Source: Tachypleus tridentatus | Taxonomy: Eukaryota > Arthropoda > Merostomata > Xiphosura > Limulidae | DNA length: 64,000 bases | Direction of reading: 5' to 3' | Assembly (NCBI RefSeq): GCF_004210375.1 | Contig: NC_134837.1 | Span: 21,399,586-21,463,585, forward strand | Shown here: one piece after another, positions 1 to 64,000 of the stretch | Layout: every line of letters begins with the position of its first letter | Numbering within the stretch: position 1 is the stretch's first letter | Program-made: the position numbers and the translations under genes | The notes under the pieces: model-generated | Told to the model about the DNA's origin: nothing | The model's database searches: none | What the model saw: the letters and a program-made list of their open reading frames with translations, nothing else

Positions 1-880
1 CGATTATAGTGTCACCGAATGAGCTCTTTCTGAGGAAACTGGTACCTGTAGTTCATGAAAAGGTTACTAAACATGTATTTGAAATAAAATAAGACAACTT
101 GCAATTAAAGAATAAACCTTTTCTTTATTAATAATACGTGAAATGTTGTGCAACAGCTGAATAAAGATAAGTAATTTATGGTGTATCATTTTAAAACTTG
201 CTTAAACAACACGTGTACTAGACTATTTACACGATTTCTTAAAAACTGCATAACGTAACTTAAAAATTAAGTATTATTTATACTTGTGAACAGGGAAAAT
301 TAAACTGCTTTAATCGATCGATAATAATTTTTTAAGCACCTTTAAATTATTTCGAAAAACTCGTTGCTTGTCTAAACTTAATACAAGTATTTCCAAGCGG
401 AAATGTAAAATCTTAAAAGCTATCAGAGTTGTAAAGGAAAAATAAATATATGAGCGGGTAAAATATACAGGTGGAAATACAAACTTAATAAAAAAGTCCA
501 GGAAATCAGTAATCATTTTTTTTCAGTTACTAATGAAATGATGCTTAGGTACAGATTATATTGCGATTAACCAATAATGTGTGTAATTATAAAAAAAAAT
601 ACTTGATAGCGTTGTAGCCAAATTACAGATATTGTATATTGTTTATGGATTTAAAAACATGGAAACTAAGTTTATTATTTTAACTTAAGCAAATACATTA
701 ACAAAAACTAACATTCACAAAGTTTCTGTAATAATCACAGTATAAGAAATAGTAGACGTTTATTAACTTGAGTACATACTGGATCAGAAAATTAAAATCT
801 TTAAAATAATCACGTTTCTTAAAAGTTTAATAGATCAAGAAATTCCAAAGTTTATTTAGATATCTCATCCTTTAATTTTC
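1..880. other. No feature seen
   Basis: AT-rich DNA with no domain-bearing frame. The 68-codon minus frame at 310-516 has no recognisable content. Confidence 0.6.
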
Positions 881-890
881 AAAACTCCAA

Positions 891-1280
891 TTAAACATGT
901 CATCGTGACGTATATCTTACTAATGAAATAATTAAATATGTCATCGTGACGTATATCTTACTATTGAAATAATTAAACATGTCATCGTGACGTATATCTT
1001 ACTATTGAAATAATTAAACATGTCATCGTGAAGTATATCTTACTAATGAAATGTGATATTGTTAGGATTATTTTACTGATGCAATGTGATATCATGTGCT
1101 ATATCTTACTGATGAAATGTGACATCACAAGCTATATCTTAGGGTTACATTTGTTATTACGCGGTGTATTTTAGAAATTAATTGGCTTTTCGAGAACTGA
1201 AATGTGGCATTATAATCTATATTTTACCATTGAAATGTGGCATTACCTGTGTATCTTACTGATGAAACATGATATCACAT
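891..1280. repeat. 41-bp minisatellite A with degenerate flank
   Basis: Four near-identical 41-bp units start at 891, 932, 973 and 1014 (core ATGTCATCGTGACGTATATC). From about 1050 to 1280, diverged units of the type ATCTTACTGATGAAATGTGA follow with irregular spacing. Confidence 0.9.
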
Positions 1281-1889
1281 AGTATACCTTAAATAAAGAT
1301 TTAGAATTTATATCTAATGTTGTTTTTTTTATTTCATAAGTATAAAAGTTTTGTAATAAAATAATATGGCAGACGTAATTTCTGAGGCCTAAAACCAAGT
1401 ATAAAGAACTGCTTAGTAGTTTATTAAATGTAAAAAAATACATATGATATAAACATCTGAGTGCCAAATAATTTTAAAAAGGGTAGAAACGTTTTTATAT
1501 AATAGATAGTTAACGTCCTATACCTTCTTTACCTCTGTAAACCAGCAACACATTTTGATTTCATTGAAGATCATTAGCAGGGACAAACAGAGTGTGCAAA
1601 CTTCAATTAATTAAAAGTCTTAACTAATTATAATATTACAGTTTAATCTGCATCAGGTTACTAGAATCTACTACACTAAACGAACTAGTCAGAATAGTCT
1701 TACCTCTTTTTCCATTACTTAATAAATAATAGTAAATTCCAACTGTTTCCAATATATACCGAAATATCACATGTGATGACGGATTTCTTATTTTTTCCTT
1801 TTTTTGGCAAAATTGAAATGTATGTCACGTTACACATTTCAAAGCAGAGCTGGTTGATATTTTTGATAAAAATACAGTATGAATCTATG

Positions 1890-2660
1890 TTACCAACATA
1901 AATTATTACTACCAGCTCCGGACAATAGTACTATAAACAAACATTATTAGAAAGAACAGCATTCCCAATCACACAGTTTGATACTACCACCTGTGTATAA
2001 AAATACTAACCACATAGCTTATTACTATCACCTGTGTATAAAAATACTAACGAACCACATAGCTTATTACTACCACCTGTGTATAAAAATACTAACCACA
2101 TAGCTTATTACTATCACCTGTGTATAAAAATACTAACCACATAGCTTATTACTATCACCTGTGTATAAAAATACGAACCACATAGCTTATTACTACCACC
2201 TGTGTATAAAAGTACTACCCACTTGCCATAGTATTAGCAACAGTGACTAGCAATTCTACATACATTGCTTATTAGTTCCGATTAAAGAAATCCTACTTCT
2301 ATCAACTATTTCTAAAAATTATAGTTACATAGATTTTTACTACAAACTGTGTATAACAGCCCTACTCAAATATCTTTGTACAACCAACAATAAATAAACT
2401 TTATAGTACATAGCTTATTATTGATAAAAGTGGTTAAGGACCCTATCCCCTTATTACTACAATTTTTTGGTAACAATTCTACCCATATATCTATTACTAC
2501 AAAGAACAATTATACCGACGTAACATATTATCATAAACTGTGGATAATAAACTTACCCTCAAAACTGTTACTACCAGCTGTTAATGACAGCCTACACACA
2601 TAGCTTAGTACTAACAACTGTGGAAAACAAATTGTGGCTTTTTACAGTTTCAGTAACACC
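1890..2660. repeat. 41-bp minisatellite B (CACCTGTGTATAAAAATACTA type)
   Basis: Clean units start at 1991, 2032, 2077, 2118, 2159 and 2200. The period is 41 bp except for one 45-bp unit that carries a 4-bp insertion (CGAA). The core CTGTGTATAAAAATACTAAC is followed by CACATAGCTTATTACTAYCA. Diverged units (ACTGTGGATAAT, CACATAGCTTAGTACTA) continue to about 2660. Confidence 0.9.
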
Positions 2661-3070
2661 TGTTTACACTTGTAATACTTTATTACAACAAGATAATACT
2701 TTGCCATTCTTTTCATTTTATAGGGCTAAGTCTTCAATGCTATTTCAGAATGTAAACTTCAACATTGTGGTGATGCTTCGCTAATCCATGTTGACAACTA
2801 AATGGGCCAGGATTAAAATACTTATAATGCTTTAGGATTCCAATATACTTGTACCAAGGGATTGTCATAATGATTCTGCTTGAATGAACATGCTGATCAA
2901 ATTTAAGGTTTGAAATAACAGTCATGGTACACCATGCAGTGTCTTAACTATACATAAACAAGCTAGTATATGGTATTGGTATATGCTGGAAGAAATTTAT
3001 TTCATAGCATTCCAGAAATAAACTTTTACAAAAACAGTGTTTAACACTATATATATTAAGTTTTGTTATC

Positions 3071-4090
3071 ATGAAACGGCCCAAAAGGCCACCAGAGCAT
3101 GGAGTTCGCATGAAAGCTTTACGTGATACTGATTGGACTCTGCGACGAATAGCTGCAGACTTGAAATGTTCCCCAAACATTATCAAGTACACCTTATGTC
3201 GTGAGATTGAGACAGGTAAATTTAAAAATAGGAAAGGAAGAGGCAAAACACCTGAACTCAATAATACTGATGTTAAGTATCCATGTTTATGCAGCTTTCG
3301 GGACAGAAGGAAGACTGTCACTGATCTCAAGCATGAGGTAATCGATTATGTACCTTATGATAGAAAACTGTCCAAATCTATAGCATCAATGAGACTCAAC
3401 AAAATGGAATATTTTAAAAAAAACCTCCAGTTCTCCAAATATTGTCAAGAAACTGAAATCTGTTAAAAAGTACGAAAACTGGACTGTTGGTGATTAGAAC
3501 AAAGTGAATGAATGTGTAAGTCTAACTTTGAAATATTTGATCCAAATCGTAGGTTCTACGTCCGGTGGAAGGAAAGTAAAAGACATTTCTGTATATAGAA
3601 CCTACCATGAAACACAGGAGAGGCAGTGTAATGAGTTAGGATTGTTTATATGCTGAGGCAACAGGTGATATTTGCGAAACAGATGGAATAATGAACCAGC
3701 GCAAGTACCATCAGATATTGATCCGTCATATTATACCCAGTGAATTGTGTATTATTGGTAAAGGATTATTCCACTAAGAAGATAATGACCCTCAAACATT
3801 CACACAACCTGTGCAGAAATTAGTTAACTAAAACAGAAGCTAGTGGAGTAATTCAATTGATGCAATGGCCTTCATAGAATCCCGATACCAATCCAATAGG
3901 TCAGGCAGTTAATAGATCAAAAACTTGACAAATCAAAAGCTACATACAAAGAAACTTTATGACAATGTGTCAGAGACATCTGGAGTAAAATCCCAAAGTG
4001 CTCTTTGGTACATATGTTGCAACAATGTCTGAAAAACTGTTCCAGTTATTAAAGCGAAAGAGGGCACATAAAATATTAAATACTTACTGA
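3071..4090 (+). pseudogene. Tc1-like transposase remnant
   Basis: The first about 130 codons are open (MKRPKRPPEHGVRMKALRDT onward) and form the helix-turn-helix DNA-binding part of a Tc1/mariner transposase, including GKTPELNNTDVKY and DRRKTVTDLKHE. Afterwards the reading breaks into shifted frames. Still recognisable are NWTVGD, MNQRKYHQILIRHIIPSELC, EDNDP and the C-terminal CVRDIWSKIPKCSL. The DDE catalytic region therefore carries several stops and frameshifts, and the copy is inactive. I did not find convincing terminal inverted repeats. Confidence 0.85.
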
Positions 4091-4214
4091 ACTCAAGCCT
4101 GTGTTTTGCCTGTGATTTACCTTCCATTTCTTTTTTAAAAGTAGCACGAAATCTAATTTTTGACTCATTCCTAGCAATTTCTACGCAGTATTGTAGATTA
4201 CTGTCACCAACTGC

Positions 4215-4300
4215 ATTCCTTCCTACATAGATCAATACTACCACCTGAGCCAAACAGTTCTACCCACATAACTTATTACGACTAAATATGGATAACAATC
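4215..4300. repeat. Degenerate minisatellite B units between Tc1 and Penelope remnants
   Basis: TACTACCACCTGAGCC, CTACCCACATAACTTATTAC and ATATGGATAACAATCTTACCC match the minisatellite B consensus, showing that the array once ran across this spot. Confidence 0.6.
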
Positions 4301-5700
4301 TTACCCATGTAAATTTATTTAAAACAAACAGATGGCTGGTATACGGCATCCCCAAACCTCATAAACCAAATTGTCCACTACGAGCAATAATGTCCACATA
4401 TGAATCGTTTAATTATAATCTTGGTAAATACATAGCATGGGCATTCTCCAAATATGTAACATCAAATTCATCAAAGACTCTTTTAATTTCAAATCTAACC
4501 TTGATCAGATAAAGGAACAAGCAATTAACACAGCATTACATCCACCACTATATTGGTACAGATATGTAGATGACACGGTTGCGGGATTCAGATCTACAGA
4601 ACACACACTTAATTTTTTTCAGTCACATTAATTCTATACATCTCAACATTAACTTCACATTGAACAAGAAGAAAGCAATCAACTATCATTTCTTAACCTC
4701 AAAATTATAAGAACAGATACACAATTTAAAACAGAAATCCACCGAAAAATCACCCATACTGGACTATACATTCCTTGGGACTCAGCACATGAAACACAAC
4801 AAAAACTCAACATACTAAGAAACCAAATACACAGCCATAAAACTATGCTCACCTGATAAAATTAACGATGAATTAGACAAAATAAAACAATACTTCATCA
4901 ACATCAATAACTTTCCTCCACAAACCGTAGAAAACATTATACGCACACACCTAGACAAAAGGCAAAATCAGCTAACAAAAGTAAATATATCTCACGAATT
5001 AAAAAAAATCACGAAACCATATACTGATGCATACCATACATTCCTGACATCAGCAGAAAAATAACGAACATTTGAAAAAACTAGTAACAAAATATGACAT
5101 TTCAGTTAATACCAAATTTATTTAAAAACCAGGCACAAAACTGAGGTCTATACTATGTAAAAACTACACTGACAAACACCACACCAACATTATTTATAAA
5201 ATACAATGTGATAACTGCCACGACTTCTATATTGGAGAAAAAATAGAAAAATGGAAACCAGATTCAAAGAACACAAAAGTCACCTTCACACGTTTTCGAA
5301 CATTGTAAATCAAATAAACACAACATAACCATAGAAAACACTCAAATACTAAATAAAGAAACAAACATAAACAAACACAAAATAAAAGAAGTCTTACTGA
5401 TACAACAACTCAAACCCAAAATAAACTAATATGAAGAAACACCTTTATACCTATATTAATAAATATACTCAAACATCTAAGCACGCCTTCAACATTCCTA
5501 CACTCAATTACACAACCGCCTTCAAGCACGTGGTCAGCTATCGGTTAGTTACCTCTTTCTTTCTTTGTGAACCTAACGATGACCGAAGAAGGTCGAAACG
5601 TTGTTCGCTCCTCTATTAGTGTTTCTCTATCCATACCAGCCGTTTTTAAATAAATATATAATTTTCTCTACAAGTGGGTTTTCTCGTCATCACGAATCTT
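4288..5700 (+). mobile_element. Penelope-like retroelement remnant (RT plus GIY-YIG-type endonuclease)
   Basis: Reverse transcriptase pieces appear in order: WLVYGIPKPHKPNCPLRAIM, FNYNLGKYIAW, then the catalytic box YWYRYVDDTVAGF at about 4550-4590, then LTLNKKKAINYHFL-like and INRKITHTGLY-like thumb sequence. Further down, NIIYKIQCDNCHDFYIGE (about 5190-5245) followed by RFKEHKSH matches the GIY-YIG nuclease usual in canonical Penelope elements. Many stops and frameshifts make it inactive. The 3' part, 5560-5700, holds the terminal motif GGTCGAAACGTTGTTCG followed by CCATACCAGCCGTTTTTAAA. The left neighbour is a minisatellite B unit at 4215-4300. Confidence 0.85.
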
Positions 5701-6040
5701 ACCCAGTATCTTATTTCTATCAACCATGAGAAACAATATTTCTCATTTATAAAGTGTTAGGAGAAGATAATATTTTGTCATTCTTTCCATTTTATGGAGC
5801 TATTTTTTCCATGCCATTACATAATTACAATATTTCTCTCAAGTGTAGGTAACATTCGTACCCACATAGGTTATTGCTACAAATTGTAATTAACGTTATT
5901 ACCCAAATAGCCTAACACAACAACATTGGTACAACAATCCTACCCTCGTGGTTTATTATATAAAAAAGGATAACAATCATTCCCCTAAATTTTATTCCTA
6001 CCAACTATGTAAGACAATCCTACCAACATCATACTGTTAT
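5700..6040. repeat. Degenerate minisatellite B units
   Basis: Repeated blocks of the pattern CCTACCCACATAGCTTATTACTAC with heavy divergence, for example at 5860-5890 and 5935-6015. They are recognisably the same family as the 1890-2660 array. The sequence at 5764-5820 also matches 2690-2745 (GATAATAyTTTGyCATTCTT). Confidence 0.65.
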
Positions 6041-6049
6041 GGAACTGTT

Positions 6050-6620
6050 GTTTATATTATACTGGATAAACGTTTTTAATTGCACAATATGCAACTCCCA
6101 ACTTCGCGAAATTTTTATCCTGCGTGCATGTAGATTTGCAATAATGGTCACGATTTTCCCGTTTCGCCTCCTTTTCCCGTCACGGTGAACTTTATTTTTC
6201 TCTACTCTCCAAGTGTAGATATAACGTCATGAATACACTATCTATATCAATAGAATAATACTGTCTGTTGTAAGTCCCTGTAAATACTTCGCAAGGTGTG
6301 GATAGATTTTCACCAAAATTTATATGGAGATTCGTTAAGTCCATGGGGAAATACAAACATATTTTCAGTTTCGCATTTTGCGGTTTTTATGAGTGTTTTT
6401 GCAGGGTCTTTTTTATAACTACTTCACTCCTATTGATGGATCTTCACCAGATTTGTCATGAAGGTTTGTTGGGTTCATGCAGATTTATGGTTTCACATTT
6501 TGTGATTTGCTGTTTTATTAAAGGAGACAGCGTTTCATTTCCTAAATTAATCTTTCAATAATCATGAATTTACACAACTTCCTTCCAGGGTGCGGAAGAC
6601 GCCAGCTAGTGTCTTATCAC
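6050..6620. repeat. Unclassified interspersed repeat with internal 135-bp duplication
   Basis: The segment beginning GATAGATTTTCACCAAAATT at about 6300 recurs diverged at about 6435 (GATGGATCTTCACCAGATTT), with matching downstream words (TTTCGCATTTTGCG / TTTCACATTTTGTG). The 87-codon open frame across it is a by-product of the repeat. The block interrupts the minisatellite B array. Element class not recognised. Confidence 0.45.
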
Positions 6621-6679
6621 TACTCTCTTTACACAGCAAACGTAACAGTAAACTACGAACATAGTTTATGACTTAAATG

Positions 6680-6950
6680 TTTATAAATATCCTACTCACG
6701 TAACGTATTACCACAAACTGTGGATTATAATCCTACCCACGTATCTTATTAGTATTAACTGTGAGTAAAAGTCCTTCCCATTTTAGTTATTACTACTAAA
6801 TGTGAGCAATAATCTACAATTATTATTACCAACTATGGGTAGCTTTTAATAATCCTGACTGTATAGTTTATTACTACGAACTCTGGGTAAGAGAGCAACC
6901 TACATAACATTTTACTACCAACTAAGGGTAGCAATCCTAATACCAAATAA
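6680..6950. repeat. Degenerate minisatellite B units
   Basis: Units such as CCTACTCACGTAACGTATTA, CCTACCCACGTATCTTATTA and ACCAACTATGGGTAGC recur every roughly 40-45 bp, then stop at a SINE. Confidence 0.65.
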
Positions 6951-6951
6951 G

Positions 6952-7232
6952 GGTTGGTTTGGTTTGTTTTGAATTTCGCGCAAAGCTACTTGAGGACTAT
7001 CTGTACTAGCCGTCCTCAATTTACCAGCGTAGGACTAGAGGGAAGACAGGTAGTCATCACCACCCACCGCGAACTCTTGGGCTACTCTTTTACCAACGAA
7101 TAGTGGGATTGACCGTCACATTATAACGCCCCCACGGCTGAAAGGGCGAGCATGTTTGGCGCGACGGGGATGCGAACCCGCGACCCTAAGATTACGAATC
7201 GCACGCCTTAACACGCTTGGCCATGCCGGGCC
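6952..7232 (-). mobile_element. tRNA-derived SINE, family 1, near full length
   Basis: Reading on the minus strand: tRNA-like head (GGCCCGGCATGGCCAAG, box B GGTTCGCATCCCC), central body (TTGGTAAAAGAGTAGCCCAA, GGTGGTGATGACTACCTG), tail ending GCGCGAAATTC plus a CAAAC-rich end. About 275 bp. Confidence 0.9.
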
Positions 7233-7239
7233 ATGAAAG

Positions 7240-9500
7240 TAGGAAAGAAAACAATAATAATTTTACACAAATGTGTAAGTAACTACTTTTGGTATAATGA
7301 GAACAAAATTTCTTTTACTGACGTTTCAGATGTTAATGCTCGGGCTTTCAATATTAACAGATTTTTTAAATCTATAATTTATTATTTGCATGGCTGTTGT
7401 ACAAATTCAGAAAAATAACAGTTTAGCTATTTGCGATATAAACTCTTTAATTTCCGTTAGGAAATTAAATGCGAAACTATCTCAATTTTCTTATCTTATT
7501 CATTAATTTATTTCTGGGAGAAAAGAAATCTAAATTTAAAAGACAGTGTAACAGGCTTAAAGTTTTCTATTTTTCTGTATTTTATATTTTGGATCAAATA
7601 TCAGAAGCAAAATGTATTTATGTATTCAAATTATTTGCCTTAATAACCCCAGGGAAACAAAAATGATCCATAATATTTAGCGTTAAGAAGTATTCGTAAG
7701 AAAAATGTCAAATTAGAGAGTTAATGGAGTGTTAAGACGACTAAAATCATCTTTATACCAAACAACAAATAAAAAACCTTGAAAGAGAGGGGGATTAAAT
7801 ACTGTATAATATTACATTTTGATTCCTTAAACATTTGAAACAGTTTAAACATACGATGGTTGTGTGCTTCAAACTTTAGATTCATCATAACACAGTCGTA
7901 ATGTTTCTTAGCAAGCATTGTAGATATTTAAATATCTCGTACGACAAGATATGCAAGTAATAATACTACCCTATAACCAGAAATAAGCTAAGCCTAATGT
8001 GCACGTTTAACACCAAACAAACTAAGAATGACAGCGTGATCGAGCAGAAGATCACAATCAGCGTATTATTTAAATAAGGTCAACGTTGAGTATAAAAAGA
8101 ATTTCCTTTGTAATGAGGGTGTAGGAAGTTCATATGGCTGATAAAAATACAGTTGTGAAATTTCCCGTTACTATTCTTCAAACCGTAAGTCCTTTATTTT
8201 AAGAATTAATTTATAATATAAATGATTGGAAGCGAGTTCTTACACCCTGTTATAACATTTTTCACTTCGGGGTAAAAAAAATACACAATCATGGGGTAAT
8301 TATTGGGAGTAACGTTTTTTGTGTTTTGAATTTGCTTCTTAAAAGTAGAATTTATTTGCCTGTAAAATAAGATTTACATCCCAATAAAGATAACAGTTTC
8401 AGTTACTTCATTCTTTACTGGCACGATAAGGATTTCGAAGAGCAAATATATTATTAATATAAATAACCTAATTATTTGAACCTCTTTGTCACACCTCGTT
8501 TCTGACGTGGCCTTTCTTTCGATCTCGCTCCAACTTCCAGTTATATTTTGTACAATCGTGTTATCACAGTAATGCACGAAACGAAAGGTTCCGTTTTCCA
8601 TTTCTGACAACATTAAAAAAAAAATCCACATTCCTCAAAAATGTTTATTCAGCAGATTGTAGTGACTGAAGAGTATAATACCACGCATGAAGAAATAAAC
8701 TGATATACGATATAACCTTCCTACATTTCCGATAGGCGCAACAAGGATTTATTTCGCTTTTCATCGAATCCTCGAAATAAATTCATTGTATTTGTAATAC
8801 GTCGCACCAAAATGATAAGAATAAGTAGACATTAATACCTAGTAATTATCTTTTTTTTCTCTCTTTTTGTACGTTGCTTTGTATTTTTTATGGCTAGATC
8901 TGTTTAAGAAATAGTCTAAGCGAAGAACTTTTTCCCTCCCTTTAAGAATAAACTTTGATTCACAGCTATAATCATACAATTTCTGTTTTGCCTTCTTACT
9001 TTAGTGACATCGTTATCAGTAAGCTTCTATTTCTTTTCATAACGATCAATTTTATGTTTATTGATTTCTCAATATTTAGGAGATTCGACAAAGCATCGTG
9101 GTACTTGTGCATCGTTTTTGTGGTTTCATTAAGGGCACTTGTGCAGTCGTGACCGTGACATATACAATGTCTCGTAAAATACATGCACTCTGTTTCTTAG
9201 GCCCCCATCCTGATTCATAGAGGCTTCAGTGTACCAATTAAACTCCTCCAGTTACTTTCATAACTAATCAGATGGACATCGTACAGGAAAATAAATTATG
9301 TTGTTTATATTAAAGTTCAAATCTGTTTGTGCGCACATAACTGCTCCCTAAAATTATGGGTTTACATCCATCTTTTATTTTTCTGTTACTCTTCCACTTT
9401 TATTTATCTTTGAGTGTATTTTTCACATCATTAAGCTATATTATTAAACCCATTCCTCAAACCGAATGTTATAATGAGTTTGACTTTTCTTGTTTTAATT
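7240..9500. other. No feature seen
   Basis: AT-rich intergenic DNA between two SINEs. Only short open frames without domains. Confidence 0.55.
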
Positions 9501-9514
9501 TTATGAAATTAGCC

Positions 9515-9782
9515 TGTTTGTTTGTTTGTTTTGGAATTTCGCACAAAGCTACTCGAGGGCTATCTGTGCTAGCCCTCCATAATTTAGCAGTGTAAGACTA
9601 GAGGGAAGGCAGCTAGTCATCACCACCCACCGCCAACTCTTGGGCTACTCTTTTACCAACGAATAGTGGGATTGACCGTAACATTATACACCCCCACGGC
9701 TGGGAGGACGAGCATGTTTAGCGCGAACCCGCGACCCACGGATTACGAGTCGCACGCCTTACACGCTTGGCCATGCCAGGCC
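9515..9782 (-). mobile_element. SINE family 1, full length with target-site duplication
   Basis: Flanked by a perfect 12-bp direct repeat ATGAAATTAGCC at 9503-9514 and 9783-9794. This fixes both ends of the element and shows retrotransposition. Confidence 0.95.
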
Positions 9783-10277
9783 ATGAAATTAGCCATTCAT
9801 TCGTACAGTAATTAAGAAATTCGTTTTTATTTATGAAATAATATGGTTCCAAAAGCGTTACTAGATATAAAACACTTTACTTAGTTTAAACCTCTATGAA
9901 ATCTAAGTGCTAAAGACAAATTTCACCAAACACCATATGACTCTAAACTTAAAATTAATCTAGATTTTGACACCTTCGTTTAATATACTTTAAGGAAAAT
10001 ACGTAAAATAATAATAATAATAAAACCTCTTGCTGAATATTTTAAAATACGTTGTAAACAAACTAAATTTCCGTCAAATGCAGAAAGGAACCGTATTTCC
10101 CAGCGTCGAAGACGTACCCTCATTTTGATGAGCTAAATTTTGAAAAAAAAAAAAGAAAATAAGGTCGCGGTGCTTTCACCAATCTTACAAAGATGTTTCG
10201 TGGATTGTTAAGTGACTTGCGAAACGTAATTCCTCTTGCTTCTGCTCGCTTTTTGTGAGCTAAATGCTTATCGTATC

Positions 10278-10546
10278 GGCCCGGCATGGTCAAGCGCGTT
10301 AAGGCGTGCGACTCGTAATCTGAGGGTCGTGGGTTTGAATCTCTGCCACACCAGACATGCTCGTCCTTTCAGCTGTGGGGGTGTGACAGTCAATCCCACT
10401 ATTTGTTGGTAAAAGAGTAGCCCAAGAGTTGGCGGTGGGTGGTGATGACTAGCTGCCTTCCCTCTAGTCTTACACTGCTAAATTAGGGACGGCTAGCACA
10501 GATAGCCCTCGAGTAGCTTTGTGCGAAATTCAAAACAAACAAACAA
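10278..10546 (+). mobile_element. SINE family 1, full length with target-site duplication
   Basis: Head GGCCCGGCATGGTCAAGCGC, tail GTGCGAAATTCAAAACAAAC. Perfect 12-bp target duplication GCTTATCGTATC at 10266-10277 and 10547-10558. Confidence 0.95.
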
Positions 10547-11039
10547 GCTTATCGTATCTACCTCTGAAAGTGTATACCTGATTACCACTGCAATATCTAT
10601 ATTATTACCAGTATTTTAGAAGCCATAATATGGGTTGTGTTGAAAAAAAATTGATTTAGCTGATCTGTTGCAGGAAACTCCTACCGAGAACAGGTTCGTG
10701 TTAGAAATGGTTACACAACTGATCACAATGGTCTGAACGGAACCAAAACAAACTTACGAAATTTTGCAAATGGCTGCTGTTACCGAATATTCTTTCCGAA
10801 GTTACTTTTCATATGTTCTTAAAATGTTGCATTAATATCAAGATTGAGACAAGTAAAAATGTCATTATTTGATGGAAAACGGGCAAATTAGACCAATCGA
10901 CTGGTTTACCTTAGTATCAAATAACAAATAAATAAACAAGATAATCGTAAAATGATCACAAAATTAATTGGCGCTTCTGTAGTAGACTAGGTAACTTGTA
11001 TATATTATTCTGGGTCGTATAGAAGAACTTTGATTACTG

Positions 11040-11207
11040 TCTAGTATCGAAACGTTACTTTATTTATTATTGTTATTATTATTATTATGCCTCTCGATTC
11101 CATGAAGGAACATAGGGCCGCAATCACTTGCGGATTCATTAACAGGCTGGTTTTTTAAGTGAGCAGATTGTTAGCCTACTGCACAACCCCCAACCAGGAG
11201 GAGAAAC
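11040..11207. repeat. ATT microsatellite and unclassified repeat-like segment
   Basis: An ATT-rich microsatellite at about 11060-11088 is followed by a GC-richer stretch (CCTCTCGATTCCATGAAGGA to CAACCCCCAACCAGGAGG) that resembles an interspersed repeat 3' end. It runs directly into the truncated SINE. Identity unknown. Confidence 0.4.
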
Positions 11208-11433
11208 CTTAGCCGTCCCTAATTTTGCAGTGTAAGACTAGAGGGAAGGCAGCTAGTCATCATCACCCACCGCCAACTCTTGGGCTACTCTTTTACCAAC
11301 GAATAGTGGGATTGACCGTCACATTATAACGTCCCCAAGGCCGGGAGGGCGAGCATGTTTAGCGCGACGCGGATACGAACCCGCGACCCTCAGATTACGA
11401 GTCGCACGCCTTACGCGCTCGACCATGCCGGGC
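11208..11433 (-). mobile_element. SINE family 1, 3' truncated
   Basis: tRNA head and body are present, but the tail GCAGATAGCCC...GCGAAATTC is absent. The break abuts another repeat-like segment at 11090-11207. Confidence 0.9.
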
Positions 11434-14220
11434 ACAAACGTTTCTTTAGGCCTAGGTTAAGGACAATGAGCGACGTAACCTTCGACCTGGAAGACGCAGG
11501 GTAAATTTTTTAGACTTATTTATGAACATGCTTCCTAAATATTATCTACTTGTGATTACTACTAATATTTCATGAAAACTTGTTCATTTGGACATCTTTA
11601 AGTATTGCTTCGTTAGCATATTGATTTCTGCATAGTTTTATATTTAAATGTTCTTACTGATAAATCCTTGCAGACTGAAACATGCGAAAAAACTGGTTCA
11701 CAAGTCAAGATTTACAGGGTCGTACAATTGATCAAGTAAGAATATGTCATTCAAACTGTCTTCCTAGTTTTGGCTTTTTAAGCCGCTGAGCTGAAGAAGT
11801 GCTCTTTAATTTGGTTATTTTCATAATTTGGAATATGTGAATAATAATGTTGTTGTACTACTAGTAGTAGAAGCTTACAAATGCAGATATGCTTGTCACG
11901 ATAGAAAGTACCATCGTTTCGTAAAAGTTGTGTGTTGATTGTACCACAACGGCCCAGACATTGGCAAAAGTGTGTTGAAGCAATTGGTGTGTACTTTGAT
12001 TTAAAGCATGTTTTACAACACTGGTTTGTACTTTTCCAAACTTCGCAGTTTAAAAACATTTAATTGTGGACAACCTAATGTATTAATAAGCCCTTTCATA
12101 TTAAAAAATCTGACTCTTCCTGCACGAGTCCCAAGTTGTATTGAAGTATTAGTGAGAATTGTTCCCTGTATTTTGAAAGGTATATGTTCCCAAGTGAAGT
12201 TGCGAGGTGAAATTATTTGTTATACAATATTTTTATTCGCATCTTCGGATTAGTTGATAATATAAGACCAGTGTGTCCCAAATTGTGGTACCAGGCAGAA
12301 AATAAATGGGTGCACCTGCTTTAAAACGCTTTTCCCTTGAGCTTGAAATCGTCTTATTGATGTTGAGCCGCATCTTCATCTTTACAATTACTCTTAATGG
12401 ATGATATTAATAAACTTTATGCGACCATCTTTCTACCTCAGATAGCAGTCCGGCATCGATAAAACTGAAACCTCAAAAGTGGTGCATAGATGCTCAAAGT
12501 TTGGGAAACACCGATATAGACTTTCTAACACTTCAGAAGTGAAAACTATTAGAAAAACCTTTAGTACAAAAATGTTTGGTTATTTTATGGTAAAAACAAT
12601 TTAAATGTGATTTGAATACCTAAATCTTGGTTAATAATATAACGTGATTCTGAAAGCAAAGATGATGTCACACTTTAACTTTCTAAATATATATATATAG
12701 AAAATATTTAGAAAGGCCTTTTTTACGGAGTGTTGAACGAAACATGAATTCCTTTGAGAATATTTTCCTAGATTTTCAAATCCAATCTATCTATGCATAT
12801 CATTAGAGATGTTAAAACAAACTTGAACTTTGTACCTAAGTAGTCTTTATTCACTCTTATCATCTGGTGTGAAACTAAAACCCGCAAACACTTTTCACTT
12901 GGAAATGATATTGTTTACATTAGTCGCACCTCACACCAGCTAAACTTTGTGTATGTTACATTACACCTTGCTACAAATCCATAATACTTAATCTTACTGT
13001 AATGACTCAGTAGGGTGGCCGTCTATCTTTGTGACCGAAATAATAAAATCGTATCATTTGTTCTATAGAAATTCAACATCTGAATCAAAGAAGTGATGAC
13101 TCAGGCGTATGGGATGTAGCGCCATCTACTTAATAGAATAACAAAAATCTAAAAAAAACATCTAAATGACAACAACAAAAAATCGCAGTTTGAGTATTCA
13201 AGATTCAGACAACTAGAAAAATAACTAATATGAGTAATAACCATTTCTTTATAACTGAATATAACTTTACATAAGTGTTCTACACGCAGCAAGAACATGA
13301 CTTTCACTAGGACTATACAAGAGGGTTTGATTGTACCTTTATTGATGTAAGTTTTAAATGTAGTATTAAACTCGAATTTTTAAAAATTCTGTTTGTTTCT
13401 TTTAATCCAGGGTAATACTTTTTATATATTAAAAAGGTACACTTTTTATACCACTAAAATGTATGAATTTTGTTACATCGAATCGTACTGATGCAATGAA
13501 GTATGTATGACTAAGGAGTATAATTAGAACACTTTTCCCGTGCAGCACTTTGCAGTAGAAAAAACAACGAACTTTTCAAAATGTTCAGTTGTTTTTTTTT
13601 CAATAAGACATATATATTATAATTACCGATTATTAACTTAAATGGCTGCCGTTAGGTCATTGTTTCTTTTCAGTATACTATAATACCCCAACTTTGACCT
13701 GGGCCTTACCTCCGTTTTATTTTTCGGTTGTTTTCACAAATTTTTCATTTATGGTCTGTACAGTAATTGAGTGGACAGAGCCTTTTTGTTTCTGTTCCGC
13801 TATTAACTTCACAAAACTTTATAATTTGCAGCTGTTCTACAACTTGTGTATGTAATGTATGCTAACTTTTCTCCTAGGTGACTCGAATACATGTATTGTT
13901 TGTTTATTAATATAAATAAGATCAGCAAGAATTATTCAGCTATTAGGCATATGCGATGGGTTTTTATGGAGATGAATAACGTTCTACAAACCATGTTACT
14001 ACTTGTTTACGTCTTATTGTATTTGATTCTTATATTTCTGAAATTAACGTTTTTACATTTTCACTGCAAGTCATGTTTTTTATCGACTGCTTATATTTAG
14101 GATACCCAATATATTTGTATCAAAGTGGGTTAAATTTAGTGTTATTTAGACGAAACTTTAGGCAAAACATACAACATAAAAAACGGAAACGAGATGATCT
14201 TGTGAAATAATTGAAATATT
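11434..14220. other. No confident feature; possible upstream exons of the SEA-domain gene
   Basis: Short frames only. The first exon(s) of the SEA-domain gene must lie here or further left, but none can be supported by sequence alone. Confidence 0.45.
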
Positions 14221-14226
14221 ACAAGA

Positions 14227-14242
14227 GTGTGTGTGTGTGTGT
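14227..14242. repeat. GT microsatellite
   Basis: Short (GT)n run upstream of the MITE. A similar run lies at 30840-30858 in hemocyanin intron 1. Confidence 0.8.
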
Positions 14243-14253
14243 CTATATACTAT

Positions 14254-14425
14254 TTAGTGGCCTATTTAGGTAGGGGCTACAGGAGGTCCAGCCTCCGAGC
14301 CCATGTATTTAATGGTGACTCACTAGTAATTTTTATCCCATGTAAAAAAAAATTTATATGGGATGTGGGGCCCTCAAATTGTATTAGCCCTTAGGCCCAC
14401 ATAACCTTAAATCCGCCACTGATTG
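14254..14425 (+). mobile_element. hAT-like MITE
   Basis: Inverted termini TAGTGGCCTATTTAGGTAGG (left) and CCTTAAATCCGCCACTGA (right, complementary to CAGTGGCGGATTTAAGG). Inside is a palindrome ATCCCATGTA...TATATGGGAT. No coding capacity. A second copy lies at 44710-44840. Confidence 0.65.
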
Positions 14426-14677
14426 GAGTATTTAAACTTTTCTTGGTTAAAGAGGTAACCGATAGGATGACAGTTTATTAAAGGTATACCGTACACTTCA
14501 GGTATAAGTTACAATCTGTGGTTAGACTCCTCGCAGTGGACTGAGCACAAGTAACCCTTTATATAACTTAGCAACAAACCACAATAACAGTTTACTCAAA
14601 CTAGTTTTATTTTAAGCTATTTATCTTCACACATGTCTGTTTAATGTCTTTTAATTGTTTCCTGTTTGTTTTTGTAG

Positions 14678-17600
14678 AGTTGTTCATCTAACCAAGAAAG
14701 GAGAGACAACAGAACCTCTGACAACGATGACAGAACTCTAACATTTATTCATCTGAAGTATGCTCTTTTTGAAATACTTTTCTAAACTTGATTTAGAACC
14801 TGTCGAAAGTTTGCGATTTGCATCTGTTACTTTGTATGTCTATCTTTTGTTTGTGTTGTATGGTTTACACCAGTGTTTATGCTGGTAATATATGAATAAT
14901 ATTATAACAAAACTGAAAAACATGAAATACGTTCAGTAGCTAGACAGTTTGTTTCAGTCGTGTAGTTTTATCAAAAATAATTTGGCGAAGTTTAAATTTT
15001 ACGCGTTTTAATATAATTCTCTTTTGAAATTTTGCCCTTTTGTACTGTATTTCATAATTAAGACTGTAGTGAATAACTTAATGCTTTTTACGCTTCCGGT
15101 TAAGATACATTTCCTGGAAATTTTGTAATTAATGTCTTTTTATCGTTTTGCAAAAATTAGAAAGAATAAAAACGTGTTTTGAAGGCTGAATTGGTATGTC
15201 ATATTTCTGAAAACTTAAAATTAAATAAGGCAGTTATCGTAAAGAGCTGGCCAGAAGCTTATTAAAAATAACGCGTATTAATGTGATTCTAGTTTCAATG
15301 GTAATTTCAGATATAGTTTTCTTTATCATGTAAGTTTGGTAAACGACAATGAAGACCTTTAATTTTTTTAAACTTCGAGTTCATTATTATAATGTAGCGT
15401 ACGACATGATAGTTCCAGCCCAGGCGAAGTTGAAAACAATGGTACAGCACACAAACCTAGAGATGATTCCGAAACTAACACGTCATTACAGAAAGATGAA
15501 CCATCATCCGAAACGTGTACAACGACGGTTAATGGTAAACGCTGCAACACCAATGAAAAAACAGTCTGGCCCAATCCCTTCACTCGAAACGGACGTTACG
15601 TCAACATTGAAGCAGTTAATTGGTCTAATCTTCGTTACAGAAACCGTTGGGGTTCTCTTTTCCTCGGCGTGTTTGTTGGCCTGGTATTCGTAGGAATTAC
15701 AGTGGCTGTTGTTGGAGTAGCTATTCTTACAGGTTTAGTTTCATGTTGAATATAGTTCAAATAAATTGAAGAGTAGATAAATTAACATGTATTTTAATAT
15801 TCTATAGTCATTTGTTTAACCTTACTTAGTCATTTCTGAACCTTTCACGTCTTTATCTTAACATTACCAACTTTGCAAGTTACTGTTTACCGTCTTGGAC
15901 ATTCATTACATTACCATCGTAACATTATTTACTTTCCACACATTAATATGAAATACTTTTTCCCAAAGAAGGTATATTAAACGCCGAATTAAGTATATAG
16001 TAATTTTTGTATGAGATTGAAAGACATTTTCGATGGAAAATAGAGAAATGGTCTGTTTTGATTTAAATAACCTTGTTAGCCTGAAGATAACCTAAAGTCA
16101 AAACCTTTTTCTGTAGTTTATTATAATAAAAGAGAATACAATATCCTAAGGACTTTTTTTTTTCTCAAGTTAAATTTTGTGTATTTCCATAAACAAAAAC
16201 TAGTAGTGTAGAAGAAAACCATCAATATCTTTTATAACCGTTCATTAAACCTCCATCAAAGGTTTTTCAAACAAAATGTTTCATATTGATCTTGAAGCAT
16301 ATTTAACATTTATTATTTTTATGAGTGAATATTTTATTTGCCATTTTTGATGCAAAAATACAACTATGTAATATTAATTTAACAATTTTAGGTCTCCAAA
16401 AGGATTTCAATTACTTGTGTAAAAAAACGTCTGTTTATCGTTTTCAAGGAGTCCACTTATCTGGTAGGCCAAATGAACTTTGAACACTTGTAAAGTGTTT
16501 TTTATTAAAACGTTAATCAATCGTTTTAAGCGTTCAGTATTACTTTTGTAACAGGTTAAAATATACGTAATTTGTACTTTTTTTCTTTTGTAGTGAGTTT
16601 TAAGATTCTTAAACTTCTATTGTTACATTTTACATAACTAGTAACAAGTAAGCTTACTTCGTATTATTAAAAAAAATTAAAACTATAAAGTCAACCCTAT
16701 TTATAACTGTTAAATATGATTAAACGTTACGATAACGAAGCTTTATTCCAATGCTAATTTATAAAAAGTTTTACTTACAAAAGATTTAATATCTAGTTTA
16801 TAAAGTACCCTTTTCAGTTCGGGTATGCGTTTTTCTACATAATAATAAATGTAATTTGTATTTTCTGAAAGATTTCTCAAACAGTCAATTAAAGAAATGG
16901 ATGTTGTTTACTGGAAGTGTGATTTTTCAAACAAATGGAACTACACCTTGTTTACAAGGAAATAAGCAATCGGACACAAAGCAACTCTACAATGAGTCGT
17001 CTTTTACAGCTAAGGTAATTTAGTTAAGTTTTTAAGCTTTATGGCATATTTTACGTTGGCTCTTAAGTGTTATCTGTTTTTTAAAAATGAACCGTCTACG
17101 AATGAATCCAAGTAACTGGAAAAAAGATGCAAAATTTATGCAAACAAAAGCGCAGACTTTAGATAAAGTAGTGAAATTTTACAAATAAAAAATTGTTTAG
17201 GTATGTGATTAAAAACAAACAAATTGTCCACCAAAAGAATAAAGGATGTGGTACCTAACACGTCACAAGAGGCTATTATAAGACCTGTAATTTGTACTAT
17301 TTTTCCATTAAATACGTTTATTAATATGTTGTCTTTACTATTTGTACAGGGTGGCCCGTAAGTCCCTACCCATCTATATGTTATTATGTTACATTCAATT
17401 ACGCATGTATTATAAATTTGTTTTTTTTTTCAGAGAAATATGGCCAATGTAAGCCCATTTACACTTGAAGAACATGGCGTCGCATAATATTATGCAGCGA
17501 GAATGAGAGGACAGCACACAGATACACTGGATACATAAGATAATGCATGGATAGGGACTTACGGGCCACCCTATACTTGTCGCCTACTGTTGTTATAGCA

Positions 17601-20600
17601 TTTTACTGTACTTGAGAAACATATAAAATATTTTTAATACTATGTACGTGTCAAGCTTAACTTCAAGATTTTATTCCGCCTTCTAAACTTTAAGTTGGAA
17701 CTTTTTATGTTGTTTTTTTTTTTTTCAGATCGAACAAGCCTTCCGAAATTCCACGATAAGATCAAAATTTGTAGCATTCTCTTTGGGCAAAATAGGGTGA
17801 GTGAATCATGAATTCAGTCTTTGCTATATATCTCTTGTGTCGTGCAGTACTTTCTGTTTTGAATTCATCCGAATCTTTTGACAAACGAGTTGAGGAGATA
17901 TAATAGTCTGGTGCTTTGCTTTGTCACACGTACATAAGTTTTAGCTTTGTTGTGATGGGGCAATAAATAAACCGAATTACCTGTACATATACTCTTGATT
18001 GCTATTTAAACTTCATGTTATTTATTTTTAAACTTGGCGATTCGGACAGTGTATACTGTACAACCAAACTGAAATGCTATATACATATATTACATTCAAA
18101 TAGTTTTTTTATTGTTAATATGCAATGGGGGGGATGTTCAATAGTAAGTTAATATATATTAAGAGACTAAATTCACAAAAATGCATTCATAATCACCAGG
18201 AATTATAAAAGTATGCAGAATGTTTCAATTGTTAAAAACACTTAACGGAAACAACTTATTAGATTTATGAAGACCCAGATATAGTTGAGTAGTTATCTTA
18301 TCTGCTTCTACTGCAAAATCGGCCCGGTATGGCCAGGTGGGTTAAGGTATTCGACTTGTAATATGAAGGTCACGGGTTCGAATCCCCGTCGCACCAAACG
18401 ACCTTTCAGCCGTGGGGGCGTCATAATGTCACTACCCATCCCCCTATTCATTGGTAAAAGAGTAGCCCAACAGTTGGCGGTGGGTGGTGATGTCTAGCTG
18501 CCTTTCCTCTAGTCTTGCACTACTAAATTAGGGACGGCTAACGCAGATAGCCCTCGTGTAGCTTGGCGCGCAATTCAAAAACAATATAAAGAGAACGTGA
18601 GTAAAATGCATGATGGGTAATTTAAGTCTCTTAAACGGAAATAATAAGGGGGGGGGGAGACACACCTGCCGTTTAACACTAACCAGAGGCAACTGACAAA
18701 GCGAAGGCCGATTTCATGAATGACGCATTAAGAACTATAAAAAGAATATCCTTCTTATACAGAAACGTTAATATGCTTTCTACTTGCCTTAATGACGTAA
18801 TTGTAGGAGCGTTGTTGATAACGTAATAAGTGTTTAAAAATAAGGAACAAAATACTGTTTAGGATTCCAAAAAATGTCATAAAGATGAGCACAGGAAAGA
18901 AAATAAATCGATCAAGAATTCAACATCAACTATCGTTTAACTTGTACTGTAAAGAAAGTAACTGAAAACGACAGGCCCGCTGATAAAACAAAGGAAAACT
19001 AAATTTATTAAAAGACAAATTGAAGAAACGTCTAAAAGCATAGTATTCCAATGAAAATGGCGGTTGTTATAGAGCGAAGTTACAACAATCGTAAGAACAC
19101 AAAGGATATCGCAATATTAAACATTTCCTATCTGAACAAATCTTTGTGAAGATTTTAATGTTTTTTGCGCAAGAGGATGGTGTTACATAACTTTTCCCGA
19201 TTAATTTCGAAATATCACTCTGTCTACGTAATTACAAACAATGTCGCATGTAATTACCATATTTACCATTTCATTTCAACTTTACATCGGCTGTGGTTTT
19301 CATATTACTTGCTTATTTAAATTAATTTTATTGTAATATATTCAAACCTCTAGCTAGGCACAGCCACGTGGTTAGGGCGCTTGTAATTTGAGAGTTGCGG
19401 GTTCGAATCCCCGTCGCACCAAACGCGTTCGCCCTTTCAGCCGTGAGGAGCATATAATGTTACTGTCAGTCCCACTACTCGTTGGTAAAATAGTATCCTA
19501 AGAGTTGGCGGTGAATGGTGATGTCTAGCTGCCTTCCCTCTAGTCTTACACTGCTAAATTAGGGACGGTTAGTGCAAGATAACCCTCGTGGAGCTTTGTG
19601 CGAAATTAAAAAAACAAACAAACCTCTGTACAGCATGAGAAGCCAGCTATGATCAAAGTAAAAAGTGTGAACAAACAAACATGATGCCAAAAGTAAAACA
19701 AAAAATATTTACAGAAGAATCTTTTCTGGAAGTATTTTGAAAAGAAAAATAATTCTTTTATAAAATGGAAAGTATACTAACATTGTACAGCCATTGTTTA
19801 ACGACCGATCATTCGAGAATCAACCGTAATCAATATACGACTGTATTATCAGGGATATATTAATAAAGAACTCGAACCTAGTATCCAACCTACCATTACA
19901 TATATGATTGAATGAATGCTGTTGAACACTAGTTTTACTAATCTCAACAGATACTATTACAAGTTTTCCAACTTGTAGAAACTATAATCTGGAAAATAAT
20001 TGAATCATTACTTTTGAAAAGTTAGGTTCAATTTGTTTTATAACTTATGGCTCGTGACGTGCTGCTACAAAAACGCGTTCCGCATTCAGAGGGCGTGAAG
20101 TGCGCTATTAAGGGAGAATCTAATATCTGTCATTTGAGCAGAAAGGAGCCGCTCGAGGGTTAGCGGTGAAAGCTGTTGACTAGCTAGCTTCCCCGTCAGT
20201 TCAAATTTGGAGATGACTATACGAAATGGCCCCTAGTGTTGGTATGTACTATGAAATAAAAGAATATAAAGTCTATACAAACGCATTAATTACATATGAA
20301 AAGGGGTTTAGGTAAGTTACTATAGGTTTATGGATCATTTGTTTAAGAATGAGAGAAGCTTGAAACAAGGTCGAACAATGTTGAAAATTTATATGTGATA
20401 TAAATCAGATTGAAAGAAACATGAGCACACTTTGCTTAGAAATGTACAAAGTAATAGCTCAATACCTTTAAACTCTAATTTGTATGATGTACGTTTTTTA
20501 TTAATCATTAAAAGTTTAATGTACAAAAAGTCTGACAATATATGGCAAATAAGTATCTTACAACTTCTAACGTAATGTTTATCGGTAGATACAAATAAAC

Positions 20601-22393
20601 ATATCCATATAACCAAGACTGGTGGAAAGAGAATACCCTATGGGCCCAGTACCCTAATTTTCACTAAGAATTCTCCTTCACAATTAAGATCAAACTGTTC
20701 TTTCCATAATAATCAATAAACCGTAATACGCAGTAAATTTGTCACTTTAAGGGAATTTACTTTCTGTTACGAAATAAAAGCGCTTAAGTTTCGAAACAAA
20801 TATGCGATGATTATGAATGCGATATCTGTAGTGTGTTTTAGTACGTAAGTGTTTTTTTTACTAATACTAAGCGTATTAATAAAATAAACTTTAAATTAGA
20901 TTTTTATGAAAAATGTCGAATAACGATTTGTCAATAGGGAAGAAACGTGTTTTAAAAATCGCTCTCTGTTTAACTACAAATTGTGGATCCATCCTTTATT
21001 TCTTAGTGTTGGAGAACGGGGATTTAGTGGATCATTCCTAGGGTTTATTGTACTGTCTGAAGTGTTACTTATTTTAATTTTCCTTGTTGCTCTTTTGCTT
21101 TCTTATTACGTACAAAATAAAACTGTAAGCTATTTGTGTTCTGCCCACCACGGATATCTAAACCTAATTTTTAGCATATTTTTATACATTAAATATAGAG
21201 ACTTGCATATTTACATTTCTGTAAAGTTTCGTTAAGTGTTTTCAGTAGTAACCAGGGTATGTTGGGAAAGTGTGGTGTTGCTAATATTATCAGTATATCT
21301 GCAGTGAGGATGTAAACCGTTTAATAAATTTATCACTTGTAATAAATCTGCAGTTTCGTGATTTCCATGTTCCAGAAGTTTCACAAGTGTATGTAACTGC
21401 TTTAATAACGTGTATCCAAGAAAAACATTTGCGTATATTTACACAAACCGTGGGAACGCCTCATTATTGACAAGTTAAGAAATTTTTAACCTGTTGTGGA
21501 AAGAAACTGAGCAGAAGTTGGTATATGTAGAGCCTAAGTCTCTTTTATGTTTTGTATTCACTCAAGAGTTTGTCTTTATTTAATTTTAGATTTAATATTC
21601 GTTATTACAAATTGATGGGATTACAAAACTTTTTTTTTTTTTGAGAGAGAGAGAAACTTCGAAAGAGTTTTTTTTTTTTGTTTTTAATTTCGCGCAAAGC
21701 TACTCGAGGGCTATCTGCGCTAGCCGTCCCTAATTTAGCAGTGTAAGACTAAAGGGAATGTAGTTATTCATCACCACCCACCACCAACGCTTGGGCTACT
21801 CTTTTACCAACGAATAGTGGGATTGATCCTCACATTATAACGCCCCACGACTGAAAGGGCCGACGGGGATTCAACCCTCGGATTACATTTTACATTTTCT
21901 TTCTATATCATCTCGTATGTATGTGTAACATGTGTGTTTATAAACTATATTTACTTTGCAAAATATATTTTTGCAACGGGGATTCAAAACAGGTTATTTT
22001 TTGGGCATACATTCATTGATCTTAAAGTACTTTCCTGCTTTATTTTTATTATTCTCTGATCATTTATTTTTAAACTTGCATCAGATAAACAACTCTCAGA
22101 CACGCTCACAGTTAGAACTCTTTTATTAATAGTCATAAACTGTGATCCTTTCTTGAGTTATTTGTTTCGTCATCTGAAATTTGATTTTCTTTTACCATAT
22201 TTTAATTAGTTGTGAAGATGGCTCTACAGTTGCAGCAGATTATGTAACCGTCTGGCAGTCTGCGAGTGATGGCACATCAATATCGTTTACTAACATAACC
22301 ACCATTCTTCTCAATATTACCGTGACGGACGAATATCCTCTCTTCCAAAAAGTTGTTTTCACTAATGTGTTTAATATTAAATCTCCAGTTTAG
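14678..22393 (+). CDS. Type II single-pass membrane protein with one SEA domain (5' incomplete)
   Basis: Exons: A 14678-14757, B 15419-15732, C 16872-17014, D 17729-17796, E 22210-22393 (stop TAG). Phases match at every junction (2, 1, 0, 2), giving 789 nt or about 262 aa, with the N-terminal start missing upstream. Exon B encodes a polar Ser/Thr-rich segment, then RYRNRWG and about 25 hydrophobic residues (FLGVFVGLVFVGITVAVVG), so a type II anchor is likely. Exons C-E encode a SEA domain: start LFTGSVIF, helix KIEQAFRNSTIRSKFVAFSL, then CEDGSTVAADYVTVWQ. The GST triplet sits where SEA domains self-cleave between G and S. At least five N-glycosylation sequons (NGT, NES, NST, NIT, NIT) fit an extracellular location. 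Family knowledge: SEA plus a type II anchor occurs in TMPRSS-type proteases and in glycosylated surface proteins. No protease domain follows, and a poly(A) signal lies 38 nt after the stop. Function is unknown. The exon A and B acceptors are the weakest calls. Confidence 0.72.
17347..17573. mobile_element. 227-bp non-autonomous DNA transposon with 27-bp inverted repeats
   Basis: Termini YAGGGTGGCCCGTAAGTCCC TAYCCAT are near-perfect inverted repeats (two differences), flanked on both sides by TA (17345-17346 and 17574-17575), as in Tc1/mariner-type insertion. The interior holds a short start-like reading MANVSPFTLEEHGVA then a stop, possibly the beginning of a lost transposase. Confidence 0.9.
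18321..18583 (+). mobile_element. SINE family 1
   Basis: Head GGCCCGGTATGGCCAGGTGG, box B GGGTTCGAATCCCC, body and tail complete. It lies in the last intron of the SEA-domain gene. Confidence 0.92.
19352..19618 (+). mobile_element. SINE family 1 with target-site duplication
   Basis: Head diverged (GGCACAGCCACGTGGTTAG), box B intact. 9-bp direct repeat CAAACCTCT at 19343-19351 and 19619-19627. It lies in the last intron of the SEA-domain gene. Confidence 0.9.
20060..20240 (+). mobile_element. Diverged SINE, third subfamily
   Basis: Contains GGTTAGCGGTGAAAGCTGTT, GACTAGCTAGCTTCCCCGTC and AGTTCAAATTTGGAGA in place of the family 1 body. The relic at 27310-27420 (minus) shares these words, so the two define a separate variant. 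Confidence 0.55.
21668..21889 (-). mobile_element. SINE family 1, head truncated
   Basis: Tail and body are complete, but the tRNA head is lost after a shortened CGACGGGGATTCAACCCTCG. Located in the last intron of the SEA-domain gene. Confidence 0.9.
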
Positions 22394-22436
22394 TTGTTAA
22401 CTACAATTTTTCATTTTTCTAATAATTTCCAATAAA
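22394..22436 (+). terminator. 3' end of SEA-domain gene with poly(A) signal
   Basis: AATAAA at 22431-22436 lies 38 nt after the TAG at 22391-22393, supporting gene termination directly after the SEA domain. Confidence 0.5.
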
Positions 22437-22439
22437 AGT

Positions 22440-23880
22440 GAAGTATACAAGACCTATACATTTAATGGTGTTGCATATAATTATTTCTATAATACGTTAT
22501 GACTAATTATTAGCTTCGAACGTGAGTGTTGAAACTTCTAAGTCTCAGTATACTAACGTTAACAACAGAATTTCAAATATACAGAAAACATTAATTTTTA
22601 AACACGCACGGCTCCTTTCCTTTAGTATAATTTTGCCAAGGTTTGAAAAGTTAGGAAAATTATTGTCGATTAGAGCGTGTTTTATTCGCTATTTTTCTTG
22701 GAATAGGTTTATCTTAACAACAAAAAGAACGCGAGTGGCAATTATGGTCATTTCTTCAACTTCTAGGATGGTGCGTATTTCTAATCGTGATGTGGTTGTT
22801 GCAAATAGCGTTTGGTTAAATTCAACTTTTAACGATGGAACATCATCTTACCAACGACATTTTAGCATTTATTTCACCCTGTCTGATAAAAACTGTAATT
22901 TAAACCTTTCACAATAAGAATTTCAAAAGACTTATTAAAACGTTCCTTTTTGTTTAGAACAAATAATAAGAATGTTTCTAATATAACAAGAGAGAAGTTC
23001 CTGATTCATTTGTTTCAATCTCGATTGCATTTTGGAAACTTCGCGTTTCAATTGGTATGAGTACCTTTAACAGAACTCTTCAGTATCAGTACTGTGTATT
23101 ATCTGTCACGATGCAGTTTAACTGACTAAATAAATATTTTTCACCACTCAAAGTTTATTATTATATTTCATAACTCGATTTATGACGAGATACCAAAACT
23201 TAACGTCTGTACAATACTTTTGATTATACTTAAAAGTGCTAAACCTTGAATAATTAACTGACTACTGTGTTATCGAAAACGAAATTATTTATTTGAAAAA
23301 CTTGTAGTTGTTATCAAACGTAATACTCTAGAAAATGAATCGATGGCGTATTTCCAATTTTTTTTCCAAGTTTTCCAGTCCAGTTTTCTATTTAAAAAGC
23401 TAAAATTGATGAAATGTTTAATAAAATAGTCATTAAAACAAATCAAATATAATGTTATTTATAATAGTTTTAATTATTTATTTACTGGTACATATATAAA
23501 AACTGAAAAAATAAATGATCAATATGCCTAGTTTGTTGGTTTTTTTCATGGACCAGACTCTTACCTATGCCTCTGAAGTGAATACGATGATCCTGTTTAT
23601 AACTTGAACTAGTTAAAACTAATATACTCTTATTACTTTTGCGAAGTGTCCACAAAGTGTCTATATCATGTAAGCACTAAAGTTGTGTACATTTTCCTTT
23701 CCCTGTCATTTGATAAAATGTATATGCGACTGAAAGGTTTTCTTCATTGTGTATACATAAAACCTAAATTACACTTATTTTCATTTTGCTAATTTTTTAA
23801 AGTATTTTTAATGTCTGACTTGCTATTTCACGATTAATGTCGAACGTTTCATTGGTCTTGTAACGTAACGTTTCGGGACA
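22440..23880. other. No feature seen
   Basis: AT-rich DNA after the SEA-domain gene. A 131-codon frame at 22522-22917 has no recognisable domain. Confidence 0.5.
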
Positions 23881-23884
23881 ACAT

Positions 23885-26040
23885 GGGATCTATTAGTTCA
23901 TCTCGGCTGTTCCATCCTCTAAGGCCTAATTATTAATAAACAATTTGAATCTTAAAGCCAGTCCTTATCGTTCATGTAATTATAAAACTTTCTCTTGAAC
24001 TCAATTAAACTTGCAGCCTCCACAACATCTGAAGACTACCAAACTACCTTCTTTGTTCTACTTTCCCGTTTCACCAACTTTCTTCATCTTATACACAATT
24101 TCCTGTTATTCCAGTCAATTTAAATATGTTTTTCTGTAAGTTTGTCTATGCTCACTGAGCCCACCTGTTTTCTTCACTTGCAGATGCTCTTTCCTTTCTA
24201 TAAAGAATGTTTGTTTTGAATACTTAAATTTAACCTTTTAAACACTTTTCCACATCCGATTAGTGTAACTCGGATGTCCAATTAACAACAGATAATTCTT
24301 GTCGCATTCTCTCGAAATTTGCATTTATGAAATTTGTAAACAAAAGAGTATTTCTTATCTCCGTATGGAGCAAAGTCTTGAACTTTATGAGTTGCTCTCT
24401 CATGTACCCAAGTTTCCACCCTCTTGATCAGTTCTGTATCCAAGTTTCCACCCTCTTGATCAGTTCTGTATCCAAGTTTCCACCCTCTTGATCAGTTCGG
24501 TACCCAAGTTTCCACCCTCTTGATCAGTTCTGTACCCAAGTTTCCACCCTCTTGATCAGTTCTGTATTTAAAATCGGCAATAAATTTAAAGTAGAGTTGT
24601 TTCTTGTAGGTTCTTTGTGTTATTGGTGAAGAAATGTATCCTGAACTGTTTCCAGAAACTCTTCCTTGAAATAGAAATCGCCCATAACTATGATTTCGTT
24701 AACAGCTGAAATCTTAATATCATTAAGTTTCTCCTTAATTTCATCAGTATCATTTGGTGGTCTGTAACAAATTTTCAATGAAAACCTTTCACCTTTATAT
24801 CCACTAAAAGAAACCCAAATACATTCAAACTCCTTAATATTATCTGTAATATCCATAAACTTCAATAGAATGTAACTCTTATTTTACACATCTATATTTA
24901 ACTGTTTTAGTTATTCCCATTATATCAAGATCCTCTATTTCTGCTGGTCTTCTAATGTCATATATTATATTACTTCTAGCATTACAATAGTAACCATTAA
25001 CCCTACCCTCATAACTATTTCTATATTCGTTTCCTATGATAAACTGTTCCTTCCTCTTACACTCTTTACATTTAGTTTCATGACCCTCGCCACTATCTCT
25101 TCCTAGTTTAAAACTTTCTTTACAGCTGTGTTAATATCCCCAGCAAAAAAGCTAACCCTCCATCTTATTTAAATGTAAACCATTCATTTCAAAAAGTACT
25201 CTTCTTCCACTGAACTGATCTCACAAGTCCAACCAGCTAATCTGTTTATCCTAGCATACTAATCCACACTTATCCCTAATAACGTACATATAGCTTCATC
25301 CCAACAGTTAATTCTGAGCATTATCTACGGAAAAAAAATCAGGTTGCGGCTTTATTTTCTTTAAATGTATTATATATTAATTAGTTTCTCTGACCTACTC
25401 TTCCGTACATCATTAGCCCTACATGCACCACAACAATTGCATCTGTTAACCATATTTATTATATATCCTGCTCCGTCAGTTATATATCCTTCACCGCTGA
25501 TAACATAATATGATTCTTTTATCCCTGTTTATCTCACAGGCTATTCTACCTTAAAGCTTTGTCAAGGAATCATCTATAGCATCTATCATCCATATCCTTC
25601 TTTAACCCTTTTGTTGTTGTTTTTTTCCTTTCAATACCTCCTGGGCTGAAGAAGCCAAGACCTGCAATTTGTTTCTCAATAGAATAGGCTCATTACAGTT
25701 AAATTTGCTACTTTTAGCCCTACTAGTACTTTCTTTTTTTAGCTTCCCGAAAGTCATCGTAAACTGATGTATTCCTTGCACGTAAAAGCTTGAGATCCTG
25801 TTGCCATGCCCACAGTCTATACTTCATCCATTTCCTCTACTTTATATATAATAGCCTCCATCTTCTCCTCCAGCCTACAAACTCTATGTACAGATTGTAC
25901 ATCTTCATTATTATCTCCATAAAATGTACGTATCAGTCCTGAATTCTCAGGTAAAACCCACTCATTGCACTTGTTGAACAAAAAAACTGAATGCTCAACT
26001 CCTAAAGTAGTCTTAACAATTGTATTTACCTCGGTTATTT
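23885..26040 (-). mobile_element. CR1-like LINE remnant (ORF1 esterase, endonuclease, RT C-terminus)
   Basis: On the minus strand from right to left: ORF1-like coiled-coil text near 25980-25820 (VHRVCRLEEKMEAIIYKVEE), esterase-domain motifs near 25440-25150 (VHVGANDVRKSRSEKLI and LFEMNGLHLNKMEG), then the endonuclease start GYYCNARSN...EDLDIMGIT near 25000-24900. The apurinic-type endonuclease follows (KICYRPPNDTDEIKEKLND, EIIVMGDFYF; 24865-24620), and finally an RT C-terminus DVVEAASLIEFKRKFYNYMN near 24035-23965. Nearly all of the RT is missing between 24600 and 24200, and a 32-bp tandem repeat occupies part of that place. Many stops; inactive. Confidence 0.75.
24409..24568. repeat. 32-bp tandem repeat, five copies
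   Basis: Unit CCAAGTTTCCACCCTCTTGA TCAGTTCTGTAT; copies are registered at 24411, 24443, 24475, 24507 and 24539 and are almost identical. It lies inside the LINE remnant where RT would be expected. Confidence 0.95.
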
Positions 26041-26648
26041 TCTTACTGTTTAAGTTTTACACACAATTTTCCTTCGTAATAATGTTTCTATTTCATATTC
26101 TAACACTACTTTAACTTTTCTGTAACCGCTTTTTATTGTGAAATTCGTTAGATTGACATTTTTATATTGAATTGTGATTTGGGAAGTTTAAGAAATCAGT
26201 GTCTGATGCTAGTTGTCAACCACATAATTATTAAAAGTATAATTTTCAAAATTAAGAGTACGCCTGAAATGGACCATAATGACAAAAATTTATATCAATA
26301 TTCTTTTAAAAACTGAATCATCTTTCATGACATATAAAATTTTTTTTATCCTGATGGTGATGGTGTTTTATTGTCGTTTATTCTTTTTTTCGCATATCTA
26401 TAAATTTTGAATAGGCATTTATACAATCACCAGAATTGGTTTTAAAAAGTTTCACAGCATTCAAATATTTACTATATAATATAAACAAAAGTAAATCTAT
26501 GTCACGAATGTTCGAAAAATGTTTAATGTTTTAACTTCTGTTGTTGATTTAAAGTCATGCTTAACTCATTGTTATTCTCTCTAGTAACTCATCGTTAATT
26601 CTGAAGGCTTATAACCCTATACAGCGGGTTTCAATAACAATGAACAAA

Positions 26649-26915
26649 ACCCGGCAGAGCCAGGTGGTTAAGACACTCGATTCGTAATTCGGGGTTGTGG
26701 GTCCGAATCCCCGTCACTCCAAACATGCTCGCCACTTCAGCCATGGGGCATTATAACGTTACGGTCAGTCCCACTATTCGTTGGTAAAAGTATTGGCGGT
26801 GGGCGGTGATGACTAGCTGCCTTCTCTCTTGTCTTACACTGCTAAATTAAGGACGGCTAGCGCAGATAGCCCTCGTGCAGCTTTACGCGAGATTCACAAA
26901 CAAACAACAAACAAA
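26649..26915 (+). mobile_element. SINE family 1
   Basis: Head ACCCGGCAGAGCCAGGTGG; box B GGGTCCGAATCCCC has one change. Internal deletion next to TTGGTAAAAG. Tail ends in CAAACAACAAAC. Confidence 0.9.
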
Positions 26916-27309
26916 TAAATCAGATTTCTGCAGATATTACACTGTTTACTTCAAATGTGTCTTGTGTTCGTTGTTGAAAACATAATAGTAATTTCTGATA
27001 AATAAAGGTTTAAAAGCTGATTACAAAAAGAAGTTTATGACTAATTTATTAATTTTGATTTGTAAGACTTTGTGCATCATTAGATGTGCCTACAACTGTG
27101 CTCCTATACTTTAACTCAGAGCTAAGCTATTTCTAGAAAAAAATATTTCCGTGAGTTTCACGGTTTGATGATAGTTAATTAAAATAACAGACAAATCGTA
27201 CTAATCGTATATGTATCACTCTCTCATATGTACAAACAAATACGTACATACAGACCGAACCAAAGTTTGTCCACAACTTTTAGACAATCATCGTTTCGGA
27301 TGTTATTGT

Positions 27310-27420
27310 TCTTTTCGGATATTCGCGAAAAGCTATTTAAGTGTTATCTGCGTCAGGCGTTCCTAATTTTGAACTAACAGGACAGACTAATCAACAGCGT
27401 CTACCGCTAACTCTTGTGCC
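27310..27420 (-). mobile_element. SINE relic, third subfamily
   Basis: On the minus strand: GAGTTAGCGGTAGACGCTGT, GTTAGTTCAAAATTAGGAAC, GCAGATAACACTT and CTTTTCGCGAA, matching the 20060-20240 variant. Confidence 0.55.
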
Positions 27421-28010
27421 TTTCTGGTCTTGCACATTTCTTGGATTATTCCACTAGCCTTTATAACCTTTCCCAGTCCCGAAAATACGGTCTATCAGTG
27501 TTTATAAAATGCTGTGTTTTTTCACTCTTTTTGGCAAACGCAACTTCTGAAAGTGGTAACAGTTATATATTAGTTATTTTGCTAAAGAAAACCATCAACA
27601 AAAAAGTGAGAAAACATGGTAAAATTCAATTATGGCCATCTACAAATATTTCTAAGTTGAATGAAATACGTATAAAATCATTGCTATTTTATGGAAATGA
27701 AGTTATAATTAAAAGTATGTTTCAAACAATAGAAAAGGAAATTGTGTAACCTACAACATGATATCGGCTGCTGTGTGCGTTAACGCAGCGTATTTTTAAG
27801 GTTATAAACATAACATATATAAATTTTTGAAAGTTTAAGAACAAACTGTGTAAATAAACATTGACTACTTAATATTATTAGAAGAGACAGATGTCTAGAA
27901 ATCAATTAACTGTACTTATTCGTAGACAACTGTACGCCCTTTTCCGTCCGTGCCAAGCATCTAGAAGAGTCGACTATCTGTACAAAATGGTCTGTCTTTC
28001 ACTTAACCAG

Positions 28011-28289
28011 GGCCCTGCATGGCCAGGTGGTAAAAGCACTCGACTAGTAATCTGAGGGTCGAGGGTTCGAATCCCCGTCATCCCAAACATGCTTGCCCTC
28101 TCAGACGTGGGGGCGTTATAATGTGACGGTCATTCCCACTATTCTTTCGTAAAAGAGCAAACCTAGATGTAGCGGTGGGTGGTGATGACTAGCTGCCTTC
28201 TCTCTAGTCTTACTCTACAAAATTAGGGACGGCTAACGGTGATAGCCATCGAGTAGGTTTGCGCGAAATTCAAAAACAAACAAACAAAT
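28011..28289 (+). mobile_element. SINE family 1 with target-site duplication
   Basis: Direct repeat ACTTAACCAG at 28001-28010 and 28290-28299. Head GGCCCTGCATGGCCAGGTGG; tail GCGCGAAATTCAAAAACAAA. Confidence 0.95.
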
Positions 28290-28380
28290 ACTTAACCAGT
28301 GTTGTTGTTAAGGTCAAAATTACACCAATGATTATCTATGCTCTACCAATTACGAGTATCAAAACTCGGTTGCTGTTTGG

Positions 28381-28641
28381 CTTTTTTTTATTTTATTTCG
28401 CGTAAATTTATACGAGAGTTATCTACGTTAGTAATCCCTAAATTAGCAGTGTAAGACTAGAGGGAAGGCAGCTAGTCATCAACATCCACCGCCAACTCTT
28501 AGACTACTCTTTTTACCAACAAATAGTGGGACTGATTGTAACATTACAACAACACCACATCTGAAAGAGTATATTTTTTTGGGACGGGGAAGCTGGTGTC
28601 TAGCAGAATAAATTCACAGACATACCATTGTGCTACTGGGG
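28381..28641 (-). mobile_element. Chimeric SINE: family 1 body and tail with family 2 head
   Basis: Left part is the family 1 tail and body in minus orientation, up to GGGACGGGGA near 28590. It then switches to the reverse complement of the family 2 head (GTCTAGCAGAATAAATTCAC, ACATACCATTGTGCTACTGG). Confidence 0.7.
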
Positions 28642-28829
28642 AGACATATATAAATGTAAATGTTATACAGAAGTTAGAAAATAAAGTTTTTTTATTTTCG
28701 ATATTAAATTGAACAATAAAACAGTAATAAGTGACTGAGGTTTCAATAGCGTTGCACAGTTCTGAAATATGTTTTCCAACATAGATCAACGTTCATACAA
28801 CTGTTTCCCTTCTTTTTCGTACTCAGGAG

Positions 28830-29106
28830 CGGCCCGGCACGGCCAGGTGGTTAAGGCACTCGACTTAACAGCGGTTCGCTGGTTCGAATCCCCGTCGCAA
28901 TAAACATGCTCGCCCTTTCAGCTGTGAGGGCGTTATAATGTGCGATTAATTCCACTATTCGTTGGTAAAAGAAGTATCCCAAGTGTTGGCGGTGGGTGGT
29001 GATGACTAGTTGCCTTCCCTCTAGTCTTACACTACTAAATTAGGGACAGCTAGCGCAGATAGCCCTCTTCTAGGTTTGCACAAAATTCAAAACAAATTAA
29101 ACCAAA
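28830..29106 (+). mobile_element. SINE family 1 with target-site duplication
   Basis: Head GGCCCGGCACGGCCAGGTGG. Imperfect 11-bp direct repeat CGTACTCAKGA at 28819-28829 and 29107-29117 (one mismatch). Confidence 0.92.
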
Positions 29107-29608
29107 CGTACTCATGAAACGCAGCTTTTTTTTTTATTTTCAACTTTGTGGTTTCCATAAAACCGTCATAGGTTAAAATATTCTTTTTGTCCGTAAAATA
29201 AAATAAAATTAGGTAATTCTTCTTGTTCTACAAAGTTTATTAAAATTGTAGCCCCGTTACCATCATACACACATTTATATACATTGAAGCTTTTGATAAT
29301 GTTGCCAGTGATTGTAAGGTTTCTGGTTTAGCTTCCTTAAAGATTATTTAATCAGTTAAAAGTACTACAAATGCAAGTTTAAGAGGACTTTCATATAAAA
29401 AGTAATAACTGCCATATGTACATATATATGTTCATTGTATATATCGGAGCTCTTTTGTAATGTTGTAAATGACTCTAATGTCTCTGGTTCAGCGACGTCA
29501 AAGTTTGTTTTGTTTTTCAATTAAACAAAAGTAATAACACAAATTTTCAAAGAATGAATCCATGAAAGACTTCAGCTCTCTAAAATTTATATTTAAATAT
29601 ATAAATTT

Positions 29609-29730
29609 ATTTGTTTGTTATTAAACATAAAGCTACACAATGGGTTGTCTGTGCTATTCCTACCATGGTTTACGAAACCTGATTTTTAGTGTTATAAATC
29701 CATAGATTTATTGGTGAGCCACTGAGGGGA
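29609..29730 (-). mobile_element. tRNA-derived SINE, family 2
   Basis: Minus strand: head CCTCAGTGGCTCACCAATAA (box A-like), middle TACGAAACCATGG..., tail CACAGACAACCCATTGTGTA then GCTTTATGTTTAATAACAAA. About 120 bp, shorter than family 1 and with a different head. Confidence 0.75.
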
Positions 29731-29734
29731 ACTA

Positions 29735-30500
29735 AATATCTAACCTGATATATTGATAAAGTGATAACACAAAATTTCATTTTAAATTCAGGTTTAACAA
29801 TGCTTCTTTCCTATCTGTCGTCACTTACAGTAATTACTACTCGTGGTCAGAAGACATTAATCTATTGTAAACTACGAGCTGAAATATTACAGAAGAACAA
29901 AGCAATGTAATCCATACTAGAAACTGGAAGATCGCAAAATTAATTTCTTTTTGTTAATTACTGTTATTTTAAACAACTAATTTTTTATATTTATTACATC
30001 TCAGTGTTTTTATTTAGATTAACAAAACCACCTTGGTAAATTTATTAGCAAAATTTTAATAAGAGAAAATTTTTTATTTAATATAATTTATATATGTACT
30101 TGAATTGTGTTTTAAAAATAGAACAGTAGTGCTTGTAACAGTTAAACTGAATATTACATGACGTCCGTCTCGAAGAGGAGTTCCTGTTTATGTCTTTAGT
30201 TGGTATTTTATTTCTGTAGACTGCACCAAATTGTACATGGGAAAATGCTACTTAAATATCTGTAATGTTATAATTTCTTGGAATTTTTAGAGGTGAGATC
30301 TTAAGGGCTACTAAAAATATTGACTCGCTGTATTTCAGAGAAAAACATTGTTTTTCACCCATCTGCTCTAGACGGTGTAAACATTTAACAGTTTGTAATC
30401 TGAAAATGTTTTTATCATGAGATGATTTAGTAGAAAAAACACTGATAATTCGAATAGTACATTTCCTGGAAGTTAGCTTCGTTCGCTGGTGTTAGTTGGA
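29735..30500. other. Region upstream of the hemocyanin promoter
   Basis: Between a family 2 SINE and the TATA box. No repeat or coding text recognised; any distal regulatory sites cannot be called by eye. Confidence 0.45.
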
Positions 30501-30623
30501 TATAAAACTGGTGATCGAGTCACAGCTCCACAAAGAGAGAACAGAAACGCCTTCTGTTAGGGTCTCCGAAAAGTGATCTGGTCTAAAAGATAACCGTCAG
30601 TACACTCATCTGCTACTGTCACC
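30501..30623 (+). promoter_or_regulatory. Hemocyanin core promoter (TATAAA) and 5' UTR
   Basis: TATAAA lies at 30501-30506, about 120 bp before the hemocyanin ATG at 30624. The start is in the good context CACCATGG. A transcription start would be expected near 30525-30535, leaving a 5' UTR of about 90-100 nt with no intron. The TATA box is seen directly; the transcription start is inferred. Confidence 0.6.
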
Positions 30624-33600
30624 ATGGTGCTAGACACCGTTGAAAAGCAGCTTCGGGTACTCCCCCTTTTTGAGTATGCTTCTATTCCAACTAAAGAAAA
30701 GTTTGCCCTGAAGGTTCACAGAGACCCGAAGCTACAAGGGTTAGGTGTACTGGGCCGTGGTCAGCTGTTCTCCCTTTTCCATGCTGAGCACCTTGCAGAG
30801 GCCACCAAGCTGTATGAAGTGTTGATCGGTATGACTTTAGTGTGTGTGTGTGTGTGTATTTTAATTTATGTATGTGTTTACGTTTAGTCGTTCGATCTGT
30901 GACTTTTAATGTTCACTTTTTTGTAATATCATATTTCAAATAATCAGAAAGTTTAATATTATATTTATTCGCCTGTCCAGAACTTACTTTTAAACTGTAC
31001 CTCAGAACGGCTGGTGTGGGTATTAACACTTTTTTTGATAAGGAGAGAATTACTTTTAAACCCGAATAATTCCCCATTTTATTTCTACGATTCTCTTTAC
31101 ACATCAGAACTTATAGGTTCCGCTTAACATTGAAGGAAATATGTTTTTTACTTTGAAAAATGCATTTAAATGGTACAAATAAATATAAATTTGTTCATTT
31201 CATTTGTTCATTTCATTATGATAAATTATCATTAAATTTGTATATTAATATAACTGGGGAAAAACACCCTACGGGCTGGTGTTAGTACCAGTAATTGCTA
31301 ATCGTAATATTAAACTGTAATGCTTTTCTATGTTAAAAGTTGTACCATTTATTGAGAAAAATACTGATTTTAAGAACTCCAGTATCTCAGTACAACATTA
31401 AACAATTGCATCAATACAGATGTAAACTAACACTCACGTGCAGTCCTGGTTAAAATAGTGTTTTTTTTTGTGTTCATAAAACTTTTATTCAAAATTGAGT
31501 TCTATTATAAAAAAGTGGTTGTTGCACATACTACAGTTATTTTTCTAATTGTCTGAACCTTAAATACCCGAAGTGTGATTTTTTATGGATTTTTGTCTGT
31601 GGTGCCATTCAGTATATGGCGCAAAAGTTTTGATTACATTCATAGATACTGACATACACGCTACGTCCATTATAGTAGGATTAGACTTACTTTAGCAGAG
31701 ATATTAAAATGATATAACATAGTCGCATACTATAAATTATTTTCGATATTTTGTTGCATACGAAAATTTTGCTTTATAAAATGGCACCCAGTTTTATTGT
31801 AATAGTCATTTTTTAGGGAAAAAAACAATTACTCTGTCAAATCAATGCATATTTATTTATTAGTTTTCAAAGCAATGTCACACCACTTAACCAACAGATA
31901 ATCTGGTTTGCAGGGCTACTGTTTTGTTTGAGGAAAATAGCACAGAATAGCTTGTAAGGTTCAAAGGTCACCTTCATGATTCATAAAAGCTCAAATGTAC
32001 CCGTAACTTCTCTATTACCATTTTCTATAGCTACCCCAAGAGGATTCGTACCAAAAAACAGAAGAAAAAAAAAAGCCAGTTAGAACACCCGCACGTGCTA
32101 TATGAAGACGTGTGTTAGTTTAGGGTTAATTAGTTTGTGAGTACGGTTATAAGCAAGGTTTCAGAACTGAAAAATGCCCCCGGAATTCCGAATTCCGAGA
32201 GGACCTAGGAACACAAACACACTAAGTAAATTAATATAAGAATATATATATATATGATGTTTTAATATTAGGCCACATTTTAATATCAATATCAAATTCA
32301 TACACTCAGGATTAACTACAGTGAATTTTTATTCTTACTCTTATAATATATACTTATATATTATAAAATGAGAATAGAACACTACAATACCTTTGTTGAG
32401 GAAATGAAAAATATTTGTATTTTCTACCTGTGTATATTTCGCATGGAAAATTCTCATGGATAAACAGATGATTCACTGACCACAGGTGCTAAGACGTTTG
32501 AGGAGTTTTTGGACTTCTGCCACCAGGTTCGTGATTTTGTCAATGAAGGACTTTATGTGTATGCTGTCTCTGTTGCTATCCTTCATCGTCCAGATTGTAA
32601 AGGGGTGAGTCTCCCACCTATCCAGGAAATCTTCCCTGACAAATTCATGCCTGTGCAAACAATGTATGATGCCTACAAGGAAGCCTGGCTAAACCCAAAC
32701 AAAGAGGTATGAAACAATCATCCAAAGGAACACTAAATTGTTTTTTTGTTTTGTTTTTTAAATTGTGTTTCTTAGTTAAAGCTCACACATTTTAACTTAT
32801 GCATTTATGAAATTCTTGTAATGCTCTATTTAAGATACATGTCAGCTTGTGATCTATCTTGACAAATGTTTTAACACTATTTTTAAGGCTAGGAACCAAA
32901 GCAAAATTAAACTTTATTTGAAGTTTCGCGGTGCCGATCGTGCGCAAAAATGTTGCTTGCGTAGATATTTTCTGAAAATATTAGCCCTCTTAATATACAG
33001 ATTGCGGGTTCGAATCCCGGTCGCACCAAACATGCTCGCTCTTTCAGTCGTGGGGGCGTTATATTATGACGGTCAATCTCACTATTCGTTGGTAAAAGAG
33101 TAGCCCAAGAGTTCGCGGTGGGTGGTGATGACTAGCTGCCTTTCCTCTAGCCTTACACTGCTAAATTAGGGACGGCTAGCACAGATAGCCCTCGAGTAGC
33201 TTTGTGCTAAATTCAAAAACAAAAACAAAACAAGCTTTTCGCGAAATTCAAAACAAATCACACCAAGTTTCAAGAAACACGGATAGTTAACTAGAAAACA
33301 AAAATTAAATCAATAAAAACATTGGATTACTTTAACAATAGCCTTGTTGAATTTATAGAATGGATAATTAAAATGTTTCACAAAAAATTATAATTTTTTT
33401 TAGAGTAATAGTAAAAATTTGCGTAGAAGTTTCACAAAAAATTTGTACTTTGGTCTATAAATATTCAGTAAGTATATACATTTTAACTGGTTTTTAAAAT
33501 ATATACCATATTAATTAATTGTAAAGTAATTAATATTTGTAAGCAATTCATTTCTGTGTTCATCTGCTTATTACAATCTTTAACTACATATGAGAATTAT

Positions 33601-36600
33601 CGACCGACTTTAAATTCTTTTCCCCGGAAACTAGTACCCAATTAGCTAATGAAAGTAAACTTCTGTACTTTATTATTTAATGAATCTAATCATTTCTACC
33701 TTGGCAGAATTTTTCATTTTGAACCATTTGATCCTGAGTTCGAAAAGAACCTAGAGTAAAACGTAATCAGGGTTGTTCAGAAATTTTGTTTATTTTCATC
33801 TAGTTCAAGACCTAGAGATAACCTGATTAGTTAATGACAATAACTTTACTTAATGGTGATATATTAACTCAAAATTCCGCAGGGAAGAGGTCAGGTAACA
33901 AGCAAAGGCAAATCAAAACCACAAGACTTCGAGGTGAAGCCTTGGGGAAAATCACGATTTGTGATTTGTGGATGGAGATTAAGTGATCCAAATACTCTCA
34001 ATTTATTGTTGAACGAATACAGGAATATCTCGAGAAAATGACTAATCGTTTATTTATTTCTCAATAATAGGAAGATATCATTGTTGATATGCAAAGCACT
34101 GGTAATATTCTGGACCCAGAATATAACTTGGCTTATTACCGTGAAGATATTGGAATAAACGCCCATCACTGGCACTGGCATATAGTATATCCTGCCACCT
34201 GGCGGCCAGAAGTGATAGGCAAGGTTAAGGACAGGAAAGGAGAGCTGTTCTACTACATGCATCAGCAAATGTGTGCTAGGTTGGTAACTGGTCTGCTTTT
34301 ACTACTGTACTTATCAGATATTGTACATAATAAGATTTAACAAAAGGTAATTTGTTTACATTTTTATGTGATTGGCAGTTTAAATCTCTATAAATATACT
34401 ACTAACATCAAACAGCTAGAAAATTAGGAACTGTAAAATGAACAAGGATGTAGTAATAAATGCTCCTCACAGGAATGAGCTTCAATTTATAGAAAACAGT
34501 TAAATTTGAGAGTTTAACATTTGTGAAAGGAATTTTTATTTTCGTAGCTTCTCAAACATTTCAGTTCTCTAAAGATGTATTTACTAATAATATTACGGCT
34601 CTACGAGTAAGATTGTCAAGGGATTTTGTGGCAAGGTAAGAAACAAACAATTGAACCGTATATCCAAAATAGGATCCAAACCATTTCTACTTATAATTTA
34701 AAACTACTGAGGATTTCACATGAACTTTATACAGTACCACTATGTTATCGTTCTTCCATCATGTGTGACAAAGTGTTTGTTTGTATATAATTTGATCATG
34801 TAAAATTGTGAAGTACAGCAGTATACTCCGTTTACGTTTAATAAAATTCAATATGAAATCCGCATGCAACACAAATAAATTTTCTTTTAGCTGGAGGGAC
34901 ACTGAAGCTAAAATTCCTACAATGGGCGCAATAGATAGTCTAACGTAGTTTTATTTTAAAACTAGCAAGTAACCTCAAGTATAAGTATTCCCAACAAGTT
35001 AGGTTACAATTATTACTACTTCCACTTTAATAAACACAAAAGAAATTGTTCAGCATTACAAGATTCTGTAGAGATCTCGTAAACACATTTTTCACAAAAG
35101 ATGTTTCTCATTCGGCATTTTAAACACGAAATTATTTCAATTCTGTGGGAAGTTCGACAATGTTCGTGAGACAGATTTGGGATTTGGAAATTTCACAGAA
35201 TGCCACAACCTTTAAAAACTTTCATGTTTACACTTTGATATCTTTGGACATTCTTTAGAGTAATAGTAAACATCTTTAGTGTATTAATTACAGTTGGTTT
35301 TACCAAACGTTAGTTTAAATTATTGTTATATATAGGTAACATTAGCTAAGTTTTTATATTAAATTACTAGTTAGTTTAGTTTTCTTTGTCATAATAGCCT
35401 CATACATTATTACTTCAAGGGTTCGTTTCACAGGATAACTATGTCAGATTGGTGATAAAAGTTTTTAGCCATACCACGTATTAAGTTTAACTTTTTTTTC
35501 TGATTACATTTAACTTTGATATATTAAAATGGTCTTGCAAGCTATTATTGATTTGCTATTTTGTGTCTTAATAAACATTGTTTTTTTATTTATTTGCCGT
35601 GGAAAAGCTAATATCCAAACTAACTTTGTTTAAACTAAAACATATGGGTTTGTCACAGCTAAGATAGCTTCTGACGTTATATACTTAAGATGTCGTAATG
35701 AATTTCATTTGGTAAAGTGTGGTGTTAAAAAACGAGGTCGATATTACAAACAATATACACCTACGACTACAGTTCAATATATGAACTAGTGTTTTTGCGT
35801 TCCCCATCCAAGGTTTGGCACTTTATTTATTGTTGCATTCATGAATAGTATTGGTTTTACTAGTTAGTATATCGAATGTAATTAGTTTTGTTTTAATTTG
35901 TTGTTTAGTGTTATACTTCCACTATCACTATAAAGATTATTTTACACTGTTAGTTTACAATTTGTATTTAGAACTATATCAAGTAAGCTAGCTGAACCCT
36001 ATATGACATTGTTAGGTTTACAATCGAAAATATCATTAACAGCGAGGTACCCATCTGATGGAACAATACATTTTAAACTTTATAAATAAAAGCATAGTAA
36101 GAAACCCTACAGATAATCAGGTTAATTGTATCAGGTTAATTTCGCTCTAAGTATGTAGCTTACTCTGATCGAAAGTTGTTATTATATTATCTACTGTTGA
36201 GACGGAGGGTGTCGAGGGTTTTTGAAATGATGTGGATTCTATTATTTTATGTAGTAAAATTTCAATAAATGATATGATACACTGACATCTTAATGAAACA
36301 TCTTTTTCATCCTCCATTTAGGTATGACTGTGAAAGGTTGTCTAATGGCATGCCCAGGATGGAGCCCTTCCACAATTTTCACGATACTCTTGAGGGCTAC
36401 TCCTCCCACCTAAGTTCATCCATCAATGGCTTACCCTATCCCTCACGGCCTGATGGCATGACTTTGCAGGATTTGAAAGAAGTCTCTATTCAAGAACTGG
36501 AGCGTTGGAGAGACAGAATCCTTGATGCTATCCACATAGGCCACTTGGAAGACGAAAATGGATCACACGTGCCATTGGATGAAACACGAGGTATTGATGT

Positions 36601-39600
36601 TTTAGGGGCCATAGTTGAAGCTAGCTATGAATCAGTCAACCAAGCATTCTATGGTAGCATCCATAACTGGGGTCACGTAATCACAGCCAGGGTCCAAGAT
36701 CCCGATGGTCGTTACCACGTAAGTTTTTAATATTCTTTCCTGTTTAGCGGATCCAAATTGTTCATATTTCCACTTTTAAGAAATGTGTCTGTCAACATGG
36801 AAGGTTTAACTTTTACACGAAATATTATCATTTTTGTTATTTTTCTTAAAGTTTGATAATCACATCAAGGTTAAATATCTATTAGACTTTACGCATTGTT
36901 CATACTGTTTATGTTTTCATCAGAAGTGTTTAAAAACGTTGTGATAAGCCAAAAGCTACAATTGTTTGATAATTACTTTTATACTTATAGAATGTTTAAA
37001 ATGTCAAAAATATTCTCATAATGATGAAGTTATCATTATAATTGAAACGATTAAACCGGCACTCCGAAGTTAGCCTGGAAAGGGGTTGAAATGTTAACTA
37101 CATCTTCTAAGTTAGGCTAAATTTAAGAAGAAGGGATTAAACTATTTATTTATGGAAACCAAAAGTTTTATAAAATGTAGAGAATGTACCAAATTGCTAA
37201 GTAATAAGAGCATACAGTAGCATGTAGCTGTAGGATCTATTCATAATAATATGAACATCAAGTATAATATATTTGTACACACATAAGAAACCATATTCAA
37301 TTAAATTAATGGGATAGGATAATTAAACAATAACTTCCTCACATATTCTGTTTTTATATTAAACGTTTCTGTCTGAAGTTGAACCCAGGTGTGATGAGCG
37401 ACACTGCTACCTCCCTCAGAGACCCCATCTTCTACCGGTGGCATAGGTTTATTGATAATATGTTCCAGGATTATAAAGAGACTTTGCCACATTACAACCA
37501 TTCTGACGTAAGTACATTTTAACAGTTTTCGAAATCTTGGATTTCAGTTTCAACGCTAGGTTAACATAATAAATATCATTAGTTCTGATGTTTCATAAAG
37601 GACTGAATTATAGCAGTATGACATAAAAAATACTTATTTGTAGTTTTAAAATAACTAATTCTTTAATTGTGATTCACGAATTACTATAGTTCCGGATTTC
37701 TTTTCATTTTACGCTGTAGCTCGAATTCCCGGGTATTGAAATAACCAAGGTCCTTGTGAAAGCTAAACACATAAACAACATCGACACTTTCAAGAGCTAT
37801 TCATTGTTGGATCTCTCACATGCTTACGAATTTGGCAGAAGTGGAGCCGTCAAGGTAATGGTGGAAACTTTTACCTCATGGAATTTCGTTAAATGTCTGG
37901 TTTTACTTCTGTTCAGAGCTCGAATCAATGAGTTCAACACATCTAATTCTTTTACAACAGCTGAAAATAATCCATGGTTTTAATAAAGTTAATAAGCATC
38001 AAATAAGCCTTATAAGAAATAAGCAGAAGTGTCAGAATAATTGTTTTTGTTACTTACTTTGGTTATGTATAATTTATTTTCATTGCTAAAGCCTGTAGTA
38101 GGTAGTTCACAATAATACATAATACGACTAACTATAGGTAATTTACGATCATTTTACAAAGATTAGTTCGGATTTCTTACTTTTAGGCTGGTAGACTTAT
38201 TTATTATGACTGTTGAACAACTGATAGGCCTAAAGTAGCGACATTAGGCTTAGCATCAAAGACTTATTTCTACATTTGGTATTTTTAGCTTTCCCAAATA
38301 CCGCTATTTTAACAAATGAACTTACTGAAAATTGGTAATTTTTGTAATATTCAATGTATAGCGTATATCTTACAAATTATAATATCACTAGAACGTTTAT
38401 GTATGCAGCATACAATGTCTTGTATTAAAATTTAATATGTAACATAACGTGAATTAGAACATTCGGTAATTATAGGCGTTACCTAGTGTCAACATACCAC
38501 TGATGATGGATCAATCTAAGTTCGGGACGATTTATGCAAATGATTACCATAACTATGAAAGTAAATCCTACTGTTCAGTTAACAGTAACTGCATAAAGAC
38601 AAGGTTCTGCAGACCAGTCTTCCTCCCTCTAACTAGCGGTTTTAAGTTGTGTAATTCGTAATGACGAGAAACTCATTTGAAGTAGAAATATTTCTCAAGA
38701 TGTCTTCACATGGCCTAGTAATGTCGAAACGTTGTTCTTTACTTTATTTTAATAAAGTTTTAATACCCATACTAGTCGTTTTGAGATAAATAAGTTATGT
38801 TATGTTACGCCAGAAACTAGGGGTCTTACAACTTGGTTATTTATTATTTTAACGACAGAAAGTACGGTTCAGATTGAAATGACCAATATTACGTATTTTA
38901 ATTTGGCTAAAAATAATTATTTTATTTTTAAAATATTTTCAGTAAACTAAAGTTATGCACAGTTATTAAATTTTAACCTTCAAACTAAAGCGACGTAAAT
39001 AGCAAACCATATGTAGCCAAAACATTATTTCTGCAAAAGTTAAGAATTAGCTTATTTCTAAAAGTTATAGTGTAACGCTGAAATCTGGCAAAGAATTAAA
39101 CATCAATAAACCTAAGATATGTTATAAAAATCACGTAAGTTGTACATGTTTAATTTTCTTTTGCATATTTTTATTAATTTTTCCTTTTCAGATTCCAACT
39201 CATAGGTGTGTGAGAATATCTATTTTTGTCTCTCAAAATCACTGCTTAAGATTACTTTCGTTCAATAGTGGTATTTAGAAAAATCTGCCATTGCGAAAAT
39301 AAGTATAATAAAATTTAGGCCTATCAGTATATTTCTATTCACACAGTATCACGTCCATTTTGAAATTACTAAAGATAGTTCATCTCTCAAATCTAATATG
39401 AATGAATAATTTGTGTGTTAAAGGTTAGATTATTTTGTCATTATCTCCAGACAGTTTTTTTTACAGTTACTTTGAATTTCGCGCAAAGTACACGAAGATA
39501 GCCTACACGAAGGCTATCTGCGTTAGCCATCCCTAATTTGCAGTGTAGGACTAGAGAGAAGGCAGGTAGTCGACCAGACAACCTGGTTGACATAAAATGT

Positions 39601-42300
39601 TAAATAATCATAGCCAAACAAATATTTTCACACTTTTAAGCTGAGGTCAATAAAACGTGTATCAAAATTGGTATGGTACTCTCTTATATTTACAATAAAT
39701 AACTAGAATTAGATTCTCACAAAGGTTACTGAGAATGAAAACGAATAAAAAGAAATCCGTTGAACCCACATGCCACATAATTATTTATAAATGACACAAT
39801 GAGACTTAAAAAGGAATTCTGATATAATAAAACATGACTTAAATAAGGAATTTTGAATTCAATGTATAATTTTTATTACCAACATTCATGAAATTGTAAG
39901 ATACAGTTGACCGAGACTTTTATACCTCATGAATAATTTAAGACTATATTTATCGAAAAGTACGAAAATATTACTTTGCTTTGTCCAACAATATTCTGTT
40001 GTCTTACAAAGAAAAGCTCGTATTCAGTTTGTATTTGTGTAACGATTTAGGTAAGGTTCAGTCACTTGAACCACGAGGATTTCGACTACAAGATTAGGGT
40101 TGAAAACCACACCAGCAAGACAAAGCCTGCAACCGTTCGTGTTTTCATGGCACCTAAGTACGATGAGCTAGGTAACGAACTGAATACCAAGAACTTGCGT
40201 CGTCTCATGATTGAAATGGACAAGTTTCATGCAGAAAGTAAGGTTAAGTACTTAACGATGACGTTCAATCATGAATCATGTTATCTTATCTTGTCTTAAT
40301 GTTTTGAATGCGGTTATAACACGAGAGAAAAAAACTTTCTTCCTAAGAATATTTCTTGTTCAGTGTTATTTCTCACACTGTTCTGTAAGTGCTGCTTTCC
40401 ATATCATAAATGATTACCAAGAATGATAACTAATTTTACATGGCCTGTTTTGATGTCATATTTTAATGTTTTAAGCCCGTTTTACTAACATCCAGCTTCC
40501 AATCCTGTTCACAGTTCATCCTGGCCACAACGATATTGTTCGCCATTCTAAAAATTCCAGCGTGACAATCTCGTCTGCACGAAGCTTTGGACAGTTGGCA
40601 CATGGCGAGGGGGTGAACGAACATGCTAATGAATATTGTAGTTGTGGATGGCCAGATCATTTACTGGTCCCACGTGGTAATGAAAACGGCATGCCTTTCC
40701 ACTTATTCGTGATGTTAACCGACTGGCTTCACGATCAGGTAAGTCTCTTGGAATTACCGATTATTACAGTTATATGTTATACATTTAGCTGATCGATAGT
40801 AAAAAGTACAATATTTGTTTCTAACATTTGATCAGACGGTAATAATCCAAGGGGAAAAGTTATTTGATCAGGATGTCTTGACAGCGTAAATGTAATAATA
40901 ATTACTTAGCAACTCTGTTAAATATAGTCAATGGACAACACTTATATCTGTCCCATTGGTTATGTTTAACTCGATTGGTTTGTTTGTTTATTCTAACGGT
41001 ATGTCAATCAATACTTTTATGCAACATTTATGCCTTCGGAGGAATAAAACGAGTCAGAAGATATATGTTTGTTACAAAAAATATACTTGGTGTTTAAAAC
41101 TTGGTACTGTAACGTTTTTCTAATGTTTCTAAACTTTAGTATTACGTGAAAAATTGAAAGTTGTTTTTGTCGACCTTTTCCAAACTGCAATTCCGCAGCC
41201 ATATTTTACAATAACTGGACAAGTAGCCTCTTCATCAATAATATAAAATCAAACACCACTCAAGAATGATAGTGCATGGTTTTAGAATTATATATTTTTA
41301 ATATTTGAATGGTTCCATAATTCTATGTTATAATAAAAAGTATTCAAAACACAAGATATCCCTTTAATTTTATTTTTGGATTACATTAAAATATTCCAAC
41401 ATTTTGGTATATTTGTACCATATTATACTGCTAATTAATTCAAATTTGGCCGTCTTGGAAATATATAATACACTTTGTAAAACAACACGTGCTTCAAATT
41501 GGTTCACTCGCGTGAGTTGAATATTTAAAAGTATTTGCATTTTTGGTTGTGGCATGCTTCTGTATTATCTTGTTTTAAGTAATGTAATCTTTAAGTGATA
41601 ATTTAACATTTTTATTTGGTATATTTATCGTACTTTACTTTACGCCTTTTAAGACGCCATATCGTGGAAGATGCACCCTAATTTTGTAAAGACAATCCTA
41701 AGGAAAAAACATTTTGACTCAGCAGTCAACACCTTGATTCAGCCTTCACTTTTTTCAACCAACTGAGTAAATACAGTCAAATACATTATATTCTTCACAA
41801 TATATCGACAGTATTAGTTCAGTTTAATGTTTTATGCTGTTGCAAATATGTGTAATTGGTAAGTAATGGCATTATGATCCGTATGAGAGGCCGTTTGGAA
41901 TAGATCCTAAGCTAACCTCTTACCTTAATCCATCATCTTTGTCTTGGAAGATGCACGTGGATTGTTTTAGATATTTTTAAAGAAAAAAGTGCGTCTTACA
42001 AGGCATAAAATACGGTACTCATAATTTGTAATATAGTACTTTATGTGGTGTTAACAGTGATAACTGATTAACCTCGTACGTTATGCGTAGGTTGGAGACC
42101 ACGGCAAGACAGGGATGTGTACTGACGCAGTAAGCTACTGTGGAGCTAAAGATCAGCTCTACCCTGATCGACGACCTATGGGTTTCCCGTTCGACAGAGA
42201 TATTGAAGAAGAACATCTCAAGGATTGGTTACTTCCTAACATGAAGGACGTTTTGATAACTGTAACCCATCACGAGGAAGTTCACAACCAAAGCCACTAA
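30624..42300 (+). CDS. Hemocyanin subunit (chelicerate type), complete nine-exon gene
   Basis: Extracellular copper protein that binds oxygen reversibly in hemolymph as multi-hexamers. Coding exons: 30624-30828, 32486-32706, 34071-34279, 36322-36718, 37379-37507, 37720-37854, 40051-40237, 40515-40738, 42091-42300. All introns are GT-AG and every phase agrees, giving 1917 nt, or 638 aa plus stop, the usual length of the family. CuA ligands are H175 and H179 in NAHHWHWH and H206 in YYMHQQM. CuB ligands are H326 and H330 in HNWGH and H366 in FYRWHRFID. The N-terminal domain keeps a Phe at residue 49 (QLFSLF), where chelicerate hemocyanins carry the residue that blocks the active site. The C-terminal beta-barrel domain has [15 protein letters not shown] and PMGFPFDR. 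There is no signal peptide, as is normal for chelicerate subunits. Sequons occur at NHT and NSS. The C-terminus is unusually His-rich ([10 protein letters not shown]). Intact copper sites argue for oxygen transport rather than a pseudogene. I cannot name the subunit type. Confidence 0.97.
33003..33232 (+). mobile_element. SINE family 1, head truncated, in hemocyanin intron 2
   Basis: Starts inside the tRNA head at box B (TGCGGGTTCGAATCCCGG) and is complete to the tail. A second copy of only the tail (TTTTCGCGAAATTCAAAACA) follows at 33234-33265. Confidence 0.9.
34071..34279 (+). other. Hemocyanin exon 3: CuA site
   Basis: Acceptor AATAATAG|GAAGAT, donor GCTAG|GTTGGT. Encodes residues 143-211 and part of 212, with all three CuA histidines (H175, H179, H206). 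Confidence 0.95.
36322..36718 (+). other. Hemocyanin exon 4: start of CuB site
   Basis: Acceptor CATTTAG|GTATGAC, donor TACCAC|GTAAGT. The largest exon; it carries CuB ligands H326 and H330. The third, H366, is in exon 5 (37379-37507). Confidence 0.95.
38600..38790 (+). mobile_element. Penelope terminal fragment in hemocyanin intron 6
   Basis: Shares AATGTCGAAACGTTGTTC and CCATACtAGTCGTTTTgAgA with the end of the Penelope remnant at 5590-5655. The neighbouring block GTAATGACGAGAAACTCATT is the inverse complement of the 5665-5695 end (GTTTTCTCGTCATCAC). No coding part. Confidence 0.6.
39471..39571 (-). mobile_element. SINE family 1 tail fragment in hemocyanin intron 6
   Basis: Contains the tail AATTTCGCGCAAAG, the block GGCTATCTGCGTTAGCC and the start of the body (GTGTAGGACTAGAGAGAAGG). 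It has a short internal duplication of CACGAAG-TAGCC and ends abruptly. Confidence 0.85.
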
Positions 42301-42443
42301 AAAATGTAACCTAAGATATTTCTTTTTATGGTTTTTGGTTTCAACTTTCCAATGTGATTAAGAAACAACCATTTTTCGAGATATGATTTAAACAGTTAAA
42401 TATTAATTTGAATATGAATATGTGTTTCGGCAATGTAATAAAT
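42301..42443 (+). terminator. Hemocyanin 3' UTR with poly(A) signal
   Basis: The stop codon at 42298-42300 is followed by AT-rich DNA. AATAAA lies at 42438-42443 and another AATAAA about 30 bp later, giving a predicted 3' UTR of roughly 150-190 nt. Confidence 0.55.
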
Positions 42444-43083
42444 ACTGGCAACTTAAAATAGTACTTTTTATTTTAATAAAAATATTAAACTAGTCTCAAA
42501 TACGCCTGTAACGACATTTAATAAAAGAAATGTAATAAAGTTATCTTTAAACTCTACCCTCAGTGGTTCAAAAGTGAATTTCAGAATTTACACTAAAGAT
42601 TGGAGTTATTTCAGAGTTCATGCACAAATAACGCCTCATAAGAATATATTCTATCATGGACATTTTAGGTTTAGCGCTTAACAAAAGTTTAAAAATGTAT
42701 TAATTTTGGTATTCTCAAGCTGTTTGGGAGTTTATACTAATCATCGAAAACAAACATATTTTAATTTTTGAGCGGGTGTTATGTACTTGTATGTAGTTTA
42801 CACTACAGACTGGTTTGATCAATGTAACAATAACTGAGCTTATAAGTGTCACGTGATTTCTTGTATATGCTAATATGACGTGAGAGGGAGTCAACGGATT
42901 AATTTTCATATTCGTCAGTGAGTTTTTAATTAATCACATCTGATTTGTTCTGCCTTCACACCCACACAGTTTGCAAAAAACAAAAAAATGCAGATTTACT
43001 CTGATTATCAGGCAACTTCTTTGTAAGATGTACGATAAATGATCATATGTTATGTGTTGCATCTGAAAACTAATGATAACCAG

Positions 43084-43275
43084 CCCAATCATTAGACTAA
43101 AGCAGCGTTTCCCATAACCTGCCCAATCATTAGACTAAACCAGCGTTTCCCATAACCTGCCCAATCATTAGACTAAACCAGCGTTTCCCATAACCTGCCC
43201 AATCATTAGACTAAACCAGCGTTTCCCATAACCTGCCCAATCATTAGACTAAACCAGCGTTTCCCATACTTGTCA
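43084..43275. repeat. 38-bp tandem repeat, five copies
   Basis: Unit CCCAATCATTAGACTAAACC AGCGTTTCCCATAACCTG; starts at 43084, 43122, 43160, 43198 and 43236. Almost no divergence, so recently expanded. Confidence 0.95.
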
Positions 43276-43350
43276 TCCTTTAAATAGAAATGGTTTCTTG
43301 CTAATTCCCTTCCTTATTTAAGTGAATGATGACTGAGCTTGTTTTTTCAT

Positions 43351-43609
43351 TTGTTTGTAGTTTAGCACGACACTACACAATGGGCTATCTGTGTTATACT
43401 TACAAGTTACCACAAGTATCGAAACCCAGTCTCCAGCGTATAAGACCACAGATTTATCGCTCATCAGTAGCACAGAGGTATGTCTGCAGACTTATAACGC
43501 TAGAAACTGAGTTTCGATACCCGTGGTGGCCAGAGCACAAATAGCTCATTGTGTAGCTTTGTGCTAAACTACAAACAAGCCCCAGACTTATCGCTGTGCC
43601 AATGGGGGG
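43351..43609 (-). mobile_element. SINE family 2 split by a younger nested SINE
   Basis: The left part 43351-43461 and right part 43583-43609 form one minus-oriented family 2 copy. It is interrupted by another family 2 copy at 43462-43582. Confidence 0.8.
43462..43582 (+). mobile_element. SINE family 2, nested insertion
   Basis: Complete plus-oriented copy: CAGTAGCACAGAGGTATGTC head, box B-like GAGTTTCGATACCCGTGG, tail CATTGTGTAGCTTTGTGCTA. Its target duplication CAGAyTTATCGCT lies at 43449-43461 and 43583-43595 inside the host SINE. Confidence 0.85.
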
Positions 43610-44709
43610 AATAAACAGTAACGAAATGTAATGCAGGGGTATTCATTAGATTGCGATATGTGTTGAACTAATTACTTGTTACTTCCATTAATAAATATGT
43701 GTTAAAATACTTAATTTCCTATTATTTCACTTTTAACTCTAATCTCTTTCCCCAAAGATTATTTGCGCTCCCAAACGTTAGATTAAAGAATGTCTACTAC
43801 GTCTTTGTGATTACTATACAATGACCTCATACACTTGTATTAAAGTATTTTACTACTTTCAAAGTAAGTAATTTGTCAGAGTGCATCACAATGCTACAGG
43901 CAACAATTCTTATACATAATAACAGAAATAATAATGAACATAGGTATCCCTACTTTAAAATGATTGTAATAAGTGTTTAAATTGATGAAAACTGTAAACA
44001 CTTATTACTTTCTAACATGGTGGTTTCTAATCTAACTAATTATTTACGTGCCGTACAAAATAAACAAAGACAAAAAAACTGAAAGACAGTCAACCAACAC
44101 ATCCAATGTCAGACATGTAATGTGTGCACAACAGGCGTAACAGCTGTACACATTATACAAGAATATTTTGTTTTTGACAGTTTCATTATAATAAATAAAC
44201 CTAATTCATAAAATACTGCTACAGTCAGTTATATCTGAATCAAAACCTAAACCATTTGTACGAAAGAAAATATACTATATAAAATTCTGTGTTGTTGAAG
44301 ATTTAATACAATGTCTAGTTAAGACTAATTAGTATTAGTTCCCAAAACTTTCTTACATCTATAAGCAGTCATGGCACAAGTGTTGATGAGATGTGATGTG
44401 AAGTGGAGTGGATACTAGGTGCAATGTGAAATGCAAAATGAAATATTTTTATCATAAAACTAAACACAAATACAGTGTGCATTCGTGTTTTTTACTTACA
44501 ACATATTTTCACTTTTCTGGATTTTCTCAGCTGCATCCTTTTCAAAACCCTGTTCTAAACTGACTAACTCTAATGTTCCTTTAATTCAAAAGAAATGTCG
44601 CATTTACCCAGAACAACTAGGGCTCTCACTTGACTAGTCATTCTCATAATAATATAGGTGAGATCGTGTAATACTCTCGGATTAACTCACTTCGCAAATA
44701 TCAGGGGGA

Positions 44710-44840
44710 TTGAAGGTTGTGTGAGCCCAGGAGCTAATAATTTTTGTGGGTCCTACAACCCATGTAATTTTACATAGAATAAAATTATCAATTGGGACTA
44801 AGCCTCCTCTAGCCCCTACCTAAATACAACACTGCGTAAA
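44710..44840 (-). mobile_element. hAT-like MITE, second copy
   Basis: The minus strand reads CAGTGTTGTATTTAGGTAGG, GGCTAGAGGAGGCTTAGTCC and a central AT palindrome, then GTAGGACCCACA, matching the copy at 14254-14425. Diverged by substitutions. Confidence 0.6.
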
Positions 44841-45607
44841 TCTGCTTTATAATGGGAGATTCATGCAGGATAACCACATGATAATTCTTAATTTATCTAA
44901 ATGACTGGGATTTAAATTAAAAGAATAAACAGACAGCAATCTTTATTTACATCTAAAGTAAAAGTGTGCATACTTGCGTAAGACATTGAACAATAGCCTT
45001 CCTACTGCACCTTACGTTAATCTACATATTTCAGCTCTCTAGACGTATATCCATTGACATATTTACATTGATAACAAAGCAGAATGATTTAAATTTAACA
45101 CTACATACAAAACCAGGTATCCGCAGTTTTAGGCTTAAGTGATAAGTCATTATTTTACAACATTCAAGGACTGCAACTTCTAGGTAACATCTACTCAACC
45201 ATTGAAGAACATTGCTGTTTATGAACAATTCCACACAATACGAAGTTGTACAATATCTTCGCAACTAAAGTAGATGCTATCTGCCAGAAAACAAAATTAA
45301 TTATAACTAAACAACAGATTAAAAGTTTTCTGAATCATAAGTCTATCCAAAAAGTGCATTGAAACAAACAAAGAACAAATATTTAATAATTTGGTAGAAA
45401 ACATACGGTACGTCTCCATATAAAATTTGTTCTTTCTTCTATATTTCAAGCTAGTACTCAAACTGACAATTAAGTTTAGCTTGAAAAACCAATAATGTTT
45501 GAGCTTTTAAGAGGTTAAAGAAACACATTAATTTTCCTGTGTTCTTATAAATGCTTCCATATCATGTTAATGACACAACTCTTGAACAAAATACAAGACC
45601 CAAATAC

Positions 45608-46210
45608 AGTAAACCTGTCTAAGTCGGAAAATGCATAGTGCGGAAACCTGTACAAGCCAAAATTATCCAATTTTTGCAGCATTATCTTAAAATTTCTCTT
45701 ATGAAAGGCCCTCTATATGACGAAACCTGCGTAATGCAGACGGAAAACTATCTTTCACCCACCTCATCTATCAACAAGTGGGATTAGAACCTGAGAAAGG
45801 CGGAAAAATGTTTTTGATTAAACGTTAGTTTCTTATCTAATAAATAATTTTATTAATCATTATTAGATTATTGTTTAATCAATAGTTTGTTTAAATATTA
45901 ATAAATTCTCGGACATTTTGTTACAGTAAGTATCGGTTAAATATATTCTGTTCTTTTCTCTGCCGTCATTATTCCGGAGATCGCTATTCGTAAGAATGAT
46001 TAACTGTACAATTGGTCGCATTTGCTGATGGAAAACTAGAGAGACCATGGGTAACAGGTAAAAGTGAAAATCCGCGCTGTTTCAAAAATGTAAGGAAGAA
46101 TCAACTTCCTGTGGAATGGAAAACGAATAAAGAAGCGTGGATGGCAAGTACTATCTTCGAGGAATTTTTGAACAAATTAAACAAAATAATGGAACAAAAA
46201 AGATAGATTT
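45608..46210 (+). pseudogene. pogo/Tigger-like transposon remnant
   Basis: An inverted-repeat-like start CAGTAAACCTGTCTAAGTCG at about 45608 is followed by non-coding DNA and a 64-codon frame (46012-46206). That frame reads ADGKLERPWVTGKSENPRCF, LPVEWKTNKEAWMASTIFEE and FLNKLNKIM, matching part of the DDE domain of pogo/Tigger (CENP-B-related) transposases. Most of the transposase is deleted. Confidence 0.7.
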
Positions 46211-46984
46211 TTAGTAAAGTATTTCTACTAAAGATTAATTTTAGAATTTCTGAGTCAGTCTGCATGAAAAGTGAATTTCACACGTAGGAATAAAAATGTT
46301 TATTAATTTTAAAGTTTTCAAATTTATTTTATATTTATTCACAGATGAATAAAACGTTTTTGTAACTTGTATATTTTATCTGTAGATTTTTCAACATAAA
46401 ATGCATATTTCATTCCAAACCTTTAGATAAATCACCTAAGTATAAAGAAATGAATGGTTGAAAAACGTGAAATGAATTGAGTAACATAGTTCTTTCCCTT
46501 TCATCACTGACTATGAAATTATAAGTTACTTACACCCACAGTCTAAACCTTTATTCTGTTATCACACACGTGTTTTCTGTTTTGTTTTTATTTTTTAGTA
46601 TCAAGTTGTACTCCCTCACCCCACAACCTCGGACAATAAAACAACAAATCACAATGTGAACCATTACCCTGTTTCTAGAAAATAACAACACCTGGACTGA
46701 AAAACACACAAATATGCGAAGATATTAGTTATATTTCAGTGATGCAATACGCTTGGAGGGAAATTTATACTATAGCTTAACAATTTCTACAGTATAAGTA
46801 ATAACCATAACAGGAATATAAGGAACACTAAATAATCAAACCCCAGATTAAGACACAATACAATATATATTTATCAAAAAAAGGCCCTTTGCTATTATTA
46901 GCATCTAGCGGCAATATTCAATCTGTCCTCTAAATCAGGTTGCATACCAGTTGTTGGACGCTAGCTGATGTTTTAATGTTTTTC

Positions 46985-48700
46985 AGAGAAGGAGGGCCAG
47001 CCAATAGTAAAGGATGCTACAGAACAATCAGCTTGGAAAACACTTCGAAAACTTATTAGTTCCAGACTACTTGTATATATCGAACTAACACCAATATCAC
47101 TCAAAACTGAAAATGGTTTTCGAATTTAAAGCCTAACTACAGATAATTTAGTACGACTCACATAAAGCACAATAAATAGTTTTAATCGGAAGGAATACGG
47201 CGTCACCTGATAAAACTTTTTTGATAACTTTAAAGCATTAGGAAACTTCCCTTGAGTAAAAGATAAATTAATTAAAAGTCAAAATTGGTGCAAAAAAAGA
47301 TTAGCATTAGCTTTCAAAATCTTAACCGAAACACCATCTACACCATTAGGAAGCTGAATTTGATAAGGAGAAAATATTATTCATAGTTTCAGATACAGTA
47401 ACAGGATATGGTAACAAGAAGAAGAAGGAGCAGGAGGCATGCCCTGAGAACAAAATTTAGGATCGGAGAAAGTAGATTTAGCAACATTAACAAAAAAAAT
47501 AATTCAAATCAGATAAATCAGTAGTACCAAAATTACAAAATTTCTTTTTTTAACATCAATAATAGAGTTAACAATATTCCAATTCTGTTTAATAGTTTTA
47601 GCATTCTTAAACAGGTTATGATAATAAGTCCATTTAGTCTTACGGGTCAAACTAATAACATAATTCCTTAAACACTTAAATCTAATCTTTAGATAAATAT
47701 CATCAGGAAATTGATGTACTTTCTTTTTTAACTTATCTCTTTTAATCATTAACAAAACCAATTCACTGGTAATCCATGGCTTAATTTTTCTAAACTTTCG
47801 TGACACAGAAACAGTAGTAGTATTACAACTTTGAATAATCAATCAGTTAACACTTCAGCAAAATTATCATAAGCAACATTAACATCAGAACAATTCATAA
47901 CAGGACCAATCTGAAAAATTCAAACAAGAACTCAATTCATTCAAACTTAATCTTTTGAACATTTGAGACATGTTCTAGATCCGATAAAATGTCTATACAT
48001 AAAACAATTGGAAAAGCGAGATCGGTCAAACTGATGAAACTTTTTTTTAGAATGGACGGCAAGTGCTGTTATGGAGACACAAGTGTACGAGGACGATGCT
48101 TCGAAAGTCTTCCGCCTTTCATCTGCCAAAACAATCAAGGATACTGTGCCACCCGTTTTCTAGATTTCGAGAACCTCCTCGAAAATGTCTGGCACAAGGA
48201 CTAAAGTTTCAAATGTTCCATATGAAACTACAACATGGATTTTAACTTTTCTGGATAAAATAAAAAACAAGGGAATGTTTCTAACTTTTACTGATAAAAT
48301 AAAAACTAGGACACCTACTCGCATTATTTACTTTAGAGGCAGGTGTTCCGTAAGAAAGAATATAATTAGCCCTATACCATTTATCATGTATGTAAGTAAA
48401 ATGCCTCTGTTGGATCCACATTTCTGCTTCTGTTTCGCAGTTTGTTGGTATTATAGTTATATGGAAGAGTTGCTAAGCTACGAATATTACTCCAAGAAAT
48501 TTACAATCTCGAATAAACAAGATAAAAAACTACTGCACGATTGGAGAATCAAAATAAATGTTCCAAAAAACAAAACTTTTGTTATTTACAAAATCAATTT
48601 AAAAAACAGACAACCCCGAAAATTATGTCTCAACAGAACCCTTCTCCGTGCAGACATCATCCAAATCTCAGGATCTAATGTATGACTGAAAACTAAATAG
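46985..48700 (+). mobile_element. Jockey-like LINE remnant, rearranged
   Basis: Plus-strand RT text: REGGPANSKGCYRTISL (about 46990-47035), NRKEYGVT near 47200, then after a gap LEAGVP, SPIPFIMYVSKMPLLDPHF (about 48365-48425) and the thumb WRIKINVPKNKTFVIY (about 48540-48590). All pieces are shifted in frame or broken by stops, so it is inactive. The middle, 47217-47945, carries an earlier part of a LINE ORF on the opposite strand. Confidence 0.7.
47217..47945 (-). pseudogene. LINE ORF2 linker and early RT fragment, inverted
   Basis: The minus strand reads DVNVAYDNFAEVL, RKIKPWITSELVLLMIKRDK (the usual spacer between endonuclease and RT), TKWTYYHNLFKNAKTIKQNW, QIQLPNGVDGVSVKILKANA and FTQGKFPNALKLSK. 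This is the part of the ORF just before the plus-strand text at 46985. One stop interrupts it near 47280. Confidence 0.75.
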
Positions 48701-49158
48701 GTTCAAACACATAAATGCAATCACAGCGAAATTCCAAAACAAACAAACAAACTTTTTCAAAAAACACTCACGAGAATAAGACACCACAAAACAACCATAA
48801 TGCATCTGGCTTCCTGACTGCAGCGTAAATAAGTTTAAAACTTTCAGTTTGAAGCAATGATTTTAGTAAACACACTTTAATATACGTTCATATAAAATTT
48901 TAGCATTTCTCACCGTAAAGTTAACACACAACAATCTGCTCTAATTATTGTTTAAAACCATGTTGATAGACGTAAGTAATTATGTGGCTACTGTTACGTA
49001 TTATAATTTATCTCGGATTCTTATATTCGGTCTACTACAGGATATTTTATCGACGATCCAGGTCTATGATGAGCAAATTAATTCTGAGTTAATATTTTTA
49101 CACCTCGTTTAAACTAACCAGTTCAGCTGGCCTCACACCAGCTATAAATTAACTTCGT

Positions 49159-49423
49159 GGTTTGGCTTGTTTTCAATTTTGCGCAAAGCTACACTAGGGC
49201 TATCTGCGCTAGCCGTCCGTAATTTAGCAGTGTAAGACTAGAGGGAAGGCAGCTAGTCATCACCACCCACCGCCAACTCTTGGGCTACTCTTTTACTAAA
49301 TAATAGTGGGATTGACCGTCACATTATAGCGCCCCCACGGCTGAAATGCGAGCATGTTTAGTGTGACGAGGATTCGAACCCGCGACCCTCGGATTACGAG
49401 TCGAGTACTTTAACCACCTGGCC
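49159..49423 (-). mobile_element. SINE family 1
   Basis: Full tail, body and head to TTAACCACCTGGCC. Good match to the consensus; no clear target duplication. Confidence 0.92.
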
Positions 49424-49429
49424 AAAATA

Positions 49430-52320
49430 TAAGATAGCTTTTAATAGTTTTCTTTATTCTAACGCCATGGAATTTAGATTGATTAACAGTCGCTTGTCAT
49501 CACCCCAATGAAATAGATACCTCTGTATCAAATATCATTATTTATACTAATTGCTTAAGCTAATATTACGTCAAGCTAAACGCTTTTTAACTGGGATAAT
49601 TTCTTAAAATTTTGTAAACTTGTTCTAAAAGGTTTCCAATGAATAGCAGTAATAACAGTCGTCCTGAATGATTGTTTAGAAAACTTGAGCTAGAAACTGT
49701 TACGCGATATCTTTGTATCTGCAATGTTCTCTCACCTTGTAGTTTTGCTGCTCTAAATCAGTTATCTTTAATCCGAATCACCAAAGTCTAAAAACGGTTC
49801 ACTTTTACTCTTAATAAAGCTGTAATAAAAATGTTTGACTGATAGCTCATGTAACTTTTTACGTAGGAGTCAAATTTGAGCGATTTTTGTTGAATAACTT
49901 TGCACATTTACCTTACATTTACGCCAAATGAAGGTCTTAACTTTTGGTTGAGAATGTTTCTATAAGTGTAATAAATTTGAAAAAAAAATCATAAAGTTAA
50001 GAATGTTTCTCTATCAAATAACGTTTTCATACTTTTGGTACGAAAAAAAAATAAGGAAGAAAATCGAAATTGGAGATGTTATATCTCAGATAATGCTTAA
50101 TGGATTTCTTTGAGATTTGGTATATGAAATAAAGCATATCCAGTTAAAATAAGTGATGGTTTGGGTTACTATAATTGGAGCTGCACAGGATGAAATATCA
50201 CTGAACTATCACTGCTGTTAATAACACACAGTGTGTTACTGCAGTACATTGTTTTGGTCGTACCACACATTGCTGTTTGTCTTGATATCATATTACGCTT
50301 CTTCTGCATGAAAATTTATACCATGTGTCTTTTCTCAGTTATTAGTGTGTAAAGGATTTATTGTTATATATTTATTTTAATATCGATGTTTTTAAATAAA
50401 TATATATTTAGAAATACATGTAACTCAAACGGCGAAATTTCCGCCTTTTCACTTATTGTATAAAAGACGGTCGAGTATAAGAATCAACAATGTACTACGT
50501 GCATATGTAAATACTAGTGATTGCCAGTATTGTTCCTGTAGTTGAAATTTCTAAAATCTCGTCTAATAATTACCGCTTATTGATAGAGAAACTACAGATT
50601 TTTTTACCACGGACGTTTATAAACTTTGAACATTACAAAACGTTTAACTTCTAGGAAAACATTAGATAACTTGAGCGGTGAAAAATCACGTGCGATCAGC
50701 GAAGAGCTAGCTATCTATCCCTTAAGTGAACTATACCGATGTAAACTGGAAATTAATTCGTTCATCGTGAACCGTGGATAAAATATTCAGTTCCAGACCA
50801 GAAGAAGACTCAACACTGTTTGTAACTTTGTAAAACCTTTGTATATTAAATCATTATTTGTAATAACCGTCATTATAAATTGTATCATTGTTTGCACATT
50901 AAAATATATTTTTTATTAAGGAAGAAAATTGTGCGTATCAGTCTTGTTGGCGAACATCGTAAATTTGATACATCTCTACATTTAATTAACTTCTATATTT
51001 TAATTATATTTTATCATTCAACTTAGTTTTTGGCTATTTCAAATTATAATACTTAACATAACAAATTGTGGGATCGTCTGAGGTAAATTATAATATGTAA
51101 CAAGTGATTTATAATCACAATTTACTGTTGACACTTGGGATAAATATTAGTGGTAATAGTAATTCACTTTCACTTAACATGAAATATTGCTTCATTTACA
51201 AATTACCAGGACATTATGTAATTTTTGTGACTACACATGAGCCTGCAGATTGTTCAGCTGCCAGTGCACTGAGCATGTTCTAACAGAACTCCATCAACTC
51301 AACTCTCATAACAAACTTATTGATGTATGAAAACAGCTTATTCCTGAATCATTTCATCTAGACATATTCTATTCTACAAAACACAATAAGGATTTCAAAA
51401 ACATCCATTCATTATGACAAAACCACAGAATGTTTTGTGCCACTCTTTTGCTCTACCTTTAAATCTGGGAATAATACAACCTCCAAAAGTGGATTCATTT
51501 ACAAATAACCGTTTCAGAAACTATTATTATCACTTCAAATCCTAAAGTAAAAGTAGTTTACAACTTTCATGTCTTAAAAATTCTTCACCAGAGAAGGCAT
51601 GACATAACAATCAGTGGCCAGTTGAAAGAACAATTAAAGAAGGAACAAGAAGAGGTTGTTAGTATACTAAAAACGATAATAAGCGTCTTACAGGATTAAA
51701 CAGCTGCGGGCCTTGAAATCAGTGGTATCCGCATCAAACTTGTGATGCTTTTGTAGAAAAACATGATATATTTATGTCAAACTGATTTTTATTATAATAA
51801 TAAAATAAATTAGTCGAATAAAGAAAATTCGAAAATATATATATTAAAAAAGTAGTTTTGAATTTTGACTGATATCGTGATTAGGAAATAAATAGACTGG
51901 ACACAATGTAACACACAAATTATTTAACAACACAAAAATCACAAGCACTTATGAACACTTTAATAAAGAAGTAAATAATAAAAAATGGTTCTTGACAAAA
52001 ATTATTTTCCTATTTATAGGATAGACAAGATAATAAGAATATATTTAGGAGTAGACCAAAAATATGGCAAAATTAACATTATCAATGACATTGTTTTATA
52101 CTGAAAAACTTAGAAATTTAATAATAACCGAAAATTATTTTAAAATCTTTAAACAGTTTGATTTTATATTTTAATTTAAAAAACAAGATTTTCACACAAA
52201 AAAATCTAATGTTGTTTATAAATTTACTTTTCCTAGATGTAAAACTAGGTATACACGATCTACCACTAGGTGGCTAGAAACAAGTGTGCGCGAACAAACA
52301 AATCCACCCAGTGACAATAA
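49430..52320. other. No confident feature
   Basis: AT-rich DNA. The part at 51240-51760 has coding-like words in shifting frames (for example RRHDITISGQLKEQLKKEQE), perhaps an old transposon, but I cannot place it. Confidence 0.4.
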
Positions 52321-52329
52321 ATCGAGTAT

Positions 52330-52447
52330 GTTTGTTTGGAAGTTATGCACAAAGCTGCACAATAGATTATTTGCGCTCTGCCCACCATAGGCATTGAAAC
52401 CCGGTTTCTAATGGCGTGAGTCCGCAAACATACCGCTCAAATGGGGG
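52330..52447 (-). mobile_element. SINE family 2
   Basis: Tail (TTTGTTTGGAAGTTATGCAC AAAGCTGCACAATAG), GCGCTCTGCCCACCATAGGC, CATTGAAACCCGGTTTCTA, GTCCGCAAACATACCGCT head, in minus orientation. Confidence 0.85.
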
Positions 52448-53014
52448 CATTTCGAGTATGAAAGGGGCAAGTCTGATTTAATATCTGTACTTTTGTGGCC
52501 ATACACGAATGAATGTAACAACATACCTCGGTATGAACTGTCTTTTAGTGTGTGAGACCAAATAAGGAGAAAAATTATAATTACACTAAATGACACAGCT
52601 CTAAAAAAGAAACGAAATTAGATCAATATTTTGTGTTGCAGAATACCATCAGTAGCATCTATTAGTTTTTAATCAATAGTTAAGGAGGGTGGAAGAGGCT
52701 GAAAATATACCTGACCCTGCCAGGTCCTCAGTTACTTCAAATCCGCTTGTCAACATGGCAACGAGTATAAAAAACCAAGCGTTTTTAATGTGGTAAGCCT
52801 TCAGACCTACTGCTGATTTATTTATGTAATGTAAACATTAAAAAGGGTAAATACAAAACTTTTAATAGTTTCGATCATTATGGTATACATAGCGTACATT
52901 ATGCAACTTTGTAATAAAACAAATAAGTTGAAAAAGCAACTATTAAGTAAGTAATGTTGGTTTAGATTATGTGAGGAATAACTAACAATGTCCATTAGTA
53001 ATAAGTGAAATGTG

Positions 53015-53280
53015 TTGGCTTTCAGTCAGTTGTAAGCCAACATCCAGTAAGTACTCTTGAGTTAACTGTAAGCCAACATCCAGTAAGTACTCTGAATCAA
53101 CTGTAAGCCAACATCCGGTAAGTACTCTGAGCGAACTGTAAGCCAAAATCCAGTAAGTACTCTGACTCAACTGTAAGCCAAAATCCAGTAAGTACTCTGA
53201 CTCAACTGTAAGTCAACATCCAGTAAGTACTCTGAATCAATTGTAAGTCAACATCCAGTAAGTACTCTGAGTCAACTTGA
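53015..53280. repeat. 35-bp tandem repeat, about seven copies
   Basis: Unit ACTGTAAGCCAACATCCAGT AAGTACTCTGAATCA; registers at 53041, 53077, 53112, 53147, 53182, 53217 and 53252. One unit is 36 bp. The open frames over it are repeat artefacts. Confidence 0.95.
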
Positions 53281-53289
53281 GTAATTAAA

Positions 53290-55195
53290 TTCATGCTGAT
53301 CAAACTAGAAAACTTTGTTTTTTTGTTTTCAGGGCTGCATAGACAGAACTGAATTTATAGTTAAAATAAAACTCAAAATGATATCGAAATACAGTTCATG
53401 AAGACACAGAGAAAATAATGCCTTAGCTGGCAGAACATGATATGTAACAATAACGCATGTGTAATACAATATCACAAGACTGATAAAAAAAATAAAAGAT
53501 ATTTAAGCAAATACGTAGGATCGCTCGACTTCCAATTTTCAATCCAACAACAAAACTAAAACTAGGATTTATAATAACACTTTCCAATGTTTATTTTTTT
53601 TTTAGATTTTGAAAAAATAAACGACTTTGGTAGAAAAGACAATTCTCAATAGAAAGAGAACATTATATGACGTTCATATTGTTTAAATAAGATATTTGAC
53701 TAAATGTACATGTGTTGGAAGAACCATAGAATATACAACTTAGCTGACTGTTAAAGGTGTATGAAACAACGTGCGTAACGCATTTATGAAAACACGTAAA
53801 AAAGGCAATGCTATGAAGAAACAACCTTACCTAGAAACAAAGATGACTTTAGTAACACATTCCACATGTTTTACTGCAAGCGGTAATAACATAAAGGTAA
53901 TATTTGAATACAAATTTAAATGATTTTTATTTTCTAATTCAAATTGGAATATCAGACAACAAGTTACTCCAAATTAGTTTCTTAGTAAAGCTCAGGCAAA
54001 TTTGTATTCGTTATTGAAATTTTACAGACGCTTGAAAGATTTGCCTTTAATTTATCAGGAAAAAAAAGGTAAAATAATTTTCCAGTTTATATATATATAT
54101 ATATTTCTTGTGAGTTTTAATTATTATTCTTATATGTAAAAATGTCTAGTCTCAATTTACTCCAAACATAAAATTTCACCAGATGATCAAAACCCATTAA
54201 AGGCACTTAATATTTTAATATTATTTTTTTTTTATAAATTGTAAGGAAATACACAAATAGTGCATGAAGTGTTATAACCCCAATGTATAAAACACGACCC
54301 AAACAAAACCGTTAAAACGGTACTTTGTGATCTATGCAATAGAGATTAGTAAGTTCTTGTATTTCGTGCAGAAGTAAATATTTTTCAAATTAAAATTATT
54401 AACGCCTTTCTTGGTGAAACTATTATTTGTGTATAAAAACAACAAAATATCAAGACCTTGCAGCCGAGTGTAAATATTAACAACACTATGTTTAACATTT
54501 TGCATGAAAACAAGGGTTAATATCTTTTCATTAAAAAAAAACTTGTGATTAGTTATTTTTTCATTATATAGGATGCCAAATATTTTCTAGCAATCTCTAA
54601 CATATTGTGGTAACGACTACGTGGAATTCCACGAGATCACGTTATTACAATAATAACTCAGAGGTCTGCAATTCAATCAGCAATTTCGAGGGATCAACTG
54701 AAATGAGTATGTGATTTTGCTAACCCTGATTTTATTGTAATTTCGTCAGTATCATTTATGAGTTTTGTTTGGCTTGTTACCTTCACTGGAGAATGTGAGC
54801 AACAATTTGACATTTCTAACTTCTGAAATAAATCATATGCTAAAACTGTAATATTAAATATAAAGACACTACGTGTAACACGTAGTGGTTTATAATCCAG
54901 TTTTTAATGAACATATAAAAATATAAACATTTCAGTACTAAAATACTTTACCTGAAATATAGTAAGTTTATTTGAAGTATCAGAAGGTTTATTATAGTAC
55001 ATATAAGTCGGTTGCTATAGTTCTTAATAGGAGTGTAAGGTATAAATTAAATATCATATTATTCTTATTTAGAGAAAATCCTTCTTGTCATATGAATATC
55101 AATATCATCAAAAAATATTTATAATTATATCAGAATTGATTACTTTATAACAAACAAATACGTGAAGCAAACACAAAGTGTTAACTTTTTGAATG
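53290..55195. other. No feature seen
   Basis: AT-rich DNA with a short (TA)n run near 54090. Confidence 0.55.
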
Positions 55196-55200
55196 GTACC

Positions 55201-55390
55201 TTCGTTTTTATTTAATTTTGCACAGAACTACACGAGAGCTATCTGCGCTAACCGCCCATAATTTAGCAGTGGGAAGACTAGAGGGAAGGCAGCTAGTCAT
55301 CACCACCCACCGTCAACTCCTGGGCTACTCTTTTACCAACGAATAGTGGAATTGACTGTCAAATTATAACACTCCTCCACGGAGATTCGA
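55201..55390 (-). mobile_element. SINE family 1, head deleted
   Basis: Tail and body complete to ATTATAACACTCCTCCACGG, then a short GAGATTCGAA remnant of the head. Confidence 0.88.
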
Positions 55391-55614
55391 AAGCTATGAA
55401 AAGAGGCAAAATTTCTGCACTTACTGGATTGATTTTGGTAAATCCTGTTAATAACATTTTAATCGTGTTAATAGCAACAGCCCACTAAAATATGTTAAAG
55501 TATAACATACAATCAAACATTAATAATTTTCATTTAAATATGTACAAAGTTTTGGAACATAATGATAACCTAGATCATACATAACGAAAAGATATAACCG
55601 CCCTAGGAGACATC

Positions 55615-55772
55615 CTTGTATTTTCTCTTCTATTGTTATATCAAAAAAAAAAAAGAGGATTCCTCGGATTTCTTTTTTTCCTTTTAGCAGCACAGGTATT
55701 TCCTCTTCTATTGTTATATCCAAAAAAATGAGGATTCCTCAGATTTCTTTTTTTTCCTTTTTAGCAGCACAG
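55615..55772. repeat. Two-copy tandem duplication, about 79 bp
   Basis: The segment starting TCTTCTATTGTTATATC at 55625 recurs at 55704 with the same order of poly-A, GAGGATTCCTC, T-rich run and AGCAGCACAGG. It lies in the downstream tail region of the GPCR. Confidence 0.8.
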
Positions 55773-56366
55773 GTAGGGGAGACCTTGACGTTTCTTGTAA
55801 GTTTGTGTGTTCCGTTGGGGAACTTAGTTGGTTTGCTTTTACTAGGTGTTAACCTTACTGTTTTGTTTTGAAATAAGGCCCTTTCTTCCTCACCTGTTTT
55901 CTTTTTGATTTTTTTGTTACACTGTTTTGGGGAAGCTTTGGCCTCACCCACCGTGGAATTTTTGAAGAGTGTGTCTTAGATTTTTCAATTGGATTAATCA
56001 ATTTTGGTTCTTTAATAAAGTTGTGATTTCTTGTTTCCTTATCATCCTTACAAAGTCGTCGCTCTTTAATAGAAGTAGGCGATTTTGACTCTTTAGAAAG
56101 AATAGGAGGTTTTAGTGTTTTAACAAAAGCGGAAGGTGATTCTTTATCAAAAGTAGAAGTTTGTGACTCTTTACGAAAGTTCTAAAGTTTGGCGTCAGGG
56201 TCTGAAAACTGTAATAGTGTCAACAAATCGTACGCTTTTCTCTGATTTTTCGGTTTCTTCTGCGTTAATACAAAGTTAGGATTATTTTTATATCAAAATA
56301 CTCTCTACATTATCTGTCAACGTTGTGATGTTTTGAGAAACGTTGACTGGGCTTTTCTCGGAAGAG
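55739..56366 (-). other. Coding-like Lys/Ser-rich region downstream of the GPCR
   Basis: Downstream of the GPCR stop, different minus-strand frames look coding in turn. Just after the stop, one frame shifted by one base reads NSSEKSPVNVSQNITTL. Further on, EETEKSEKSVRFVDTITVFR lies in that same frame after stops. From about 56182 to 55870, another frame reads a Lys/Ser-rich stretch with imperfect KESxTS/KESKSPTS repeats. Either these are further tail exons, or the long receptor tail has decayed through stops and frameshifts. I could not build a clean splice chain. Confidence 0.35.
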
Positions 56367-57869
56367 TTACCTGTGGGTTATCTTTTCTTCCTCTCCTTGA
56401 TTTTCAGACTTAGTAATATACATTGGGTCTTCAACTGAGGTCACAGCGCTCGCTGCTTCAGGTGTCAAAGTAGTAGGCGAATCTATTTCATCTTCTACAG
56501 CGTCTTCTAAACTTTCGTCATTCCAAAGGTCTCTTATAACATCATCTTGTACATCACAAAAATAACTGATAAACTGAGGCTCTATTGTCCAGTTTGACGC
56601 TACAGAGGGGTCTAGCATTAATCGCTTTTTTTTTTTACTGATACCAGCTGTATCAGTATAAAGTCTCAAATGAAGCCCTTCTGAAGTAGCATATAATACT
56701 GGAGTTGTAAAACTGACTTCCTTGTCTTTAACCTTTTTGGCTTCTGTAATACTTTTCTTTTTTGAGTTTCGTTTCTTACGGTCAACCTGCCTTGGAGACA
56801 AATCATTCACAGAAGTAGTTTTGCAACAACAAAACAGTGACAAAAACTTCTGTCTGAAATCCTTCCTCTGCCAGAATATGATCAATGGAAAAGCTAAAGG
56901 AAAGATGAAGCGCATCCAAGTGAATGCAGTGTCCAAGTTCGATGTCTGCTCTTCGAGTAGACCAGTTACATTTAGGGATTGTGGAGGCAATTTAGTGTTG
57001 TTATAAGACTGATGCAGCTGACTTCTCTGCTTCACTACGATGTAGGGAACCTCGAGCAACAAGTAAAACAAGATTATCAGAGCTACTAGCTTCGTACTAG
57101 CCCATTCTCCCCACAAAAATGTTTCTTGGAAAAAGAGTTCGGTGTAGGTGAGATCTTGTCGTTTTTTCCTCTTTTCTTGGCGCTCTTTAAATATCCTTAA
57201 TCCAAGATATCCTACGCAAAGGAGGCTTAACAAAACTGGGAAACAGTAACAGATAACCGTAAGTGCAATACCGTATTGAAACCACTCATTGTCTGCCATA
57301 CTACATGCATATCGTGCAGGAAACACGCGCACTTCGATTAGTTTCATTAAAAAAGGTAAGCCGACCAAGGCACCCATCAACCATAGTATCACCATAGCAA
57401 CAATTTGTTTCGGTATCGTTAGTAAACGTTTAAATGCTAGTGGGCTCCATATTGCTGCCCAGCGTTCGATTGACATTAAAGTGATCCCGAAAGTGAATTC
57501 TAATGTTGTAAGTTGTACAAAAAAGGTATTTATAGAGCACATTGCCGAGCCTAAAGTCCAAGAGTTTCTTGTAATATAATACAAAGCTAACATCATGTTA
57601 CATAGACACTCCACAAGACAAGCTATCGCTAAATTTAAAATAATAATATTAAAAGCTAGTCTCCTCAGACTAAAGCTAGAAAAATATGTCACAATAACAA
57701 ATATATTAGCTATGAAAGCAAATATGCACATCAAAGCCAGAATAATTGATACTACCAATGGCGTGTTGTTACTTTCAAGACGAGAATGTGGTACTGTTGC
57801 ATTCGAAATCTTGATACGAAATGTAATGTTTGCTGATAATAGAGACGTATCGTCAGTTTCGTTGTCCAT
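56367..57869 (-). CDS. Class A (rhodopsin-like) orphan G protein-coupled receptor, single exon
   Basis: 500-aa seven-helix receptor in the plasma membrane; ligand unknown. The N-terminus carries sequons N3, N15 and N23 and no signal peptide. Approximate helices: TM1 37-62 (conserved N55), TM2 71-98, TM3 108-138, TM4 154-174, TM5 197-223 (P211), TM6 258-280 (P275), TM7 313-333 (P328). The disulfide pair would be C111 and C189. Several signature motifs differ from the family: NLAIAC in TM2 has Cys where Asp2.50 is usual, DRY is ERW (135-137), CWxP is LEVP, and NPxxY is FPLII. Helix 8 (RKDFRQKF) ends in CCCK, a likely palmitoylation site. The long tail (351-500) is Lys-rich then acidic. The last codons read into CACAG|GTAACT, a good splice donor, so the shown stop may be intronic and the true tail longer. 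The start has an A at -3 (AAAATGG). I do not recognise the subfamily. Confidence 0.85.
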   Translation of the reverse strand: MDNETDDTSLLSANITFRIKISNATVPHSRLESNNTPLVVSIILALMCIFAFIANIFVIVTYFSSFSLRRLAFNIIILNLAIACLVECLCNMMLALYYITRNSWTLGSAMCSINTFFVQLTTLEFTFGITLMSIERWAAIWSPLAFKRLLTIPKQIVAMVILWLMGALVGLPFLMKLIEVRVFPARYACSMADNEWFQYGIALTVICYCFPVLLSLLCVGYLGLRIFKERQEKRKKRQDLTYTELFFQETFLWGEWASTKLVALIILFYLLLEVPYIVVKQRSQLHQSYNNTKLPPQSLNVTGLLEEQTSNLDTAFTWMRFIFPLAFPLIIFWQRKDFRQKFLSLFCCCKTTSVNDLSPRQVDRKKRNSKKKSITEAKKVKDKEVSFTTPVLYATSEGLHLRLYTDTAGISKKKKRLMLDPSVASNWTIEPQFISYFCDVQDDVIRDLWNDESLEDAVEDEIDSPTTLTPEAASAVTSVEDPMYITKSENQGEEEKITHR

Positions 57870-58488
57870 TTTCTTTTCTTGTTATCTCACGTGCAGAGTA
57901 TATATCGGAATGTTTAACTTCTCTAACAAATTACCTATTTTAAATCAATTTAATTTTTAAGGAAATTATCAGTCAGTAAACTTCTCTTCTAAACGAATTG
58001 TAGTCCTATGCCTAGTTCTGTTACTTCACCGTCTGTTGGCAAAAACATTAAGCACGTAACTAAGTATCCAAGTTAAAATGAAGCAATCAATATTGTACGT
58101 ACACTTCACACGGTCTAGAGAAAAACTCGGATTTGTTATGAAAGCGTTAGAAATGCTAGTAAATGTAAATTTAAAATCAATATCCTAAATAATATTTTTA
58201 TTTTTCTAATTGACTTTCATTTAAACAGTCAACTTGAAGATAATACAACGACTACTTATTACGTCACTAGTCATGAAATTACGTTTTTGACGTCTTAACT
58301 AGTATCGTTTTTAATTTTAGCTTCAGATAAAACAAAACCTCAGATAAACTTTACTAAAACCTGCAAATAAATATCATCTAGATCTCATAAGTGATGTATA
58401 GAAACTGTATATATTAATACTTCCACTTCAGTAGTCACATTCATCACATCCAAGATAGCAAGCCTCTACAAAATTCATTGAAAGGATT

Positions 58489-58766
58489 TGTTTTATTGTT
58501 TTTTTTAATTTCGCGCAAAGCTACACGAAGGCTATCTGCGTTAGCCGTCCCTAATTTAACAGTGTAAGACAAGAGGGAAGGCAGCTAGTTATCACCACCC
58601 ACCGCCAACTTTTGGGTTACTCTTTTACCAACGAATAGTGGGTTTGGCCGTCATATTATAACGCCCCACGGCTGAAAGAGCGAGCATGTTTGGTGTGACG
58701 GGGAATCGAACGCGCGACCCTCGGATTACGAGTCGAGTCTCTTAACCACCTGGTCATGCCAGGCCC
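58489..58766 (-). mobile_element. SINE family 1, full length
   Basis: From TTTTTTAATTTCGCGCAAAG to ACCTGGTCATGCCAGGCCC. Close to consensus. Confidence 0.93.
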
Positions 58767-58819
58767 ACTAAAGAAAAAAACTGTAGATTTTGTGAGTAAA
58801 TAGAAAAAGTGTTTTGTCT

Positions 58820-59260
58820 ACGGTGAAAAACGTATGCTTTATACTCGTGTTTTTTTAAAAGTTGTTCTGTGTAGTTTTTTCATGTAGATGTATCCAGGTA
58901 ATTTAGTGCATAATCTGATTGCTTTGTGTCGTAATATTCGAAGACTAAAGTAGTTTTGGTTTAGTGTGTTTAGTGGAGTTACAAAACTGTAGTCTATTGG
59001 TGTTCGTGTAGACGTTTTGTATGTGAATAGTCTTGTTTTGGTTTGAAGAGTGTTTAAAGTTTTTGGTGTATTTATTTATGGTATAGCTTTAGCTTTGACA
59101 ATTTTGTATTTGTTTGTATCGTGTGAGTTTTGACGGTCAAAATTTGTAGTTTCTGTGGCTTTTATCTTGTTGTTGTATATGTTTCTGTGAACTTTTTTTC
59201 AGGCATTTTTTTCTAATTTTGTTCAGCAAATTACGTATTTAGTTTTGAGTTATTAAGTGT
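58820..59260 (-). pseudogene. LINE RT C-terminal fragment (Jockey-like)
   Basis: The minus strand reads KTRLFTYKTSTRTPIDYSFV, LNTLNQNYFSLRILRHKAIR and LCTKLPGYIYMKKLH, then a stop. This resembles the conserved C-terminal part of LINE ORF2 after the RT (LxR-x-QNKAIR-x-L). It is broken further upstream. Confidence 0.6.
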
Positions 59261-59779
59261 TACTCTCCATTGTTTTGCTGCTCGTATTTTACTTTTTCAT
59301 ATATGTGTATGTATGTGAACGTATTTCGTTTTCCATACTCAGATCGTAGAGGAATGAAATAATAACATAACTATGAAGCACTTCAGAAGACGGAGAAATA
59401 GATTCGATATTATAATTTTTTTGTCTTTAGAGATTGCTTATGTCAGAAATCAGACATGTATCTCAAATAGATTTTAGGGGTTTTGGAATTTGCTAACTCG
59501 CATACAATTCCTCTATACTAGATTGAATCTATAGCTTGCTGAACATTACTGAAGGCGCCCACATTCCAGTGTTTGATGTTTGTGTTTTAAACTGTTGTTT
59601 TGAGTCTGATAAAGTGGTCAATTGTTTGTTAGTTTCTTAAGAAACTGTTTTTCATTTTAGAAATTTAGTGATTGGTTACTCTAGAAGCTGACTAGTCGTT
59701 TGGTGATAATTGTTTCGTATAGTGTGCCTGTTATTTTTCTTAAGTTTATTAAACTGTAGTTTTCCGAGTGTCGCGGTGA

Positions 59780-62500
59780 CTTAAACGTAGTCCTGGATTA
59801 CCCAATAGGCAGACTAAGCGCGTTTTAGGGCACCATCAAACCAGGGACACCAAAAGAAAGATTTTTTTTTTATAATCTAATATTTCAAAGTAAGAATGTA
59901 AATAGTCATCATGGGAAAAATCAAAACTTTGTTAGATTTCTTTACATTCTTCCCCCATTTTTGTTCTCTTTATATTACTTCACCTCACCTAAACCAGGTC
60001 TACATTGATCAGTATAAACTGTGTGAAGTTTTATGTGTCTTTTCAACGTACGTTGTGTACAATTCTGTAATTTAGCACCACTTGTGTCAGTGGAATTATG
60101 TCACTCATGTATGTGGGAGTATGGAATTGGTAAAAGTAATAAATGTCATCTATGACTGTACATATATGTTAAAAATGGTTTTTGTTGTGTAATTTGCTGT
60201 TGTTGTTTTTTCCATATAACTGAGACAACAGGCAGGATGAAACGTAGCCAACTGAGTGGTGTACAGAAAATGTAAGCCTATGGAAGAAAAGAAACAGAAC
60301 AGTAGCAAAATTATTCAAAAACTTCCAAAGCTGACATTATATTTCGAACCGAATCCATCAGAAGCAACGCCTCCTCTCAGTTGCACAGACATTGTTCTAA
60401 AGCCTGTGGATGTTTTATAGATTAACCCTTCTGGTGATGAAACAAACACCATTGCAGAACATGTAGATGTATCAAAGACTACAACTAATCAACCTACTCC
60501 TGGTAATAAAACAGACATTGTTTCAGAAGGTGTGGATGTGTCAGAGACTGAACCTGCTCGTGCTGTGCATAGAAGGAGAAAAAAATCCTGATTGTTAACA
60601 TCACATTGGGCCATTTGAGAAATCATGTCGGTCTTTTAACAATGACGAACAAATAAATATTTTTCTGTCTGAAATCGAATGGTGAGAAAAACACCCGATA
60701 ATGGCTACTGTGTTCACCATCAACAGGGTCTGTGTATTGTTTTGTTTGCAAACGTTTTGCACCTAAACCTTCAACATCACTATTTCCTACAGCAGATGGA
60801 TTTAGTGACACTGACAGAATACTGTTTTAATTGAAAAACACAAAAATAGCACTATTTACAGATATTCCTTGCTGACATATTTAAATCGAAGACAGGGCTT
60901 TGAAATGGCACAAATATTAGGAAAATAAATTAAAGGGAGCGTGAATACTGGCAACATGTCTTGCAGCGTGTTGTAGCTGTTATTCAGACATTAGCTGAAC
61001 GTTGTCTGCCTTTCCGGAGATGAAATAGGATAACTGAATCATTGTAAATGGAAATTTATTGGGATTGTAAGAGCTTGTAACTCAGCTTTACCCACTTTTA
61101 GCAGGCCACATCTCAAAATATAGGGATGTTGGCAAAGATAACCTATCATACTTATCCAAGACAGCATATGATTAGTTCTTTGGTCTAACGAATGGCAAAG
61201 TTCGTTCAGCTATTGCAGATGAAATAAGTACTGCTGAATATTCCTATCGACTCTACACCTGTTATTTTACACGTTGATCAATTGAGTATTATACTAAGAT
61301 ATGTGTCTCCCACAGATGGAAAGATAGTTGAACAATTTATAACATTCCTTAAATCGAAAAGCCACACTGGTGAAAAATGGAAGATCAAGTACTGCATTAT
61401 CTGTGCCAAGTTTGCGAAATAGATTTTTCAGAGTGCAGGAGTCATTCTTATGACAATGCTGCCAACACGTCATAGTATTATAAAGGAGTGCAACAAAATA
61501 TTTTAGGACAGAACAAATATGTCACATAGTATTATAAAGGAGTGCAGCAAAATATTTTCGGACAGAACAAATATGTCATATTCATACCATGTGCTGCACA
61601 CTCAATCTTGTTGACTGCAGTGCTGTTGATTGTTATACAGTAGCAGTGAGTTGTTTCTCAACAATTCCAGTTACTTTATACATATTTCTCTGCCTCAACA
61701 CACTGATGGGCAGATCTTAAACATATCTGGGCAATGATCATGAATTGAAATCTCTTTCTGATACTCGCTGGGAGGCACATACTATGGCAACAAAGACAAT
61801 TCTGGACCCCTACCCAAAGATTGTGGATGTAGTAGAAAGTATAGGCGAAGACCAATCAAAAAATAGAGAAACTGTATAAGAGGCAGAAAAACATTGCAAA
61901 CAAGGTGAAAGAACTAGAATTTGTATTTATGTTGACCATGTGGAATGGAGTTTTACAACGCTCTCACAGCACAAGTCAAGCCCTCCAAGAAAAGAAATTG
62001 GATTTGAAAGCACGTGCAGATCTCATTAGCATACAACTTACAGAGTTTGAGGGATGATTTTGAAAGATCTGAAAACATATCAAGATATATTTTACCTGAT
62101 ACTGAAGTCCGGTCGTGGAAACGAATCAGGAAAAAAACAAGCAAATGATGACAGTGCACCATTGAATCCTGGAGACAAATTCCTCGTATCTACTTACTAC
62201 ACTATAACTGATACACTCGAGGTTCATATGAATTGGAGAGGTGAAGTGTACAAAGAAGTATCAAGTAGATTGTTTTATCTAAATGATATGGACTTATATG
62301 ATGAACAATATTCACAAGATTCCCAAAAGCTAGTTGACTCATACCCTGTTGACCTCACATGAATCTCTGTAAAGAACAACAAGAGTTACACTTGTATATG
62401 TTTTATGAAACAGGAAAAACGGAATTCAGTCACACTGACCTTCATAATACCCTAGTGAAAGACAGGATTCAATAAGTATTTACATTACAACGTGAACAAC
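59780..62500 (+). pseudogene. hAT transposon remnant, ZMYM1-type transposase
   Basis: The 5' non-coding part is near 59790-59850 (ACCCAATAGGCAGACTAAGC). From 60236 the transposase is visible in shifting frames: MKRSQLSGVQKM, GPFEKSCRSFNNDEQINIF, KDNLSYLSKTAYD, NGKVRSAIADEISTAEYS, STPVILHVDQLSIILRYVSP, DGKIVEQFITFLKSKSHTGE, SYDNAAN, FIPCAAHS, SLSDTRWEAH, TILDPYPKIVD, NKVKELEFVFMLTMWN. This is the hAT domain order found in ZMYM1-like proteins. Stops and frameshifts are frequent, so it is dead. An open C-terminal piece lies at 62054-62362. A 54-bp tandem duplication lies at 61471-61578. Confidence 0.85.
61471..61578. repeat. 54-bp tandem duplication inside the hAT remnant
   Basis: CATAGTATTATAAAGGAGTG at 61471 recurs at 61525 with the rest of the 54-bp unit (two or three differences). 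Confidence 0.92.
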
Positions 62501-62827
62501 TGAAGAATCACAGAAAAAAAAAAAAGGTTCGTAAATACACACTTTTTCCAAAACTGTAAATAAAGAAGATATACACAGCACCGAAACCTGTACACGTGCT
62601 TACTGTTTAAGATGTATAAAAACCAAAACAATGTAAGACGGTCCAGTTCGCAGGAAGATACCGAAACTTATATCACCTTGAATGCATCCCAGAAAAATTG
62701 CTGGAAGAAGATATATTTGTTTTAAATGTATGTAAAATAATTTAGTCTCGTTTGTTGTTATGAATATCACATCTCCACTTTACTTTATTTGTTGCATCTT
62801 TTTATAGGTTTTTTAAATATTACTAAG

Positions 62828-63085
62828 ACCCGGCATCGCCAAGTGGATAGGGCGTTCGACTCGTAATCTGAGAGTAGTGAGTTCGAATCTCCATCACCCC
62901 AAAAATGCTCGCCCTTTCAGCCGGGAGTGTTACCAACTATTCGTTGGTAAAAGAGTAGCTCAAAAGTTGGCGGTGGGTGGTGATGATAAGCTGCCTAAAC
63001 CCACTAGTCTCACACTGCTAAATTAGGGAGGGCTAGCGCAGATAGCTCTCGTGTAGCTTTGCGCGAAATTCAAAGCAAACCAAGC
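62828..63085 (+). mobile_element. SINE family 1
   Basis: Head GACCCGGCATCGCCAAGTGG, box B GAGTTCGAATCTCC. A central deletion removes part of GGGCGTTATAATG-GTCAATCCCAC. Tail GCGCGAAATTCAAAGCAAAC. Confidence 0.92.
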
Positions 63086-63090
63086 CTTTC

Positions 63091-63420
63091 GGTATGATTG
63101 TTAAGGCTACCGGATTTGATTAAATGAGCCTTTACGACAATTTTATATAGTTCCGGCAACATTCTTATGAATTACGAAATATGATTTCACAATAATGTTA
63201 TGTTGTATATTACGGACAGAAGCAAGAGATGGTATGTGGTGTGGTTTTTAAAGCGATCGGAGTTGATTAAGTGGGATATTATGGCACTTTTGTGTTTTTC
63301 TGTTTTGACAATATTTTTATGAATAATGATTCCACAGTAATTTTATGTTTTCTACATAAAAACACTTGGTGTGATTGTTAAGGTGATCAGAGTTGATTAA
63401 ATGGTCCGTCAGGCAAGTGT
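63091..63420. repeat. Divergent tandem repeat, about 130-147 bp, three copies
   Basis: GGTRTGATTGTTAAGGYGAT CRGAKTTGATTAA begins at 63091, 63238 and 63368. Each is followed by AT-rich spacer with shared words (TTTATGAATWATGA, CACARTAATKTTATGTT). Begins immediately after a SINE. Confidence 0.75.
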
Positions 63421-63424
63421 TTTC

Positions 63425-64000
63425 TTGTTCCGGTTTTCACCCACATTGAGTCATTTTCTCGAGTGGGACCTGATGCCACCGTCCTTGCTTTTCATAGTGT
63501 CACACTACAGAAACCGTCTTGCCGTCTTTTCTAGCTTAAAAATAATCCTGTAGAAGATACCTTGCGAGAAATTAGTATCTATTCCAAAAACTTGATAACT
63601 GGACAAATATGTGTTTGTACCTGAGAGACAAAAGACACATGTAAAACAGTTAAAACTATTAAATGTTTTCATGGAAGTCATTACATGCTAAAAGTGTAAA
63701 AGAAATATTACTGAAAACTAAAAGTGAGTTTCAGCTTGATTAGTTTAAACAGAACAAAATATCAGTATTCATGTTTTTAGATTAACTTAGGCTAGTATTA
63801 AACTTAAATTATCCTAAATTCCCAGTAGTGTTCAATCAAGTTTAAAACCGCTATAACATAAATAATATCTACCGTTGTGCATATTTCTGTATTAAAGTAA
63901 TCACTGTAACCAAGTGATCTGTGACTTCTATAATAAAACACATTCGGGAATGTAAGACAACCAAGAGATGGCTCAGGCTTATCACAGTGTCCCTTGTGAA
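63425..64000. other. No feature seen
   Basis: No coding or repeat structure recognised after the tandem repeat. Confidence 0.5.

Follow-up and report, generated by a model that had tools for sequence, protein, structure and literature searches.

A candidate Tachypleus tridentatus gene predicted to encode a type II membrane protein with an outer part resembling one divergent SEA domain

SEA domains have been studied mostly as stems or breakable joints of large proteins, and a natural protein of little beyond this domain would offer a simple system for asking what it does alone. The locus described here raises the question of whether five short putative exons in the horseshoe crab Tachypleus tridentatus encode such a protein. 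It lies within a 64,000-nt stretch of DNA that was analysed as a whole (hereafter the window; C13:21399586-21463585 of a 2.17-Gb genome in 205 contigs), and an earlier note made from the letters of that stretch had described it as an uncharacterised, heavily glycosylated type II membrane protein made of little more than one SEA domain. The reading that we favor, and consider reasonably probable, is that the horseshoe crab has here a single-copy gene. Its product would be a type II protein that crosses the membrane once and has for its outer part one divergent, N-glycosylated SEA domain, with the stop codon directly at its end. Its architecture is probably a variant of a known domain class, a divergent SEA-only membrane protein. 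Our literature search spanned open-access PMC only, and this gene may have been described in print before.

Gene model and predicted product

Exons A to E join in frame across GT-AG borders with consistent phases and end in TAG (Table 1). The exon coordinates, the single hydrophobic helix and the ending with a possible poly(A) signal were borne out as the earlier note had given them, whereas two of its details gave way. The remark that every exon lacks a long open frame is not quite right, given the 118-aa stop-to-stop frame of exon B, and the acceptor chosen for that exon is replaced by 15398, the best-scoring candidate at 3.6 bits (15419, 1.9 bits; 15413, -1.6 bits). All three acceptors keep the frame, and the joined product is 269 aa from 15398, 264 aa from 15413 and 262 aa from 15419. 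No Met precedes the helix anywhere in joined exons A-E, which means that the model lacks one or more 5' exons. The search for the 5' exon proposed by the earlier note did yield nine phase-compatible candidates upstream that run from an ATG to a donor scoring at least 6, but none is compelling and none can be chosen.

Table 1 Features of the candidate gene, in positions of the window.
Feature	Position	Strand	Description	Basis
Exon A	14678..14757	+	Phase 0 at entry; rich in Ser/Thr and charged residues, predicted cytosolic	Acceptor 9.8 bits
Exon B	15398..15732	+	Remaining N-side stretch and membrane helix	Frames, splice scores, codon score for 15413-15732
Membrane helix WGSLFLGVFVGLVFVGITVAVVGVAILT	15648..15731	+	Arg-rich NLRYRNR just before	Kyte-Doolittle 19-mer 2.83
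Exon C	16872..17014	+	Enters in phase 1, leaves in phase 0; start of outer part and first half of SEA-like domain	Donor rank 17/658, acceptor rank 113/518; 3' end at SEA profile position 36
Exon D	17729..17796	+	End of first helix and second strand of SEA-like domain	Splice ranks, anchored SEA-exon match
Exon E	22210..22393	+	Second half of SEA-like domain, stop codon TAG	Frame, SEA match, acceptor rank
Gly75-Ser76 codons (outer-part numbering)	22220..22225	+	Aligned with Gly-Ser of TMPRSS11D	
AATAAA, possible poly(A) signal	22431..22436	+	38 nt beyond last base of stop	

Evidence for the five-exon gene is uneven across its exons. Splice sites were ranked between 14.0 and 24.5 kb of the window among 518 acceptors and 658 donors, where exon D has the top-ranked acceptor and the second-ranked donor, and exon A the fifth acceptor and the 55th donor. 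Ranks are mediocre for the donor of exon B (164) and for the acceptors of exons C and E (113 and 168, respectively). By codon score, coding status is supported for exon B only, with none of 12 overlapping open noncoding pieces reaching its value; the other exons do not stand out, since 15%, 33%, 27%, and 14% of noncoding open pieces reach the scores of A, C, D, and E, respectively. From the exon B donor, 4793 chains of at most three exons can be built in frame, a count made with a splice cut-off that already excludes the exon E acceptor of the earlier model. Consistent phases by themselves are therefore weak evidence.

The joined product consists of an N-side stretch of 110 aa (23% Ser+Thr) that ends in RYRNR at the helix, the one hydrophobic helix, and an outer part of 131 aa. 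The outer part is 24% Ser+Thr and contains two Cys. Its N-glycosylation sequons number five, against a mean of 2.06 in shuffled sequences, of which 2.8% reach that number. One helix with an Arg-rich N-side flank may suit type II topology, in a model from which the N-terminal exon is absent. With type II topology the first Ser/Thr-rich stretch would be cytosolic, so the earlier claim of heavy glycosylation could apply only to the outer part with its five sequons and not to the stretch before the helix.

The earlier note had seen no protease, EGF or mucin module, and our scans agree. No trypsin-type (TAAHC, GDSGG) or EGF pattern was found in the six frames of the whole window, in a scan that an intron-split motif would escape, and the 131-aa outer part is nearly all SEA-like domain with no long Ser/Thr-rich repeats. 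The same scan returned one LDLa-pattern match (61574-61693, + strand) and one IVGG-pattern match (21773-21784, - strand), which we read as chance because the former lies in a hydrophobic frame far downstream and the latter within a repeat.

Identity of the outer domain

Searched against Pfam, the outer part has a sole match, to SEA (PF01390), with an E-value of 0.035 and 14.7 bits against a cut-off of 26.4. The match runs to residue 106 of 131 and crosses both the C/D and the D/E junctions. The check that the earlier note had in mind, PF01390 on the joined translation, came back empty for the 264-aa join, as did a Pfam search with a 190-aa piece including the helix. Six trimmed versions of the outer part were also searched, two of which keep the SEA match in the same register and four of which give none; the match disappears once the exon C part is removed. 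As a control we used 26 chance joins from the window (35 were made, and nine were dropped because they included exon C or E in whole or in part), which gave four matches to unrelated families at E-values of 0.022–0.036 and none to SEA. Scores of this size from decoys mean that the SEA score alone proves nothing. It has weight only because SEA had been named beforehand and because a PDB search with the outer part ranked SEA domains of type II membrane proteases first and second (8vis, E 0.18; 2e7v, E 0.2), ahead of a third match (E 0.9) that by name is no SEA protein. Three of 27 scanned joins matched Hemocyanin_N (best E 9.8e-7), presumably owing to a real hemocyanin exon of the window.

The strongest support for the SEA reading is the position of an intron, and it is independent of the profile score. 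Elsewhere in the genome, two SEA exons (L008 and L011) open at profile position 37 directly behind a phase-0 acceptor, and two others (L010 and L013) close at position 36, each with a phase-0 GT donor. Phase 0 also applies to the C/D intron of the candidate, and residue 41 of the outer part falls on profile position 29, placing the intron between positions 36 and 37. The candidate and these four exons thus have a phase-0 slot at profile 36|37 in common. By our estimate, a given slot would be struck by one of two introns in <1% of cases if introns were free to fall anywhere in ~106 positions and three phases.

Aligned without gaps from this border, exon D reaches a score of 40 with L008 and likewise with L011. 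Among the 4832 open segments anchored at an acceptor on either strand of the window it ranks first (the next scores 31), and 24 of 100000 shuffles reach its anchored score; the alignment had been seen by eye before its test, with the exon borders fixed beforehand. When exons C, D and E are instead aligned freely and locally with SEA exons from elsewhere in the genome, the scores stay at shuffle level. The D/E intron was also compared with the end of a further exon (L001), both being phase-2 borders close to where the second strand ends; the positions are not clearly equal and we make no claim from them. The type II and SEA reading of the earlier note is therefore partly supported, in that it is the best reading and has the shared intron slot behind it, although the PF01390 match is not significant. 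More generally, intron position within one genome can back a divergent domain that scores under its family cut-off.

Alternative readings and comparison with known SEA proteins

Some exons of the model may be real and others (A, the B acceptor, C or E) misplaced, or the join may be due to chance. This is unlikely, though it has on its side the thousands of other in-frame chains that leave the exon B donor, the codon score that backs exon B only, and the middling ranks of the donor of exon B and of the acceptors of exons C and E. Against it stand the splice sites and SEA register of exon D, along with an SEA match that crosses the C/D and D/E junctions and is lost without the exon C part. Alternatively, the type II membrane protein is real and its outer domain is some other small fold. 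The sub-threshold SEA score, the comparable scores that unrelated families reach by chance, and pairwise alignments to the genome's SEA exons that are no better than shuffles would fit such a domain, but the shared phase-0 intron slot, the anchored exon D match, and the PDB matches to type II protease SEA domains make it distinctly unlikely.

The locus could also be a remnant, that is, a type II SEA-protease gene that lost its protease exons and is maybe decaying, or one whose transcripts run past exon E into further domains. Our genome search found no paralogue for comparison, which leaves some room for this reading, yet the frames are intact over 262–269 aa and the stop is followed by AATAAA. 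Since no trypsin-type motif was found in six frames of the window and genes for hemocyanin and a GPCR follow downstream, continuation into a protease is unlikely, and we regard the remnant as quite improbable.

If the SEA-only gene that we favor is expressed, a Ser/Thr-rich tail in the cytosol, 110 aa or longer, would be followed by a Gly-rich membrane helix and then by an SEA domain outside the cell. This domain would fold extracellularly, possibly tied by a Cys27-Cys72 disulfide, and Gly75-Ser76 would sit in the turn at which self-cleavage of SEA domains can occur. A cut at Gly75-Ser76 would leave a 56-aa C-terminal piece held non-covalently. Self-cleavage of the outer domain is possible but doubtful. 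By analogy, the product may be a surface glycoprotein that resembles a protease stem without the protease, perhaps self-cut. We give little credence to a bolder version, in which a minimal self-cleaving SEA protein is the stem for nothing and its SEA domain is the functional outer part, cut at Gly75-Ser76 so that the 56-aa glycopeptide could be released or pulled away by force, with the long cytosolic Ser/Thr-rich tail reporting it.

Membrane mucins carry long Ser/Thr-rich outer repeats, with the SEA domain before the helix. In MUC1 this domain lies outside the membrane and is able to cut itself at Gly-Ser; some SEA domains self-cleave at a turn, and the Gly-Ser motif is not present in all of them. 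The predicted outer part of the candidate is likewise SEA-like, whereas its Ser/Thr-rich stretch stands on the opposite side of the helix from the mucin outer repeats.

Type II transmembrane serine proteases provide a closer likeness. In TMPRSS11D (HAT/DESC group), matriptase, and enteropeptidase, a single helix is followed by SEA, as it is by the SEA-like domain in the candidate. SEA sequences of TMPRSS11D are the candidate's top PDB matches, and Gly-Ser occurs at the equivalent turn in both, with GSTVA of the outer part lining up with DGSGV of TMPRSS11D. These proteases carry a C-terminal trypsin-like domain, unlike the candidate, where a stop codon comes after the SEA-like domain and the window yielded no trypsin-type motif. 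Matriptase is reported to cut itself at Gly149-Ser150 in its SEA domain, with the halves remaining joined non-covalently (PMC5567652), and the SEA-containing N-terminal part of TMPRSS11D is reported to stay on the cell upon release of the protease (PMC12065894).

Other SEA genes of the genome (L008/L050, L011/L052, L010/L051; paired labels refer to SEA exon and gene region) have the phase-0 slot at profile 36|37 as the candidate does, and score 22–27 bits against its 14.7. Regions L050 and L052 differ from the candidate in having long Ser/Thr-rich open frames upstream. A calcium-binding-EGF-like exon lies ~0.6 kb after the L011 SEA exon, identified by eye and not flagged by the EGF pattern in L052, and the earlier statement that SEA domains usually sit within mosaics holds for at least this other SEA gene. 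No trypsin motif was found on the + strand of 9.9 kb around L010.

Genomic surroundings

Exon-by-exon searches of the genome with the joined protein or the outer part found no second copy, although a divergent paralogue could escape them, and the helix region had a sole other match at 34% identity (E 9.45). A DNA search that scored 40 of 22129 candidates returned the locus itself and matches to repeats in its introns. The hemocyanin and GPCR genes lie downstream of the SEA gene in the window. The hemocyanin exon (window 36278-36730), whose best solved relative is subunit type II (1lla), has a near-identical copy (97%) ~0.6 Mb upstream at C13:20827353-20827743, and the GPCR gene (window 56367-57881) has a second copy (100%) ~0.6 Mb upstream at C13:20855408-20856895. 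Either the region was duplicated recently or these second copies are an artefact of assembly; for the SEA gene, only one copy turned up. Relatives of the window GPCR occur on C7 (59%) and C8 (49%). We dropped the idea of an ohnologue recognizable by conserved gene order, since 30 kb near the C7 GPCR relative gave noise-level matches only to the SEA-gene exons (best E 0.09) and the nearest hemocyanin relative on C7 is 19 Mb off.

Repeats occupy parts of both introns within the SEA-like domain. In the C/D intron, a ~230-nt element (17344-17576) with 30-nt inverted ends (93% complementary) has many genomic copies of 87–94% identity and looks like a MITE. The D/E intron holds three copies of an interspersed repeat (18314-18590, 19366-19623, and 21660-21880, the last inverted), whose text GGTTCGAATCCCCGTCGCACCA suggests by eye a tRNA-derived SINE; ARAGORN found no tRNA, this repeat included, and Rfam gave nothing at gathering score in the window. 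An open frame of 152 aa at window 3008-3466 has the look, by eye, of the N-terminal part of a Tc1/mariner-type transposase.

Further loci came up in the wider genome. Coagulin is a horseshoe-crab protein, and exons at C11:9.02 Mb match almost the whole Coagulin family model (positions 1-70 and 75-174). Regions L050 (C9:23601000-23610900) and L052 (C19:50870000-50879900) contain a pair of related SEA genes that resemble mucins in their long Ser/Thr-rich frames, and each of their SEA exons has an equal-score match on the opposite strand ~0.8–0.9 Mb away (L009 and L012).
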